Origin: Myxococcota bacterium
GTDB lineage: Bacteria > Myxococcota > JAJVIH01
NCBI GenBank assembly: GCA_022072125.1
Contig: JAJVIH010000019.1
Span: 1-64,000 of the forward strand
Direction of reading: 5' to 3'
Length of the DNA stretch: 64,000 bases
Each line of letters starts with the position of its first letter. Within the stretch, counting starts at the first letter, position 1. This document shows, piece after piece, positions 1 to 64,000 of the stretch. Both the position numbers and the translations under genes were made by a program. The notes beneath the pieces are model-generated. The model made no database searches. It worked only from the letters and a program-made list of their open reading frames with translations, and was not told the DNA's origin.

Positions 1-56
1 CTGGATTCAGGGGAACCGTGGCGGGGGCGGGTGTGGTAAGGCGGATGGAGACGGTC

Positions 57-1736
57 TTAAAACAATCCCACGATTTTGCCGTCCACGAGATCGATCTGGC
101 CGGCGGCGGGCGTCTTGCTCAATCCCGGCATGATCATCATGTCGCCGGCGATGGCGACAGCGAATCCCGCGCCGCGCGAATACCGGATCTCGCGGATTTC
201 CACGTGGTGGCCGGGGTCTCCATCGGCCAGCAGCGCGGGGTTGTCGGTGATGGAATACTGGGTCTTGGCCATGCACACCGGCGCCTGATCCAAGCCGAGG
301 GCGGCCAGTTTTTCAGCCTGCTTTTCCGCTTCGGGAGAAAAACGGGCGCCCGCGCATCCATACACCTTGCGGGCGATGGCGTTGACCTTGTTTTCCAGCG
401 AATCGCCGGGTTGGTAGGGGTGTTGAATCGCCGGCGGGCTTTTTTGGTTTTCCAGCACCGACAGCACCTCGCGCGCGAGGTCCAGGCCGCCGTCGCCGCC
501 CTGTCCATACACGTTGCAGGCGATGGCCGCGGCTCCCGCCTGCCGGGTCAGTTCCTGGAGAGCCCGCACCTCTTCATCGGTGTCGGTGGGGCGGCGGTTG
601 ATGGAAACCAGCGCCGGCAATCCAAACGAGCGGATGGTCTGGATATGGTGGCGGATATTGGCGAATCCGCGTTCCAGCGCCGCCGGATTGGGTTTTTTGC
701 TGTCCTCCGGATCGGTCAGGCCGCCGTGCATCTTGGTGGAAGGGATCGTCACCACCAGCACCACCATGGCAGGCGTGTGCCCGGACATCCGGGCCTTGAT
801 GTCGAGGAATTTTTCGCCGCCGAGATCAAAGGCGAAGCCGGCCTCGGTGACCGCGATTTCGCCGTACTGGCGGGCCAGGCGGGTCGCCCGCACGCTGTTG
901 CATCCGTGGGCGATGTTGGCGAAGGGGCCGGCGTGAACAATGGCGGGACAACCTTCAGTGGTCTGCACGAGGTTGGGCTGAATGGCCTCGCGCAGCAGCA
1001 CGGCCATGGGTCCGTCGGCCTTGAGTTGCGAGGCGTGGATGGGTTCTCCGCTGGTCGAAAAGCCGGCGACGATCCGGCCCAGGCGCTGTTTCAAATCGTG
1101 AACATCGGCAGCCAGGGCCAGGATCGCCATGATCTCGCTGGCGGCGGTGATGATGAAGCCATCCTCGCGGGGAACGCCGCCGTTGACGCCGCCCAGGCCG
1201 ATCACCACCTGGCGCAGAAAGCGGTCGTTCATGTCCATGGCGCGGCGCCAGTTGATGCGGCGGACATCAAACGCGGGCGATTTTTTGAAGTGAATCTGGT
1301 TGTCGATCAGCGCCGCCAGCAGGTTGTGCGCCGAACTGATGGCGTGGATATCGCCGGTGAAATGGAGGTTGATATCCTCCATGGGCAGAATCTGGGAACG
1401 CCCGCCGCCGCAACCGCCGCCCTTGGTTCCAAACACCGGCCCCAGCGAGGGTTCGCGCAGCGCCGCAACCGCCCGTTTGCCGAGTTTGTTGAGCGCCTGG
1501 GTCAGGCCGATGGTGGTGGTGGTCTTGCCCTCCCCCGCCTTGGTCGGCGTCATCGCCGAAACCAGCACCAGCGGACTCAGGGGCTTGCTGGAATCAAACG
1601 CCTCTTCACGGAATTTGGCCTTGAACCGGCCGTACAGTTCCAGGTGATCGGGGTTGATTCCCGCCCGTTCCGCCACCCGGAGGATGGGTTGAAGGTCCAC
1701 TTCCTGCGCGTACTCGAGATTGCTGCTGGCGGCCAT
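57..1736 (-). CDS. fhs: Formate--tetrahydrofolate ligase
   Basis: ATP-dependent ligation of formate to tetrahydrofolate giving 10-formyl-THF, a cytosolic entry point of one-carbon metabolism. The 559-residue length matches the family. A P-loop-like PTKAGEGKTTTT stretch is visible at about residues 64-75, followed by the conserved GLTQAL helix. The start is supported by a near-perfect Shine-Dalgarno (GGAGGTGA on the minus strand, 1741-1748) that lies in the end of the upstream gene, 3 nt away, so it is probably translated as the third gene of the yfgM-bamB-fhs operon. glyA at the other end of the window feeds the same folate pool. The family assignment is secure. Confidence 0.95.
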   Translation of the reverse strand: MAASSNLEYAQEVDLQPILRVAERAGINPDHLELYGRFKAKFREEAFDSSKPLSPLVLVSAMTPTKAGEGKTTTTIGLTQALNKLGKRAVAALREPSLGPVFGTKGGGCGGGRSQILPMEDINLHFTGDIHAISSAHNLLAALIDNQIHFKKSPAFDVRRINWRRAMDMNDRFLRQVVIGLGGVNGGVPREDGFIITAASEIMAILALAADVHDLKQRLGRIVAGFSTSGEPIHASQLKADGPMAVLLREAIQPNLVQTTEGCPAIVHAGPFANIAHGCNSVRATRLARQYGEIAVTEAGFAFDLGGEKFLDIKARMSGHTPAMVVLVVTIPSTKMHGGLTDPEDSKKPNPAALERGFANIRHHIQTIRSFGLPALVSINRRPTDTDEEVRALQELTRQAGAAAIACNVYGQGGDGGLDLAREVLSVLENQKSPPAIQHPYQPGDSLENKVNAIARKVYGCAGARFSPEAEKQAEKLAALGLDQAPVCMAKTQYSITDNPALLADGDPGHHVEIREIRYSRGAGFAVAIAGDMMIMPGLSKTPAAGQIDLVDGKIVGLF

Positions 1737-1739
1737 GGC

Positions 1740-2906
1740 TCACCTCCAGAACTGGAATGAATAGAGCACCCCGCCGTTGGACATCTGCAGCAGGCGATCG
1801 CCGGAGATGGTGGCGGCGGCGGAAAACGGACTGCCCTGGGTCACCACCTGCGCGGGGCGGCGGCGCTCCAGATCAAAAAAGTAGAGGTAGCTGTCATCCA
1901 TGGGGACGACAAGAAAATCCCGGTAGAGCAACAGGGCGCCGGCGTATCCGCCATGCACGGCGTAGGACCAGCCCGGCTCGCCGGTGGCGAGATGGTATTC
2001 GCGAATGACGCCGTCCCGGGTCATGGCGTAGACCCTGTCCTTGTAGACCACGGGCTCCGACGGGCCATCCGCCTGAATCACGCGGATTTCCTTGCCGTCG
2101 CGGGCGTTCACCAGCACCAGTCCACGGTTATAGACCGGAACCAGCACGGCGTCCGGATCCACGGCCGCGGAATCGCGGTGGATGGAGGGATACTCCCCAG
2201 GGCTGGCCAGGTTGAGCATCCATGCGGGAGCGCCATCCTCAGGCGAGAGCCCCACCAGCTTTCCATCGGGAAATCCCACCACGACATGGCCGCCGGCCGC
2301 GATCGGGGAATTGAAGCCATGGATGGCGAATTTGGGCGGCAAATCCCGTTCATAGCCCCATTTCCATTCGCCCGTGGTTTTGTCCACGGCATATACGCGG
2401 GCCTGATCCGTGACGAAAACGATCAGGTTTCCATGGATCAGCGGCGTTCCGCCGGCCGCGCCATCGCCCCGGTATTTCCAGCGCGGCGTGCTGGAGTTGA
2501 CATGGAAGGCGTAGAGGACGCCGTCCCCGGCGCCGAAATAGACAAATGGCCACTCCACCACCGGACGGCTGAAAGGCGCCTCGTGGGTGTCAAAGCGCCA
2601 GATTTCCTCGCCGGTATCGGCATTCAGAGAGCGGAAGACCCCATCGGCGCCGGCGATGAACACGCGGTTGGATTTTGGATCCCGCGCGGCGATGGAGGTG
2701 CGCTCGGGCTTGTATTCCAGAAATTCCTTGTCCGAGATGGTCCGGTTCCACTGGTAACGGACCACTTCCAGTTCGGGCTTGACCCCCACCGGTTTGGCGC
2801 CGGGGAAATGGCGGACCGGCTGCGTGCATCCGCCCGCGGCGGAGGCGAACAGGCCCATGGCGAGCCAGCACAGGATCAGGCCCCCAATGGGACAGGCGGG
2901 TTTCAC
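1740..2906 (-). CDS. BamB-like beta-propeller lipoprotein
   Basis: 388 residues. An N-terminal hydrophobic signal ends in a lipobox-like AAGGC, followed by repeated PQQ-type propeller blades with motifs such as DTGEEIW, VYAVDKTTGEWKW and YSLYFFDLE-like strands. Such proteins resemble BamB (YfgL), the scaffold lipoprotein of the outer-membrane beta-barrel assembly machine. The gene starts with GTG six bases after the stop of a YfgM-like gene. The E. coli locus has the same yfgM-bamB order, which supports the assignment. A generic PQQ-repeat lipoprotein cannot be excluded. The GTG start keeps the whole signal peptide; the next ATG would truncate it. Confidence 0.7.
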   Translation of the reverse strand: MKPACPIGGLILCWLAMGLFASAAGGCTQPVRHFPGAKPVGVKPELEVVRYQWNRTISDKEFLEYKPERTSIAARDPKSNRVFIAGADGVFRSLNADTGEEIWRFDTHEAPFSRPVVEWPFVYFGAGDGVLYAFHVNSSTPRWKYRGDGAAGGTPLIHGNLIVFVTDQARVYAVDKTTGEWKWGYERDLPPKFAIHGFNSPIAAGGHVVVGFPDGKLVGLSPEDGAPAWMLNLASPGEYPSIHRDSAAVDPDAVLVPVYNRGLVLVNARDGKEIRVIQADGPSEPVVYKDRVYAMTRDGVIREYHLATGEPGWSYAVHGGYAGALLLYRDFLVVPMDDSYLYFFDLERRRPAQVVTQGSPFSAAATISGDRLLQMSNGGVLYSFQFWR

Positions 2907-2912
2907 GGCGGA

Positions 2913-3764
2913 TTATTTTGGAGCGGCGGCGTCAGTTCCCGTCGCCGCTTTCAGGGAAGCGAAGTTTTCCGGCAGATCGGTGGTTCCGCCGGTTTCGATA
3001 TAAAGGATGCGCTCCTTGATATTGCCAGCCAGCGCCGAATCGGGATTGGCGTCTATGGCCTGGCGGAAGAGTTTGATGGCCTCGTCCTTCTTGCCTTGCA
3101 TCAACGCCATGCGGCCCTGATGGTAGAGGGCGACATCCTTGTAGAACTTGCCGGTTCCCACCGCCTGGCCCAGTTTCGTGAAAGTTTCCGCGGCCTTGTC
3201 CCAGTTCTTCTGGGCTTCGTGGGCGAAACCGATGGTCTCCAGCGCGAACAGGCGGTTTTTGTCCCCTTCGGCGGCGGCGGAGACAAAATTTTCCAGCGCC
3301 GGAATCGCCTTGTCGAATTCGCCGAGTTCGTAATGGCTGTTGCCGATGTAATAATCCGCCAGCGCCGCCATTTTCAGGGAGCCATACTGCCCTTTCACCT
3401 TGGCGAATTTTTCGATGGCCGCCTTCAGGCGCTCCGTCTGGCTGGCGTAAAATTCGCCCTTGGGACGCTTGTCCTTGGGCGTTGGATTGTTGGGATCGTC
3501 CACCGGAGCGGTGTAGGTCTCCAGGGCCTCAAAAAACAGGATCGAAGCCTCCTTGTCCCGCGCCTGCGCATACTGTTCATACGCCGCCCAGGCGATTCCG
3601 CCCGCGATCACCACGCCGATCACCGTGAAGATCCCCGCCCGGTTGCGGGCAATCCAGTCGAATGTGCGGCTGGAAATGTCCAGGAAAACATCCTCCCCCA
3701 TCGGAACAGGGTTGTTTTCCGGCTGTTTGCTGGTCTGATTGGCGATATTTTCGGCTCCGGCCAC
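2913..3764 (-). CDS. YfgM-like membrane-anchored TPR protein
   Basis: 283 residues: a short cytoplasmic N-terminus, one transmembrane helix at about residues 44-62 (AGIFTVIGVVIAGGIAWAAY), then tetratricopeptide-like helices up to the C-terminus (for example YYIGNSHYELGEFDKA and ALYHQGRMALMQGKKDEA). This is the architecture of YfgM, an ancillary SecYEG/periplasmic chaperone-network factor. It is the first gene of the operon with the BamB-like gene and fhs, behind a good sigma70-type promoter at 3803-3831. A GGAG-type ribosome site precedes the ATG. Function is inferred from architecture and neighbourhood. Confidence 0.7.
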   Translation of the reverse strand: MAGAENIANQTSKQPENNPVPMGEDVFLDISSRTFDWIARNRAGIFTVIGVVIAGGIAWAAYEQYAQARDKEASILFFEALETYTAPVDDPNNPTPKDKRPKGEFYASQTERLKAAIEKFAKVKGQYGSLKMAALADYYIGNSHYELGEFDKAIPALENFVSAAAEGDKNRLFALETIGFAHEAQKNWDKAAETFTKLGQAVGTGKFYKDVALYHQGRMALMQGKKDEAIKLFRQAIDANPDSALAGNIKERILYIETGGTTDLPENFASLKAATGTDAAAPK

Positions 3765-3781
3765 CGGAGATTCTCCTGGAT

Positions 3782-3810
3782 TTGGACTAAATAAGGCTGG
3801 CGCTTATAAC
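3782..3810 (+). promoter_or_regulatory. Sigma70-type promoter of the peroxiredoxin gene
   Basis: Plus strand: -35 TTGGAC (3782-3787), 17-bp spacer, -10 TATAAC (3805-3810). The transcript would start near 3817, giving a leader of about 30 nt that contains the AAGGAG ribosome site. It shares four -10 bases with the opposing promoter. Confidence 0.65.
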
Positions 3811-3831
3811 CAGCGCGTTGCAGAAAGTCAA
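3803..3831 (-). promoter_or_regulatory. Sigma70-type promoter of the yfgM-like operon
   Basis: On the minus strand: -35 TTGACT (3826-3831), 17-bp spacer, -10 TATAAG (3803-3808). It points at the YfgM-like gene 39 bp downstream. Its -10 overlaps the -10 of the opposing peroxiredoxin promoter. Confidence 0.7.
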
Positions 3832-3845
3832 CGAAGGAGCGACCA

Positions 3846-4328
3846 ATGCTGAGCAAGGAATTGCACGAATCCGGCGCCGTCCGGGTGGGCGCGCCCGCCC
3901 CTGGATTCCTTCTGACCGCACAGAACGGAAAGCCGGTGTCCCTGGCGGATTTCCGGGGCAAATGGGTGGTTCTCTATTTTTATCCCCGCGATGAAACCCC
4001 CGGCTGCGTGGCCGAATCCTGCGCCTTCCGGGACGCTTACGAGGATTTTACCGCCGCCGGCGCCGAGGTCATCGGCGTCAGCGATGATTCCGTGGATAGC
4101 CACCAGAAATTCGCCGCCAACCGCCGGTTGCCCTTCCTGTTGCTGAGCGATCCGGGCGGCGGCGTCCGGCATATCTACGGGGTGAAGCGGCTGTTCGGAG
4201 TGAGCAAACAACGCATGACCTTCGTGATTGATCCGGATGGGGTGGTCCGCTACATCTTTTCATCGCAGGTGGAACCCAAGGGCCATGTCACCCGGACGCT
4301 GGAATTCATCCGCAGCCAGCGGAAATGA
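3846..4328 (+). CDS. bcp: Bcp/PrxQ-type thioredoxin-dependent peroxiredoxin
   Basis: 160 residues, the usual length for atypical 2-Cys peroxiredoxins of the Bcp/PrxQ class, which reduce hydrogen peroxide and organic hydroperoxides using thioredoxin. The YFYPRDETPGC motif carries the peroxidatic Cys54, and Cys59 (ESCAFRD) is the resolving Cys five residues on, as in the class. The conserved catalytic Thr/Pro context is intact. A strong AAGGAG ribosome site lies a few bases before the ATG. It is transcribed divergently from the yfgM-like operon from an overlapping promoter. No OxyR-type regulator gene is adjacent. Confidence 0.93.
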   Translation: MLSKELHESGAVRVGAPAPGFLLTAQNGKPVSLADFRGKWVVLYFYPRDETPGCVAESCAFRDAYEDFTAAGAEVIGVSDDSVDSHQKFAANRRLPFLLLSDPGGGVRHIYGVKRLFGVSKQRMTFVIDPDGVVRYIFSSQVEPKGHVTRTLEFIRSQRK

Positions 4329-4540
4329 GAGAATCCCCCATGGCCCGGCCGGAATGGGAAATGCGGTTCCCGGGAACGGCCCGGTAACCTGAACAATGTT
4401 TCATGTGAAACATTTTCCTGGCGGCTTGGGGGATTCGCCGGGTTTCCGCATCATCATCCCGGACTGGCGGCGGGCGCGGCTTTCCCGATCCACCCTGGCA
4501 TGGAGGGTGGTCCGCCGCGCGATGAATTGGACGGAAAGGC

Positions 4541-6148
4541 TTACGCCGCCAGGACCTGGTCTTCCGGCGGCGGGGATTCGGGCGCCAGCGCGTCCGGATC
4601 AATGACGCGGGACGCGCTCGGCCATGGCACGCCCAGACGATCCGCTCCGGTGCGGGTGACGGCGAACCGGGTCAGGTTCTGGACATAATACTCGATATAA
4701 GCGCGGTGGTTGGGATTCTTCTCCATCAACCCCACCACGATGTCGGAGACAAACGCCGCCTGCTGCAACACGGGCATGGGCAACGACATCAACCGCTTCG
4801 GGCTGAGTTCATTGCGCACCTTGTCCGGCGCGACCGGAATCAGGCGAAAGATCAGGTTGTGGGCGATGAAGGTCTTGTGGGCCTCCTCGTCATAGGTTTT
4901 CCCGCCATCCTGAATGCTGAACGAGCCCTCGCCTTCATAGATTTTCTCAATCTGGTCCGGCGCCAGATCGCCGCGCTGGATGGCCTGCTGGGTCATCTCG
5001 TTGCCGGGAAAATAGGTCAGCCAGTGGGCGTTGACGCGGTAGGGCCGGTGCCGCTTGTACAGGGCCAGGGCCTTGTCCTGCGCGCCAATGGGCTCGCCGG
5101 GCAAGCCGAAGATATGGTCGCATTTGATTTTCAGGCCCGCGCGGTTCATGGCTTCCAGGGCCCGTTCGACGTGGTCCTGCTTTTCATAACGCTTGAGGGT
5201 TTCGTTGCGGAAATCCTCATCCGCCGACTGGATGCCCAGTTGGACCCACGTGCAGCCGGCTTCATACAACCAGCGGGCCATCTCATCATCCATGTAACGG
5301 GGATGGGTCTGAATCTGGAACGGAATGCGAATCTCGTCCCGGTACATGTCGAGGAAGGCCTTCACCCACGCCTTGTTGGTGGTGAACACGTCGTCGTGAA
5401 ATTCCAGGTACTGAATCTGGTAACGCTTCTTGACCCACCGCAACTCGGCCATCATGTGGCCGGGCGAGCGCATGCGCACGTATTTGCCGCCCTTCTTCTC
5501 GGGCAGCTTGGCGACAAAACTGTTGAAACAGAAGGTGCAGCGGTACGGACAACCGCGGGCCGCCATGGCGTGGTAGGGCGCGCCAATGTCCACGTGGCGT
5601 TCCCACATGATCTTTTCGCCGAAGGGAATGTCATCGAGATTTTCAATGAAGCCTTCCTGAACGCCGCGGATGACGACGCCATCCGGCGTCTTGAAGCGGG
5701 TGTTGGGAATCGGCTTGCTGCTTCCCCCCGCGGCGATGGCCTTCAGGATCAACGGAAACGCGATCTCGCCCTCGCCCGCCACCACATAGTCAATCTCCGG
5801 ACGCTGGATGGCGCGATCAGGCAGGGCGGTGACATGAATCCCGCCGAAAACCACCTTGACCCCGGGAAACATTTCCTTCGCGAGGCGGGCGATTTTGACC
5901 GCCCATTTGTAATTGCAGGTCAGCGGCGAGGCGGCGATGACATCGGGACGCTGGCGCTCAATCTGCGCCATGACCTCGGGCGTGTCGTCGAAGACCCTGG
6001 CCACGCTGGTCCAGGCCAGCCTCTTGTTGTCATCAAACAGCGAACTGCTGAAAGCCAGATCGATCTGGTGGCCTTCCTTGCGGGCGATGGCGGCCATCAG
6101 CCCCAAACCCATTTGTTCTTCCGCGATTCCCAGAAAGGTGATGCGCAT
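4541..6148 (-). CDS. B12-binding-domain radical SAM protein
   Basis: 535 residues. Residues 1 to about 140 resemble a cobalamin-binding (Rossmann) domain, with GGIHVTALPD near 102-111 as in BchE/PhpK-type enzymes. The radical SAM core carries CxxxCxxC as Cys200, Cys204 and Cys207 (RGCPYRCTFC). Later motifs (LEFHDDVF, WVQLGIQSADE, IFGLPGE) fit the SPASM-free HemN/BchE-like branch. Such enzymes catalyse methylations or ring rearrangements on unactivated carbon. The substrate is not predictable here: no biosynthetic partner is adjacent, and the gene appears monocistronic behind its own promoter at 6209-6237. Confidence 0.85.
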   Translation of the reverse strand: MRITFLGIAEEQMGLGLMAAIARKEGHQIDLAFSSSLFDDNKRLAWTSVARVFDDTPEVMAQIERQRPDVIAASPLTCNYKWAVKIARLAKEMFPGVKVVFGGIHVTALPDRAIQRPEIDYVVAGEGEIAFPLILKAIAAGGSSKPIPNTRFKTPDGVVIRGVQEGFIENLDDIPFGEKIMWERHVDIGAPYHAMAARGCPYRCTFCFNSFVAKLPEKKGGKYVRMRSPGHMMAELRWVKKRYQIQYLEFHDDVFTTNKAWVKAFLDMYRDEIRIPFQIQTHPRYMDDEMARWLYEAGCTWVQLGIQSADEDFRNETLKRYEKQDHVERALEAMNRAGLKIKCDHIFGLPGEPIGAQDKALALYKRHRPYRVNAHWLTYFPGNEMTQQAIQRGDLAPDQIEKIYEGEGSFSIQDGGKTYDEEAHKTFIAHNLIFRLIPVAPDKVRNELSPKRLMSLPMPVLQQAAFVSDIVVGLMEKNPNHRAYIEYYVQNLTRFAVTRTGADRLGVPWPSASRVIDPDALAPESPPPEDQVLAA

Positions 6149-6208
6149 TCCCGGTATCCCCGCGCAAATCCGCGCCCAGGTTCAGTCTCCCTGTCCCGTG
6201 AGTTTGAT

Positions 6209-6237
6209 AGTATGGCCGCCGCCCCCGGAAGCGTCAA
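6209..6237 (-). promoter_or_regulatory. Promoter of the radical SAM gene
   Basis: Minus strand: -35 TTGACG (6232-6237), 17-bp spacer, -10 CATACT (6209-6214), about 60 bp upstream of the start codon. Confidence 0.55.
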
Positions 6238-6409
6238 ACGCAACCCCGCCCCAGCCCCACCAGCCTTCCGTATGGGGAAGGGTTTATCACCTTAATCCCG
6301 CTTGCGCCGCCAGGGGTTGAGAAACCTCATATCCAGATACGATGCATGACTAAATCCGGTTCCCGCCGGGGGATTGGCGAGCCGTCATGCCCCATCTCCG
6401 GGAGGCGGC

Positions 6410-6823
6410 CTATCCTTCTCCGGCCGGACCGCCCATTTCCCTGACATGTTTGCGGTCATAGACTTGCCGCGCCTGCTCCACGTCCTGCAAATGGTTCTCG
6501 ACCCAGGTCCAGACGCCGCATACCGCTTCGCCGAGGGCCTCGCCCAGTTTGGTGAGCCGGTATTCCACCCGCGGCGGAACAACTGGATGCACGGTCCGGA
6601 TCACCAGGCCGTCGCGCTCCAGTTCCCGTAGCGTTTTCGTGAGCATCTTCTGGCTGACGCCGCCGATGCGATCCCGGAGCCGGGTGAAGCGCATCTCTCC
6701 GCCGCTCCCCAACTCCTCGATGACCAGCAGCGTCCACTTGTCGCCAACGCGATCCAGCATCTCGCGGACCAGCGCCTCCTTCCGCGCAACGGCCTCAGGT
6801 GATTTGGTCTGCCGCGCCCCCAT
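6410..6823 (-). CDS. HxlR-family winged-helix regulator
   Basis: 137 residues from an ATG with a GAGG ribosome site five bases upstream. An upstream in-frame start exists, but it would lack this site and would overlap the divergent gene. The VGDKWTLLVIEEL helix, the SQKMLTKTLRELERDG recognition region and the wing RVEYRLTKLGEAL are diagnostic of HxlR/MarR-like one-domain activators and repressors. The only Cys I see (EAVCGVW) is C-terminal, unlike the N-terminal redox Cys of some HxlR sensors, so thiol sensing by that route is unlikely. It diverges from the aldo/keto reductase by 74 bp and probably regulates it, as is common for this family. Confidence 0.88.
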   Translation of the reverse strand: MGARQTKSPEAVARKEALVREMLDRVGDKWTLLVIEELGSGGEMRFTRLRDRIGGVSQKMLTKTLRELERDGLVIRTVHPVVPPRVEYRLTKLGEALGEAVCGVWTWVENHLQDVEQARQVYDRKHVREMGGPAGEG

Positions 6824-6840
6824 GGTTACCTCAAGGATAG

Positions 6841-6891
6841 TATGGAACAAAAAGGTTTCTTCTTGCCAATGGATACCGTCACGTCCATATT
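6841..6891. promoter_or_regulatory. HxlR-AKR divergent control region
   Basis: The 74-bp gap holds a plus-strand promoter candidate, TTGCCA (6863-6868), 17 bp, CATATT (6886-6891). It also holds an inverted repeat, TATGGA (6841-6846) and TCCATA (6884-6889), flanking that promoter. The repeat is a candidate operator for the HxlR protein. Confidence 0.4.
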
Positions 6892-6897
6892 GGGCAT

Positions 6898-7899
6898 ATG
6901 ACAACACAAACTCAAATCGAATCCCGCCAACTCGGCTCCAACGGACCCGCCGTCTTTCCACTCGCCCTCGGCTGCATGGGCATGTCCAGCGGCTTTTATG
7001 GTCCGGCGGACGAAAATGAAAGCATCGCCACCATCCACGCGGCCCTCGACATGGGCGTCAACCTGCTGGACACCGGCGATTTCTACGCCATGGGCCACAA
7101 CGAAATGCTCATCGGGCGCGCCCTCAAGGACCGGCGCGGCAAGGCGCTCCTCTCGGTGAAATTCGGCATGCTCCGCTCCCCGGATGGCGGCTGGCTCATG
7201 CCCGATTCGCGTCCGGCGGCGGTGAAGAATTTTCTCGCCTATAGCCTGACGCGGCTGGGGGTGGATTACGTGGACATCTACCGGCCAGCCCGGCTCGATC
7301 CCGCCGTTCCCATCGAGGATACCATGGGCGCCATCGCCGGACTCGTCCAGGCGGGATACGTGCGCTACGCCGGACTCTCGGAAGTGGGCGTGGACACCGT
7401 TCGCCGGGCCCATGCGGTTCACCCGGTCGCCGACCTGCAAATCGAATATTCGCTCATCAGCCGGGGACCGGAAGCCAGGATATTCCCGGCGCTCGCCGGG
7501 CTGGGAATCGGCGTCACCGCCTATGGCGTGCTCTCGCGCGGCCTCCTCTCCGGCTCCAGGCCGGCGGGCAAGGGGGATTTCCGATCCTACCTGCCCCGCT
7601 TCACCGGCGAAAACGGCGAGCACAACCAGAAACTCGTCCACGCCCTGCGGGAACTGGCGGCGGACAAACACGCCACCGCTTCCCAACTGGCGATCGCCTG
7701 GGCGCTGGCCAAAAACAGCATGCTTGTCCCCCTCATCGGGGCGCGGACGAGAAAGCAGCTTGAGGAATCGCTCGGCGCCCTCGATATCCGGCTTTCTCCC
7801 GGAGACATCGCGCGGATCGAGGAAGTCATCCCGCCGTCCGCCGCCGCGGGAACCCGTTACGACGAACACCAGATGAAAATACTCGACAGCGAGAGATAG
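6898..7899 (+). CDS. Aldo/keto reductase
   Basis: 333-residue TIM-barrel NADPH oxidoreductase of the AKR superfamily (YajO/AKR13-like length). Asp and Tyr of the catalytic tetrad lie in LLDTGDFYAMGHNE and Lys in SVKFGM. The position normally holding the catalytic His (QHRVDP in relatives) reads RPARLDP, so the His is Ala. I recall a subgroup with this change, so it may be a lineage trait. The nucleotide-binding end GARTRKQLEESL is intact. The plus-strand promoter would initiate at or next to the ATG, so the mRNA may be nearly leaderless. It is probably controlled by the divergent HxlR protein. Confidence 0.88.
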   Translation: MTTQTQIESRQLGSNGPAVFPLALGCMGMSSGFYGPADENESIATIHAALDMGVNLLDTGDFYAMGHNEMLIGRALKDRRGKALLSVKFGMLRSPDGGWLMPDSRPAAVKNFLAYSLTRLGVDYVDIYRPARLDPAVPIEDTMGAIAGLVQAGYVRYAGLSEVGVDTVRRAHAVHPVADLQIEYSLISRGPEARIFPALAGLGIGVTAYGVLSRGLLSGSRPAGKGDFRSYLPRFTGENGEHNQKLVHALRELAADKHATASQLAIAWALAKNSMLVPLIGARTRKQLEESLGALDIRLSPGDIARIEEVIPPSAAAGTRYDEHQMKILDSER

Positions 7900-8044
7900 G
7901 ACGGCGCCACGCCCGCCCGCGGATGCGATCCGGCTCCATGAAGCGCCGCCGCCGGCCGCCGCGGGCATGGGAAAGCAAGAGACTTCCGGGCTGGCGGAAG
8001 GGGGATTGCGGCCCATCCCCCCCTGCCTGCCTGATGGAGGCATG

Positions 8045-8076
8045 AAAAAAAACCGGCCCACAACAAGGCGGGCCGG
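8045..8076 (-). terminator. Rho-independent terminator of rplM-rpsI
   Basis: On the minus strand a perfect 7-bp GC stem (arms 8070-8076 and 8053-8059) with a 10-nt loop is followed by eight T residues (complement of 8045-8052), 40 bp after the rpsI stop. Confidence 0.9.
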
Positions 8077-8115
8077 TCCGGGGATATCTGGCGCGGCGAA
8101 AACGCCGGCAAGCGT

Positions 8116-8514
8116 CTACCGCTTGCTGTACTGGAAGCGCTTGCGGGCCTTCTTGTGGCCGTATTTCTTGCGCTCCTTCTTGCGTGCGTCGCGGGTCAAG
8201 AATCCGCTGCCCTTCAGGCGCGGACGGTGATCCGGGTCCACCGCCAGCAACGCGCGGGCGATGCCATGGCGGATCGCGCCCGCCTGGCCCGACAATCCGC
8301 CGCCGGCCACGGTGCACCACACGTCGAATTTGCCGTTGGTTTCGGTGACCTCAAAGGGCTGGTCCATGACCATGCGCAGCACCGGGCGCCCGAAATAATC
8401 AATGAATTCGCGTCCGTTGACGACCTTCTTGCCGCTTCCCGGGGTCAGGAACACGCGGGCGATGGCGGTCTTGCGTTTGCCTGTGGCGTAGTAACGTTCA
8501 GTGATTCGTGGCAT
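8116..8514 (-). CDS. rpsI: 30S ribosomal protein S9
   Basis: 132 residues, the normal bacterial length. It has the N-terminal [14 protein letters not shown] motif, the [19 protein letters not shown] core and the basic C-terminal tail ending [11 protein letters not shown], whose last Arg contacts P-site tRNA. It follows rplM by 5 bp, the conserved bacterial order, and is closed by a strong terminator. Nothing unusual is seen. Confidence 0.98.
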
Positions 8515-8519
8515 GGCGA

Positions 8520-8960
8520 TCAGACCTCAAGGGCTTTCGGAGTCTGGGCGGCGTGCGGATGGCTCGGCCCGTTGTAAATCTTCAACTTGCGGATCATCTG
8601 GCGGCCCAGGCGGCCCTTGGGCAACATGCCCTTGACCGCGCGGTAGATCATGTCTTCCGCCTTGTGAACGCGCTGGCGGCGGGCGATCAGGCCCTTGATG
8701 CCGCCGACAAATCCGGTGTGATGCCAATAAACCTTGTCCTCTTCCTTGGCGCCGGTGAGCACGAATTTGTCCGCGTTCACCACCACCACGAAGTCGCCGC
8801 CATCCAGGTGGGGCGAGTAGGTGGGCTTGTGCTTGCCGCGCAGCACATGGGCGATTTTCGAGGCGGCGCGGCCCAGCACCTTGCCTTCGCCGTCCACGAT
8901 GAACCACGCGCGGCCGCCGTACGCCTGCTCGACAGTCTGATGTGAAGTAAAGCCTCTCAT
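8520..8960 (-). CDS. rplM: 50S ribosomal protein L13
   Basis: 146 residues. The conserved blocks [49 protein letters not shown] and [15 protein letters not shown] are all present. The frame stays open far upstream, but this ATG has a GGAGAAGG ribosome site and gives the family N-terminus; the longer version reads through non-coding sequence opposite the ATPase gene. It is the first gene of the rplM-rpsI operon, behind the promoter at 8992-9019. Confidence 0.97.
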
Positions 8961-8991
8961 GGCGCAACCTTCTCCCAAAAGGGGTCCGCTT

Positions 8992-9019
8992 CTTACAGGA
9001 AGCCCCCGGGGTCCGTCAA
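8992..9019 (-). promoter_or_regulatory. rplM-rpsI promoter
   Basis: Minus strand: -35 TTGACG (9014-9019), 16-bp spacer, -10 TGTAAG (8992-8997), 31 bp upstream of the rplM ATG. Confidence 0.65.
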
Positions 9020-9330
9020 GGAAAACCTGACGTGTCCGCCGCCGCTCTCCGCTCTGGATCATGACAGCCCGCCAGAACCCCGGTTTTGGGGAGCGGATAG
9101 AGGCGGGGCAGGCGGATCGCGCCACAGGGCGTGGGAGAGGTCCGGCGCAACAGCGCGGGAATGATGTCCGGACCTGCGATCGGGTGAAGGGGGCGAAACG
9201 GCGGGTCACGGCGGCGATTTTGCTTGACAGTTCCGCCGGTTTGGAGTTTGGGCCGACGGAAACGCCGCGCGCATGGCGGCCTGCCTGGCGGCCATCATGG
9301 AGGCCAGCAATCCAAGGACAGCCCCGGCCA
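9020..9330. other. Gap between the rplM promoter and the ATPase gene
   Basis: About 310 bp. An open frame covers part of it in phase with the ATPase, but its composition and low-complexity translation (for example [12 protein letters not shown]) do not look coding. A lone TTGACA hexamer (9230-9235) could be a -35 element for the ATPase, but the matching -10 is poor. No RNA gene or repeat was recognised. Confidence 0.5.
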
Positions 9331-12021
9331 ATGACTCTCCCTCCCTGGCACGCACTCGGCGTTGATGAGACCTTCGCCGCCCTCTCCTCCTCCGCCAGCG
9401 GGCTCTCCTCCGCCGCGGCAAGGGAGCGCCTGGAGCGGGACGGTCCCAACGCATTGACTGAACGGCGAGGCGCTTCGTGGGCGCGCAAACTCGCCGAACA
9501 GTTTTTCCAACCCCTTGTCGTGGTGCTCATTGGAGCAGCGGCGCTCTCGATTTTTCTTGGCGACCTGGTGGACGCCGCCGTCATCGCGGCGGTGGTGGTG
9601 CTGAACGGGCTCATCGGTTTCTTCCAGGAATACCGCGCGGAGCAGTCCATCGCCGCACTCTCGAAGACCATCCTGACGGAGGCGACCGTGCTCCGCGACG
9701 GGCGGCTCCAGCGCATCCCGAGCGAGCAACTCGTCAAGGGGGATGTGGCGGCCCTCCAGCCGGGCGATACGGTTCCGGCCGACCTCCGGCTCTTCGATGT
9801 CCGGGATCTCAAGGTTGAAGAGGCCGGCCTGACCGGCGAGTCCACGCCATCGCACAAGCGGGTGACAATCCTGCCGGCGGACACGGGCGCCGGCGACCGC
9901 GAGAACATGGCCTTCGCGGGTTCAGCCGTCACCTATGGCGTGGCGCGCGGCGTCGTGGTGGCGGTGGGCGACGCGACCGAAACCGGACGGATCGCCGGCC
10001 TCATGGCGGCGACCACGGCCCTGGAGACTCCGCTCACGCGGCGTATCGCACAGCTTTCCCGGGTATTGGTGTGGCTGATTCTGGGGCTGGCCGGAGCGCT
10101 TTTCCTGGTCGAATGGATGCGGGGCGCTTCCCTGGTGACCACGTTCGAAGCCTCCGTCGCCCTGGCGGTGGGCGCGATTCCCGAAGGACTTCCCGCGGCG
10201 GTCACCATTCTCCTTGCGGTGGGCGTCTCATCCATGGCGAGACGGGGAGCGCTCATACGGCGGCTGCCAGCCGTGGAGACGCTGGGCGAGACCACTGTCA
10301 TCTGCTCGGACAAAACCGGCACGCTGACGGAAAACCAGATGACGGTGACCATGATCGCCGCGGCCGGCGAGACCTTCACCTTCACGGGAGTGGGGTTCGA
10401 CGGCGCGGGCGAGTTGCGGCGCGATGGCGTTCGCACAGAGCCCGGCGTGTCCGCTGCGCTGCTCGAAACGCTGCGCGCGGGCGCGCTCTGCAACGATGCG
10501 CGGATCACCGGCGCGGACGCCAGCCTGAAGGTGGAGGGCGATCCCACCGAGGCCGCGCTCACGGTCGCGGCGCGCAAGGCGGGACTCGACGAGGCAAGCC
10601 TCGCTCCGTTCAGGCGGCTGGACGTGGTCCCGTTCGAATCCGCCCACATGTACATGGCGTCGCTTCATGAAGGACCCGGCGGCGTGACGCTGTACGTGAA
10701 GGGTTCTTCGGACGCCCTTCTGCGCCGCTGCATCGAACGCCTCGAACCCGGCGGAGAAAGCGGCGCGTTCGACGAAGCGGCCATCCACCGCGAGGTTGAC
10801 TCGCTGGCGGCGCGCGGGCTGAGGGTGCTGGTCATGGCGCGCAGGAGCTTTCCCCCCGGGAAGCGGAACGCCTCTCATGAGGACGTGGAGCGGCTCACCT
10901 TTCTTGGTCTCGCCGGCATGATTGACCCGCCGCGCGAGGGGGTCAGACAGGCGGTGGCGGCCTGCCTGAGCGCGGGCATCCAGGTGAAGATGATCACCGG
11001 CGATCACGCGGCCACCGCCGCCGCAATCGCCAATGAACTCGGACTCGAAGGCGCGCGCGGCGGGACGGGACGGTTGCACGCGATCACGGGACGCGAACTC
11101 GCCGCCATGCCGGAGCAGGAACTAGCGGAGGCGGCCGCCGGCGTGGCGGTATTCGCGCGCGTCGCCCCGGAGCAGAAGCTCTCCCTGGTGCGGGCGCTTC
11201 AATCGCGCGGCCACATCGTGGCGATGACGGGCGACGGCGTCAACGACGCCCCCGCGCTGAAGAAGGCGGATATCGGCATCGCGATGGGCAGGAACGGAAC
11301 CGATGTCGCGCGATCCGCGTCCTCGATGATCCTGACGGACGACAACTTCGCCACCATCGCGGCCGCGGTCGAGGAAGGCCGGGCGATCCATGACAACCTG
11401 GTCAAGTTCATCGCATGGTCCCTGCCCACGAACGGCGGCGAGGGGATCGTTCTTCTGGCGGCCGTGTTGTTTGGCACGGCGCTGCCGGTGCTGCCCGTGC
11501 AGTTATTGTGGGTGAACCTGGCGACCGCGCTTCTTGGAACGGCGCTGATCTTCGAGCCCCGGGAGCCCGGACTCATGAAGCGGCATCCCCGCGCCGCGAA
11601 GGCGTCCATCCTCGATCGCAACCTCGGCATCCGCACGGCGCTGGTGTCGCTGGCCGTCGGCTCGGCGGCCTTTGGGTGCTTCAACTGGGCCCAGATGCAA
11701 GGACTTTCCGGCGAAGCCAGCCGCACCATCGCCGTCAACACGATCGTGGTCGTCGAAGTGGGCTACCTTTTCGCATGCCGGAGCCTCGTTCTTCCTTCAT
11801 GGCGAATTGGGTTTTTCACCAACCACGGAGTCTGGATCGGCGCCGCGGCGATGCTCGTGGTGCAATTGGCCTTTACGTACGCGCCGATCATGAATCGCCT
11901 GTTCCATACCTCGCCGATCGATCTCTGGTGGTGGGGGGTCATGACGGCGGCCGGACTTCTCATGTTCCTGCTGGCCGAGGCGAAGAAAGCCTGGACCGCG
12001 CGCGCCCGGCGCCGCGAATAG
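9331..12021 (+). CDS. P-type II cation-transporting ATPase (CtpF/SERCA-like)
   Basis: 896 residues from an ATG with an AAGGA site about a dozen bases upstream; 90 more in-frame residues precede it but look non-coding. All P-type hallmarks are present: TGES (168-171), PEGLP in M4 (284-288), [11 protein letters not shown] with phospho-Asp327, and [17 protein letters not shown]. The M5 Asn and Glu (TNGGEG) and the M6 Asn and Thr ([10 protein letters not shown]) match calcium-pump ligands, but the M6 Asp (SERCA Asp800) is Ala. Mycobacterial CtpF-type pumps, as I recall them, share NxxTA here. Cation specificity (Ca2+ or another) is therefore uncertain. Leucine CTC and frequent ACG/TCG codons look unlike the neighbouring operons. 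Confidence 0.9.
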
Positions 12022-12096
12022 CGTTTTGACCCGCGCACACGGGGCGTGTTAGCCGGAACGCCGGACACAACCGGCAGGCCTTGGAGAATCCCGATC

Positions 12097-12855
12097 ATGC
12101 GCAATTCACTCGATGGACAGGTCGTTCTGGTCACCGGCGCCGCGCGGGGCATGGGCGCTGAACATGTACGTCAACTCGCGGGCGTGGGCGCGCGCGTTGT
12201 CGCTACGGACGTGCTCGATGAAGAGGGGCGGGCGCTCACAGCCGGCCTCGGGAATGACGTGATCTATCAACATCACGACGTGACCGTGGAAGCGGACTGG
12301 ATCGCGGCGGTCGCGAAGGCCGAAGCGCGTTTCGGTCCCGTGAACCACCTCGTCAACAACGCCGGCGTCGTCACGTTCGGTTCGATTGAGTCCACCGATC
12401 CGGCCGCGTTCAGGCGCACGATTGATATCAACCTCACGGGGTGCTGGCTGGGAATGCACTACACCGTACCATCCATCCGCCGCGCCGGCGGCGGTTCGAT
12501 CGTGAACATCTCGTCAACGGCCGGTCTGCAGGGGTACGCCAATCTCGGGTCGTACGTCGCCAGCAAATGGGGGTTGCGCGGGCTGACCAAGGCGGCCGCG
12601 CTCGAACTCGGGCCGCTCGGAATCCGCGTCAACTCGATTCACCCCGGACCCATTCGCACGCCCATGATCGCGGGCCTCGACGCGGATTCAATCGTCGCGT
12701 CGCAGCCGATCGCCCGGGTGGGCGAGCCGGAGGAGGTCACGGCGATGTTGCTCTACCTGCTCGCTGACGCAACCTACTCGACCGGGCACGAGTTCATCAT
12801 AGACGGCGGCGCCGTGATCGGACAGGTGGTGCGAACCCTGGTTGATCAGGACTGA
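12097..12855 (+). CDS. Short-chain dehydrogenase (20-beta-hydroxysteroid-dehydrogenase-like)
   Basis: 252-residue classical SDR. The TGAARGMG cofactor loop is at residues 13-20, with NNAG, the active-site Ser in NISSTAG, the YxxxK pair (SYVASKWG) and the C-terminal IDGGAV. The GARGMGxxHVR start, DEEG segment and VNSIHPGPIRTPM resemble actinobacterial FabG3/3-alpha,20-beta-hydroxysteroid dehydrogenases. The start chosen has a GGAG ribosome site about 10 bases upstream; an earlier in-frame start lacks one. It lies 75 bp after the ATPase and shares its codon style, so the two may have arrived together. The substrate is unknown. Confidence 0.88.
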   Translation: MRNSLDGQVVLVTGAARGMGAEHVRQLAGVGARVVATDVLDEEGRALTAGLGNDVIYQHHDVTVEADWIAAVAKAEARFGPVNHLVNNAGVVTFGSIESTDPAAFRRTIDINLTGCWLGMHYTVPSIRRAGGGSIVNISSTAGLQGYANLGSYVASKWGLRGLTKAAALELGPLGIRVNSIHPGPIRTPMIAGLDADSIVASQPIARVGEPEEVTAMLLYLLADATYSTGHEFIIDGGAVIGQVVRTLVDQD

Positions 12856-13096
12856 AACCCGCCCGCCGCATCAGTCCGGACGGGCGGAATCACCGCGCCG
12901 GAAACCGCCATTGAACTTGCCGGCGGCGCGCGGCGGAACTCTCACGGTCCAACGCCAGTCGCGGAAAAAACATCCGGCTGGCCTCCGTGCGCCATCCGGC
13001 GCGCGCCCCATTCCATGACACATGAGGAAACAGAAGGTGGATTTCATCCCGTCCAATGTTGCGCCAGTCAAAGGCGGTGTGGAACAATCCGGACCA

Positions 13097-13963
13097 ATGT
13101 CGCGTACCCTGATTCCATGGGCGGCCACGGCGCTGGCGGCGCTGGCGGTGTCGGCCTGCGATTCCGGCGGCCCTCCCGCCCAGCCGGCCGCATCCGGTCC
13201 TTCTCCAGCCACTCCGGCCATGGCCCAGCAACCGCCCACGGCGCCCAGCCGGCTGGAACTGGTGGGTCCGGGGGCTGGAGAAGCCGCCACCGGCGCGCTC
13301 CGCGCCGCCGGACCCCAAGAGGAATCCTCGCGGGCGGTCACGGAAAAATACCTGAACTGCCTGGCGCGGAAAGACCTCGACTGCATCAACGGGCTGGTGG
13401 CCTGGGACGCCTTCCGCCTGTTCCGTTCCCTCGAAGCCACGGCGCTGCTGCCCGTGGACAAACGCCTGGAGCACTACCGCAAATACGCCGGGGATATACT
13501 GGACGCCTCGCCGTCCGGACTGATGGCGCCGCCGCGGGATTTCAACCTCCTCGATCACGATCCGGTGAAGGCCATCCTGAATGCGGAGCAGACCCACGAG
13601 GTGCGGGAATCCCTCCATGTGGATGTGATCGAGTGGGATGGCGTGCCGGGGCAGTGGAAATTCCGCAACCTCGATCCCTCCATGATGTTGTGCGAACTGA
13701 TGATGGGACACGCCAAGAAGGTGATGAGCGCCTTCGATAAGAAGGTTTACGTGGTGCTGGCGCCGCGGGCCGCCAATCCGGGCCTGCCGCCGATCCATTT
13801 CTTCACGGTGCGGCGCGCGGCGGACGGGAAATGGCGCATGGGTTCGCCGCTGCCGCTGACGGAAGATGTCTTCCCGCGCCCGCGCCCGCTGGAAATGCTC
13901 AAGACGCTGCGCATCCGCTACGAACACGAACGGCCGCGCGGCGCCCCCTGTTTTGATCAGTAG
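13097..13963 (+). CDS. Uncharacterised lipoprotein
   Basis: 288 residues. The signal sequence MSRTLIPWAATALAALAVSAC ends in a lipobox (VSAC), followed by a Pro/Ala linker to about residue 65 and a soluble domain with no motif I recognise (EKYLNCLARKDLDCINGL, then VYVVLAPRAANPGLPP near the end). Two Cys spaced by seven residues in LNCLARKDLDC could form a disulfide after export. The upstream in-frame start would place the signal peptide internally and is not preferred. It stands alone between the SDR and the nuo cluster. Confidence 0.75.
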   Translation: MSRTLIPWAATALAALAVSACDSGGPPAQPAASGPSPATPAMAQQPPTAPSRLELVGPGAGEAATGALRAAGPQEESSRAVTEKYLNCLARKDLDCINGLVAWDAFRLFRSLEATALLPVDKRLEHYRKYAGDILDASPSGLMAPPRDFNLLDHDPVKAILNAEQTHEVRESLHVDVIEWDGVPGQWKFRNLDPSMMLCELMMGHAKKVMSAFDKKVYVVLAPRAANPGLPPIHFFTVRRAADGKWRMGSPLPLTEDVFPRPRPLEMLKTLRIRYEHERPRGAPCFDQ

Positions 13964-14426
13964 GACGCCGTCATCCTGTTCCTGGAACTTGCGAACCCCC
14001 ATCCGCAATGCTTCGCGGCGTTCACGCTCGCACGCCGTGCGAACCCCGCCACGCATCCCGGCACACCTCCCGGGCGAGAAAAAATCCCGGGCGGCCCCGC
14101 GGAATACCCTTGGATAACTGGATGGCAAGCGAAAGCGGGCGGGGGGGAAATCCCCTCGCCCGATAAACAAAGTCCTGGCGCCGGAAAAGCGGGCGTGACG
14201 AAGAGGGGCTCGGGCGGCGGGCATGGATATGCGGAACCGGCGAGGGGCCGCAACTGGCGGCCAGGTCATCCACTAATAAGTATGAAATGGCGGGACAAGG
14301 CATGGGGCCGGACCCGGGCCCGTGGATCAACTGTTCCAGAATGACCTGCCCCGGCCAGGGCATGGGGCTGGTTTTCAGGCGCTTTTCCAGCGCCCGCCAG
14401 AGGCAGTCCCGGCGTGGTTTGAGGGC
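13964..14426. other. Gap upstream of nuoJ
   Basis: About 460 bp with no convincing reading frame on either strand. It holds one GC hairpin (arms CGGGCG 14136-14141 and CGCCCG 14157-14162, with an inner GGGG/CCCC) that could terminate the preceding lipoprotein transcript, although no T-run follows. Composition is very GC-rich. No tRNA-like cloverleaf was seen. Confidence 0.5.
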
Positions 14427-14455
14427 TTGACTTTGCAGGGTCCCTGGATTTATTT
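14427..14455 (+). promoter_or_regulatory. Candidate nuoJKLMN promoter
   Basis: -35 TTGACT (14427-14432), 17-bp spacer, -10 TTATTT (14450-14455; TATTTA one base later is equally plausible), 75 bp upstream of nuoJ. It suggests that the distal complex I genes form their own transcription unit. Confidence 0.55.
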
Positions 14456-14530
14456 ACACGCGCCTTTCCGGGCAGCTTTCATTTTCCGCACCGGCTTCGA
14501 GGGGCCTCGAATCCTCTCCATTTTGCGCGC

Positions 14531-15634
14531 ATGTTTGCTTTTCTGTTTTTTACGTTCGCCTTCCTGACGGTGGCCGCGGCCATCACCACGGTGACGCTGC
14601 GCAACCCGGTGTACTCCGCCGTGTCGCTGGTGGTGGCGCTGTTCTTTCTGGGGATGATTTTCCTCCAGCTTTATGCGCATTTTCTGGGCATCATCCAGAT
14701 TCTGGTCTACGCGGGGGCCATCGTGGTGCTGTTCCTGTTTGTGATCCAGCTTCTGGATCAACGGGATGAAGGCGTGGGTTTTGACGCCGGCAAGGTGGCG
14801 GGACCCTTCGCGGGCTTTCTCGCAGTGGTGACCGGCCTGACCATCTTCGCGGCGGTTTTCCCCAGCCTGAAAGGCATTGACGGCCCTCCCGATGAACCGG
14901 TGAAAATGATCGGGCTGTTTGAAGACCGCGGCGGCAAACTAACCAACCTGTCCGCCCACCTGCCGGAATCCTGGCGGGAAGGCGGCAAAACCGTCACCCG
15001 CGAGGCCATGCCGGTCCGGTTCGACGCCGCCGGCGCGGACAATTACGCGATCCTTGTTGGATTCGCCCGTCCGGACGCCGAGGGCATTCAAACCACCCTG
15101 CTCACCCCCGCCAAACCAATCCACGGCCAGCAAACCCGTTTCTTCCAGGATGATCCGGATGATGCTCTGGTCAAGGAACTGCGGGAGGGTACGCGGAACC
15201 GCTCGGGCAAGCGCGTGACCGCCAGCTATTTTGACGGCCGCGGATGGTCTCCGCTGCCCGGCTTCACCGATCGCACCGCGCAAGGCAAAAACAGCTTCGC
15301 GCAGAACGGCAAGCTGCTGTGGCGCCCCCCCTTCAACTGGGCGCCCTACGCGCCGCGCGGCGCCGCCCAGCGGGGTTATTATATCAAGCTGGAATTCACG
15401 GGCGGCGATGAAGGCGGCAAGGAGAAACAGGGCGGCGAATCCACCGTCAGCCCGTCGTTCGCGCTGGCGTCCATTCTGCCAATCGGCGACGAACGCTACG
15501 GCACGCCGGAGGCGGTCGCTTCCGAACTCTACAATTTCCAGGTTCCACGGTACGTGGTGGCCTTCGTACTGACCTCTTTCCTGTTGCTGGCCGCCATCAT
15601 CGGAGCGGTGGTGCTGGCCAAGCGCAAGGTCTGA
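14531..15634 (+). CDS. nuoJ: NADH-quinone oxidoreductase subunit J with large inserted domain
   Basis: 367 residues, about twice the usual 165-190. Residues 1-111 give four transmembrane helices with the conserved AHFLGIIQILVYAGAIVVLFLFVI core. Residues 340-362 (YVVAFVLTSFLLLAAIIGAVVLA) are the normal fifth helix, and the KRK end suggests a cytoplasmic C-terminus. Residues about 118-318 (14882-15484) are a soluble insertion on the opposite, presumably periplasmic, face. Its second half (YFDGRGWSPLPGFTDRT, then WRPPFNW and YYIKLEFTG) resembles the Trp-rich beta-sandwich repeats of secreted proteins. NuoJ is part of the proton-pumping membrane arm. No frameshift is apparent. Confidence 0.9.
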   Translation: MFAFLFFTFAFLTVAAAITTVTLRNPVYSAVSLVVALFFLGMIFLQLYAHFLGIIQILVYAGAIVVLFLFVIQLLDQRDEGVGFDAGKVAGPFAGFLAVVTGLTIFAAVFPSLKGIDGPPDEPVKMIGLFEDRGGKLTNLSAHLPESWREGGKTVTREAMPVRFDAAGADNYAILVGFARPDAEGIQTTLLTPAKPIHGQQTRFFQDDPDDALVKELREGTRNRSGKRVTASYFDGRGWSPLPGFTDRTAQGKNSFAQNGKLLWRPPFNWAPYAPRGAAQRGYYIKLEFTGGDEGGKEKQGGESTVSPSFALASILPIGDERYGTPEAVASELYNFQVPRYVVAFVLTSFLLLAAIIGAVVLAKRKV

Positions 15635-15642
15635 TTCCGCGG

Positions 15643-16050
15643 GTGCATGACATGGGTGATTTGATCAACCAGATTCTGAACCTGCCCAAGGACCTGCCGT
15701 TGGGCGGCGGGGGGAGCGGCGGCGGACTGTTCAGGATTGGCCTCGCCCACTATATCGCCCTGTCGGCGATCCTGTTTTCGGTGGGCGCGCTGGGGGTGAT
15801 GATCCGCCGCAACGTCATCACGGTGTTGATGAGCGTCGAACTGATGCTCAACGCCGTGAACGTCGCCTTCATCGCCTTCAACCGGTTCGGAACCGGCATT
15901 CACACCCAGAACTCCCACGGACAGATTTTTGCGTTCTTCGTCATGGCGGTCGCCGCCGCGGAAGCCGCCGTCGGGCTGGCCATCATCATCAATGTGTTCC
16001 GCCTGCGCGAGACCGTGAACGTGGACGAACTGGACGTTCTCAAACACTGA
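15643..16050 (+). CDS. nuoK: NADH-quinone oxidoreductase subunit K
   Basis: Up to 135 residues against about 100 for typical NuoK. Three helices carry the two functional Glu residues, in SVELMLNAVN and AAAEAAVGLAI, which line the proton path. The extra 30-odd N-terminal residues include a Gly-rich GGGGSGGG stretch. The start is uncertain: GTG at 15643 (8 nt after nuoJ) or ATG at 15652; the latter shortens the tail by only three residues. The gene lies between nuoJ and nuoL in the standard order. Confidence 0.93.
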   Translation: MHDMGDLINQILNLPKDLPLGGGGSGGGLFRIGLAHYIALSAILFSVGALGVMIRRNVITVLMSVELMLNAVNVAFIAFNRFGTGIHTQNSHGQIFAFFVMAVAAAEAAVGLAIIINVFRLRETVNVDELDVLKH

Positions 16051-16081
16051 AGCGCGAACGGAAGCCACCGAAGCATTCACC

Positions 16082-18115
16082 ATGCAATTCACACTTCAGC
16101 ACCTGGGCGGCAACGAATACAGCTTCAACCTGCTGTACCTGATTCCTCTCTTCCCCCTGCTGGGAGCGGCGATCAATGGCCTGCTCTGGCCGCTGCTGAA
16201 CCGCATCACGCTGGTCTTCGCCGAGCGCAAACTGCCGCGCGGCCTGGTTCATGTCACCGCCGTGGGCGCCATGGCCGCTTCCGCCGGCGCGGCCATCATC
16301 GCCTTCCTCAAGCTGCGCGGCCTGCCCCTCTCCGATTCGCCAGTCTTCGTCTTTCACTGGTGGGACTGGTTCCAGGCGGGCGGACTGAAGGTCGCCGTGG
16401 CCTTCCGCTACGACCAGCTGACCGCGGTCATGTGTCTGATCATCACCTGCATCGGCGCGATGATCCACGTGTACTCCATCGGGTACATGTCGGAGGAGGA
16501 ATCCTACAACCGCTATTTCACCTATCTGAACCTGTTCGTCTTCTTCATGCTCATCCTGGTGATGGGCGACAGCCTGCCGCTGATGTTCGTCGGCTGGGAA
16601 GGCGTGGGGCTGGCCTCCTACCTGTTGATCGGCTTCTGGTTCGAAGACTCCGAAAAAGCCAGCGCCGGCAAAAAGGCGTTTATCGTCAATCGCGTGGGCG
16701 ACGCCGGATATCTGCTGGGCATGTTCATGCTTTTCGTGCTGTTCGGCACGCTGAACTTCAGCGAACTGGCGGACAAGGCCGCCGCCTCCGGATTCAGCCC
16801 GGCGGATCATCCCTGGATGCTGAGCGCCGCGCTGATCTGCCTGTTCATCGGCGCCGCCGGCAAGTCCGCGCAGATTCCGCTGTACGTCTGGCTCCCCGAC
16901 GCGATGGCCGGCCCCACTCCGGTGTCGGCGCTGATCCACGCCGCGACGATGGTGACCGCCGGCGTGTACATGATTGCGCGGCTGAATTTCGTTTACGCCC
17001 TGTCGCCCGCGGCCATGACGGTGGTCGCCGGCGTGGGCGCCGCGACCGCTCTTTTCGCCGCGACCATGGGCTTTTACCAGAATGACATCAAGAAGGTGCT
17101 GGCCTACTCGACCGTATCGCAGTTGGGCTTCATGTTCATCGCTGTGGGAGTGGGCGCCTGGTGGGTGGGGATTTTCCACCTGATGACCCACGCCTTCTTC
17201 AAGGCCTGCCTGTTCCTCGGCGCCGGATCAGTGATTCACGGCATGCACCACGAACAGGACATGCGCAAAATGGGCGGCCTCAAATCCTACATGCCCATTA
17301 CATATTGGACCTATTTCCTGGCCACCCTCGCCATCGCCGGCATTCCGCCCTTTTCCGGTTTCTTCTCGAAGGATGAAATCCTCTACAAGGCCTGGACCGG
17401 CGGCAATATCCTGAATCCCGCCGGCAAGGTGATCTTTTTCACCGGATTGCTGGCGGCGCTATGCACCGCGTTCTACATGTTCCGCAGCGTATTCATGACC
17501 TTCCATGGCGAATCGCGCGCGGATGAACACACCAGGGAACAGATTCACGAATCGCCCCGGACCATGACCGCCGTGCTGGCGATTCTGGCGTTTCTCGCAA
17601 CCTCCGGCGGTTTCCTGGGGCTTCCGCATTGGATTCCGGGGCATCCCGCCAACGTGCTGGAACACTGGCTGGAGCCGGTCTTCGCCCAGTCCGCCGGTTC
17701 GCTGGTGTTTCACGAGGCCAACGGCTTCCTGTTCGCCGTGATCTCCGTGGCGGTGGCGCTCTCGGGAATCCTGCTGGCGCGTTATTTTTATCTCACCCCG
17801 GCGGGACAACAGAAGGCCGAGGCGTGGCGTCAGGATTTCAACTCGATCTACACCCTCGTCCAGAACAAATATTACGTGGACGAATTCTACGACTTCGCCA
17901 TCGTGAAAACCATCCACGCCTTCTCGGTGCTGCTGTGGCGCATCGCCGATGCTTTCCTGATTGACACGGTCGCCGTCAACGGCCTGGCCCAAATTACCTA
18001 CTACGCGGGGTATGCGTTCCGCGCGCTGCAGACGGGCAATGTCCAGCGCTACGCCGTCGGCATGATCGCCGGACTCGCGGTTCTGGCCGCCGTGCTCGCG
18101 GCCAAGGGCGGATAA
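16082..18115 (+). CDS. nuoL: NADH-quinone oxidoreductase subunit L
   Basis: 677-residue antiporter-like subunit of complex I. The conserved WEGVGLASYLLIGFW motif with the key Glu, the lysines of the proton channel (AGKSAQIPLYVWLPDAMAGPTPVSALIHAATMV region) and the YSTVSQLGFM helix are intact. The C-terminal part, after a lateral amphipathic region, ends with an extra helix (YAVGMIAGLAVLAAVLA). It lies 31 bp after nuoK and 11 bp before nuoM. Confidence 0.97.
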   Translation: MQFTLQHLGGNEYSFNLLYLIPLFPLLGAAINGLLWPLLNRITLVFAERKLPRGLVHVTAVGAMAASAGAAIIAFLKLRGLPLSDSPVFVFHWWDWFQAGGLKVAVAFRYDQLTAVMCLIITCIGAMIHVYSIGYMSEEESYNRYFTYLNLFVFFMLILVMGDSLPLMFVGWEGVGLASYLLIGFWFEDSEKASAGKKAFIVNRVGDAGYLLGMFMLFVLFGTLNFSELADKAAASGFSPADHPWMLSAALICLFIGAAGKSAQIPLYVWLPDAMAGPTPVSALIHAATMVTAGVYMIARLNFVYALSPAAMTVVAGVGAATALFAATMGFYQNDIKKVLAYSTVSQLGFMFIAVGVGAWWVGIFHLMTHAFFKACLFLGAGSVIHGMHHEQDMRKMGGLKSYMPITYWTYFLATLAIAGIPPFSGFFSKDEILYKAWTGGNILNPAGKVIFFTGLLAALCTAFYMFRSVFMTFHGESRADEHTREQIHESPRTMTAVLAILAFLATSGGFLGLPHWIPGHPANVLEHWLEPVFAQSAGSLVFHEANGFLFAVISVAVALSGILLARYFYLTPAGQQKAEAWRQDFNSIYTLVQNKYYVDEFYDFAIVKTIHAFSVLLWRIADAFLIDTVAVNGLAQITYYAGYAFRALQTGNVQRYAVGMIAGLAVLAAVLAAKGG

Positions 18116-18126
18116 CGGGTGAAAGC

Positions 18127-19728
18127 ATGAATATGACGTGGTTTGAACAAAATCTCGCCAGCATCGTCGCCTTTGTCCCGTTGCTTGGCGCCATCTGCGC
18201 GCTGCTGATCCCCGCGGAGGAAAAGGGCGTCTCGCGCTGGTCGGCGTTCTTCTTCAGCATGCTGGCCTTCGTGATGTCGCTGTGGATGTTCGCCGCCTAC
18301 CGCGACTACAGTTCGTCCATGGCGTTTGAAGTGCGCAAGGAATGGATCCCCGCCTTCGGCGTCAGCTACCACGTCGGCGTGGACGGCATCAGCCTGCTGC
18401 TGGTGATGCTGACCACCTTCCTGACCCCCATCGTGGTGCTCTCCACCTTCCGCGCGGTGGATGAGAAGGTGAATTTGTACATGTTCTGCATGCTCTTCCT
18501 GGAAGCCTGCATGCTGGGCAGCCTGATCGCGCTGGATGTCTTCCTGTTCTACGTGTTCTGGGAACTGATGCTCATCCCGATGTTCATCCTGATCGGGGTT
18601 TTCGGCGGAGACAACCGCATCTACGCGACCATCAAGTTCTTCCTCTTCACGTTCGCCGGTTCGCTGCTGATGCTGGTCGCCATTCTGTACGCCTACCTGC
18701 ATTCCACCGACCCGCTGACCGGCGGACATTCCACCAGCATCTACCACCTGGTCAACCTGAATATTTCTCCGAATGCTCAGATGCTGTGTTTCCTGGCCTT
18801 TTCGCTGGCCTTCGCCATCAAGGTGCCGATGTTCCCCTTCCACACCTGGTTGCCGGACGCCCACGTGCAGGCTCCCACGGGCGGATCGGTCATCCTGGCC
18901 GGCGTATTGCTGAAGCTGGGCGTGTACGGATTCATGCGCTTCGCCATTCCGATGTTCCCGGCGGCGGCCATGAAGTTCATGCCGGTCATCGCCGCCCTGT
19001 CGGTCGTGGGCGTTATCTACGGCGCGCTGGTGGCGATGGTGCAGAACGACATCAAAAAGCTGGTCGCCTATTCATCCGTCAGCCACCTGGGCTTTGTCAT
19101 GCTGGGCCTGGCCGCCATGACCGTCACCGGGGTGACCGGCGCGCTCTACCAAAGCATCAACCACGGCGTTTCCACCGGCGCGCTCTTCCTCATCGTCGGC
19201 ATCATTTATGAGCGGGCGCATACCCGCGAAATCGCCCATTTTGGCGGCCTGGCCAAGCTGCTGCCCTTCTTCGCGGCGGTGTTCCTGGTGGTGACGCTCT
19301 CCTCCATCGCCCTGCCGGTCACCAACGGATTCATCGGCGAATTCATGATCCTCATCGGAACCTTCGCCAGCGGAACGCTGAAACACGCCAAGATCATGAC
19401 GGCGCTCGCCAGCACGGGCGTGGTGCTGGGCGCGGTGTATATGTTGTGGATGTACCAGCGGGTCATGCTGGGACCGGTGACCAACGAGGAAAACCGCGGC
19501 CTGGAAGACATGAACCTGCGCGAGATGCTCTACATGGCTCCGGTGATCGCCATGATCTTCATCATGGGGCTGTTCCCCGAGCCTTTCCTGCGCAAGGTCG
19601 AACCCTCGGTCAACAAATTCGTGAATCAGGTCACCTCCCGCGCGAAGGAAGTCGAGGAAGCCAACGCGCGCTGGAACGAGGAGCACGGGGTCAAGACCGC
19701 CAAGGCTCCGGAAGACGGGAATCACTGA
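18127..19728 (+). CDS. nuoM: NADH-quinone oxidoreductase subunit M
   Basis: 533 residues, a proton-translocating antiporter-like subunit. The channel Glu in VFWELMLIPMFIL, the HTWLPDAHVQAPTGGSVILA loop and the KKLVAYSSVSHLGFV Lys are present. The stop overlaps the nuoN start by one base (TGATG), implying coupled translation. The charged tail after residue 500 is typical of a cytoplasmic end. Confidence 0.97.
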   Translation: MNMTWFEQNLASIVAFVPLLGAICALLIPAEEKGVSRWSAFFFSMLAFVMSLWMFAAYRDYSSSMAFEVRKEWIPAFGVSYHVGVDGISLLLVMLTTFLTPIVVLSTFRAVDEKVNLYMFCMLFLEACMLGSLIALDVFLFYVFWELMLIPMFILIGVFGGDNRIYATIKFFLFTFAGSLLMLVAILYAYLHSTDPLTGGHSTSIYHLVNLNISPNAQMLCFLAFSLAFAIKVPMFPFHTWLPDAHVQAPTGGSVILAGVLLKLGVYGFMRFAIPMFPAAAMKFMPVIAALSVVGVIYGALVAMVQNDIKKLVAYSSVSHLGFVMLGLAAMTVTGVTGALYQSINHGVSTGALFLIVGIIYERAHTREIAHFGGLAKLLPFFAAVFLVVTLSSIALPVTNGFIGEFMILIGTFASGTLKHAKIMTALASTGVVLGAVYMLWMYQRVMLGPVTNEENRGLEDMNLREMLYMAPVIAMIFIMGLFPEPFLRKVEPSVNKFVNQVTSRAKEVEEANARWNEEHGVKTAKAPEDGNH

Positions 19729-21257
19729 TGCCTGGAATGTTTTCAGAACTCGCCAAGCTGGACAACTGGTCCCAGTGGTCCATCGCCCCGATGGCGATCG
19801 TCTTCGCCGGCGCGGTGGCGACGACGCTGATCGCGGGCTTCGTCAAGGACTCCACCCGCCGGAGCTTCATCGGCCAGATATCCATCTTCTGCCTGGCGAT
19901 CGCCGCGGCGGTGAATTACGTCCAGTGGACCGGCGGCTGGCAAGACCCCGGACGGCTGGTCTGGGCCGGGTCCATGACCCTTGATTATCTGACCATGCTG
20001 ATGAATTTCGTCTTCATCGGCTGCGCCATCCTGGCGATTCTGATCTCGCTGAACACCATCAGCGAACTGGGTATCGAATACGGCGAATTTTATCCGCTGA
20101 TCCTGTTCGCCACCGGCGGGATGATGTGCATGGTGCAGGCGACCGATCTGCTGATGATCTTCATCGGCCTGGAAGTCATGTCCATCCCGCTGTACATCAT
20201 GTGCGGCATGCGCCGCTCGCAGGATCGCAGCGCCGAATCGTCCCTGAAATATTTCATCCTCGGCGCGCTGGCGGCCGGTTTCCTGCTGTATGGCGTCGCC
20301 CTGACCTACGGCGCCACCGGCGTCACCAGCCTGCATGGCATCCAGCGCTGGACCATGGAAAACGGCGGCCTGGCGGCCAATCCCCTGCTGACGGCGGGAC
20401 TGGCGCTGATTCTGGCCGGTTTCGCCTTCAAGATCGCGCTGGCGCCCTTCCACATGTGGACGCCGGATGTCTACGAAGGCGCGCCCACCTTCGTCACCGC
20501 CTTCATGTCGGCGGCGGTGAAGGCGGCGGGATTCGTGACCCTGTTCCGCATCCTGGTCACCGGATTTTTCCAGAACGGCTACACCGCCAGCCTGGTGGGA
20601 TGGGGAGAAATCATCGCCATTCTCGCGGTGCTGACCATGACCATCGGCAACTTCAGCGCCCTGGTCACCAAAAACGTCAAACGCATGCTGGCCTGGTCCT
20701 CCGTGGCGCACGCTGGTTACGCGGCGGTGGGCCTGGCGGCGGCTCCGGCCGCGGGCGCGGATGGCGTGGGCGGCGTGCTGTTCTATGTGATCGGATACGC
20801 GCTCACCAGCTTCGTGTCATTCGGCGTGGTGGCGGCGTTTGAAAAGCAGAACGGCGGCCTGAGCCAGGTGGAAGACTACCGCGGGCTTGGTTACAGCCAG
20901 CCCTTCTACGCCTTCGCCATGACGGTCGCGATGTTCGCGCTGGCGGGCATTCCGCCCACGGTCGGTTTCCTTGGCAAATGGTATGTGTTCAAGGCCGCCG
21001 TGGAGGCGAATATCACCTGGTTGGCGGTGATTGGCGTGCTCAACAGCCTGGTGTCGGTCTACTACTACCTGCGGGTGGTGGTGGCCATGTACCTGGAATC
21101 GCCGGAGGAACAGGCGGAGCAAGAGCCGATCAAATCCTCCGCCCTGTGGCTGGCGGTGCTGATTTCCACCGTGCTGACGATTGGCGTGGGCCTGTTCCCG
21201 AAGAAGCCCCTGGGCGCGGTGGAAAAATCCGTTTCGCCCATGTTCGTCAAGAAGTAA
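19728..21257 (+). CDS. nuoN: NADH-quinone oxidoreductase subunit N
   Basis: 509 residues, the third antiporter-like subunit. GLEVMSIPLYIM carries the conserved Glu, and KIALAPFHMWTPDVYEGAP and KRMLAWSSVAHAGYA carry the channel Lys residues. The ATG shares its A with the nuoM stop. An open frame continues upstream inside nuoM but is only the alternative-frame reading of that gene. This is the last gene of the nuoJKLMN unit; no nuoA-I genes occur in the window, so the complex I genes are split or lie elsewhere. Confidence 0.96.
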   Translation: MPGMFSELAKLDNWSQWSIAPMAIVFAGAVATTLIAGFVKDSTRRSFIGQISIFCLAIAAAVNYVQWTGGWQDPGRLVWAGSMTLDYLTMLMNFVFIGCAILAILISLNTISELGIEYGEFYPLILFATGGMMCMVQATDLLMIFIGLEVMSIPLYIMCGMRRSQDRSAESSLKYFILGALAAGFLLYGVALTYGATGVTSLHGIQRWTMENGGLAANPLLTAGLALILAGFAFKIALAPFHMWTPDVYEGAPTFVTAFMSAAVKAAGFVTLFRILVTGFFQNGYTASLVGWGEIIAILAVLTMTIGNFSALVTKNVKRMLAWSSVAHAGYAAVGLAAAPAAGADGVGGVLFYVIGYALTSFVSFGVVAAFEKQNGGLSQVEDYRGLGYSQPFYAFAMTVAMFALAGIPPTVGFLGKWYVFKAAVEANITWLAVIGVLNSLVSVYYYLRVVVAMYLESPEEQAEQEPIKSSALWLAVLISTVLTIGVGLFPKKPLGAVEKSVSPMFVKK

Positions 21258-21870
21258 ACAGCTTTCCTTATCTTACGCGGCCCGCCCCGCCGGGAATCCC
21301 CACGGCCCGGGACATCGCCCTGCCTTGCGCCCCCCCCACCCCGCCGGAACCTTTCCCGCTTCCTGCCTGACAACGGCGGGGATACCGCACCGCCCGGTGA
21401 AGCGCATCCGCGCCCCTCTCCATGGGGCGGGAACGGAAGGGAGGGACCGCCATTGTTCTCCCGTTGATCCCGCGTTGCAACCCGCATGACAGGGCCGATC
21501 GCAAAATCCTCCGGCAAACCTTTCACCGCGCCAGATCCCCTTCGTCTGAAGCGCACAAAGGAAACGCCGCCCGGGCGGCCACCCGGACGGCGCTGTTCAT
21601 GTCCTGACACGCCATTCAACGTGTCGCCGGAAAGGATACCCGCGGCGGAAAACCGCGTCAACAAGAATTTTCGATTTTTTCGTCTTTATTTTACGGGCGC
21701 GGGAAGGCGCCGCAACCGCCTCGCAGCCGTGCGGAAAAGCCCCGATCATGCGCTGAAATTCAACCGCCGTTGCTTACTGGAAGTAATCACGCCTTCCGGC
21801 GAGGTTCACAACAACATATATGATGTAAAATGGGGCGTTCGCGCGGATCCGCGACTTCAGGGGAGGAGCG
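21258..21870. other. Gap between nuoN and the M23 peptidase
   Basis: About 610 bp without a convincing protein gene. It holds a very GC-rich first half, a candidate minus-strand promoter and hairpin pair (21566-21661, listed separately), and an AT-rich patch (about 21662-21695) that stands out in this GC-rich chromosome. No tRNA or repeat was recognised. Confidence 0.5.
21566..21626 (-). ncRNA. Candidate small RNA with terminator-like hairpin
   Basis: A minus-strand promoter, TTGACG (21656-21661), 17 bp, TATCCT (21633-21638), would start RNA near 21626. The RNA would begin with a perfect 6-bp hairpin (arms 21620-21625 and 21606-21611). It would end with an 11-bp stem with one mismatch (arms about 21582-21592 and 21565-21575) followed by GTTTCCTTTG. 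Size would be about 60-75 nt. A 30-codon frame also runs through it. The second hairpin could alternatively be the terminator of the M23 gene. Confidence 0.3.
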
Positions 21871-22515
21871 CTATTTCGGCAGAAATTGCAGGGGATCCGA
21901 GGGCTTGGCCGACACCCGCACTTCAAAATGCAGGTGCGGCGTGGAACTGTGCCCGGTGGAGCCGACATCCGCGATATGGTGGCCCTTGGCGACCTTTTGG
22001 CCCTGCTTCACACGGATTACATGGTTGTGCGCGTACACCGTGATGATATCTCCCGCATGGCGGATAAGCACCAGCTTGCCGTAGCCCCGGTATTTTTCAT
22101 CGGCGTAGACCACTTCTCCGGCTTCCGCGGCGTAGACCGGAGTCCCCAGCGGAGCGGCGATATCAATGCCGTCGTGCTTGCGGCCGCCGCGCAGCCCGAA
22201 TTTCGAGGACAAGAGGCCCTGCACCGGCCAGATGAAATCCGGTTTGACGCCCTCCAGCGACGGGGGCGGCGCGTTCACGGAAGCCAGGTCGCCGCCCGAT
22301 CCCTTGATGGCGGGTGCGGCCGCCCGCGCGGGCTTCGGCGCCTTTTTCGCATTCGCCGCGACAGGTTTTTTCCTTGATTCCGGTTCAGGCGCGTCCTGCC
22401 GCGGCTCCCGCTGGCTCCATTGCCCGAATTCGCGGACGCCCGCGCGCTGCAGGCCGCAACCGGCCAGGCTGCCGGCGGCGATCAACATCAGAATAATGGC
22501 GCGCGTGGCGGACAT
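21871..22515 (-). CDS. M23 (LytM/NlpD-type) peptidase lipoprotein
   Basis: 214 residues. Signal peptide and lipobox (LAGC) lie at residues 1-20, a Lys/Pro/Ala linker extends to about residue 90, then the M23 fold. The zinc ligands are in KHDGIDIA (His, Asp) and PHLHFEV (HxH), so a catalytically competent endopeptidase or an amidase activator is possible. No LysM domain precedes it, unlike classical NlpD. The internal ATG at 22515 is chosen because it begins the signal peptide directly. A second lipoprotein gene lies 73 bp upstream on the same strand. Confidence 0.88.
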   Translation of the reverse strand: MSATRAIILMLIAAGSLAGCGLQRAGVREFGQWSQREPRQDAPEPESRKKPVAANAKKAPKPARAAAPAIKGSGGDLASVNAPPPSLEGVKPDFIWPVQGLLSSKFGLRGGRKHDGIDIAAPLGTPVYAAEAGEVVYADEKYRGYGKLVLIRHAGDIITVYAHNHVIRVKQGQKVAKGHHIADVGSTGHSSTPHLHFEVRVSAKPSDPLQFLPK

Positions 22516-22588
22516 GTTCAGGTCACCATTCCGGTTCAACCGCCCTCTACCCAAGGTTTGCATGGAAATGGCGGTCATCCAAAAAAAC

Positions 22589-23659
22589 CTATTTGATCGG
22601 CCTGGCCGTGAAGTTCATGGATCCATTGGAGTGATAGACGGCCAGCAGATACCAGCCGTCCGCCAGGCGTCCCGCCGCCGCCTGGCCGCCGGGGATGGCT
22701 TCCCCAAGGACGGGCTTGCCTTTTCCATCAAACGCCCCGGGCCGGGGGGCCGCCGACGCCGAAACCACGAAGGGAACCGGCTTGGACGCGAGCAGTTCCT
22801 GCATGGGCTTGCGGATGGCTGGCGCGGCGGACAACTCCCCGGCCGCCGGTTCAAACAGGTCCGAGCCCGCCAGCAGCACCGGCAAGGGGGATTGTGCAAT
22901 CAGATGCTTCAAGCCCATGGGATGCTTGTCGCCCCACGCGCAGACATCCTCCCGGCCTTCACCGTAAACCCCCGGCGCGCTGAGGATGGCCAGCAACTGG
23001 GTCTCGAAGCGGCGGACGCGGTTGAGGTTGATCAGATTGCCAAAGCGGCTGGAAAGATTGGCGGCGGCGGTCAGGTATTCCTCGCGCGGGGGGGATGATC
23101 CGGCCAGAATCAGCACGGGCTTGGCGGTTTGCAGCAGGGGGGTCAGGAAACGCTCCATGCCTTCGCGGCTGGAGGTGATGCTTCCGGCGATCAGAAAGAA
23201 ATCGGTCTTGGCCGAATCGCCGGCGACGGCCTGCGCCGCCCGGGCCGCCGCTTCGGGATCGAGCGGCGGGTCCGCCAGAACGGCCAGGGTATGCTGGAAA
23301 AGCTCCCGGGGTTCGGTGACCCGCCAGTGATACCCCTGCGGATAAACCGTCCATTTGTTCATGCGGATGGGATCCTGTCCCATCTTGATGCCAAACAGCC
23401 CCCAGCATTCCGGGTCCAGTTTGAATGGCGGTTGAGCCACGGCGGCGCTGGTGGTCTGCTTCCAGCCTCCAGGAGCCTTGGGAGGCGCTTCCTGAGCCGC
23501 CGGGGATGGCGGCGGCGGAACAGGGGCCGGAGCAACAGCGCCGGCCGCTGGTTGCGCCGGTTTATCCTGTTCGCACCCGGACGAGGCGAGGAGCGCCAGC
23601 AATGAAATCAGAACGGACGCGCCCGCCCGGACAGGATGTTGGTCAAGAATCGGTTTCAT
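22589..23659 (-). CDS. Lipoprotein with degenerate phosphoesterase-like core
   Basis: 356 residues from the ATG that opens a signal peptide ending LASSGC (lipobox), then a Pro/Ala linker. The core reads DFFLIAGSITSSREGMERF and KPVLILAGSSPPREEY. Calcineurin-like phosphoesterases have GD and GNHD at these spots; here the metal ligands appear as GS and GSSP. It may therefore be a non-catalytic relative, a judgement made by eye. The C-terminus (WYLLAVYHSNGSMNFTARPIK) resembles the closing beta strands of such folds. Role unknown; it is next to the M23 peptidase and may share its transcript. Confidence 0.65.
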   Translation of the reverse strand: MKPILDQHPVRAGASVLISLLALLASSGCEQDKPAQPAAGAVAPAPVPPPPSPAAQEAPPKAPGGWKQTTSAAVAQPPFKLDPECWGLFGIKMGQDPIRMNKWTVYPQGYHWRVTEPRELFQHTLAVLADPPLDPEAAARAAQAVAGDSAKTDFFLIAGSITSSREGMERFLTPLLQTAKPVLILAGSSPPREEYLTAAANLSSRFGNLINLNRVRRFETQLLAILSAPGVYGEGREDVCAWGDKHPMGLKHLIAQSPLPVLLAGSDLFEPAAGELSAAPAIRKPMQELLASKPVPFVVSASAAPRPGAFDGKGKPVLGEAIPGGQAAAGRLADGWYLLAVYHSNGSMNFTARPIK

Positions 23660-23718
23660 GCCGCCCGTGATGGTGGAAATGCTGGCGGGGTTATCCCGCG
23701 GTTGGGGGCGAACCCCCT

Positions 23719-23907
23719 TCAAAAACCATTAGCCCGGTCATCCGTTCCGGCAATTTTTTGGATGGCGCCCCTGCCGCGTTTGATATCTTTGGCGATGGCG
23801 GCGATGTGAAACGCCTCCGGCAACGGTTTTTTTTCTTCCTGCCACCATTTTCCATCCTCCGTATGTGGTGACGCGCCCCTTCGTGACAGGGCGCCGCACG
23901 CACTCAT
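23719..23907 (-). CDS. Possible short gene or remnant
   Basis: 62 codons; the second half reads PLPEAFHIAAIAKDIKRGRG in the GC-ending codon style of genuine genes here (GCC, ATC, GGC). There is no Shine-Dalgarno at its ATG, and I recognise no family. It could be a small protein, the tail of a decayed gene, or chance. Confidence 0.2.
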   Translation of the reverse strand: MSACGALSRRGASPHTEDGKWWQEEKKPLPEAFHIAAIAKDIKRGRGAIQKIAGTDDRANGF

Positions 23908-23928
23908 GATTTGATCCCCCGGGACCGA

Positions 23929-23958
23929 TTGACGGAATCAAGTGGTTGCGGGTAAACA
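23929..23958 (+). promoter_or_regulatory. Candidate metK promoter
   Basis: -35 TTGACG (23929-23934), 18-bp spacer, -10 TAAACA (23953-23958). It gives a leader of about 30 nt containing the GGGGA ribosome site. Confidence 0.45.
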
Positions 23959-23993
23959 GCATGGTCCTGTTTCAACAACCCATGGGGAATCCA

Positions 23994-25169
23994 ATGAGCA
24001 AGCGGGAATTTATTTTTACCTCGGAATCGGTTTCGGAAGGTCATCCGGACAAGGTCGCCGATCAGATTTCAGACGCCATCCTGGACGCCATCATCAAGGA
24101 TGACCCGCGGGCGCGCGTCGCCTGCGAAACCCTGGTGACCACGGGCGTGGCCATGATCGCAGGGGAGATCACCACCAGCACCTGGGTGGACATGCCCGCG
24201 GTAGTGCGCCAGACCATCAAGAATATCGGCTACAATGAATCGTCCATGGGCTTCGACTGGGAGACCTGCGCGGTGCTGACCAGCATTGACAAACAGTCGG
24301 CGGATATCGCCATGGGCGTGGACACCGATCCCACCAAAAACAAGGACCAGGGAGCGGGCGATCAGGGCCTGATGTTCGGTTACGCCGTCAACGAAACCCC
24401 CGAACTGATGCCGGCGCCCATCCTGTACGCGCACAAGATCATGAAGCGGCTGGCCGAACTGCGGAAGTCGGGAAATTTTCCCTTCCTGCGGCCGGACGCG
24501 AAGAGCCAGGTGTCCATGCGTTACGTGGACAACAAACCGGTTTCGGTGGACACCATCGTGGTCTCCACCCAGCATACGCCGGATGTGAAAAACGAGACCC
24601 TGCGCGAGGTGATCGTTGACCTGGTGGTCAAGGAAGTGGTGCCGCAGGAATACCTGGGCGCCAATCCCCGCTACCTGATCAACCCCACCGGGCGATTCGT
24701 GATTGGCGGCCCGATGGGCGACGCGGGCCTGACCGGCCGCAAGATCATCGTGGACAGCTACGGCGGCATGGGACGCCATGGCGGCGGCGCCTTCTCGGGC
24801 AAGGACCCCTCAAAGGTGGACCGCAGCGCGGCGTACATGGGCCGTTATGTCGCCAAGAACGTGGTCGCGGCGGGCCTGGCTGATCGCTGCGAGGTGCAGG
24901 TGGCGTACGCGATCGGCGTCGCCGAGCCGGTGAGCATCATGGCCACCACCTTCGGCACGGGAAAAATCCCGGAGGAGAAGATCGAGGCGCTCATCCGCAA
25001 ACATTTTGATTTGCGTCCGCGCGCCATCATCGAACACCTGGACCTTCTCAAGCCCATCTACACCGCCACCGCGGCCTACGGCCATTTCGGACGCAACGAA
25101 CCCTCTTTCACCTGGGAGCGCACCGACAAGGCCGCCATTCTGCGGAATGAAGCCGGAATCAAGGGCTGA
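23994..25169 (+). CDS. metK: S-adenosylmethionine synthetase
   Basis: 391 residues. It makes SAM from methionine and ATP. Signature segments are [32 protein letters not shown] (ATP/Mg site) and [20 protein letters not shown]. The ATG at 23994 is preferred over an in-frame upstream start because it has a GGGGA site five bases before it and gives the family N-terminus [17 protein letters not shown]. It is the first gene of an operon with uppP, a Nudix hydrolase, manC and a barrel protein. The radical SAM enzyme at 4541-6148 is one likely consumer of SAM. Confidence 0.97.
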
Positions 25170-25172
25170 TCC

Positions 25173-25994
25173 GTGACGATGACGGACGCCGTGGTGCTCG
25201 GTCTGGTCCAGGGCGTCACCGAGTTCCTGCCCATATCGAGCGATGGACACCTGGCGCTCGCCCATTCTCTCTTCGGATTCGGCGAGCCCAGTCTGGCCAT
25301 TGATGTCATGCTCCACCTGGGCACCTGGCTGGCCACGGTCATTGTATTTCGCGGCGACGTGCTGGATCTCATCAAGGGCCTGCCGGAATTTTTCCGGCTG
25401 ATGTCGCAGCCCGTGCAATGGGCTTCATCGCTGCGGGAATGGTCGCGCGCGGGGGTTCTGCTGGCGATTTTTCTCGCTTCATTGCCCACCGCGGTCATCG
25501 GGTTGCTGCTGAAAAAACCGGTGGAGGGAATATTCCAGGGCGCGGCCCCCGCGGCGTGGTTCCTGCTGGTGACCGGGGCCCTGCTGCTGGCCACGAAGTT
25601 CTCTCCCTCTGGAGATCGCCCCATGACCATCGGCAAGGCGCTGGCCCTGGGGGTGGCGCAGGGCGTGGCGGTGCTGCCGGGGGTGTCCCGTTCCGGCTCA
25701 ACCATTTGCCTGGCCCTGATGATGGGGCTTCCCCGCGAAACCAGCGGCCGCTTTTCGTTTTTGATGTCCCTGCCCGCGGTGCTGGGAGCGGTGCTGGTCA
25801 AGGCGCGCGATGGCTTTGGCGATGCGCCGCCAGAACCCGCCGCCATGCTGCTGGGGGTGGCGGTCTCGTTTGTCTCCGGCGTGGCCGCCCTGACGCTGCT
25901 GCTGGAGGTGATCCGCCGCGGCAGGATGTTCTGGTTCTCCGCATATGTATTTCCGGCCGCGCTGGCGGCGCTGGCCATGGTCTATCTGACATGA
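25173..25994 (+). CDS. uppP: Undecaprenyl-diphosphatase (UppP/BacA)
   Basis: 273 residues, an integral membrane phosphatase that recycles undecaprenyl pyrophosphate, the lipid carrier of peptidoglycan and surface glycans. QGVTEFLPISSDGHLAL carries the catalytic Glu and the Ser-x-Gly-His set (here SSDGH where SSTGH is commoner), and PGVSRSGST is the second signature. The start is GTG at 25173, 3 nt after metK, or ATG at 25179. The stop overlaps the next start (ATGA). Confidence 0.95.
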   Translation: MTMTDAVVLGLVQGVTEFLPISSDGHLALAHSLFGFGEPSLAIDVMLHLGTWLATVIVFRGDVLDLIKGLPEFFRLMSQPVQWASSLREWSRAGVLLAIFLASLPTAVIGLLLKKPVEGIFQGAAPAAWFLLVTGALLLATKFSPSGDRPMTIGKALALGVAQGVAVLPGVSRSGSTICLALMMGLPRETSGRFSFLMSLPAVLGAVLVKARDGFGDAPPEPAAMLLGVAVSFVSGVAALTLLLEVIRRGRMFWFSAYVFPAALAALAMVYLT

Positions 25995-26605
25995 ACCGGA
26001 CCCTGACGGCGGCGGAACTCCGTGCGAAACTCGGCGGACGCAGGCGGGCGGCTTTCCGCGCCCGCGCTTCACGCGAGGCGGGGGTGCTGGCGCCGTTTTT
26101 CGAGCGGGATGGCGAACTGAGGCTGCTGCTGACCAAACGATCGGACAAACTCAAGAATCATCAGGGACAGATTTCATTCCCCGGCGGGCGGCGTGATGAA
26201 GCCGACGAAGGCCTGCTGGCGACGGCGTTGCGCGAGACCGAGGAAGAAATCGGCATCCCGCCGGGCGGCGTGGAGGTGCTGGGCGAACTGGATGCGGTCT
26301 TCACGGCGGTATCCAATTACACCGTGTATCCGGTGGCGGGAATCATCGCCCAGCCCGCGAACCTGCGCGTCAACCAGCATGAAATTGACGAAGTGCTGGA
26401 GTTGCGGGTGGCCGATCTGCTGAACCCGTCCAATTTCCGCGCGGAGGACTGGTCTTCCATCCATCATCGCGGATACGTATATTTTTTCGAGGTGGACCGG
26501 CATATCGTGTGGGGACTGACCGCGCATATTCTCAAAACCCTGTTCGATGAAGTGGTTCCAGGCTGGAATCCCAAACCGGAAGCCCAGCCGCGCAGCCAGG
26601 ATTGA
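25991..26605 (+). CDS. CoA-pyrophosphatase-type Nudix hydrolase
   Basis: 204 residues. The ATG overlaps the uppP stop by 4 bp. The NuCoA signature LLTKRSDKLKNHQGQISFPG precedes the Nudix box with RETEEEIGI, a combination typical of NudL/PCD1-like enzymes that cleave CoA and acyl-CoA to 4'-phosphopantetheine and 3',5'-ADP. The CoA substrate is inferred from the signature. It is translationally coupled to uppP. An open frame extends upstream inside uppP but is the out-of-frame reading of that gene. Confidence 0.88.
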   Translation: MNRTLTAAELRAKLGGRRRAAFRARASREAGVLAPFFERDGELRLLLTKRSDKLKNHQGQISFPGGRRDEADEGLLATALRETEEEIGIPPGGVEVLGELDAVFTAVSNYTVYPVAGIIAQPANLRVNQHEIDEVLELRVADLLNPSNFRAEDWSSIHHRGYVYFFEVDRHIVWGLTAHILKTLFDEVVPGWNPKPEAQPRSQD

Positions 26606-26614
26606 GGAGACGCC

Positions 26615-27703
26615 ATGGCCGTATCCCCATACTTCGCAGTCATCATGGCGGGAGGATCGGGAACCCGGCTGTGGCCCGCCAGCCGCGCCAATTTCCCCAA
26701 GCAGTTCCTCGACATTCCAGGTCCGGTCCCCATGCTGCGCGCCACGGTGGATCGTCTGCCGCCGGAAATCCCCCTCACCCAGGTGCTGGCCGTCACCGGC
26801 GAGACGCTGGCGGAGCAGACTCGCCGCCTGCTGCCTGACCTGCCGCGGGAGAATATCCTCGCCGAGCCGGTGGCGAAGAACACCGCGCCCTGCGTGGGCT
26901 GGGCCGCGGTGGAATGCCTGCGCCGCAATCCGGAGGCGATCATCGCGGTGCTGCCTTCGGACCAGCATATCGCCAATACGACGGTGTTCCGGGGCGCCGT
27001 GCGCGCGGCGATGGAGCGCGCGCGCGGCGGAGCCATCCTGACCCTGGGCATCCGCCCCACCCGCCCGGAAACCGGCTACGGTTATATCGAACGGGCGGAG
27101 GAAACGGCCCGGATGGATGGCGGCTTTGCCGTTCACCGGGTGGTCCGCTTCGTGGAAAAACCGGACCGCTCCACCGCCCAGCTTTATCTGGATCGCGGGG
27201 TTTTTGAATGGAACAGCGGCATGTTTTTCTTCCGCGGCGACGTGATCCGCGGCGAGATTCACGGCCAGTTGCCCGGCCTTGACGCCGCGCTGGCGCGCAT
27301 CGCCGCCGCGGGCGCTCCGGATTCGGATGGATACGCCGCGGCGCTGCGCGAGGCGTTCGGCCTGGCGGAAAGCGTCAGCATTGACGTGGGGGTGATGGAA
27401 AACGCCCGGCGCATCGAGGTGATTCCCTGCGACATGGGATGGAACGACGTGGGTTCCTGGCAAAGCCTGCGCGATGTCACGCCAGCCGATGACGCTGGCA
27501 ACCATGTGCTGGGCGAGACCGTGGTGATTGATTCGCGGAACTGCGTGGTGGTGGGCCGGAACACCGCCGCCGCCGTGGTAGGCATGGAGGATATCGTCGT
27601 CGCCGCCACGCCGGACGCCGTGCTGGTCTGCAAAACCAGCGATTCCCAGCGCGTGCGTGAGGTGGTGGATGCATTGCGAAAAAAGCACAGCCGGGCTATC
27701 TGA
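26615..27703 (+). CDS. manC: Mannose-1-phosphate guanylyltransferase
   Basis: 362 residues, GDP-mannose synthesis from mannose-1-phosphate and GTP. The GSGTRLWPASR loop starts at residue 14, and PSDQHI, RFVEKPD, FEWNSGMFFF and GWNDVGSWQSL are the expected motifs. The length fits a single-domain enzyme without the C-terminal phosphomannose isomerase fusion. It lies 9 bp after the Nudix gene and 31 bp before a barrel protein. Together with uppP it points to surface polysaccharide or O-antigen supply. Confidence 0.94.
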   Translation: MAVSPYFAVIMAGGSGTRLWPASRANFPKQFLDIPGPVPMLRATVDRLPPEIPLTQVLAVTGETLAEQTRRLLPDLPRENILAEPVAKNTAPCVGWAAVECLRRNPEAIIAVLPSDQHIANTTVFRGAVRAAMERARGGAILTLGIRPTRPETGYGYIERAEETARMDGGFAVHRVVRFVEKPDRSTAQLYLDRGVFEWNSGMFFFRGDVIRGEIHGQLPGLDAALARIAAAGAPDSDGYAAALREAFGLAESVSIDVGVMENARRIEVIPCDMGWNDVGSWQSLRDVTPADDAGNHVLGETVVIDSRNCVVVGRNTAAAVVGMEDIVVAATPDAVLVCKTSDSQRVREVVDALRKKHSRAI

Positions 27704-27734
27704 GCCGCGCCGTCAATCCTCACCGGAGCGCCGT

Positions 27735-28232
27735 ATGCGAATGATTGTCCGCGCCATCCTGCTGTTGACCCTGCTGTTTGCTTCCAGCGAGGCTTTCGCC
27801 AAGGGCCCTTATGACCTCAATGGCCCATTCGGCCTGGGGGCCATCATCGGCTACCCGACGGGCGTCACGGGCAAACTCTACTTCAGCGAACGTCACTCGC
27901 TGGATGTCTCGGGCACATGGTCGTTCAGACACGAATCCGTGCTGATCTTCGCCGACTACAATTTCATCTTCGGACGGCTGATCCCCTCCACCGACAAGGG
28001 TCAATTCCATTTCGCGCCCTACGTGGGCATTGGCGGCTTCGCCGGCTTCGGCAAGAAGCTGGCCAACGGAGAAAGCGGTCTGGCCGTTGGCCCGCGCGTG
28101 CCCCTGGGGTTCTCGGTTTTCGCCGTTCCCGCTTCGCTGGATATTTTCATCGAACTGGTCCCGCTGCTGGAGATCATCCCGGAAGTGAAGTTCCACGGCA
28201 ACGGCTACCTGGGCGTCCGCTACCACTTCTGA
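27735..28232 (+). CDS. Small outer-membrane beta-barrel protein
   Basis: 165 residues. A clean signal peptide (cleavage likely after SSEAFA) is followed by alternating amphipathic strands and a terminal aromatic (GVRYHF), the usual signature of an outer-membrane barrel. GLGAIIGYPTGVTGKLYF near the start resembles DUF3996-type barrels remembered from spirochaetes, at low certainty. The internal ATG is chosen because it opens the signal peptide. It is the last gene of the metK operon; function unknown. Confidence 0.75.
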   Translation: MRMIVRAILLLTLLFASSEAFAKGPYDLNGPFGLGAIIGYPTGVTGKLYFSERHSLDVSGTWSFRHESVLIFADYNFIFGRLIPSTDKGQFHFAPYVGIGGFAGFGKKLANGESGLAVGPRVPLGFSVFAVPASLDIFIELVPLLEIIPEVKFHGNGYLGVRYHF

Positions 28233-28278
28233 CGAACGAAGCGCCGGGCCGCCGGGATTTCTGACCGTTCGCGGCGAT

Positions 28279-29367
28279 TCAATCCGCTCGCGGAGCAGTC
28301 CTCCCCTGCCCCGGCTGGGACACCGGCAGGATGCGCGTCACACCGTCCGCAAATTCAAACCGCGCGGCGAATCCACTGCTCTTCCGGACCAACTCCTCGT
28401 GAATGGCCTGGGCGGCCTTTCCCTTCGCCACACGCGGATTGAACTGCACCACCCGGTTGTTGACATCCAGCGGCACGGCCTCAACCGACATCAATCTCCC
28501 GCCCTGGAATTTGATCCGCGCGGCGATGGCGGTGATGGTCTTGGGCGCGTAGCTGCCAAAGGCGAAATTCCCCAGGCTGTAGAAAACCGGTTTGCCCTCC
28601 ACATACTCCACCGGCTGGATGACATGGGGGTGGTGTCCCAGCACGGCGTCGGCGCCCGCCCCCACCGCCGCGCGCGCCAGTTCCTTCTGGTAATCCTTGG
28701 GGGAAGGCATCAATTCGGCGCCCCAGTGGAAACTCACCAGCACCAGATCCGCCTCCCGCCGGGCTTTTGGAATATCCTCCCTGAGGAAGTGGGCGTGGCC
28801 AAAGACCGTGCCGGGCTGCGCGCCGGTGGTGTGAAATTCCGTGGGAAAGGTCAGGGCGTAGGCCAGCACCGCGACGGTGACTCCCTTGACCTTGAGTAGG
28901 GCCGGTTTGCGCGCCGCCCGCAGGTTGGGACCGGCGCCTGCGTACGCGACGCCCTCTTTGTCCAGCGCCGCGATGGTGTCGAGCAGTCCACGGGCGGAAT
29001 AATCCATCATGTGGTTATTGGCCAGCGACACCACGTTGATTCCCGCCCGCTTGATGGCGGCGGCGGAACCGGGATCCTGGCGGAAATTGAAGGTTTTGTC
29101 CGGGAATTTATCGCCAGAGCGGGTCAGCGGTGTCTCCAGGTTGGCGAAAACCACATCTCCCTCCTGCAGAAGGGAGGCCGTGCCGCCGAAGGCGAAATCA
29201 AAATCGCCCTCCCGGCGCACCACCGGATCGGCGCTGTCGGTCAGCATCAGGTCGCCAACGGCGATCACGGTGATGGCGGGCGCCGCGGCGGACGTTGGGG
29301 TGGCGGCGGCGGCCATGGAAACCGGGCCGCAAAGCAGGAAGAACAGCAGAAATCCGCGGAGAATCAT
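28279..29367 (-). CDS. CapA-family (PgsA-like) phosphoesterase-fold protein
   Basis: 362 residues. A signal peptide is followed by a CapA domain: VGDLMLTD, NLETPLT, SLANNHMMDYS, VSFHWGAE and GHHPHVIQPVEYVEGKPV. These are the metal-site motifs of the CapA/metallophosphatase superfamily, linked to poly-gamma-glutamate capsule production but often found without capB/C, as here. No Shine-Dalgarno precedes the ATG; a minus-strand promoter TTGACC (29398-29403), 17 bp, CAAATT (29375-29380) would start transcription at the ATG itself. It diverges from the adaptor gene by 42 bp. Confidence 0.87.
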   Translation of the reverse strand: MILRGFLLFFLLCGPVSMAAAATPTSAAAPAITVIAVGDLMLTDSADPVVRREGDFDFAFGGTASLLQEGDVVFANLETPLTRSGDKFPDKTFNFRQDPGSAAAIKRAGINVVSLANNHMMDYSARGLLDTIAALDKEGVAYAGAGPNLRAARKPALLKVKGVTVAVLAYALTFPTEFHTTGAQPGTVFGHAHFLREDIPKARREADLVLVSFHWGAELMPSPKDYQKELARAAVGAGADAVLGHHPHVIQPVEYVEGKPVFYSLGNFAFGSYAPKTITAIAARIKFQGGRLMSVEAVPLDVNNRVVQFNPRVAKGKAAQAIHEELVRKSSGFAARFEFADGVTRILPVSQPGQGRTAPRAD

Positions 29368-29409
29368 GAATTTCAATTTGGCAAGCCCCGGTGCTAAGGT
29401 CAATCGCGG

Positions 29410-30645
29410 ATGAAGCTTTTCAAGACCATCCTGCTGTGGGTGTTGCTGGCGGTGTTGCTGGCGGCGGCGGTGCGAACCGCCCGCCAGTTGATGCCGAAGG
29501 AAACCGTCAAGGTGCGTGTGGCCGAGGTCCGGCGCGGCGAAATCCTGGAGATTGTGCAAAGCAGCTCCAGCGGCGCCGTGATGTCCGCCCAGCATGCGCG
29601 CATCCGCGGAGCTTCCGCCGGCGAGATCACGGAATTGTACGTGGAGCGCGGCATGACCGTGCGGACGGGCGATCCCATCCTCAAGGTGGACGCCCGCGAA
29701 CTCAAGGCGCGTTTTGATCTGGCCCAGGCCAATTTGCGCGCGGGAGAATCCGCCCTGCGGCAGGGCCGGGAGCGCCTCGACGCCGCCGAGCGTGAACTGA
29801 AGCGCCTGAGCGATCTGCAGAAGCAGGGCCTGACAACGCCGCAACTGACCGAACGGGCCGAGACCGAACGCAACGTCGCGCGCGAATCGCTGTCCGCGCT
29901 GCAAGCCAATATTGATCAGCTTCGCGCCTCGGTGGAACTGGCCAAAACCACGCTGGACAAAGCGGTGATGCGGGCGCCCTTTGGCGGCCTGATTTCCGAA
30001 CTGACCGTCGAACTGGGAGAAACCCTGACGCCCGGACAGCCGGTTTACGAACTGGTGGACCCGCGCGACGTATACGTGGAAGCGCCAATTGATGAAGTGG
30101 ACCTGGGACGCATCGGCGTGGGTCAGCCGGTGATTGTCTCCCTCGACGCCTACCCGGAACTGGAAGCCCCGGGCCGCATCATCGAGATCAGCCCGGTCAT
30201 CTCCGTGGACCTGAAACTGAACCGCACCGCGAAAATCCGGGTGCAGGTCAATCCGCCGCCGGGAGTGGCGCTGCGCGTGGGCATGTCCGCCGACATTGAA
30301 ATCGTGGTCAACCGCAAGGATGACGCGCTGTTCGCCCCCACGGTGGCGGTGATTGGCAAGGGCGAGACCCGGGAGGTCTACGCCATCCGGGAAAACCGTA
30401 CGCAAAAAATCCGGGTCGCCACGGGCCTCGCCAACTGGGAACGCACGGAAATCCTGAGCGGGCTGTCGGCGGGAGAGCAGGTGATTGTCAGCCTGAACGC
30501 GGAAGGCCTGGCGCCCGGAAAGCTGGTGGAGATCATCGGCCAGGATCAACCCGCCGAACGCGACAGCGCCGCCACACCCGCCATCCATATTGAGCCGCCT
30601 CCCGGGCTGGTGGGCGCCACCCACGCATCCGCCATCAGGCCGTGA
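29410..30645 (+). CDS. HlyD/RND-type periplasmic adaptor protein
   Basis: 411 residues. One N-terminal transmembrane or signal segment (residues 5-25), the first half of a lipoyl domain (GEITELYVERGMTVRTGDPI), a coiled-coil hairpin of about 100 residues rich in Ala/Arg/Glu, the second lipoyl half (APFGGLISELTVELGETLTPGQP), then beta-barrel and membrane-proximal domains. Such adaptors link inner-membrane RND or MacB pumps to TolC. No pump or TolC gene is nearby, so it is an orphan here. A Pro-rich C-terminal tail ends the protein. The next gene starts 32 bp on. Confidence 0.88.
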   Translation: MKLFKTILLWVLLAVLLAAAVRTARQLMPKETVKVRVAEVRRGEILEIVQSSSSGAVMSAQHARIRGASAGEITELYVERGMTVRTGDPILKVDARELKARFDLAQANLRAGESALRQGRERLDAAERELKRLSDLQKQGLTTPQLTERAETERNVARESLSALQANIDQLRASVELAKTTLDKAVMRAPFGGLISELTVELGETLTPGQPVYELVDPRDVYVEAPIDEVDLGRIGVGQPVIVSLDAYPELEAPGRIIEISPVISVDLKLNRTAKIRVQVNPPPGVALRVGMSADIEIVVNRKDDALFAPTVAVIGKGETREVYAIRENRTQKIRVATGLANWERTEILSGLSAGEQVIVSLNAEGLAPGKLVEIIGQDQPAERDSAATPAIHIEPPPGLVGATHASAIRP

Positions 30646-30677
30646 CATCAGCCGCCCGCTTGGGCAGAATCTCCGTC

Positions 30678-32030
30678 ATGAAATTCCCCAGACCATCCGC
30701 CGCGTGGCTGGCGTGCGCCATCTTGCTTGCGGTCGCGTGCTCGTCCAGTGGCGAGGCCGATCCGCAAAAGGATCGGGACGCCGCCATCAGGGACGCAAGT
30801 CCATCCCAGGACGCCGGGGCGGCTCCCGCGGCGGACTCCGGGACCCCGGCGGATTCATCGGCAAATGATCTCAACGGCTGGGGTCCGTTGGACGATGGTT
30901 CCCAGTCAGACGCCCCGGATTCCATGGAGGATGCGGGCGCCGCCACGGATATCGCCACGGACGGCGCAGCGCCGCCAGACGCCGCGGACGCTGGCGGCCC
31001 GGGCGATTCCACGCCCGCGGATTCAGGCCCCGTGTCCGCGAAATGCCAGGGCCTGGGCGGAAAATCCACACTGACCGCCGTTGATGCGGTCAAGGCCACG
31101 GCGGCGGGCCTGGTGTTCTCCGCCCGCAAGGATGAAAAGGCGAAAACGGACCTTTACCTGATCGCTCCCGATGGAAGCGGTCTCAAGAACCTGTCCAACA
31201 CCGCCGATAAAGACGAAACCTCGGCGCAGTTCATCGAAGGCGGAAAAACGCTGCTCTTCTCGGACAGCAACAACCTGGGTGGATTTTTCATCACGCCGCT
31301 CAACCAATTTACCCCGGTCCGGATTCGCGGATCGCGCGGCGGCAACGCCCGGTTATCGCCCGATGGCAAGCGCGTGGCCTTCATTGACACCGTGAGTTTC
31401 CGGGACGCCGCGCAATCCGATGAACTGTTCGTCGCGGATTTCGATCCGGCGGGAATGATGATCGCGAATCCAAAGCTGATCACTCCCGATGGCGATGATC
31501 AGGATGATCCGGTCATCGGCAAACCCGCCCACGTGGCCTGGCTGCCCGATTCGTCCGCTCCCGCCGCGGCGATTTTCCGGGTTGAACTGGAAGGCCGCTG
31601 GATGAACGACATTCTGGTGATCAAGGATTCCTCCAGTTACCAGTTCATCACCCGGCGCACGGCGTTTCTGACCGATCGGACCCTGTACCATGGCGCTTTC
31701 GCTTTCGCCCCCGATGGCAGGCGCGTGCTGTATTTTCTGACGGAAGAAGGCGGCTCCAACGCCGGATATTTCCTGATTCCTGACTGGACCGCGCGGTCTG
31801 ACAACGAACGCCGTCAGGAGAATGGCTGCCGCGTCCTGACGGGCCGCCCGCAACGCAAGGATGGCCTGCTGCGCGGAGCCGATTACAACACCGCAACCAT
31901 CAACCGGGACGGACGGTTCTTCGCCGCCGCGGTTGACGAGGGCGTGATTGTCATTCTCGACGCCAACGGCGGCGAGGTCACCCGCTTTGACACCGGGCTG
32001 AAGTCGGTCTCCGGACTGACGTGGGATTGA
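30678..32030 (+). CDS. PD40/TolB-like propeller lipoprotein
   Basis: 450 residues. The signal peptide ends AVAC (lipobox), followed by a linker of about 100 residues very rich in Asp, Ala, Gly, Ser and Pro (DAADAGGPGD style). This linker is characteristic of lipoproteins in myxobacteria and relatives. The rest carries WD40-like PD40 blades (DLYLIAPDGSGLKNLS, ARLSPDGKRVAFIDT, FAFAPDGRRVLYFL). Likely an exported scaffold. The start is the ATG opening the signal peptide. It lies between the adaptor gene and an M20 peptidase on one strand. Confidence 0.8.
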   Translation: MKFPRPSAAWLACAILLAVACSSSGEADPQKDRDAAIRDASPSQDAGAAPAADSGTPADSSANDLNGWGPLDDGSQSDAPDSMEDAGAATDIATDGAAPPDAADAGGPGDSTPADSGPVSAKCQGLGGKSTLTAVDAVKATAAGLVFSARKDEKAKTDLYLIAPDGSGLKNLSNTADKDETSAQFIEGGKTLLFSDSNNLGGFFITPLNQFTPVRIRGSRGGNARLSPDGKRVAFIDTVSFRDAAQSDELFVADFDPAGMMIANPKLITPDGDDQDDPVIGKPAHVAWLPDSSAPAAAIFRVELEGRWMNDILVIKDSSSYQFITRRTAFLTDRTLYHGAFAFAPDGRRVLYFLTEEGGSNAGYFLIPDWTARSDNERRQENGCRVLTGRPQRKDGLLRGADYNTATINRDGRFFAAAVDEGVIVILDANGGEVTRFDTGLKSVSGLTWD

Positions 32031-32040
32031 GGCCGTATCC

Positions 32041-33402
32041 ATGCCGAAGCCATCAACGCTGAATGAACAGGACTGGCGCGCCGCCGGCGATCAAGCGGTG
32101 GAGGAACTGCGATCCTTGATCCGCATTGACACCACCAATCCGCCCGGAAACGAGCGCCAGGCGGCGGAATACATGGCGGAGTTGATGAGCGCCGCCGGTC
32201 TGGAGCCGGAACTGCTCGACTGCAAGCCGGGGCGCGGCAACATGACCGCGCGCCTGCGCGGAACCGGCGAAGAGGCGCCGGTTGTTCTGGTGGCCCATCT
32301 CGACGTGGTGCCCGCAGTCGAAGACACCTGGAAATATCCGCCCTTCGCGGGCGAAATCGCGGATGGCTGCGTGTGGGGGCGGGGCGCCATTGACATGAAG
32401 AACATGGCGATCATGAGCGCCATGACGATCCGGCTGCTCAAGCGCGAAGGACTGAAGCCGCGCCGCGATCTGATCCTGTGCTGCGTGGCGGACGAAGAGG
32501 TGGGCTGCAAGCACGGCAGCCTGTTCATGGTCAGCGAACACAAGGACAAGGTGCAGGCCGAATACATGATCGGCGAGGTGGGCGGCTTTACACAACATAC
32601 GGCCGGCATGCGCATATACCCGGTTCAGGTGGCGGAGAAAGGCGTGTGCTGGGTCAAGGTGCGCGCGCGCGGACCGGCGGGACATGGCTCCATGCCGCGT
32701 GAGGATTCATCCGTGGTGCGGCTGGCCCGCGCCATTGACGCCATCGGATCGCGGCGCATGCCGCAGCATGTGGTCCCGGTGGTCGAGAACTTCATCCAGC
32801 GGCTGGCGGAGGTTCATCCCATTCCGGCGCGCTGGATTCTGCCGATGGTGCTCAACCCGGCGCTGGCCGATGTCATCATCAACCGGGTGATTCCGGACAA
32901 GGCGGTGGCGCGATCCTTCAAGGCCATGCTCTCCAACACGGCTTCGCCCACGGTGCTGCGCGCCGGAAACAAGACCAACGTCATTCCGGCGGAAGCGGAA
33001 GCCCAGGTGGATGGCCGCACCCTGCCCGGCCAGACCACGGAGGATTTCCTTCGCGAACTGCGCGCCATCGCCGGCGATGATCTCGATTACGATGTGATGG
33101 AGGAGTTGCCGCCGACGGAAAACAATCCGCGCACGCCCCTGTTCGCCCTGATGGAGCAGCAGATCCGCAAACACGATCCGGGCGCCATTCCCGTGCCCTA
33201 TCTGATTCCCGGCTTCACCGACGCCAAGGCGTTCAGCCGCATCGGGACCACCTGCTACGGATTTTCGCCGCTCAAGATCGAAGCGGATGCGGGGTTCCGG
33301 TTCTCCGAACTGTATCACTGCCCCAACGAACGCATTCCCATCGCCGGATTCCAGTGGGGGTTGCGCGTGCTCTACGACACCGTGCGGGAGTTCTGCACAT
33401 GA
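32041..33402 (+). CDS. M20-family metallopeptidase
   Basis: 453 residues of the ArgE/DapE/ACY1 type, a dizinc hydrolase. The first metal His is in LVAHLDVVP, the bridging Asp in GRGAIDMKN, the catalytic Glu pair in VADEEVG, and the last ligand His probably in LYHCPNERI. The middle lid domain includes RARGPAGHGSMP. The specific substrate (N-acyl amino acid or dipeptide) cannot be read. The stop overlaps the start of the next gene by 4 bp, so the two are translationally coupled. Confidence 0.9.
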   Translation: MPKPSTLNEQDWRAAGDQAVEELRSLIRIDTTNPPGNERQAAEYMAELMSAAGLEPELLDCKPGRGNMTARLRGTGEEAPVVLVAHLDVVPAVEDTWKYPPFAGEIADGCVWGRGAIDMKNMAIMSAMTIRLLKREGLKPRRDLILCCVADEEVGCKHGSLFMVSEHKDKVQAEYMIGEVGGFTQHTAGMRIYPVQVAEKGVCWVKVRARGPAGHGSMPREDSSVVRLARAIDAIGSRRMPQHVVPVVENFIQRLAEVHPIPARWILPMVLNPALADVIINRVIPDKAVARSFKAMLSNTASPTVLRAGNKTNVIPAEAEAQVDGRTLPGQTTEDFLRELRAIAGDDLDYDVMEELPPTENNPRTPLFALMEQQIRKHDPGAIPVPYLIPGFTDAKAFSRIGTTCYGFSPLKIEADAGFRFSELYHCPNERIPIAGFQWGLRVLYDTVREFCT

Positions 33403-34136
33403 GCAGCGAGCCGCTCCGCGGCAAACGGGCGCTGGTCACCGGCGGCGCGGTGCGTCTGGGCAAGGCGATTGCGATTGCGCTGGCGGGAGCGGGGGCGGAT
33501 GTGTGCATCCAGTTCCATTCCTCCGCTGATGCGGCGCGCGCCACCGTGGAGGAATTGCGCGGGCGCGGCGTGCGGGCGATGGGCGTTCAGGCCGACCTGG
33601 GGCTGCCTGGCGGCGTGAGCGATCTCTTCAACGAGGTCGAGGATGAGTTCGGCGGCCTGGATCTGCTGGTCAACAACGCCGCCGTCTTCGAGCAAATCCC
33701 GTGGAATGAAATCACGGTGGAGACCTGGGACCGCTACCACGCCATCAACCTGCGCGCGCCGTTTTTGTGCAGCCAGCGCGCGGCCCTGCTGATGCAGGCG
33801 GGGCGCGGCGGCTCCATCGTCAACATCGCTGATGTGGGCGGAGTTCAGGCCTGGAAAGGTTACGCCCATTATTGCCCCACCAAGGCGGGCCTGATCATGC
33901 TGACCCGCGTGCTGGCCAAGGAACTTGCGCCCGCCATCCGCGTGAACGCCGTGGCGCCGGGCGCGGTCGCCCCGCCGGAATGGATGACTCCGGCGGAAAT
34001 CGCTCACGTCAACCGCAACGTCCCCCTTGGCGCCACGGGCGGCCCCGGGGATATCGCGGATGCCGTGCTTTTCCTCGCCACCGCGCCCTTCATCACCGGC
34101 CAGACCCTCTTCGTGGATGGCGGACGCTCCGCCTGA
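33399..34136 (+). CDS. Pteridine-reductase-like short-chain dehydrogenase
   Basis: 245-residue SDR. The cofactor loop TGGAVRLG fits TGxxxRxG of PTR1/FolM pteridine reductases, whose Arg favours NADPH. The classical catalytic Ser is replaced: NIADVGG has Asp where most SDRs have Ser, with YCPTKAG giving the Tyr and Lys, again as in pteridine reductases. Likely reaction: reduction of dihydrobiopterin, dihydromonapterin or dihydrofolate. ATGA overlap with the M20 gene. Generic FabG-like activity remains possible. Confidence 0.78.
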   Translation: MSSEPLRGKRALVTGGAVRLGKAIAIALAGAGADVCIQFHSSADAARATVEELRGRGVRAMGVQADLGLPGGVSDLFNEVEDEFGGLDLLVNNAAVFEQIPWNEITVETWDRYHAINLRAPFLCSQRAALLMQAGRGGSIVNIADVGGVQAWKGYAHYCPTKAGLIMLTRVLAKELAPAIRVNAVAPGAVAPPEWMTPAEIAHVNRNVPLGATGGPGDIADAVLFLATAPFITGQTLFVDGGRSA

Positions 34137-34294
34137 ACCAGCCCGGAACTTCCGCCTCTCCGCCGCTACCGCCGGTCTTCCGCCCTGCCCGCCGGTGATT
34201 TCCGCCGGAAAAAACCGGCGCGGCGAAAACTTTTTTCCGGATGGGCCGTCTCCATCTTCAGCAACGGATTTTTTCATCCCACTGGAGGCGAGCC

Positions 34295-36127
34295 ATGATT
34301 CCCCAATCCCGGAAAACCACGATTTATTTGTTGATGGCGCTCTTCGTTCTGGCGATCGCCGCCTGCACCGCGAGCCAGAAGGAATACGCCATCTCCCGGC
34401 CGGAAGAACGCCGCGCCGGCGCGCAAACCACTTCTCCGGGAGCCGCCCCGGAACCGGCGGCTCCTCCTCCGTCCGCCCGCGCCGGAGCTGATGAGGAACT
34501 CCCCGCCGCCATGGCGCGGCCATCCCCCGCCGCACAAACGGAATCTCCCGCCCGCGAACGGGAAAACAAGCGCGACAAAATGAAGGATGAGATCACCTTG
34601 GGCGGCGCCCGCACAGCGCCCAAGGCGGGCCCGCTGAAAATGTTTGAATCTCCGCCCATGGCGCCCGCCATTCAGCTCCCCGCGGAATTCAATACCGAAT
34701 CATACAGCCACATCAACGACAACGATTTTCAACAGGCGGCGAGCAATCCCCTCTCCACTTTCTCGATTGACGTGGATACGGCCTCGTACAGCAATGTACG
34801 CCGCTTTCTGAACGAGGGCCGGCTGCCTCCCAGGGACGCGGTGCGGGTGGAAGAACTGATCAACTATTTCTCCTACCAGTTTCCGCAACCGGATGGATCG
34901 GAGCCCTTCTCGGTGATCACCGAGGTCTCCAGTTGCCCGTGGAATGCGGACCACCGCCTGCTGATGGTGGGCCTGCAAGGCAAAACCCTGGCGCCGGAAA
35001 ATATCCCGCCACGCAACCTGACCTTCCTGCTGGATGTCTCCGGCTCGATGATGCCGCCGGATCGTCTGCCTCTGGTGCGCAACGCCATGGCGCTGCTGGT
35101 CAACCAGCTTACGGAAAAAGACCATGTTTCGATCGTGGTGTACGCGGGCGCCTCGGGCCTGGTTCTGCCGCCCACCAGCGGCGCGCGCAAGCACGACATT
35201 CTGGAAGCGTTGAACCGCCTGCAGGCGGGCGGCTCCACCAACGGCGCCGGCGGGATCCAGCTTGCTTACGAGGTGGCCCGCCAGCATTTCAACCGCGCGG
35301 GGATCAACCGGGTGATTCTGGCCACCGACGGTGATTTCAACGTGGGAGCAGCGGACGAAGGCAGCCTCGTCCGGATGATCGAACAGGAGCGCGAGAGCGG
35401 CGTATTCCTGACCGTGCTGGGCGTGGGCCGCGGCAACCTCAAGGACAGCATGATGGAAAAGCTGGCGGACAAGGGCAACGGCCAGTTCGCCTACCTCGAC
35501 TCGCTGGATGAAGCGCGCAAGGCGCTGGCCGCGCAGGCGGGCAGTTCGCTGGTGACCATCGCCAAGGATGTGAAAATCCAGATCGAGTTCAACCCGGCGA
35601 AGATCGCGGGCTATCGCCTGATCGGATACGAAAACCGCATGCTCGCCGCGCGCGATTTCAACGATGATCGCAAGGACGCGGGCGAAATCGGCGCGGGACA
35701 CGCCGTGGTGGCGCTGTATGAACTGGTCCCCGCCGGCGCGCCGGTTCAGCCGGATACCGATCCGCTCAAATACCAGAAACCGGGATCGCCCACCGGCGCC
35801 GTGCACGCCAACGAACTGCTGACCCTCAAGTTGCGCTACAAACAGCCGGATGGCGGCTCCAGCAAGCTGCTCTCCCGCACGGTCACAGACGTCAATCAGG
35901 CCTGGGAAAGCGCCCCGGAAAACCTGCGCTTCGCCGCCGCCGTGGCCTCGTTCGGAATGGTGCTTCGCGCTTCGCCGCATAAGGGCGGCGTGACGCTGGA
36001 TCAGGTCCGCGCCTGGGCGGACAGGGCCCGCACCCATGATCCCGAAGGCTACCGCGCCGAGTTCGTGAGAATGGTGAGCCTGGCCCAGGCCATCGCGCCA
36101 GCGGACCAGAAAGAAATCGCGCGCTGA
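34295..36127 (+). CDS. VWA-domain lipoprotein (YfbK-like)
   Basis: 610 residues. The signal peptide ends LAIAAC (lipobox), with a Pro/Ala linker and an N-terminal domain with FSIDVDTASYSNVRRFL typical of YfbK. A von Willebrand A domain has MIDAS residues DVSGS from about residue 246 and the later TDGDFN. The C-terminal domain (about 430-600) matches the DUF3520-type end of this family. A GGAGG ribosome site precedes the ATG. The gene stands alone with a strong terminator behind it. Probable surface or periplasmic adhesion or assembly role; no closer function is known to me. Confidence 0.88.
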   Translation: MIPQSRKTTIYLLMALFVLAIAACTASQKEYAISRPEERRAGAQTTSPGAAPEPAAPPPSARAGADEELPAAMARPSPAAQTESPARERENKRDKMKDEITLGGARTAPKAGPLKMFESPPMAPAIQLPAEFNTESYSHINDNDFQQAASNPLSTFSIDVDTASYSNVRRFLNEGRLPPRDAVRVEELINYFSYQFPQPDGSEPFSVITEVSSCPWNADHRLLMVGLQGKTLAPENIPPRNLTFLLDVSGSMMPPDRLPLVRNAMALLVNQLTEKDHVSIVVYAGASGLVLPPTSGARKHDILEALNRLQAGGSTNGAGGIQLAYEVARQHFNRAGINRVILATDGDFNVGAADEGSLVRMIEQERESGVFLTVLGVGRGNLKDSMMEKLADKGNGQFAYLDSLDEARKALAAQAGSSLVTIAKDVKIQIEFNPAKIAGYRLIGYENRMLAARDFNDDRKDAGEIGAGHAVVALYELVPAGAPVQPDTDPLKYQKPGSPTGAVHANELLTLKLRYKQPDGGSSKLLSRTVTDVNQAWESAPENLRFAAAVASFGMVLRASPHKGGVTLDQVRAWADRARTHDPEGYRAEFVRMVSLAQAIAPADQKEIAR

Positions 36128-36147
36128 ACTCCCCCCACGGCGCGCGT

Positions 36148-36189
36148 TTCCGGGAGAACCATGCCTCCAGGTTCTCCCGGAATTTTTTT
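36148..36189 (+). terminator. Rho-independent terminator of the VWA gene
   Basis: A perfect 13-bp inverted repeat (arms 36148-36160 and 36170-36182) with a 9-nt loop is followed by seven T residues. Confidence 0.92.
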
Positions 36190-36277
36190 CCCGTTTCCCC
36201 GCGTTCCGCCGGACCGCCGCGTCCATTGAAAACCTGGCGGACGCAGTCCATCATGTCTGTCTCGAAAGGAGAACCCC

Positions 36278-36586
36278 ATGCCGCGCGCGGAGTTTGAATA
36301 CACGGGAACCGGAATCGGAATTTTCTGGATGTGGACGGTGTCGTTTCTCCTCAATCTGATCACCTTCGGACTCGCCTTCCCGTGGACATATTGCATGGTC
36401 AAACGCTATGTGGCCGGGCACACCCTTGTGAATGGCCGCCCGTTGCGCTTCACCGGCTCTGGCGCGGGATTTCTCTGGCAATATCTTTTGATCTGGCTGC
36501 TGACCTGGATCACCTTCGGCATTTACACTCCATGGGGCTTCACACGCCTGCGGAAATGGGAAACCTCGAAAACCACCTTCGAGTGA
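36278..36586 (+). CDS. Small DUF898-like membrane protein
   Basis: 102 residues. Two long transmembrane segments (WMWTVSFLLNLITFGLAFPW and WQYLLIWLLTWITFGIYTPW) each end in a GxxxPW motif, a repeat typical of YjgN/DUF898-type proteins. RPLRFTGSGAGFL lies between them. The gene starts behind an AAGGAG-like site and lies 15 bp ahead of the ferritin-like gene on the same strand. Function unknown. Confidence 0.72.
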   Translation: MPRAEFEYTGTGIGIFWMWTVSFLLNLITFGLAFPWTYCMVKRYVAGHTLVNGRPLRFTGSGAGFLWQYLLIWLLTWITFGIYTPWGFTRLRKWETSKTTFE

Positions 36587-36601
36587 ACAAAGGGAAACCG
36601 C

Positions 36602-37498
36602 ATGCCAATCAAACCCAACCTGCTGGATCTGAATGTCCGCAATGAACGTTTGCGCCCCGAACACGAGCGCATCCGGAAAAGCCTGCTGATACGCCAACCC
36701 GGCGTGGACAACATCCCGGAGAGGCTTGTCCGCGACTACCCGCCCGGGGTGATGAGCATGACGCGCGCGGCCTGGAAACACCGCACCTGGCATGAACACC
36801 AGAGCGCGGCGGTGTTCAGCGCCATCTTCCCGCAACTGATCGAGGCGGGCGCATCCATCGAATACAAAACCACCATCCTGCGCTGCGCCATGGATGAAAT
36901 TCATCACGCGGAATTGTGCGCGCGCGTGTTGGGGCTGCTGGGCGGCGAGCCGGTGGTGGAAGCGGACCTGGAATTGACGCCCGCCCCGCGCCACGCCGAT
37001 GCGCCGTTGCGCAGCCGCCCGCTGCGCAACCTGATTTTCGCGTCATGCATGTCGGAGACCATTGGCGGCGCTTTGCAGGCGGCGCAACGCGAACTGACGG
37101 AAGAACCGTATATCCGCGAAGTGCTGGATCAACTCTCCGGCGATGAAGTGCTGCACGCGCGCATCGGCTGGCTTTACCTGGGGGATGTCTGGCCGGGCCT
37201 GGATACGGAGGAGCGCAAGGCGGTGCTCGATTATCTGCCGCTGGCGTTTTCATCCATCGAAAGTGCGATGCTGGGCGTGATGCCCCTGGGTCCGCCGCCG
37301 CCCGCCGATCTGGAGCCGCACCTGCGTTCGCTGGGCTGGATCAGCGGCGATGAAGCGCGGGAAATCCTCTACCAGGTGATTGATGAGGTGGTCGTCCCCC
37401 AACTGGAAAGCGTGATGGGATCACCGGTGCGCGAGGCGTGGAAAATCCGCTCCAGCGCGCGTACGGGCGGGGTCTCGGCCGCGCCCATCCGTTATTGA
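36602..37498 (+). CDS. Ferritin-like diiron protein
   Basis: 298 residues, helical. Two ExxH-type metal motifs are visible, MDEIHHAEL and SGDEVLHAR, as expected of a ferritin-like four-helix diiron site. Upstream helices carry WHEHQSA and IEYKTT, which may supply the remaining Glu ligands. Proteins like this are common in myxobacteria and may be oxygenases or iron-binding proteins; I cannot tell which. It sits 15 bp after the DUF898-like gene. Its last 7 bases overlap the end of the convergent gene on the other strand. Confidence 0.72.
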   Translation: MPIKPNLLDLNVRNERLRPEHERIRKSLLIRQPGVDNIPERLVRDYPPGVMSMTRAAWKHRTWHEHQSAAVFSAIFPQLIEAGASIEYKTTILRCAMDEIHHAELCARVLGLLGGEPVVEADLELTPAPRHADAPLRSRPLRNLIFASCMSETIGGALQAAQRELTEEPYIREVLDQLSGDEVLHARIGWLYLGDVWPGLDTEERKAVLDYLPLAFSSIESAMLGVMPLGPPPPADLEPHLRSLGWISGDEAREILYQVIDEVVVPQLESVMGSPVREAWKIRSSARTGGVSAAPIRY

Positions 37499-38922
37499 CC
37501 GATGATCAGCCGGTCCCGGTCTCCCGGCCGGAGCGAGCCGATGAAGGCCGTCAGACGCCCATCGCCGGATACGGCCATCAACGGCTGTCCGGCGGCGGAA
37601 TGAATGTCCTGGTTCCACGCGATTTCCTCCGCTCCATTGTTGTCGCGCGCCCGCAGCGTGAGGCGGAAGATCCGGCTGTCGGTGCTGGCGGTCCATTCCA
37701 TCGCCGTGCTTCCATCGGCGGAGACCACGCGGTTCTGATTTCCGTGGAACGGTATTTCCAGCACGATGGGGTCTCCCACCGCGGGAGGTTCCACCGGCAG
37801 GCCATTGTGCAGGTGAAGAAGAACCGGATTTCCATCCGGAAGCTGCCTGATGCGCATCCGCTTCGCCCTTGCGTCAAGCCCAAATTCCACGCGGCTTGCG
37901 GAGACCACGCCGCCAGGCGGCCAGGCCCAGCGCGGCTGGCCGGTCTTGGGCTCCAGCATGTAGACGCGATAAACCCCCGGCGGGTTGTCTCCCGCCATTA
38001 GCCGGAACGATGAAACAACCAGCAGCCCCGCACCGCTGATTTCCGCCATCGAGACACGCCACTCCGGTTGCGCGCCGGCCGCGCCTGAAGCGGCGGCGTC
38101 CAGCCAGTCTTTCGCGGTGACTTCCAGATCGGACCGCACGGCGAAGCGCCACAACGGCCCGGCCTGCGGCGAAGACGGCAAACTCCACGCCATCGCCTCG
38201 CCCGTGCGGGAGTTGGCCGCGTAGAGCCGGCGATCATCGGATGAAAACGCCACGGCGAGAGGCGTGGCCGAACGGTCCCACGGCGAATCCAGCGCGAGAC
38301 CGGAATGGACATCGTACAACCCCAGGAAAAACGGCAGGGGCAAAGCGATCAGGTTGGCGTAGGAAGAAAAAACCGGCGGCAGCCCCGGCGCGGGCGCGCG
38401 TTGCAACTCCAGTTCCAGTAACGGCGCGAATCCGGCGCCCGCGGGAGCGGCCAGTTGATGCTCCCCCTTGCGGGAACCGGAATTGATGAAGACGCGAAAT
38501 TGCTGGCCCGTGTTCCACGAGAAATAAGCCAACAGGCGATTGCCCGGAAACAGTTCATAGGGCTGTTTGCGGAACTCGCCGGCCGTGAACAGTTCAAATA
38601 CGGGATGATGCGGCGCATCGGCGGGCCCCGTCACCAATAGACCGCGGCGGGTCCAGGCGGCGCGCGCGTCTCCCAGCGAAATATCCGCGGACGGCGGTGG
38701 TGAGGGCGGAGGAACGGCCTCCGGCTTCGCCGCCGGGCGCGCGGGCGATGGAGTACTGTCGCAGGTGCAGGACTGCGCCATTCCGGCCATGCAAGCGCCC
38801 AGCAACGCGATCGCCAGCAACGCCCTTCCCGGCAGGGGGGACGGGCTTGCCGGCTTGCGGCGGATATCGCTCCGCTGGAAGCACGGCGCCAGGAATGATC
38901 CAATGAACAGGAAGCAGGCCAT
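37492..38922 (-). CDS. Uncharacterised lipoprotein with propeller-like strands
   Basis: 476 residues from an ATG 4 bp after the mutY stop; a TTG five codons earlier would overlap mutY. A hydrophobic segment LLAIALLGAC gives a possible lipobox, followed by TCDSTPSPARP and a Pro-rich linker. The rest shows repeated beta segments with VAFSSDDRRLYAANS and LMAVSGDGRLTAFIGS, resembling irregular WD40/PQQ blades. The internal signal segment follows about 30 polar residues, which is long for a lipoprotein and makes the start uncertain. It is the last gene of the astA-like operon. Confidence 0.62.
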   Translation of the reverse strand: MACFLFIGSFLAPCFQRSDIRRKPASPSPLPGRALLAIALLGACMAGMAQSCTCDSTPSPARPAAKPEAVPPPSPPPSADISLGDARAAWTRRGLLVTGPADAPHHPVFELFTAGEFRKQPYELFPGNRLLAYFSWNTGQQFRVFINSGSRKGEHQLAAPAGAGFAPLLELELQRAPAPGLPPVFSSYANLIALPLPFFLGLYDVHSGLALDSPWDRSATPLAVAFSSDDRRLYAANSRTGEAMAWSLPSSPQAGPLWRFAVRSDLEVTAKDWLDAAASGAAGAQPEWRVSMAEISGAGLLVVSSFRLMAGDNPPGVYRVYMLEPKTGQPRWAWPPGGVVSASRVEFGLDARAKRMRIRQLPDGNPVLLHLHNGLPVEPPAVGDPIVLEIPFHGNQNRVVSADGSTAMEWTASTDSRIFRLTLRARDNNGAEEIAWNQDIHSAAGQPLMAVSGDGRLTAFIGSLRPGDRDRLIIGQ

Positions 38923-38926
38923 GACA

Positions 38927-40093
38927 TCAATCCGCAAACAGATCGGGTTGTTCGCCCTCCGCGTGGGAATGGATATCCAGTACGCGCAGGATTTTTCTGG
39001 TCAGCGTGGATACGCCGATGGAGTTCAAATCACTGGAAGGACGCACCCAGCGGCGATCATCCGGCGATCCGGAATCCTGATCCGGCGGGGTCATGGCGCG
39101 CACTTCCACCTGCATGCGCCGGTGGGTCAGAACGTGTTCAAACTTTCCCATCAGTTCTCCCAAACCCTCGCGCCGGAAGAGCGGATGGACCAGCATGGCT
39201 GCCCCGTTTCCGCCGCGCCTGGTGATCTCGATCAGTTCAAAGGGAGGCGTCCACAGTCCGCCAAACAATCCTCCGGGCTGGTTGCGGATCAGCAGCACCT
39301 GATCCTGCCGGCGGATCAAACCCGCGGTCATGCGAACCAGCTTCGGCGCGCGCGCGGCTGATTTGACCGGGCGCTCCTCAACGGTTTCGCTGGCGAGCGC
39401 GGCGCACCACTTCCGCAGGGGACAGTCTCCGCAGTCCGGTTGACGGGGCGTGCAAACCGTGGCGCCCAACTCCATCATGGCCTCGTTCCAGGCGCCGGGC
39501 GAGCGGCGATCCAGCAACTCCGCGGCCAGAGCCCACAGGGAGCCGCGCATGGCGGCCGAGGCGATGTCGCCATCCAGATCAAACAACCGGGTCAACACGC
39601 GCATGACGTTGCCGTCGAGCACCGCCGCCGCCTCTCCGCCGGCGATGGAGGCGATGGCATGGGCGGTGTACCGGCCCACGCCGGGAAGCCGGATCAGATC
39701 ATCCGCACGCACGGGCATCACGCCATTGTATTGCTCCGCCACCTGCCGCGCGGCCGCGTGCAGGTGGCGCGCGCGGGAATAGTAACCAAGACCCGACCAC
39801 AGGGCGAGCACGTCATCCAGCGGCGCCCCAGCCAGCGATCGCACATCGGGAAAACGCTCCACGAAGCGCTCGAAATAAGGGACGAGGGTCTCGATGCGGG
39901 TCTGCTGGGCCATGATCTCGCAGATCCACACGCGGTAGGCGGTGCGATCCCGGCGCCAGGGAAGATCGCGCTGGTGTTCCACGAACCAGGCCAGCAAAGC
40001 CCTGCGCATCGCGGGCAATTGGCGCGCCGCCGGCGCCGCCCGCTTCCGGAAGGGGACGGCCGCGCCGCGCCTAGAAGCTGCGGGTTTCGACAT
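38927..40093 (-). CDS. mutY: A/G-specific adenine DNA glycosylase
   Basis: 388 residues. Removes adenine opposite 8-oxoguanine. Catalytic Glu59 is in WICEIMAQQTRIE, the HhH is LPGVGRYTAHAIASIA, catalytic Asp160 is in VLDGNV, and the [4Fe-4S] cluster ligands are C214-x6-C221-x2-C224-x5-C230. A C-terminal Nudix-like domain with FEHVLTHRRMQ recognises oxoG. The start is uncertain: 40093 overlaps the upstream stop by 23 bp with a weak site, while ATG 40009 would start at MRRALLAWF, closer to E. coli MutY. The operon position after the sulfatase-like gene is clear. Confidence 0.94.
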   Translation of the reverse strand: MSKPAASRRGAAVPFRKRAAPAARQLPAMRRALLAWFVEHQRDLPWRRDRTAYRVWICEIMAQQTRIETLVPYFERFVERFPDVRSLAGAPLDDVLALWSGLGYYSRARHLHAAARQVAEQYNGVMPVRADDLIRLPGVGRYTAHAIASIAGGEAAAVLDGNVMRVLTRLFDLDGDIASAAMRGSLWALAAELLDRRSPGAWNEAMMELGATVCTPRQPDCGDCPLRKWCAALASETVEERPVKSAARAPKLVRMTAGLIRRQDQVLLIRNQPGGLFGGLWTPPFELIEITRRGGNGAAMLVHPLFRREGLGELMGKFEHVLTHRRMQVEVRAMTPPDQDSGSPDDRRWVRPSSDLNSIGVSTLTRKILRVLDIHSHAEGEQPDLFAD

Positions 40094-41990
40094 GCAGGCG
40101 CCATCCATCCAGCAGGCCGCGCAACCTGGCGAAATCCGCCGCCTGCCCCTCAATGAGGTTGGTTGTTTCTCCCGGGTCCCGCGCCAGATTGAACAGCGCA
40201 TAACTCCCCACCCGGGTGTCGTGCAGCAGTTTCAGGTCTCCCATCCGCACGCCGTACCACCCTTCGTAATGCATCCATACCGGACGCGGCTCCATCGCAC
40301 GTCCCAACAACCGCGCGGCGATGCTGGCGCCGGGTCCCGGATACAACGGCTTCTGTCCCAGCATGTGCAGCACGGCCGGCGCCACGTCCGCCGAGGAAAC
40401 CGGCGTGTCCGACTCAAATGCGGCCACCCCGGGAAACGATATCCACAAGGGGACGCGGACCTGTTCCTCATACAGGTTGGAGCTGTGAAAGAAAACGCCA
40501 TGCTCTCCGAACGCCTCGCCGTGGTCGCTGCTGATGATCAGGATGGCGTTTCCAGCGAACCCGCGATCCTGGATCATGTCCCACAATTTGCGGACGGACT
40601 GATCGGTATAGGCGACCTCGGAGAGGTAATTGTTCCAGTCGCCGCCGCCCATGGGAAATTCCGGATGCGATACGTAGCCGGCGTGGGGCTCGTTGAAATG
40701 GATGCGCGCGAACAGCGGCTGCTCCGGATCGGCGCCGCCGAGATAGGCCCCGAAGGTTGAGAGGATATCCTCCGCGGCCTCATGGCTGTGCAGGGTTTCA
40801 CAGCGCAACAACCGGTTGTCGTAGCTCATGTGCATGATGTGATCACAGTAAACGTGGTAACCCAGCCTGGCCAGCGCGGTGAACAGCGAGGCGGGAGTCT
40901 CCGCGCCCCGCTCCGCTGGCGGATAGGCTCCCGTGGTCATGGCGAAGAGATTTCCCGAGGTATAGGGCGTGACCGCGTAACTATGCGAGAAGTAGGCGGC
41001 CCGCTGTTTGAGCCCGGAAAGAAATGGCGTGATGTCGCGGCCGGCATGCCGGCGGCCGATCACATCGGCGCGCACCGCGTCCATGGTGATCAAAAAAACA
41101 TGCGGCGGCGGTTTCCCCGCGCCCAGCCAGGGAAAATCCAGCCGTTCCAGATCCCCGGCGGCGAATTCGAGCGCCCGCGCGTCCGGCGCCGGATGGAGAA
41201 GCGGCCTCGATATGCGGGCGAACTTGGAAATCAGCAGCGTATGGCTTTTCAGGACGTAGGTCTCCACGCTGCCTTCCGCGAGCAGGGGCATGTGGGCGAA
41301 CGCCGCGGACCATGCCAGCGCAATGGCGGGAGCAGCCGCGACAACGGCCCTGGAGCGGCGATCCATGGCGGAAATTTCCGATCGCAGTTTCAGCCAGACG
41401 CCCCACCAGGCGCAGCCCAGCGCGGCGGCGCCCATGGCGTCGTGAAATCGCGGATACAGACCAGGATACAACCGGGCGTCAATCAGCAGAAAGCACAACG
41501 ATATGCCCATCAACAGAAGGGGGCCGCGTTCCCCGTTCAACGCCTTGCGCGCCGCCTGCTCCACCCGGCGCCTTCGCCACGTCAGGATGGCCGCCGCCGC
41601 ACAACCAAATATCGCCGGGGCGATCCAGACCTGCCCGGCGGCATGAAAGCGGCGGCCCGAAAACAAGCCAAACCCCAGCAACAGCAACCAGGCGGACGCC
41701 AGCGGCAGCCAGGGCGGAAACCCGGGGGCGCGCGCGGAAATCCGGGCGCCGGAAACCATCAGCGGCCCAGCGGCCAGGCCCAGCAACAACGCAGGCCATA
41801 ACGCCCCGGCGGTCACCGCCAGCAACAACCACGGCGTGTGCTCCGCCCCGGCGTAGAGAAGCCAGTTGAGCGAGGCGTTGCGCGCGACGAACAACAGGGC
41901 GTCGGCGAAGCCGGTGAACAGCCCGGCTATCCCCAGGGCCAGCGCGGCCACGCCCGCCCTGCTCCAAAAACCATGGCTGGAATCCTTCAT
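40071..41990 (-). CDS. Membrane-anchored sulfatase-fold enzyme
   Basis: 639 residues from ATG 41990; an in-frame GTG lies 4 codons earlier. About five transmembrane helices fill residues 10-240, followed by an alkaline-phosphatase/sulfatase-fold domain starting HVFLITMDAVRAD (metal Asp304). The nucleophile region reads VTPYTSGNLFAMTTG: the sulfatase Cys/Ser-x-Pro-x-Arg is absent, and a Thr (341 or 344) is the likely nucleophile, as in phosphoethanolamine or phosphoglycerol transferases. SSDHGEAFGEHG carries later metal ligands. Envelope lipid or glycan modification is a reasonable guess. Confidence 0.82.
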   Translation of the reverse strand: MKDSSHGFWSRAGVAALALGIAGLFTGFADALLFVARNASLNWLLYAGAEHTPWLLLAVTAGALWPALLLGLAAGPLMVSGARISARAPGFPPWLPLASAWLLLLGFGLFSGRRFHAAGQVWIAPAIFGCAAAAILTWRRRRVEQAARKALNGERGPLLLMGISLCFLLIDARLYPGLYPRFHDAMGAAALGCAWWGVWLKLRSEISAMDRRSRAVVAAAPAIALAWSAAFAHMPLLAEGSVETYVLKSHTLLISKFARISRPLLHPAPDARALEFAAGDLERLDFPWLGAGKPPPHVFLITMDAVRADVIGRRHAGRDITPFLSGLKQRAAYFSHSYAVTPYTSGNLFAMTTGAYPPAERGAETPASLFTALARLGYHVYCDHIMHMSYDNRLLRCETLHSHEAAEDILSTFGAYLGGADPEQPLFARIHFNEPHAGYVSHPEFPMGGGDWNNYLSEVAYTDQSVRKLWDMIQDRGFAGNAILIISSDHGEAFGEHGVFFHSSNLYEEQVRVPLWISFPGVAAFESDTPVSSADVAPAVLHMLGQKPLYPGPGASIAARLLGRAMEPRPVWMHYEGWYGVRMGDLKLLHDTRVGSYALFNLARDPGETTNLIEGQAADFARLRGLLDGWRLHVETRSF

Positions 41991-42051
41991 CGCATCAGCC
42001 ACGCAACCGTTCCGGATCGCCCCGCGCGCCGGATGATTCGCGGCCCGCCGT

Positions 42052-42807
42052 TCATGCGCCCCCGCGCGATTTCTTGATCAGCAGGTACGACGCCCCGGCC
42101 CCGCCATCGCGCCAGTGGGCGCTGGTCATCACCAGGACATGGCGCGACAATGGCCCGCGAAACACCATGCCCTTGAGCAGTTCCTTGATCACTGGCACGC
42201 CATCGCGCGAACCCAGTCCCTTGCCATGAATGATCTTCACCACGCTTTTGCCGTCGCGCACGCACCGGGAGACGAAGGCGATGATCTCCTCCCGCGCCTC
42301 CGCGCTCGTCAGGCCATGAACATCCAGTTCGCCCTGTATCGCGTATTTCCCCGTGCGCAGTTCCCGCACCCGCGCGGCGTCAAACCCCTCGCGGTAGATT
42401 TCCACCATCTCGCCGCTGTTTTCCTCGTGGAAGCGGATCTCATCCTCGTCCAGTTCCAGCATGTATTCCGTGAAACGCTCCTCCTCCGTCACCACTGGAG
42501 CGGCGCGCGGGCCGCGCCGCGGACGGCCGTTATTGATCGTATTGACGGGCTTGAGCGGTTTGACGCCATGGGCCGCCCGCTGAAACGCCTCTTCCTCCGT
42601 CAGGGGGCGGACCGGCGGCGGGTCCGTCCATAACCTGCCGGGCCCCTGACCCTGGCGCGCCGCCGCGGGCTGGACGGCTGGAGACGCCGCGTCCTCCGCC
42701 TTGGCCTGCAACCACTCTTTTCCCAGACCACCGAACGGGCGGAAAAATGCTTTTTCCGCTGCTTGGGGCGGCGGTGTCTCAGCGGCTCTGGTCTTCTTGC
42801 GTCCCAC
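42052..42807 (-). CDS. Smr-domain protein
   Basis: 251 residues, GTG start. A long, mostly disordered Lys/Pro/Ala N-terminus, an acidic middle (ELDEDEIRFHEENSG) and a C-terminal Smr domain with LDVHGLTSAEA, KIIHGKGLGSRDG and GGAGASYLLIKK. Smr domains are DNA- or RNA-nicking modules named from MutS2; stand-alone forms have been linked to rescue of collided ribosomes. The start overlaps the ferredoxin gene end by 29 bp, so the two are translationally coupled. Confidence 0.88.
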   Translation of the reverse strand: MGRKKTRAAETPPPQAAEKAFFRPFGGLGKEWLQAKAEDAASPAVQPAAARQGQGPGRLWTDPPPVRPLTEEEAFQRAAHGVKPLKPVNTINNGRPRRGPRAAPVVTEEERFTEYMLELDEDEIRFHEENSGEMVEIYREGFDAARVRELRTGKYAIQGELDVHGLTSAEAREEIIAFVSRCVRDGKSVVKIIHGKGLGSRDGVPVIKELLKGMVFRGPLSRHVLVMTSAHWRDGGAGASYLLIKKSRGGA

Positions 42808-43108
42808 TTCCTGCTCCGAACACCGGAAGCACCGCTTCGTTCATGATGCACGGCACATCGCGCGCGGTGACTTCCACCCAGCAACGTCCGGGCGGATGCA
42901 CGGCCACGGCGCTGCCTTCCTTTGGACAGTATCCGATGCAACGGGTGCGAACCAGCCAGACATCGCGCGTCAATCCATGCCTGGTGATGGCGTGGCGGAA
43001 ACCCGCGGCGATCTCCTCGCCGCCCTGGGCGCCGCATGATTGCATGTCCTCCCGCCCGTTGCAGCAGACGAAGATGGTTACGCGCGGTTTGAAGGCCGGC
43101 TCAATCAT
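42779..43108 (-). CDS. Thioredoxin-like [2Fe-2S] ferredoxin
   Basis: 109 residues. The Cys pattern FVCCNGREDMQSCGAQGG and TRCIGYCPKEGSAVAVHP is that of small thioredoxin-fold [2Fe-2S] ferredoxins (Aquifex Fd4/NuoE-like). The start ATG overlaps the AstA-like stop by 8 bp, and the Smr gene begins inside its end. It may supply electrons in the cytosol; no redox partner is evident nearby. The reading frame is open much further upstream inside the AstA-like gene, but only this part looks coding. Confidence 0.88.
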   Translation of the reverse strand: MIEPAFKPRVTIFVCCNGREDMQSCGAQGGEEIAAGFRHAITRHGLTRDVWLVRTRCIGYCPKEGSAVAVHPPGRCWVEVTARDVPCIMNEAVLPVFGAGSGTQEDQSR

Positions 43109-44168
43109 CCATGCCGCCGGGCAGGCCGCGAATGCGGTATCCGCGGGTGGAAACCGGACAGGTGCTGACATTGTCATCGGGATTGACCCCCAGCACCGCG
43201 GCGGCGTCGTCCTGGATGTACAGCTTGCGCCCCTTGATCGTGAAGGGAGCGCTGACGCAGCGGAAACGATCCTCTCCTTCGCGCGGCTCCACCGCCACCA
43301 GACCTTCGTAATCGAAATTCCGGGTGGTTCCGCCATACTGGTAATGGCGGGCCTCGCGCACCGGCATGATCTGATCGGTGATGGCCTCGAAATGCGGGCC
43401 GCCATCGAATGGATCAATGCGCCAGGCGTACTGGAAGCCAATGCTTTCAAGCATCGCCTTCGCCCCGGCGGCGCCCGGCCCCACCTTGCCGATGATCGCC
43501 TGGGCGCCTTCCTGCAACAGCGAAGCATAAATCATGCCCTGCGGAAACAGCGAGCGAATGAACTCCTTGTTGTCGCGGGAGATGCGGTCCGCCTCCTTGT
43601 AGTCCAGACCCACGAAGCGGCGGCCCAGCGATTCCCAGAGCAGGCTGCGGCCATCGGGTTCAAGCACGGGCATCAATTCGGCGAGCATGGTGTCGCGGAA
43701 CCACTCGCGATGCATGGCGACAAACAGAAAGCGGACATAGGAAAGCTGCTTGCCCAGCCTGCCCTTGTGCCCGCGCAGGGCGGGGTCGAGCACCAGCGAC
43801 CCGATCTCGGTGGGTCCGTCAAAGGTCCGGCTGAGAACCAGCACGGTGTGCTTGAAATGTTGATCAATCGAGGAGCTGTAGCGTTCGTCAATGATGACAT
43901 CAAAATAGTGGTTGGGACGCTCCCAGGTGCCCGCCTGGAAAAAAATCATTGAAACTCCCGCGATGCGCCGGGTCTCCAAGTCTTCCATCACAAAGGCGGC
44001 GATGCGGTCGTAGTCCTCCTGCACCTTGCCGCTCCAGCTATCAATGGAGTGCTGGATGCGCTGGGACAAAACCGCCTTGTCGTGGGGCAGGTTGAAGCTG
44101 TCCAGGTGGGCGGACAACTCATACAGGCCGTCAATATCCTTCATCTGGGCGTCGCGGATTATAAACAT
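43101..44168 (-). CDS. AstA-like arginine/ornithine N-succinyltransferase
   Basis: 355 residues of the AstA family, a GNAT-fold acyltransferase that succinylates arginine in the AST pathway. Visible motifs are IGSLVLDPALRGHKGRLGKQLS (acyl-CoA loop), RFLFVAMHREWFRDTMLAEL and VGLDYKEADRIS. No astB-E genes are nearby, so catabolic arginine degradation here is unproven; related proteins without the pathway may act on other amines. It is the first gene of a six-gene minus-strand run (AstA-like, ferredoxin, Smr, sulfatase-fold, MutY, lipoprotein). Confidence 0.85.
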   Translation of the reverse strand: MFIIRDAQMKDIDGLYELSAHLDSFNLPHDKAVLSQRIQHSIDSWSGKVQEDYDRIAAFVMEDLETRRIAGVSMIFFQAGTWERPNHYFDVIIDERYSSSIDQHFKHTVLVLSRTFDGPTEIGSLVLDPALRGHKGRLGKQLSYVRFLFVAMHREWFRDTMLAELMPVLEPDGRSLLWESLGRRFVGLDYKEADRISRDNKEFIRSLFPQGMIYASLLQEGAQAIIGKVGPGAAGAKAMLESIGFQYAWRIDPFDGGPHFEAITDQIMPVREARHYQYGGTTRNFDYEGLVAVEPREGEDRFRCVSAPFTIKGRKLYIQDDAAAVLGVNPDDNVSTCPVSTRGYRIRGLPGGMDD

Positions 44169-44246
44169 GGTGCTGCTCCGTTGCTGATCCGGGCGCGGGA
44201 GGATATCCCGCCGCGGGTCTGGTGTGAACTTTCCATGCAGGGCATC

Positions 44247-45980
44247 CTATTGTGGGGGAGTGTTCTGGGAGTCAATGATGTCGCGCACGATCGCCTGGTT
44301 CCAGCGCCGCCCGCCGCGATCCAGCCCCAGCACCACCGTGGTGCGCTCGGGTCCGCGGATGCGGGCGATGATTTCATAAAGCTGGCGGCCCGTGGTGGCC
44401 ATTCCATCCACCGACAGGACTTTATCGCCCTTCGCCACCCCGGCCCGGAATGCGGGTCCCCCGGGCACCAGTCCGGCGATGGTGGGAATCCCGTCGCTGA
44501 CGCTCAGACTGGCGCCAACGCCGCCGAAGCGTTGCTCACGCATCATGCCCCGGAAATCTCCCGCCAGCAGCAGGATATCCGGCGCGAATTGCCGGCGCGT
44601 CCGCTCGGGGATCTGCAAATCCACGCTTTTGGGCAGATAGCCATCGGCGAAAACCAGCAGACTGGCGTCGCCGGCAGGCACATGGGGCAACACGTAATGA
44701 CCATCGGGACCTGTTTCGCCAGCCCCCAGGCGCAGGCTCCGTCCGCGGCCAAATCCACCGCGCAGGTTGGGCGGAACATAGCGGGCGATCACCCGCGCGC
44801 CCTTGACCGGTTTCCCGGTTTTCTCATCCAGCACCTTGCCGCTGACCTCCGCGCCGGAGTCCAGCAGAATCTCCACGCCCGTCACCCGGCTGCCCCGTTT
44901 GACTTCGACATGGACCGGCAGCCGCCCCGTCATGCCATCGGCGGCGGCCATGAGGGAATATTGGCCGGCGACCAGGTTGCGCAGTTCAAAGGAACCGTCG
45001 GGATTGGCGAAATCCTGTTGTCCGCGCTGGTTCTGGAATGACATGGCGTGACCGTCCCTGGCCTGGGGCGGCGCGGCTTCCACGAAATACCGGATTGTAT
45101 ACAAAGGCGGAATGGTCCCATCCAGGGCGCGCACCCTGCCCTGGATGATTCCCGCGGCGGGCAGGGTGATCTTGAGGTTTGTCTCCCCGGCGCGCAGGCC
45201 GCTGTATTCCACCGGCATATATCCATCGGCGGCGGCGTTCAGCCGGAAGGTTCCCGGACCCAGGCCGGTGAACTCGAACCTTCCTCCGGGACCGGAAAAA
45301 TCACTGCCCGCCTCCGTATGGGGACGCTCGCTGGTCTCCTTGAGCACCAGGGAGACGTTTTTGACGGGGTTGCCTGCGTCATCCACCACCACGCCGGCGA
45401 TGCGCTCATCCCGGTGCGGCAACCGCAACACCACTTTGGCGACAACCCCTTCGCGGACGGAAACCGACTCTTCCACCCAGTGCAGGGAAGCGGGCTCCTT
45501 GACCTTGACGATATATTCACCCGCCGCCAGACGGAGAAACTCAAACCGGCCATCGCTGGCGGTTTCCGGGCCGCGGTTGGACTGGGCGGGCTGGCCGTCG
45601 TCCGACAGCCGTTCGGCGATCACCCGCACCCCCGCCACCGGACGGCCTTTGTTATCCACCACGGAGCCTTCAATACCGGTTCTGGCGGCGGTCTCTCCCG
45701 GGACCGCTTCCATGGTTCCCGTGGATGGCGCGGCCGCCAGGATCGCCGTGGACGGTTGAACCTGTTTCCACGCCCTGGAGGGCGGCGGATCCTCCGACCC
45801 GGGCAATGAAAACTCCTTGTCCAAGGAAGAATGGGCGGAACGCCTGACCAGGGGCGTCAATTCTTCTTGCGGGGGGCTGGATGGCGGTGCGGCAGGTGGT
45901 TCCGGCCAGAACACCACCACGGCGATGATGGTCATCACCACAAGCGCCAGCGCCGCCATCCGGACCAAGGGTGATTCCAT
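44247..45980 (-). CDS. Carboxypeptidase-regulatory repeats plus PDZ protein
   Basis: 577 residues. One N-terminal transmembrane anchor (residues about 8-25), a Pro/Ser-rich stalk, then three to four Cna-B/carboxypeptidase-regulatory-like domains (for example GSVVDNKGRPVAGVRVIAE, GVVVDDAGNPVKNVSLVL, GKVLDEKTGKPVKGARVIAR). A C-terminal PDZ domain (IAGLVPGGPAFRAGVAKGDK) closes the protein. No protease domain is present. This is an envelope scaffold or surface protein; its partner is unknown. The ATG follows an AT-rich, promoter-like stretch shared with the divergent lipoprotein gene at 46224. Confidence 0.82.
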   Translation of the reverse strand: MESPLVRMAALALVVMTIIAVVVFWPEPPAAPPSSPPQEELTPLVRRSAHSSLDKEFSLPGSEDPPPSRAWKQVQPSTAILAAAPSTGTMEAVPGETAARTGIEGSVVDNKGRPVAGVRVIAERLSDDGQPAQSNRGPETASDGRFEFLRLAAGEYIVKVKEPASLHWVEESVSVREGVVAKVVLRLPHRDERIAGVVVDDAGNPVKNVSLVLKETSERPHTEAGSDFSGPGGRFEFTGLGPGTFRLNAAADGYMPVEYSGLRAGETNLKITLPAAGIIQGRVRALDGTIPPLYTIRYFVEAAPPQARDGHAMSFQNQRGQQDFANPDGSFELRNLVAGQYSLMAAADGMTGRLPVHVEVKRGSRVTGVEILLDSGAEVSGKVLDEKTGKPVKGARVIARYVPPNLRGGFGRGRSLRLGAGETGPDGHYVLPHVPAGDASLLVFADGYLPKSVDLQIPERTRRQFAPDILLLAGDFRGMMREQRFGGVGASLSVSDGIPTIAGLVPGGPAFRAGVAKGDKVLSVDGMATTGRQLYEIIARIRGPERTTVVLGLDRGGRRWNQAIVRDIIDSQNTPPQ

Positions 45981-46103
45981 GGGTTCGCGTCCTGATCAAA
46001 ACCAGGAAGAAATATAGTCAACCCCTCCGGGTTGCGCCAGAGGTCCAGCGTCAGGACTTGCGGGGGTGCGTAAGGATTTTTGCTATGGTGCGTAAAAAAA
46101 CGG

Positions 46104-46132
46104 TTGACAATCCAACCCCTTGTGATGATACT
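46104..46132 (+). promoter_or_regulatory. Promoter of the small lipoprotein gene
   Basis: -35 TTGACA (46104-46109, consensus), 17-bp spacer, -10 GATACT (46127-46132). The leader is about 85 nt and contains a GGAGG-type site. Confidence 0.72.
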
Positions 46133-46223
46133 CACGCCCGCCTTTTTCCGGCCCCACATTTCGTGGAACGGACGGGTTCTCACGTTCAGTTTCATACCTG
46201 CTCTGAAGGAGGGCGCGTATACC

Positions 46224-46436
46224 ATGAAGATTATCGTCATCGCCGCGATCGCGGCTGTTCTGGGCCTGGTGGCCTGTGAAAAGAAACCCGCCGCCGACGC
46301 CCCGGGCGCTGCTCCGGCCGCCGAACCCAAGAAAGAAGAAGCTCCCGCCACCGCTCCGGCGGAAGCGCCTGCCGCTTCGCCCGCCGAAGCCGCCGCCCCC
46401 GCCGCCACTCCCGCTGGAGAGGCCGCTCCGAAGTAA
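46224..46436 (+). CDS. Small Ala/Pro-rich lipoprotein
   Basis: 70 residues. The signal peptide ends GLVAC, followed by EKKPAADAPGA and an Ala/Pro/Glu-rich tail (PAEAPAASPAE) with no folded domain. A GGAGG-type site precedes the ATG (46210-46223), and a strong terminator closes it 22 nt after the stop. It resembles the N-terminus of the next gene (signal, Cys-x-Lys-Lys, Ala/Pro tail). Probably an outer-membrane-tethered spacer; function unknown. Confidence 0.7.
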   Translation: MKIIVIAAIAAVLGLVACEKKPAADAPGAAPAAEPKKEEAPATAPAEAPAASPAEAAAPAATPAGEAAPK

Positions 46437-46458
46437 TCCTTCGTCCACGTTGACCTGG

Positions 46459-46489
46459 ACGGGGGTTGTCATGACCCCCGTTCTTTTTT
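46459..46489 (+). terminator. Rho-independent terminator between the two lipoprotein genes
   Basis: A 7-bp perfect stem ACGGGGG/CCCCCGT with a 9-nt loop (arms 46459-46465 and 46475-46481), then TTCTTTTTT. Confidence 0.88.
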
Positions 46490-46503
46490 GAGGAATATTT
46501 CCC

Positions 46504-47220
46504 ATGCGCTATTTTGTTCTGGCCCTGGCCGCTGTGCTTTCCCTGGCTGCGTGTCAGAAAAAATCCGAACCCGCGCCTGCCGCAGCCCCGGCCCCAGCCC
46601 CCGCGGCGCCCGAAGCCAAACCGGCTGAAGCGCCGGCGCCCACGGCCGCCACCACCGCGGCGGCCACGGAGCCGGGTAATTCCATTGGCAAGGTCGTTGC
46701 GATCGCCGGAAACCCCAAGGTCTCCCGCGCCGGCGGCGAAACCGATTTAAAGAAAGACGACCCGCTCCTGCCCGGCGACAGGGTCAGCACCGCCGACAAA
46801 ACCCGTATCCATATGGAGTTGAAAGACGGATCGGTGATCAAGATGGGCCGCAAGTCCGCCATGGTCCTGAACGAGTATTCGCTGGCGGAAAACAGCCGCA
46901 CCGGCAAGATCACCCCCGAAACCGGACGCTTCTGGGCCAATATCGTCAAGCGCATGGGCACAACGGATATTACATTCGATTGTCCGACCGTGGCGGCGGG
47001 CATCCGCGGCACCACGTTCTGGGGCGATATTGATGAAGTGGACGCCTTCTGCTCGCTGGAAGGCGAAGTCGAGGTCAAGAGCAAGAAGAACGCCTCCCTC
47101 GCGCCTTCCAAACTCACCGCCGGCAACTGCGCCGCCAACACCAAGGCCGGCAAGCTGGACCCGCTGGCGCCGAAGGAAGACCAGGTGAAAGGCTTCCTGG
47201 CGGAGTTTGACATCCCGTGA
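46504..47220 (+). CDS. FecR-domain lipoprotein
   Basis: 238 residues. The signal peptide ends SLAAC with Cys-Gln-Lys-Lys, an Ala/Pro-rich linker runs to about residue 55, then a FecR-type domain (IGKVVAIAGNPKVSR, LLPGDRVSTADKTRIHMELK, VAAGIRGTTFWGD). FecR domains normally sense or anchor at the periplasmic face; this one has no membrane helix and no sigma factor next to it. Three Cys lie in the domain (DCPTVAAG, FCSLEGE, GNCAANT), one pair of which might form a disulfide. A good ribosome site (AGGAA) precedes the ATG, and a strong terminator follows. Confidence 0.82.
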   Translation: MRYFVLALAAVLSLAACQKKSEPAPAAAPAPAPAAPEAKPAEAPAPTAATTAAATEPGNSIGKVVAIAGNPKVSRAGGETDLKKDDPLLPGDRVSTADKTRIHMELKDGSVIKMGRKSAMVLNEYSLAENSRTGKITPETGRFWANIVKRMGTTDITFDCPTVAAGIRGTTFWGDIDEVDAFCSLEGEVEVKSKKNASLAPSKLTAGNCAANTKAGKLDPLAPKEDQVKGFLAEFDIP

Positions 47221-47247
47221 CAGCAGCCTGAATCCGGCTATATCCAA

Positions 47248-47277
47248 GGCGGCGGGTTTTCCGCCGCCTTTTTCTTT
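47248..47277 (+). terminator. Rho-independent terminator of the FecR lipoprotein gene
   Basis: An 8-bp perfect stem (GGCGGCGG/CCGCCGCC, arms 47248-47255 and 47261-47268) with a GTTTT loop, followed by TTTTTCTTT. Confidence 0.92.
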
Positions 47278-47290
47278 CCGGGAAATACCA

Positions 47291-47674
47291 ATGGACAGCC
47301 GATTTTTTCTCGCCGCCGCCGGAATCCTGGGCTTCCTCGGCGTGGGACTGGGCGCTTTCGGGGCCCATAAACTCAAGGAAATGGTCCCGCCGGAGCAACT
47401 CGCCATCTGGGATACCGCCTCGCGCTATCACCTGATCCACGCCTGCGCGCTGGCCCTGGCCGCGCTGGCGATGGAACGGCTGCCGCCGTCCAGACTGCTC
47501 TCCGCCAGCGCCTGGAGTTTCACCGGCGGCATGCTGGTTTTCTCCGGAACGCTCTATATTCTGGTGTTGAGCGGCAAAAAATGGCTGGGCGCCATCACCC
47601 CCATTGGCGGCGTGGCGCTGATGGCCGCCTGGCTGCTGCTCGCCCTCGCCGCCTGGAACGGGCGCAATCCATAA
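47291..47674 (+). CDS. DUF423 (YgdD-like) membrane protein
   Basis: 127 residues. Four hydrophobic segments with the family motifs FLAAAGILGFLGVGLGAFGA, HKLKE and YHLIHACALALAALA. This small inner-membrane family (YgdD, TMEM256) has no established biochemical role. The internal ATG is preferred: it starts directly at the first helix, and an upstream in-frame start would run through the FecR terminator. Confidence 0.85.
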   Translation: MDSRFFLAAAGILGFLGVGLGAFGAHKLKEMVPPEQLAIWDTASRYHLIHACALALAALAMERLPPSRLLSASAWSFTGGMLVFSGTLYILVLSGKKWLGAITPIGGVALMAAWLLLALAAWNGRNP

Positions 47675-47804
47675 TCCGCTTCCCCGCCGCGCCGGGAGCC
47701 GCGATTCTCCCGTCGGCCTGGGCGGAGCGCCGGTTGCCAAACTCCAGTATTTTGCTTATTCTCCGCGCATCAATCCTGACCAGAATCATTTCGAGGGGGC
47801 ATCC

Positions 47805-48518
47805 ATGCACGAGATGCAGATTGAATATTCCCATGGCGGAGTCCTTTTTCAGGGCCAATTGCTTTACGACCCGGAAAGCGGGCATCCAGGGCCCCGCCCG
47901 CTGGTGGTGATTTACCACCAATGGATGGGCCAGGGCGACTACGAGATCAACCGCGCCCGCATGCTGGCCGGAGAGGGCTTCATCGCATTCGCGGCGGATA
48001 TGTATGGCAAGGGCGTGCGGGCTTCGGATGTCCAGCAGGCGAGCGATCTCTCCAGCGCGCTGCGCGCGGATCGGCCCCTGTTGCGGGAGCGCGCCCAGGC
48101 GGCGATTGACGCGCTGAAAAGCCACGCCATGGTGGATCGCGGCCGCATCTTCGCCATTGGCTACTGCTTCGGCGGATGCGTGGCGCTGGAACTGGCGCGC
48201 TCGGGGTATGACCTGCGCGGCGTGGCCAGTTTCCATGGCCTGCTCGACACCCCCATGCCCGCGCCCAAAGGCGGCGTGAAAGCCAAGGTGCTCGCCCTGC
48301 ACGGCGCCGTGGACCCGCTGGCGCCCCAGGATCAGGCGATGGCGTTCTGGAACGAAATGGGGGCGGCGGGGGCCAACTGGGAATTCGTGGCCTACGGCGG
48401 AACCGCTCACTCCTTCACGCAGGCGGCCATGGGAACCGATGTGTCGTCGGGATTCGCATTCAACGCCCAGTCCGACGCGCGTTCCTGGGCGCGGCTCATG
48501 CAGTTCCTGCGGGAGTAG
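47805..48518 (+). CDS. Dienelactone-hydrolase-family alpha/beta hydrolase
   Basis: 237 residues. The catalytic triad is visible as Cys121 (IGYCFGG), Asp170 (HGAVDPL) and His202 (GTAHSFT). A Cys nucleophile is the mark of carboxymethylenebutenolidase-type enzymes. Natural substrate unknown; many such genes act on esters unrelated to chloroaromatics. The 3' end overlaps the hisG end on the other strand by 23 bp. Confidence 0.9.
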   Translation: MHEMQIEYSHGGVLFQGQLLYDPESGHPGPRPLVVIYHQWMGQGDYEINRARMLAGEGFIAFAADMYGKGVRASDVQQASDLSSALRADRPLLRERAQAAIDALKSHAMVDRGRIFAIGYCFGGCVALELARSGYDLRGVASFHGLLDTPMPAPKGGVKAKVLALHGAVDPLAPQDQAMAFWNEMGAAGANWEFVAYGGTAHSFTQAAMGTDVSSGFAFNAQSDARSWARLMQFLRE

Positions 48519-49170
48519 AAGAACCCGCGGCGGGGTCCGGGGAAAGCGCCGAAATCATCGCCTCGATGGGCTTCAGCTTGAGCTTCATCGAGGCGCGGTT
48601 GACGGCGAGGCGGGCCTGCACCGGGGCGATCGTCTCCACTTCCATGAGACCGTTCTGCCGGAGGGTTTCACCGGTCTGGATGATATCCACGATCCACGGC
48701 GCCAACCCCGTCAACGGCGCCAGTTCCAGCGATCCCGACAACGAAACAATCTCGTGGGCGAAGCCCTTCCTCAGACACCAGCGCTTCGCGATATTGTGAA
48801 ATTTGGTGGCGATGCGGATGGGGCCGCGGTAAGGGTCGAAGCGCGCGCCCGCAATCCCCGCCAGCGAGATGCGGCAAAGGCCAATCCCCAGGTCCAACGG
48901 CTCGTAAACATCGGGTCCCAGTTCCATCAACGTGTCGCTGCCCGCGACGCCGGCGTCGCAGACGCCGCGCTCCACGTAGACCGGCACATCCATCGGCTTG
49001 ACCATGAACACCTGGCAACCGCAGGACGGGATATCGAAGATCAGCCTGCGCGACTCGGCGAGCGCGGGTGAAAAATCATAGCCGCGCATGGCGAACAGCC
49101 GCACCGCTTCCTCGGCCAGACGGCCCTTGGGAAGCGCCACGCGCAACAATTGGCTGGATGGTTCAGTCAT
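48496..49170 (-). CDS. hisG: ATP phosphoribosyltransferase, short form
   Basis: 224 residues from ATG 49170. First step of histidine biosynthesis, joining ATP and PRPP. Motifs LLRVALPKGRL, DAGVAGSDTLME, IRIATKFHN and SGSLELAPLTGLA are present. The short HisG_S form lacks the C-terminal regulatory domain and works with HisZ, which must be encoded elsewhere. The gene is outside any visible his operon. It overlaps the convergent hydrolase gene by 23 bp and follows the pepA terminator. Confidence 0.92.
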   Translation of the reverse strand: MTEPSSQLLRVALPKGRLAEEAVRLFAMRGYDFSPALAESRRLIFDIPSCGCQVFMVKPMDVPVYVERGVCDAGVAGSDTLMELGPDVYEPLDLGIGLCRISLAGIAGARFDPYRGPIRIATKFHNIAKRWCLRKGFAHEIVSLSGSLELAPLTGLAPWIVDIIQTGETLRQNGLMEVETIAPVQARLAVNRASMKLKLKPIEAMISALSPDPAAGSSTPAGTA

Positions 49171-49179
49171 CTCCGCCTC

Positions 49180-49218
49180 AAACAACAAGAGCCCCTTCCG
49201 CCGGGACGGAAGGGGCTC
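49180..49218 (-). terminator. Rho-independent terminator of pepA
   Basis: A perfect 12-bp stem (arms 49207-49218 and 49189-49200) with a 6-nt loop, followed on the minus strand by TTGTTGTTT. It separates pepA from hisG. Confidence 0.88.
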
Positions 49219-49231
49219 CCGGTTTCATGCC

Positions 49232-50770
49232 TTACACCCGGTAGGCCGGAGGAACCAGCCATTCCAGCAGGGTGCGCACCGGGTGACCGCTGCCGCCCTT
49301 GAGCACCGGGCCATCTTCCTTCTCGGCCTTGGCCGGACCGGCGATGTCAATATGGGCCCAGTGAACGGTATCCACGAACTGGCGCAGGAAGAGCGCGCCG
49401 TAAATGGCTCCGCCATAGCGGTTGCCGGTGTTCTTCCAGTCGGCGATGTCGCTCTTCATGGCGTCGAGCAGTTTGGTGTTGAGGGGCAGCCGCCAGTGGT
49501 CTTCATCGGCCAGTTTGCCCGCGGCGATCAGGTCCGCCGCAAGCTGATCATCGTCGCTGAAGACTCCCGAGGTGGTCAGGCCCAGGGCGATCATGCAGGC
49601 GCCCGTCAGCGTCGCCATGTCAACAATGGCGTCCGGCTTGTAGGTCTTCTCGATGTAGGCCAGGGCGTCGGCCAGCACCAGGCGGCCTTCGGCGTCGGTA
49701 TTGTCGTTTTCGATGGTCAGGCCCTTGTAGCTCTTCATCACATCGCTGGGCTTGATGGACCCGCCGTCAATGCAGTTTTCGGTGGCCGACACGCATCCAA
49801 TGACATGAAAATCCGGCTTGAGCGCGGCGATCGCCTTCATGGCGCCCAACACGGCGCCGGCTCCGCTCATGTCGTACTTCATGCCAGCCATGCTGTCGGG
49901 GGGCTTGAGGTCCAGACCGCCGGTGTCGAAGGTGATGCCCTTGCCCACCAAGGCGACGGTTTTGCCGCCCTTCCGGCCCTTGGGCGCCGTTTTCGGCTTG
50001 TATTCCAGCACAATCAGTTGCGCCGGGTTGGGCGATCCCAGGTTGACGGAGAGCAGCAGGCCGCAACCCATTTTCTTGAGTTCAGGATTGCCAAAGACCT
50101 TCACGGTGATGGCGCCGCCCGATTCCTTCGCGATCTGCTTCGCCTGCGCGGTCAGGTCCTGGGGTTTCATGTCGGCGGCGGGAGTATTGGTCAAATCACG
50201 GGTATAGCAGGTGGCTTCCGCCAGGATGGTTCCCCGATCCACGCCAGCCTGCAGGGCCTTGTGCGCGGGCTTGCCGGCCACGAGATGAACCTCGGGCGGC
50301 GGGTTCTTGCGAACATCCCTGGTGCGATATTTGTCGAAGCGGTAGGAAGACAGCAGCACGCCCTCGGTGAAGGCTTGAGCGGCCTCGGCGTCGAGCGGGT
50401 TGTTGTCGCGGCCCAGACCAAACACCGCCGCATTGCCGACCTTGAGGCGCGAGGCCAGCTTCAGCGCCGTGGCGCCCAGGTACCGCGCGGAATGGCGCCG
50501 CGAGGCCAGGCTGGAGCCATCGGGCTTGCCAGCCCCCACCAGCGCGACATGCGAGACGCCCAGCTTCAGGCCGTGGGCGTGAACCACCACGGACTCGCCC
50601 TCCTTCCCCTTGAACTCCAGACGGCGCGCTTCCGATTCCAGCCAGCCTTGCAGTTCCCCGGGAACGCCTTCAGGAAGGGCCGCGTCCAGCGATTCGTCCT
50701 GGTAAACAACAATGGCCGCGAGATCGGCCTTGACCGATGACAAAGAACCTGAAGCCAGCTTGACGCCCAT
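49232..50770 (-). CDS. pepA: Leucyl aminopeptidase (M17)
   Basis: 512 residues. Two-metal M17 aminopeptidase. The catalytic C-terminal half carries VGKGITFDTGGLDLKP (metal-binding Lys and Asp), YDMSGAGAVLG and NTDAEGRLVLADAL with the second metal site. The ATG at 50770 has an AAGGAG site; an upstream in-frame start would begin in non-coding sequence. Cytosolic peptide turnover is likely; some relatives also act as transcription or recombination factors. Confidence 0.95.
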   Translation of the reverse strand: MGVKLASGSLSSVKADLAAIVVYQDESLDAALPEGVPGELQGWLESEARRLEFKGKEGESVVVHAHGLKLGVSHVALVGAGKPDGSSLASRRHSARYLGATALKLASRLKVGNAAVFGLGRDNNPLDAEAAQAFTEGVLLSSYRFDKYRTRDVRKNPPPEVHLVAGKPAHKALQAGVDRGTILAEATCYTRDLTNTPAADMKPQDLTAQAKQIAKESGGAITVKVFGNPELKKMGCGLLLSVNLGSPNPAQLIVLEYKPKTAPKGRKGGKTVALVGKGITFDTGGLDLKPPDSMAGMKYDMSGAGAVLGAMKAIAALKPDFHVIGCVSATENCIDGGSIKPSDVMKSYKGLTIENDNTDAEGRLVLADALAYIEKTYKPDAIVDMATLTGACMIALGLTTSGVFSDDDQLAADLIAAGKLADEDHWRLPLNTKLLDAMKSDIADWKNTGNRYGGAIYGALFLRQFVDTVHWAHIDIAGPAKAEKEDGPVLKGGSGHPVRTLLEWLVPPAYRV

Positions 50771-50896
50771 CTGGTTTCTCCTTGGGGTATGGTTGGGACG
50801 GCGCGGAAGACCCGCGTCCGCATTCACAAGCCGCGGCAATCTAGCCGGAAGAGACCCTCTTCACAAGGCCACGCACCTGAAAATCCCGCCCCGCGT

Positions 50897-51829
50897 TCAT
50901 TGGGTGATGATGGTCAAGCGCGGCCCCACGCCCACTTCAATTTCGCCATGGGCCTGGTGCATGTCGCCGTCAATCATGTAGGACATTTCTCCGTCAAACT
51001 CGATGCGCATATGCTCCGCCACCCGGTTGAGGATCACGCGCTGGCTGGGTTCCGCGCCCCGGTAAATGCGCGGCAACTGGGTCACGATGCCCAGCGGTTT
51101 CGCCAGCGCCGCCACCACATGAAAACTGTATGGGCGCTCTTCGTGGCGGAAAAACGGCTTGAAACCCAGGCCTATCTGCTCCACCGTGCTGGCGAGGATG
51201 GTGCTGAAGCTGTCCGCGGGCAGCTTCCGACCATCGAGAAAGACCTGCGCGCGCACCGGGCTGAACAGACGCTTCGCCAAGGGGCCGCCCACCGCCGCCG
51301 AGCCCACCGCCTTCGACAGCGTGGTGAACGCCTTGACGGGAGACGGCTCCGCGCCGGTGTAATACTCGGTCAGGAAATTGGTCGTCAGCCCGTTGCCGAA
51401 GATAAAGCCCATGCGATCGCCGATTTTCATGAGATCGCGGTCCACCGTCTCGTAGGGAGCATTGGCGTGGTATTTCTCCACGATGCCCGCCAGCAGCAGG
51501 TGGGTGTCTCCCTTTTTGACTCCGCAGCCGTTGGCGATGGTGTTCATGGTGCCGCCGCGCAGCAGGGCGATCTTGGGCAGCGGCGACCCCCGGTACACCT
51601 GCAGGAAGGTGGTCAGCGTGACGTGGTTGGTGCCGTCACCCCCCGCCAGCGCCAGCACGTCAATATCGTTCTTGCGGAACTCCTCGGCGACGCGGGCGAT
51701 GTCCTCGATGGAATGCGTTTCCCGGCACGATCCCCGATCGCCGACAATGTAGCTGAACTGCTTGAGCCGATCCGGGTTTTTCAGGTTCCGCCGCGAACGC
51801 GGATTGATGATGACGCCGATTCCAGCCAT
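50897..51829 (-). CDS. Diacylglycerol-kinase-type lipid kinase
   Basis: 310 residues of the DAGK catalytic family (YegS/DgkB/sphingosine-kinase-like). The nucleotide motif ALAGGDGTNHVT is intact. The second motif reads LLRGGTMNTIANGCG in place of the usual PLGTGND, as in some bacterial members. The C-terminal beta-rich half ends DGDMHQAHGEIEVGVG. The lipid substrate is not predictable. The gene lies within the ftsY-pepA strand run, 126 bp upstream of pepA. Confidence 0.87.
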   Translation of the reverse strand: MAGIGVIINPRSRRNLKNPDRLKQFSYIVGDRGSCRETHSIEDIARVAEEFRKNDIDVLALAGGDGTNHVTLTTFLQVYRGSPLPKIALLRGGTMNTIANGCGVKKGDTHLLLAGIVEKYHANAPYETVDRDLMKIGDRMGFIFGNGLTTNFLTEYYTGAEPSPVKAFTTLSKAVGSAAVGGPLAKRLFSPVRAQVFLDGRKLPADSFSTILASTVEQIGLGFKPFFRHEERPYSFHVVAALAKPLGIVTQLPRIYRGAEPSQRVILNRVAEHMRIEFDGEMSYMIDGDMHQAHGEIEVGVGPRLTIITQ

Positions 51830-51953
51830 GCCCGTTCCAGGTTTCCTTCCGCAAGGGGGCGGAACCTACTCCATCTCGCGGCGCGCAACAATTCCGCACC
51901 GCGCTCCCGGCGGGATCATCGCCTCAACGGCTTCGCCGGAACGATTCCAGAAC

Positions 51954-52181
51954 TCATCGCGGCGCCCGCGTTTCATCCGGCCCATGATCAGCGGGGGCGA
52001 TCACGCCCGCCTTCGCGCCCCCCTGGACAGCCCCCTCGCGGAGGGGCCGGCGGCAGGCCCGCCGGCTCGCCTCCTTGCGCTTGTCCTTCATCACCTTCGG
52101 TTTGAACCGGAGATTTTCCGGACGGACGGCTTCCTTCACCGCGCGGATGAGGGAAGGCTTTTTGTCCTTGCGGATTTTCAT
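51954..52181 (-). CDS. Small basic ORF with strong ribosome site
   Basis: 75 codons. The ATG is preceded by AAAGGAGG with spacing of 4, the best ribosome site in this part of the window. The first 45 residues are highly basic and plausible (MKIRKDKKPSLIRAVKEA), with Lys/Arg-rich helices; the last 30 (PLREGAVQGGAKAG) look out of style and might be a shifted frame. I recognise no family. It lies between the DUF1285-like gene and the lipid kinase on one strand. Confidence 0.5.
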   Translation of the reverse strand: MKIRKDKKPSLIRAVKEAVRPENLRFKPKVMKDKRKEASRRACRRPLREGAVQGGAKAGVIAPADHGPDETRAPR

Positions 52182-52282
52182 GGGGCCTCCTTTCCGCACC
52201 CGGACGCGAAGGTAATCCCCCGCGCCGCCGCCGTCCATGAAGAAGAGATGAAAAAAGCAGCCGCCGGATGAACAGGCGCCCT

Positions 52283-52774
52283 TCAGGAAGCGTCAAAACC
52301 GGGCGGAAACACCATTTGTCCGTTCATGCGAACGCCCAGGCGGCCATCCTGTTCCGCCAGCGCGCGATCCAGAAATTTCTGCTGGGCGCCGCGGGAAAAA
52401 CGGGCCAGGTGTTCGCCGTCGAAACGGAAATACAGCACCTGGGTCCGCGGATTCAGTTCCAGCATGCCGGGATCAATCCCCACGCGATCGCCATTGGTCA
52501 GGATCGCATGCGCCTGGCGGACCTCGCCGCTTTCCGGCTCCAGTTCCACGCGCAGCACCCGGAACAGGGTGTCGGCCACTTCCACGCACACCCATTCATT
52601 TCCCACGCGGATGACCGGGCGGCCTTGTTCGTCATAGGCGATGTGGCGGTTGCAAAGCTCCACCAGCCCCGCGTGGGCGAAGGGTTCGCCGTTGTGAAAC
52701 CAGCGCCCTTCGGCGTCGAGAAATATCCCGCTGTTTTCACGGGACAACACCGGCAGGGTTAAAAAAGCGGGCAT
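52283..52774 (-). CDS. DUF1285-like protein
   Basis: 163 residues. Beta-rich N-terminus with FLDAEGRWFHNGEPFAH, which recalls the DGxWfhxGxP start of DUF1285 proteins, then VIRVGNEWVCVEVADTLFRV. No signal peptide or membrane segment. No catalytic motif seen. It starts 5 bp after the ftsY stop, so it is part of that transcript. The family assignment is tentative. Confidence 0.6.
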   Translation of the reverse strand: MPAFLTLPVLSRENSGIFLDAEGRWFHNGEPFAHAGLVELCNRHIAYDEQGRPVIRVGNEWVCVEVADTLFRVLRVELEPESGEVRQAHAILTNGDRVGIDPGMLELNPRTQVLYFRFDGEHLARFSRGAQQKFLDRALAEQDGRLGVRMNGQMVFPPGFDAS

Positions 52775-52779
52775 GGCGA

Positions 52780-54033
52780 TCAGGAGAACAGGGCGTCAAT
52801 AAACTCGCGCGGGTGAAATTCCTGAAGGTCTTCCTTCGACTCGCCAATACCGATATAGCGGATGGGCGCCTTCAGTTCGTTGCAAATCTGCAGAATCACG
52901 CCGCCCTTGGCGGTGCCGTCCAGCTTGGTCAGCACGATACCCGTCAGATTGAGCATCTCGTTGAACTGGCGCGCCTGCTGAACCGCGTTTTGCCCGTTGG
53001 TGGCGTCGAGCACCAGCCAGACTTCGTGCGGCGCGCCTTCATGGGCCTTGCCCATGACGCGGTGAACCTTGCGCAGTTCCTCCATCAGCGGCGTCTTGGT
53101 GTGCAAACGTCCGGCGGTGTCGCAGATCACCACATCCGCCTTTTTCTCTACGCCCGCCTTCACCGCGTCAAACGACACCGCGGCGGGGTCGGCGCCCTCG
53201 GCCATGGCGTGGACCTCGCAGCCCGCACGCTCGCCCCAGATTTTCAGTTGCTCCACCGCGGCGGCGCGGAAGGTGTCGCCAGCGCCCAGCACCACGGTTT
53301 TGCCTTCCTCGCGCAACTTCGACGCCAGTTTGCCAATGGTGGTGGTTTTGCCCACGCCGTTCACCCCCACCACCATGATGACATACGGCTTGGCGCTGTC
53401 CCATGAAATCGGCCTGGCCTCGAACTCCAGCATGCGCTCCATCTCTTCCTTGATGGCATCCTGCACGGCTTGGGCGTTGTTGAGTTCCTTTTTGTTCAGG
53501 CGATCGCGAACGACATCCAGCAGACGCTCCACGGTTTTGACGCCCACATCGGCGGTGTAGAGCACCTCCTCCAGTTCATCGAGGACCTTGGCGTCCAGTT
53601 CCGGCTTGCCGAAAATCACCTTGCGGATGCGCGAAATCAGGCCTTCCTGGGTCTTGGCCAGCCCCTCCTTCAGGGATTTTTTCCGGGGCGGAGTTGGAGC
53701 CGGTTCCGCCCGGGGGGCGGGCTCCGGCGGCGCTTCAACCGCCGGCGCGGGGGGCGGAGATGCGGGAACAACGGCTTCGGGAGGTATGGTGACTTCCGCC
53801 TCTTCCTCTGCTTCCGCCGGCGCCCTGGCGGGTTCTTCGCGGAGGGCGGCCTGTTGTTCATCCGCGGCCGGAGGCGCGGAAGGCGCCGGTTCCGGCGGCA
53901 ACGGTTTGGGTTTTTCCGGCGCGGGCAACTCCGTTTGATCCGGCTTGCCAAACAGGAACCAGATAAACGCGATCACCAGCACCACGAAGGCGGCGATCAC
54001 AACCCAATTGATGGCGTCCATTTGCTCGAACAT
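52780..54033 (-). CDS. ftsY: Signal recognition particle receptor FtsY
   Basis: 417 residues. An N-terminal transmembrane helix (residues about 8-28), absent from E. coli FtsY but seen in many other lineages, precedes a Pro/Glu/Ala-rich acidic linker (30-115). The NG domain follows: [15 protein letters not shown] (G1), DTFRAAA, DTAGR and [10 protein letters not shown]. It docks SRP-ribosome complexes at SecYEG. ATG 54033 is chosen; a GTG three codons earlier is possible. The linker is low-complexity and may vary between strains. Confidence 0.95.
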
Positions 54034-54303
54034 GAAAAACACCCATGAAATTCCCGCCCGCGCGCGGCGGACAGGACGCTGTTTCAGCGGCGGAAAGCGC
54101 GCCTGTATAGGGGGAGCGCGGGCGGCGAGTCAATCAGGATCGGAACGCCGCGGGGGCTTTGATGGCCGGTCCCGCACGCCGCCGCCAGCCCGGCAATCCC
54201 GCGGGGAGCCAGACCCTCCACGAAGCGGCCGCGTTTCACCCCCTCGACTTTCCTGGATATCCGGGATAGCCATGGCGCGTTTTCCATTGCAGGAGATAGG
54301 GCC

Positions 54304-55851
54304 ATGGCCGATGTTACGAAGGTCTTTCCGTCCGGCGGGCGTCATCAAATATTGCCGGTTCTGGTGCTGTTGCTGATGTGGACGCCCGCCGCCGCCCCGG
54401 CGCAAGACAAACCCGCGCCCGCGAAAAAATCCGGGGTGAAGGCCGGATCGGCGGAAAATCCCGGCAAGGACCCGCTGTTTTTCATGGGCTTCAAGAACGA
54501 GGCGCGCATCCGCACCGAGCCTTCCAAACCGGAAAAAGAAGACACCATTGAAAACGACTTCCGTCCGAAAATCGGGCTCAATCTCAAAGCCGGTCCACAC
54601 CTGTTTGGTCTGGTGTACAACCCCCGCCTCATCACGCCGTTTTCGGGAGACAAGGGAAACCCGCCCCGCGATTACGTGCTGACCAACCGGGGGGAGGCGA
54701 AGATCAGACTGCGCCCGGTCAACACATTCCGCATCGAGTTGAAGCAGCAGGTGGATGTGGGCGCGCGCGATTTCAAAAACCCCGCTCCCGCGCTGGACCC
54801 CGATGAACTGGCGGCGCCCGGCGGCGAGGATGAGGAGTCCGCGGCCGGCGCCGCTGAAGAAGGCGGCGGCGAGGAATTGGGCGAAGACGGCGTGTCCGGC
54901 GATGACACGCCGCCCGATGATCTGGCCGCCGATCCCGCGGTGGACGCCCTGCCCGAAATAGACACCGTGCTGATTCTGGATGCGATCACCAAGGCCAAGC
55001 TGGAGTTGGAACCCTCGAAAAACAACAAGCTCTCGCTCATGCTGGAATTTGCGCGGCGGGGCGGCATGGGTTCACTGCCGGATGGAACGGACTCCAACAA
55101 CCTGGTTCCGCTGGTGCTGTCGCCTGCCGCGCGCCTGGAAGGGCTGTTCATGTTCACGAAAATGCACGGCCTGCGGGCGGGCGCGCAGGCGGGCCTCAAC
55201 ACGGTGGACTACGGCAGCGGCCTGGATGAAGGCGAGGAAGAGATCGAGGGATTTGGCGGCCCTTCCTCCTGGGTGACCCGCGCCGACGCATCGTACGTTC
55301 TCAAACCCTTCGCCAAAAACACCATCGAACTGGGAGGAGGCGCATCGCTCTACAGCACGCCGCCCAAGGCGTTTGACGAAGAGGATGAGGTCCTTGAAAA
55401 CCAGACCCTGTTCATCCCCGTGGCCCTGGCCCTTTGGAAAGGGCAGGCGGGGCCGTCGAAACATCACGTCAAATACAAGTTGCAGGGAAACCTGCTGCCC
55501 TTCTTCAACCGGGTGGCGGGCGACGTGCTGCCCCGCCTCTCCGGAGCCCTGGAACTGAAATACCTCACCCCGATCGGCCTGTTCCTCAAGGGAGCGGCGT
55601 CGTTGGCCGCCGATCTGGGGGATGGCCAGGACCTGGGCGGCGAAACCTCCAACGGCTATCTGGAGCCCAAGGGACACCAGCGCATGCTGAGCGGCGGCGT
55701 GGGTTACGAATATCAACGCTGGTTCAGCATCGAGTTGGGAATGCGCCAGCTTTACCGGCGCCCGCGGCAAAAAGGCGACAAGGAGCCCCGCATCAACGAG
55801 CGCCTGAATTTCTTCACCGTTCTCACCTTCAACTGGGATGTGGCGCGATAG
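54304..55851 (+). CDS. Porin-like outer-membrane protein with acidic loop
   Basis: 515 residues. The signal peptide probably cleaves after APAQ, followed by a linker and amphipathic strands ending FFTVLTFNWDVAR (terminal aromatic plus charged end). Residues about 160-220 form a very acidic Glu/Asp/Gly/Pro loop (GGEDEESAAGAAEEGGGEEL). Overall it reads as a beta-barrel, perhaps a porin or receptor; the family is not recognised. An AGGAG ribosome site precedes the ATG. It stands alone on its strand, convergent with the A2M gene. Confidence 0.72.
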   Translation: MADVTKVFPSGGRHQILPVLVLLLMWTPAAAPAQDKPAPAKKSGVKAGSAENPGKDPLFFMGFKNEARIRTEPSKPEKEDTIENDFRPKIGLNLKAGPHLFGLVYNPRLITPFSGDKGNPPRDYVLTNRGEAKIRLRPVNTFRIELKQQVDVGARDFKNPAPALDPDELAAPGGEDEESAAGAAEEGGGEELGEDGVSGDDTPPDDLAADPAVDALPEIDTVLILDAITKAKLELEPSKNNKLSLMLEFARRGGMGSLPDGTDSNNLVPLVLSPAARLEGLFMFTKMHGLRAGAQAGLNTVDYGSGLDEGEEEIEGFGGPSSWVTRADASYVLKPFAKNTIELGGGASLYSTPPKAFDEEDEVLENQTLFIPVALALWKGQAGPSKHHVKYKLQGNLLPFFNRVAGDVLPRLSGALELKYLTPIGLFLKGAASLAADLGDGQDLGGETSNGYLEPKGHQRMLSGGVGYEYQRWFSIELGMRQLYRRPRQKGDKEPRINERLNFFTVLTFNWDVAR

Positions 55852-56047
55852 CCTTCGCGGACATTGTAATCGGCCAATCCTCTATCATTCCCACGCAAAC
55901 GGCCGGAGAAATCCGGGGCCTGCGGCGTCCGTCCGCCGCGCAAGGGATAAACGCCGCGGCCCCGCTTGCGGATTCAGATATGATCCGTCAGCGGGGATGG
56001 ATCCACCGCAAACACCTGGATTCCCCGGGCCATGGCGGGATGCTCCG

Positions 56048-56080
56048 GAAACAATACCGGCGCGGGAATCCCGCGCCGGT
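56048..56080 (-). terminator. Terminator of the alpha-2-macroglobulin gene
   Basis: A perfect 11-bp GC stem (arms 56070-56080 and 56056-56066) with a 3-nt loop, 26 bp after the stop; the minus-strand 3' flank is ATTGTTTCC. The palindrome may serve the convergent gene too. Confidence 0.8.
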
Positions 56081-56105
56081 CAGGTGTCGCCCGCTTCTCT
56101 GGCGG

Positions 56106-59100
56106 CTATTCGGTCACTTCGATATCCACCGGCGGGGCGTCGCCTTTCTGATCCGGATTGTAGTAGGCCCAGACCTTCGACGGCGGCGTCTTGCCCTTGA
56201 TGGGATTGCCCGCCTTGAGCTGATAGCTGAAGGTGACGGGCTTTCCGGCGTCCACCTTGTACAGGTAGAGAATCGCCTGGCGCGGGGTCAACTCGTATTT
56301 GGAGAAGAGCTTGTTCCGCACATGTTCGTCGAGGGTGGAAGTCACCACCTCGAACCCCGGCGGGATGCCCAGGTCCACCATCACCATCTCGGCGTTGGCC
56401 TTGGTGTTGTTGGTCACCTTGACGGTCGCGGTCACGATGTCGTCGGTCTCCAGTTTGGTCTTGTCCCAGGCGACGGTGATGGACAAGGGCTCGGGGCCGA
56501 TCACGCTGTCCGGCTTCCACGGCGTCCACCAGGTCCCGGCGACCTGATAGAAGAAGGTTCCCTTGCCGGTGAAATTCAGCTTGACCTGGTTGGCGCCCAC
56601 AATCGTCCGGTCCTTGAGGTCAATCACCCGCATGACATCGGCGTCGGCGGTGGTGATGCGGAACTCCTCGACCACCTTGCCGTTGTGGGAGACCGACACG
56701 CTGGCGTCCACGTCCGTGGGCTTGGCGCCGGCGGAGGCGATCAGCGCGCGCAGCGAGTAAATGGTCGCCTGGGTGCTCGACCAATTGCCGAAGGAGTCCT
56801 TGTTGCCAACCAGATAGTTGAGGCCGCTTGACACCGTATTGGGGAAGGACTGGGCCTTGATCATGGCGTAGAGGATCAGCGCGGTGGTTTCGATATCGGC
56901 TTCCTTGCCGCTGGTGAAGGTCTCCGATTTGGCGCCCGCCTCCCAGTATATCTGGTTGCCCTTCTCCTTCTTCGCTGAATCCAGTTCGCCCAGCAGTTTG
57001 ACCGCCGCTGGATCATCCTTGGCCGCGCTGACCAGGGCGTTGGCCACCAGCGCGCGCGTGTAGTTGTCGGCGGCCTTGGAGATATTCTGCTTCAGGTAGT
57101 CCACCCCGCGCCCGGCGGCCGGACCGCTGAAACCGGACTCCAGCAGCACCCAGGTCACATAGGCGGTGTTGCGCAACACGCTGTCAGTGAAATTGTTGGT
57201 GGCGCCTTCGTGAATGCCGTTGGGATTGGGTTTCCACGATCCATCGGATTGCTGCAGCCCCGCCAGCCAGTTCTGGGTGCGCGAAATGACCGCCGGGTCC
57301 ACCGTGAAGACCTTGCTCATTTCGTAAAACTCCAGCAGGCCGTAAGCGGTCAGGATCAGGTGGGCGGGGTCGTTGCCGAACCACTCGAATCCGCCTCCCT
57401 TGACCTCGAAGGTCAGCAGCCGTTGATAGCCCTGCGAAACGTACTCCAGCGCCTTGAGTTCAACCGCCGGGGTGATCTTGTTGGTCTCGCGCATGTAATT
57501 GAGCGCGAGCACGTTGGGGAAGGTGGTGGACGAGGTCTGCTCGAAACAACCGGAAGGCATGCGCAGAATGCTGTCCAGGCCTTCGACCACCTGGCTGAAC
57601 ACGCCCGGGTAAACCTTGACCACGATGGCGGAACTGCCCTCGATGGTCTCCGGCGGCAGCGTGATCGCATGTTCGACGGCGCCTTCCAGCCGCGCCGAGA
57701 AGCTGGCGTTGTGCGGGGTTCCGTCGGGGACGACCTCGACCGCGCGGCGGACCGCATCCGACAGGGCGGAGCCGATGGCCGTCACCTCGAAATTGCGCCA
57801 GCCCACCTTCTTCACCTTCACCCGGAACTTGACCACGTTCACTTCGCCGGATTTCAGTTCGATGCTCTTGGTTCCCTGATCCAGCAGATCGTACCAGGTA
57901 TCGGGCTTGGCGGTGAGGGTGACCTTCTGGTTTTTGTCCAGATAATTGAACACCGCCACCGGGACCGTGATCTCGTCGTTCTGGGTCAGCGACACCGGGA
58001 AATCAATGTCCACGAAGAAGTCCTGGAAGACCCGCACGCCGCCCAGGTAGGAGCCCAACGCCCCGCCCGCGCTGTTGGCCATGCCGGTCATGCGCCAGGT
58101 GGTGATGGAATCCGCCAGCGGCAGGTCGAGGGTGGCCGCGCCCTGGTTGTCCGTGATGATCGCGGGGTTCACGTACAAGGTTTCGGGGAAAAAACTGCGT
58201 ACGCGGGGCTGCTCGCCTTCGGCCTTGCCGGGCTCCCGCGGGGGGGAAGGCGCGGCTCCCGCATCCGCCATGCCGCCACCGCCGCCGCCGGCCTGGGGAG
58301 GACCACCGGCGTTGGGGGCGCCGTCGAAATCGCCATCGTCCACCTCTCCACGCCCGCCCCGGGAGTAGAACTGCCAATCCTGGGCCTTGAGCAGGATGTC
58401 GTCGCTGGTGCCCGCCTTTTCATCCGGGCCCCAGCACAGAAAGCTGATCTCGAGTTGGTTGAATTCGCCGCGCTTCGATTCGAAGATATAGGCGTTGCCG
58501 AAGGGATCAATCCAGCGGGTGCGGCTGGACTCGATAAAACGCTCCAGGCTGGCCTGATCGGGCTGGGCGCCGCCCAGCAGGGTCAGATAGAGTTTGCGCA
58601 CCTCGGCGAAGTCTTTTTCCACCCGCGCCTTGACCTTCGCGGAAGCGGTGCTCACCGCCTCGGTGTGGGTGTTGATATTGATGCCGTGCGTCACCTCTCC
58701 GCCCGAGGCCGCCGACAACACTTCGGCGCCGCGCTCCCGGCGTTTGGCGTCCGCGTCGTCCTCCGGCTGTACGTAGATATCGCTGCTGGACCAGCCGTTG
58801 ATCTGGTAACGCGGCTTCATGATCTCTTCCTCGGCCCGGAAGAAGACCTGCGCCAGGCCCGGCTGCACTTCCTGAAGGGCGAAGACCGCTTCATCCACCA
58901 CGTACAGTCCCAGCGCGGCGGGCACGCCCTGCCCCTTGGCGTTGGTGATGGAGAAGCGGAGCTTCGCGGTCTCCGCCGGTTTGTAGGTGGTCTTGTCGAG
59001 TTCGGCCTTGACCGTCAGATCGTTGGCGGAATCCACGAAGATCAGCTTCTGATCGCGGACGATATCGCCATCCACGCCCACGAACCACACGAAGAGTTGC

Positions 59101-61067
59101 AGATTGCCCGCCAGGTCCTCGCTCAGATCGAGGGAATAATCCGCCTGACCGGCCACGGAGGTCAGGGTTTCGGTCAACAGCGTCTGGTTGTTGCGGATGA
59201 CATCCAGGAACAGGCGCTCGCTGCCATTGCCGCGCACGAAAAATTTGAGTTCCGCGGTGTCGCCCACTTTGTAGAGCGATTTGTTGGCGCGCAGCCGGAC
59301 CGCCGCATCTCCCTGGCCGGGCCGCCCGCCAATCTGGAAACGTTTGTTGGCCTGCCCGCCCTTGCCGTCGGAAGAGGCCACTTCAATCGTCAGCGCCGGA
59401 GCGGTCTTTCCCGCCTCCACCGGCGCCACCTGCAGGTTGAATTCGCCCACGCCATAGGCGTCCGTATCCACCTTCAGGGTTTGCCCGGCCGCCACGACTG
59501 TGTTGCTGGTCTTGATGGGAGCGCCGCGCGGATCGGTGGTGATCAGGAAAAACCGGTTATCCATGCCATGGGCGAGATACTGGCTTTCCGCGAACACCAG
59601 CGGACGGATGGGCGCCTCGGCCACGCTGACCGTGTGATTGGTCAGGCTTTTCTGCTCGGCCAGATCGGTGATCTCGATTTCAAAGCGGGCGAAGGCGTTG
59701 CCCTGCTCCAGCGGCTGGCCGACAAAGGAGTTGGGCAGCTTCACGGCGGCCGCATACTGGCCATCCTTGTCCAGCACGCCCTTGAGTTCCGCGAAGGTCT
59801 CGAACCCCACGTCGAATTTCATGGCCTTGATATTCACCTTGCCGCCGGCGACGGGCTTGCCGAAGAAATAATTGGCGGAAACCAGCGCCTTGACGGTGTC
59901 TCCAGGGCGATAAAATTCGCGATCCGGCGTGAAGGTGACCTTGAATTTGGGCAGCACATAGCGCTCGACCTTGACTGTCTTCTCGCTCTTCGTATTGCCC
60001 AGGGAGGCGGTGACCTTCCAGGCGCCCATATTGACCTCGCGCGCGATCCGGAACGAGGTTCCCGCCACGCCAAAGTCATTGGTCTTGATGGTCTTCTTGA
60101 ACAGCTTGTTGCCCTTGGCGTCGGACACCTCGAACAACATGTCCTGGCCGGCCTCCGCCTTGAGGTCCGGGCGGCGGAGCGCCAGCGTACGCAGGTGCAT
60201 TTGCTGGCCCGGTTGATAGATGGGCTTGTCGGTGGTCAGCAGCAGCTTTTGCTCGCGGCGGATGGTGATGGGGCGTTCCAGGCGCTCGGTCGCCTTGCCG
60301 GTTTCAATCACCACCATCAGCGATCCCTGGCCCGCGGGCATGTCCGCCGGGATGGCCAGCTTCGCCGCCACCATGCCAAAGTCATTGGTGATGCCCTTGT
60401 AGATATCCTGGGAGGAGCCCGCGGCCTTCAGGCTGACGGTCACCTGGGCGTTTTTGTTGGGGGTTCCATCCTTGGGATCGCGCGACACGATGCGCATATA
60501 GGACGCCGTGCCCGCGAAAAACTTGTCCGTGGAGAGGATGAGGTTCTCCACCTTATATAAAGCGTCGAACAGGGAACGGCGGCCGTCGCTGGTCCCCTTG
60601 TTGTCACGCAGCCTGAACCGGATGACGAGACCGGCGGTATCGCCCTTGGCGAGGGCCGGGTCGAGGCCGGTCAATTCCACATTCTCCACGATGCGGGCGT
60701 CGCTGAAGCGGAGATTCCTCGACACCTGGGCGACTTCCTTGCCGCTGTCCATCTCTTCCAGAGTGACTTCGAGGGCGCCTGAAAACTCGCCATCCGCCGT
60801 GCGTTCGATGGGCAGGCTGAGGGCGGCCTTGCCGCTGGCGATATCGGCGCGGATTTGATCCTCGATCACCCGGGCGCCCGCCAGCAGCGTTTTGTGGATA
60901 TCCCCGCCGCCTCCGCCGCCGCCTCCCGGGCCGTCCGAACTGCTGCAGGCGGGCCCCACAACCGCGAGGGCAGACAGCAACAGCAGAACTCCCGCCCCCC
61001 GCAACCATGCGCCGCGTTGTCCATTCACGCCCTTGCCGCCGCCCGATACCGCCGCTTGCATGTTCAT
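56106..61067 (-). CDS. Alpha-2-macroglobulin-family protein
   Basis: 1653 residues from ATG 61067, chosen because CGGAG lies 8 bases before it; another ATG nine codons upstream lacks this. A signal region ends VGPACSSS, possibly an imperfect lipobox, then a poly-Gly linker. Macroglobulin domains MG1-MG6 follow. A Gly/Pro/Glu-rich bait-like segment lies around residues 925-960. The thioester motif is CFEQ (Cys1174 in SGCFEQTSS), inside an alpha-alpha barrel with terpenoid-cyclase-like repeats (NWLAGLQQSDGSW). Bacterial A2Ms trap foreign proteases in the periplasm. No PBP1C gene is adjacent, unlike many ECAM loci. Confidence 0.93.
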   Translation of the reverse strand: MNMQAAVSGGGKGVNGQRGAWLRGAGVLLLLSALAVVGPACSSSDGPGGGGGGGGDIHKTLLAGARVIEDQIRADIASGKAALSLPIERTADGEFSGALEVTLEEMDSGKEVAQVSRNLRFSDARIVENVELTGLDPALAKGDTAGLVIRFRLRDNKGTSDGRRSLFDALYKVENLILSTDKFFAGTASYMRIVSRDPKDGTPNKNAQVTVSLKAAGSSQDIYKGITNDFGMVAAKLAIPADMPAGQGSLMVVIETGKATERLERPITIRREQKLLLTTDKPIYQPGQQMHLRTLALRRPDLKAEAGQDMLFEVSDAKGNKLFKKTIKTNDFGVAGTSFRIAREVNMGAWKVTASLGNTKSEKTVKVERYVLPKFKVTFTPDREFYRPGDTVKALVSANYFFGKPVAGGKVNIKAMKFDVGFETFAELKGVLDKDGQYAAAVKLPNSFVGQPLEQGNAFARFEIEITDLAEQKSLTNHTVSVAEAPIRPLVFAESQYLAHGMDNRFFLITTDPRGAPIKTSNTVVAAGQTLKVDTDAYGVGEFNLQVAPVEAGKTAPALTIEVASSDGKGGQANKRFQIGGRPGQGDAAVRLRANKSLYKVGDTAELKFFVRGNGSERLFLDVIRNNQTLLTETLTSVAGQADYSLDLSEDLAGNLQLFVWFVGVDGDIVRDQKLIFVDSANDLTVKAELDKTTYKPAETAKLRFSITNAKGQGVPAALGLYVVDEAVFALQEVQPGLAQVFFRAEEEIMKPRYQINGWSSSDIYVQPEDDADAKRRERGAEVLSAASGGEVTHGININTHTEAVSTASAKVKARVEKDFAEVRKLYLTLLGGAQPDQASLERFIESSRTRWIDPFGNAYIFESKRGEFNQLEISFLCWGPDEKAGTSDDILLKAQDWQFYSRGGRGEVDDGDFDGAPNAGGPPQAGGGGGGMADAGAAPSPPREPGKAEGEQPRVRSFFPETLYVNPAIITDNQGAATLDLPLADSITTWRMTGMANSAGGALGSYLGGVRVFQDFFVDIDFPVSLTQNDEITVPVAVFNYLDKNQKVTLTAKPDTWYDLLDQGTKSIELKSGEVNVVKFRVKVKKVGWRNFEVTAIGSALSDAVRRAVEVVPDGTPHNASFSARLEGAVEHAITLPPETIEGSSAIVVKVYPGVFSQVVEGLDSILRMPSGCFEQTSSTTFPNVLALNYMRETNKITPAVELKALEYVSQGYQRLLTFEVKGGGFEWFGNDPAHLILTAYGLLEFYEMSKVFTVDPAVISRTQNWLAGLQQSDGSWKPNPNGIHEGATNNFTDSVLRNTAYVTWVLLESGFSGPAAGRGVDYLKQNISKAADNYTRALVANALVSAAKDDPAAVKLLGELDSAKKEKGNQIYWEAGAKSETFTSGKEADIETTALILYAMIKAQSFPNTVSSGLNYLVGNKDSFGNWSSTQATIYSLRALIASAGAKPTDVDASVSVSHNGKVVEEFRITTADADVMRVIDLKDRTIVGANQVKLNFTGKGTFFYQVAGTWWTPWKPDSVIGPEPLSITVAWDKTKLETDDIVTATVKVTNNTKANAEMVMVDLGIPPGFEVVTSTLDEHVRNKLFSKYELTPRQAILYLYKVDAGKPVTFSYQLKAGNPIKGKTPPSKVWAYYNPDQKGDAPPVDIEVTE

Positions 61068-61627
61068 GGCCTTTACTCCGGTAGATGCTTTCATGTCCGC
61101 CCCGCGATTTCAGAATTTCGAGATGCTTGTTCCGGGTGGAATTCCACCTCTATGTGGCCAGAAGCAAAACCCATGCCACATTCAGGGATAATTTGCACCT
61201 GCGCGTAACGATTTCCGTGCGCCGGGGCGTATCAATAAAATCATAACCATATCAACAGGTTAAGGATACGGCGGCGGCGGACCGGACGGATCGGCCGCCC
61301 TTTCCCTCCGCCCGCGGACAACGAAGGAACCACCCCGCCACCCTGTTTCATCCCGGACCGCCTCAGTTTTTCACCAACCCCTCAGGGCTTTCTCCGCCAG
61401 TTTTCAGATTTCCGATGGAAGGGCGCCCCGGGTTCTCCGTTGCCGGGCCCGGCCCGGCCTTCTTGGCGCTCCGCATTCCGGATCAGGGCGCCCGGGGATT
61501 GGGATTGCCGCGGCGAGCCATATCTCGGAAACGGGCATATGGATGACGGCGGATTCCGGCGGTCATCCCGCTTCCCCTGGCGCATCCCTTGCCGGGTTGT
61601 ATCCGCCTGCGGTATGGACTTTCTCCG
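61068..61627. other. Divergent gap between A2M and rpiB
   Basis: About 560 bp. An AT-rich patch (about 61213-61265) stands out and probably holds the A2M promoter. A weak plus-strand pair TTGCCG (61589-61594), 18 bp, TATGGA (61613-61618) could serve rpiB. I checked by eye for glycine and ZTP riboswitch cores because glyA follows and found none. No coding frame is convincing. Confidence 0.45.
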
Positions 61628-62089
61628 ATGAAGATTCCGGTTCTGTTTATCGCCAATGACCACGCCGCCGTGGACCTGAAACGCGCCCTCGCCTCCTTCG
61701 CCGCGGAAGCCGAACTGGCGGCGGAGATCCGGGACTTCGGGGTCGGCCACGGAGCGCGCGCCGATTATCCCGACCAGGCCCACGCCCTGACTCAGGCCGT
61801 CCTGAAGGAACCCGGCTCCATGGGCGTGCTGCTATGCGGCACCGGGCTGGGCATGTCCATGGCCGCCAACCGGCGCAAGGGAATCCGGGCGGCGGTATGT
61901 GTCAACGAATACATGGCCCGCATGGCGCGGGAACATAACGACGCGAATGTATTGTGCATGGGCGCGCGCGTGACGGGCGACGAACTGGCCAAGGCCATCC
62001 TGCGCGCCTTTCTGACAACGCCCTTTGAAGGCGGCCGCCACGAGGGCCGGGTCCGCAAAATTGATGCTCCACTGGGAGAATCCCGATGA
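61628..62089 (+). CDS. rpiB: Ribose-5-phosphate isomerase B
   Basis: 153 residues. Interconverts ribose-5-phosphate and ribulose-5-phosphate. The active-site Cys70 is in [16 protein letters not shown] and the ring-opening His103 in [20 protein letters not shown] is the phosphate-binding start. RpiB-family proteins may also act on other sugar phosphates (LacA/B-like). It starts at ATG 61628 and ends overlapping the glyA start by 4 bp. Confidence 0.93.
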
Positions 62090-63345
62090 GCCATGACCAT
62101 CTGCGCGACGCCGACCCGGAGATATTTGAATCCATCCGCGGGGAATTGCGCCGCGAACTGACCACGCTGGAGATGATCGCCAGCGAGAACCTGGTGTCGG
62201 CGGCGGTCATGGAGGCCATGAACAACCCCATGACCAACAAATACGCCGAGGGATACCCGGGCAAGCGGTACTACGGCGGATGCGAAAGCGTGGACGTGGC
62301 GGAGGAACTGGCGCGCGCGCGCGTCAAGCAGCTTTTCGGCGCGGCGCACGCCAACGTGCAGCCCCATTCGGGGGCGCAGGCCAATATGGCGGTGTATATG
62401 AGCGCCATCAAGCCGGGCGACGCCATCCTCGCCATGAACCTGGCCCACGGCGGTCATTTGACCCATGGCTCGCCGGTCAACTTCAGCGGCTCGCTCTACA
62501 AGGTGATTCCCTACGGCGTGGCCCGGGAGACCGGACGCATTGACTACGCGGAGGTGGAACGGCTGGCCCACGAGCATCAACCCAAAATGATCGTGGCCGG
62601 CGCAAGCGCCTACCCGCGCATCATTGATTTTGAACGCTTCGGGGAAATCGCCCGCGCCGTGGGAGCGAAACTGATGGTGGACATGGCCCATATCGCCGGG
62701 CTGGTGGCCGCCGGACACCATCCTTCTCCCATTCCCCATGCCGGATACGTGACCAGCACGACGCACAAAACCCTGCGCGGCCCGCGCGGCGGGTTGATTC
62801 TCTGCCGCGAGGAATTCGCCAAGGCGATTGATTCGGCGGTGTTCCCTGGCGTGCAGGGAGGACCGCTGATGCATGTCATCGCCGCCAAGGCGGTGGCCTT
62901 CCGCGAAGCGCTGCAGCCTTCCTTCAAGGATTACTGCGCGGCCATCATCCAGAACGCCCAGGTGCTGGGGAAGGTTCTGATCTCGCGCGGATATCATCTC
63001 GTCAGCGGCGGCACGGACAACCACCTGATGCTGGTGGACTTGAGCCCGCGGGGCCTCACCGGCAAGGCGGCGGAGCATTCGCTGGACCTGGCGGGAATCA
63101 CCGTGAACAAGAACATGGTCCCCTTCGACCCGCAGAAGCCCTTTGTCACCAGCGGCGTGCGCCTGGGAACCCCAGCCCTGACCACACGGGGCTTTGGGGT
63201 CAAGGAATTTGAAGAGGTGGGCCACCTCATCGCCGACGTGCTGGACGCGCTGGAAGACGAAAATGTCCAGAAGCGGGTGCGCGCCAGGGTCGGGGAATTG
63301 TGCCAGCGGTTCCCGCTGTATCCCCATCTCGCGGGGCTGGTGTAA
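62086..63345 (+). CDS. glyA: Serine hydroxymethyltransferase
   Basis: 419 residues. Converts serine and THF to glycine and 5,10-methylene-THF. PLP Lys228 sits in [14 protein letters not shown]. Also visible are [28 protein letters not shown] and [13 protein letters not shown]. Start ATG overlaps the rpiB stop. The rpiB-glyA-nrdR-ribD order is seen in many bacteria. It supplies the folate pool used by fhs at the other end of the window. Confidence 0.98.
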
Positions 63346-63348
63346 GGA

Positions 63349-63843
63349 ATGCGCTGTCCCTGGTGCCATTCGCTCGACAACAAGGTCATTGACAGCAGGA
63401 TGTCCCGCGATGGCCTGTTGATCCGCCGCCGCCGCGTCTGCGACAAATGCCAGCGCCGTTTCACCACCTACGAACGCATCGAGGAGATGATGCCCATGGT
63501 GGTCAAGCGCGACGGGCGCCGCGAACCCTACGACCGGGAGAAGATCCTGCAGGGGCTGAAAATCGCCTGCCGCAAACGCCCGGTGCCCACCCAGACCCTG
63601 GAAGAACTGGTGGACGGCATCGAGCATAAAATCCACGATCTGGGCCTGAAGGAAATCTCCAGCAAGGAGATTGGCGAGGAGATCATCTCCCGGTTGAAGG
63701 AGATTGACCCCATCGCCTATGTGCGCTTCGCCTCGGTCTACCGGTCATTCACCGACGCCAAGGAATTCATCCGGGAAATCCAGGAAGTCCTGCCCAGCGC
63801 CCGGGATGATCAGTCCACCCGTGAGCCCCAGGCCCGTGGCTGA
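63349..63843 (+). CDS. nrdR: NrdR transcriptional repressor
   Basis: 164 residues. An N-terminal zinc ribbon (Cys3, Cys6, Cys31, Cys34) and an ATP-cone domain (about 47-137; VVKRDGRREPYDREKI), the usual length. NrdR represses ribonucleotide reductase genes according to ATP/dATP levels. Starts 3 bp after glyA; the stop overlaps the likely ribD reading frame. Confidence 0.97.
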   Translation: MRCPWCHSLDNKVIDSRMSRDGLLIRRRRVCDKCQRRFTTYERIEEMMPMVVKRDGRREPYDREKILQGLKIACRKRPVPTQTLEELVDGIEHKIHDLGLKEISSKEIGEEIISRLKEIDPIAYVRFASVYRSFTDAKEFIREIQEVLPSARDDQSTREPQARG

Positions 63844-64000
63844 ACCCCTGCATCCATCCGCGAGCCCGCCATCCGACCAGCATTTCATGCGGCTGGCGCT
63901 GGAAGAGGCGCGCCGCGCCCTCGGCGACACCTCGCCCAATCCGATGGTGGGCTGCGTGCTGGTCCGGGACGGCCATCTCATCGCGACAGGGTATCACCGC
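63821..64000 (+). CDS. ribD: Riboflavin biosynthesis protein RibD (partial)
   Basis: Only the start of the gene is inside the window. The frame encodes FMRLALEEARRALG and TSPNPMVGCVLVRDGHLIAT, the N-terminal signature of the RibD deaminase domain; the zinc motif HAE would follow beyond the edge. The start is unclear: ATG 63806, GTG 63821, GTG 63836 or ATG 63887. Except for ATG 63887, all overlap nrdR, which fits a coupled operon. Confidence 0.9.
   Translation, partial: MSPRPVAEPLHPSASPPSDQHFMRLALEEARRALGDTSPNPMVGCVLVRDGHLIATGYHR

Follow-up and report, generated by a model that had tools for sequence, protein, structure and literature searches.

The window analysed here, a stretch of 64,000 nucleotides of contig JAJVIH010000019.1, contains an ordinary nuoJKLMN cluster (14531-21257) in which nuoKLMN directly follow a nuoJ gene of unusual length (Table 1). 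PF00499 matches its product in two pieces, profile positions 2-96 at 14579-14857 and 108-146 at 15488-15616, that are collinear, lie in one frame, and have no stop codon between them; what separates them is a stretch of some 200 additional residues that follows helix 4 and precedes helix 5. Together the two pieces score 107.5 bits (107.7 bits in the comparison with the curated cut-off of 33.2), and PF00499 was the only Pfam family found in the product. Hydropathy and AlphaFold2 place five helices, in order, at approximately residues 2-22, 26-46, 50-76, 87-109, and 340-365, and Y60 and G62 of helix 3, which are invariant in 33 of 33 relatives, are kept. A PF00499 search of the genome returned this gene as its sole NuoJ. 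The nuoA, B, C, D, G, H, and I genes are found on a second contig (C28; L132 2473-8635), with nuoB and nuoC assigned by position and length; given these genes and the nuoKLMN of the window, the NuoJ can be taken as part of a whole complex I. An earlier note on this DNA had claimed a genuine NuoJ with helices 1-4 and 5 in frame, a claim that the intact frame and the two collinear PF00499 pieces bear out, and we hold it as nearly certain that 14531-15634 encodes a real NuoJ with a real insert. Upstream of nuoJ, beyond a gap of about 570 bases, is a putative lipoprotein gene (13022-13963) without a Pfam match, and no candidate partner gene for the insert was evident.

Table 1. Features of the nuoJKLMN locus, with two loci outside the window that are discussed in the text.
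Feature	Location	Strand	Description or basis
nuoJ	14531-15634	+	Single unbroken frame of 367 aa; NuoJ/ND6, a membrane subunit of complex I, here with an inserted domain
NuoJ helices 1-4 (residues 1-114)	14531-14872	+	PF00499 2-96; AlphaFold2
Extracytoplasmic insert (approximately residues 115-325)	14873-15505	+	Lacking in 72 named NuoJs; coding statistics match flanks; E. coli topology
Module similar to the accessory module found in baseplate J proteins of contractile injection systems	15020-15436	+	Residues ~164-302, strongest 225-294; HMM, hhalign
Hydrophilic Gly/Lys/Glu/Ser-rich linker to helix 5	15437-15505	+	GGKEKQGGESTVSPS; AlphaFold2 <50 pLDDT at residues 292-320
NuoJ helix 5 and C-terminal KRKV	15548-15631	+	PF00499 108-146; begins with AFV where relatives have PFE
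nuoK	15643-16050	+	PF00420 36-134; Gly-rich N-terminal extension (GGGGSGGG) of at most about 33 residues
nuoL	16082-18115	+	TIGR01974, 719 bits
nuoM	18127-19728	+	TIGR01972, 596 bits
nuoN	19737-21257	+	TIGR01770, 434 bits
NuoJ of G004 with Ig-like domain in helix 4-5 loop	L033 8726-9529 (G004:C48)	-	nuoEF-JKLM cluster
721-residue virion-type protein with insert-related stretch	L227 2762-4924	-	Prophage-like region, G000:C1 about 168-188 kb (also L232)

The insert is genuinely coding. Its codon usage and GC3 equal those of its flanks (GC3 of 0.77 vs. 0.78 and 0.81 on its two sides), and its synonymous codons have a mean log ratio of +0.35 when read in frame, compared with -0.34 and -0.44 for the two alternative frames. 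The edges previously given for it, 14882-15484, agree well with the limits of about 14873-15505 found here. The E. coli NuoJ has five helices with the N terminus out and the C terminus in (PMC4604451), and the C terminus of the present protein is the charged KRKV, which fits an inside location; from this topology and these charges the helix 4-5 loop is placed in the periplasm, in agreement with the claim that it lies outside the cytoplasm.

Searched as a single sequence, the insert had no match in Pfam, NCBIfam, PHROGs, PDB, phages, or plasmids, nor did any homologue spanning its full length turn up. Weak matches within the phylum (E about 0.004-0.009) were read as chance, being mostly out-of-frame GC-rich sequence, and degenerate DNA patterns of the module gave zero or false matches in viral contigs. 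The family used for profile comparison was chosen by motif, the pattern YFDGRGW..L...D.T...F..NG.L.W.PP..W...YYIKLEFTG being reminiscent of an accessory module that is repeated in baseplate proteins. The profile was built from modules extracted from TIGR02243 proteins of the phylum plus relatives from plasmids and viral contigs, with NuoJ excluded. Among 11,904 background open reading frames (ORFs), this NuoJ-free profile ranked NuoJ first with 20.0 bits and an E-value of 2.8e-4 that is to be weighed with this choice of family; the controls, which that choice does not affect, reached 8.3 bits for the next ORF and no more than 10.7 bits in 20,000 shuffled versions of the insert. An earlier, smaller profile had already put NuoJ ahead of everything outside the family, at 14.0 bits and E 0.025, and with a profile of 111 modules it stayed in first place (17.9 bits). 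An hhalign comparison of the insert with 27 modules reached 95.5% across residues 225-294. Three of the six near-invariant module columns are kept in the insert and in register, namely W73, D80, and G89 in GRGW, FTDRT, and QNG; two are conservatively changed, with Y-I-K in place of W-L-R at W111-x-R113; and one is lost, the first near-invariant Trp, W65, being Ala. We class the insert as related to the module, not as a member of it, because of the lost W65 and the change of W-L-R to Y-I-K. The match appears modest in significance, at about 20 bits, yet consistent, and homology between the insert and the baseplate-type module is in our judgment quite probable.

Of the resemblance to carbohydrate-binding or baseplate-like proteins that the earlier note had proposed, the baseplate part is upheld by the NuoJ-free profile and hhalign, whereas the carbohydrate-binding part is not, as the module region matched nothing in Pfam even at E up to 10, secreted carbohydrate-binding families included. 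The suggested search of the insert by itself for remote homologs gave nothing with single sequences and a match with the profile of the baseplate accessory module. A beta-sandwich fold, as suggested from the sequence, is plausible. AlphaFold2 modeled helices 1-4 of the full NuoJ mostly at 71-92 pLDDT, helix 5 at moderate confidence, and the insert at about 30-68, with strands at residues 228-234, 239-241, and 285-290 that all fall in the module and are of low confidence; modeled alone, the insert had few strands and a pLDDT of about 34.

The accessory module is present in the solved baseplate chains of Pvc11 (6j0n), Afp11 (6rao), and All3317 (7b5h), as well as in 7aeb and 9gtp, and also occurs in a likely secreted lipoprotein of another genome (L230). 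It thus seems to be a general extracellular or virion part, and descent from an injection system is not thereby proven. A phage-like protein of 721 residues encoded in the source genome contains a stretch with 28% identity to the insert over 50 residues (E 5e-5 in a single comparison). The genes adjoining it encode a major head protein and a portal, and the prophage-like region in which it lies is further marked by a virion structural protein.

PF00499 was found in 33 of 39 phylum genomes (mostly one per family) and was split by a long insert only here and in one genome of another class of the same phylum (G004); a larger PF00499 list contained no further split match among the approximately 150 matches listed. 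A helix 4-5 insert is absent from all 72 named NuoJs, which come from a wide range of phyla; the NuoJ of G004 has an unrelated one there. No relatives were found by a locus-level NuoJ search, and the source genome is the only member of its class in a set of 195 phylum genomes. One truncated NuoJ, from G016, starts too near a contig end to be judged. The NuoJ of G004 resembles the present one in carrying a domain of extracellular repeat type at the same place; it differs in that the domain is of about 100 residues and matches the tandem Ig-like repeats of large phylum proteins (best E 2.5e-7, 40% identity), and in that its genome holds an extra, normal NuoJ (L034). Homology between the two inserts was rejected, their sequences being unrelated, and the occurrence of two unrelated modules at one NuoJ site suggests that the loop is exposed and tolerant of insertion. 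The earlier assertion of a new architecture therefore needs qualifying: no description of a NuoJ with such a loop domain was found in the open-access literature or among the solved NuoJ/ND6 chains, whose length is up to 252 residues, but in G004 a different domain occupies the same site.

Two further departures from the usual sequence lie close to the insert. At the start of helix 5, the two changed positions of the PFE motif are Glu in 33 of 33 and Pro in 31 of 33 aligned relatives; a few insert-free NuoJs beyond these 33 also lack the Glu. The motif is typical of NuoJ and not strictly defining. In E. coli, J-Glu142 is reported to face A-Glu81 and A-Glu102 and to be a potential link to the periplasmic surface (PMC8357420). 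By a numbering match made in this analysis, the Glu replaced by Val here appears to be the counterpart of J-Glu142; the NuoA of the source genome retains its FDIE and FVE motifs, and loss of the Glu could indicate a degraded NuoJ subunit. The second departure is the putative Gly-rich extension of NuoK (15643-15735, VHDMGDLINQILNLPKDLPLGGGGSGGG), for which the start codon is uncertain; it is absent in the other NuoKs compared, which likely start shortly before the core, and it is expected on the periplasmic side. On the second contig, NuoH (L132 6801-8087; G000:C28) is longer by about 70 residues that lie between its helices 6 and 7 and are probably a transmembrane hairpin. This insertion was dismissed as a special feature, as one is found at this position in Acidobacteria too (loci L062 and L070) and PF00146 spans of equal length occur in several phylum genomes.

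The periplasmic helix 4-5 loop of this NuoJ has been enlarged by about 200 residues, and the middle of the addition resembles the baseplate accessory module at profile level. The explanation that we favor is that this module folds independently in the periplasm and acts as a contact domain. Positioned close to NuoA, NuoH, NuoK, and NuoN at the periplasmic surface of complex I, it would serve as a buttress for the membrane arm or as a docking site for a partner in the periplasm or envelope, much as accessory subunits are used on that face in mitochondria, and the loop would be an insertion-tolerant site that is reused for modular additions, such as the Ig-like domain in another class. Taken as a whole, this account is to our mind somewhat the likelier one. 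The insert-bearing architecture of the NuoJ is well supported; the contact function is one that we infer from the position of the module, the kinds of proteins that carry it, and the mitochondrial accessory subunits (PMC8762328), and the chances that it contacts or buttresses, as opposed to being neutral cargo, seem to us about even.

The main rival to a contact function is that the module is a tolerated passenger, recombined once into an exposed loop, for instance from a phage tail gene, and kept because it is harmless, with little or no effect. That the insert is seen in the source genome only, with no relatives that share it, that a related stretch occurs in a virion protein encoded by this genome, and that the site evidently tolerates different inserts all accord with this scenario; the fully ameliorated codon usage and intact frame argue that the insertion is not very recent, and purifying selection on the open frame would be expected, though this is no proof of module function. 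We regard a passenger as the less probable account, albeit a serious one. A good deal less probable is compensation for divergence of the loop between helices 4 and 5 and of the first residues of helix 5, in which the domain would cap the periplasmic end of the path near NuoA Glu81/Glu102 and alter proton or water access: the Val beside the insert does replace the Glu of all aligned relatives, with its apparent E. coli counterpart facing both NuoA residues, but several NuoJs without an insert also lack the Glu, the NuoA motifs are intact, and the NuoJ of G004 keeps PFE at the start of helix 5 despite its Ig-like insert. As the genome is a draft of 78 contigs, a chimeric contig or the joining of two genes might also be invoked; continuity of frame, codon usage, and GC3, a helix 5 that is both collinear and required, and an independent genome with a domain at the same NuoJ site make such an artefact extremely unlikely.

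Mitochondrial complex I has several accessory subunits on its outer face; bacterial complex I is described as lacking accessory subunits. A core subunit with an outward module, at a site used twice, would show where complex I accepts additions. A module best known from phage-tail-like machines would have been reused in a respiratory enzyme, and the helix 4-5 loop would be a place where tags or tethers could naturally be fused to complex I. A bolder proposal, which we consider rather doubtful, is that modules of extracellular or virion type have been acquired more than once by the complex I of this phylum, always at a single periplasmic loop of NuoJ, and that here the module and the NuoK extension tether an envelope partner or reshape proton access near NuoA. 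On that reading, the present complex I would have a covalently fused bacterial equivalent of the outer-face subunits of mitochondria.

Compared with known systems, the protein is like other members of NuoJ/ND6 (PF00499) in its five ordered helices, its helix-3 Tyr and Gly, and its nuoJKLMN context, and unlike them in the addition to its periplasmic loop and the change of PFE to AFV. With the accessory module of baseplate J proteins (TIGR02243; Pvc11, Afp11, All3317/Cis11) it shares the pattern Y[WF]DG..W..L...D.T...F...G...W..P......(Y/W)[IL][RK], but the present module sits in a membrane respiratory subunit that lacks the Baseplate_J domain PF04865, and no injection-system genes were found here. 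In the Anabaena system, subunit contacts are made by additional domains that Cis11 carries (PMC8894136), which may or may not correspond to the accessory module. The nearest parallel in working is with the mitochondrial accessory subunits that contact ND6 on the intermembrane-space face, e.g., NDUFS5 and NDUFA13 (PMC8762328), which likewise add protein that touches ND6 at the outer surface of this arm of the enzyme, the membrane arm; they are separate polypeptides of unrelated sequence, and the likeness is one of how the parts would work.
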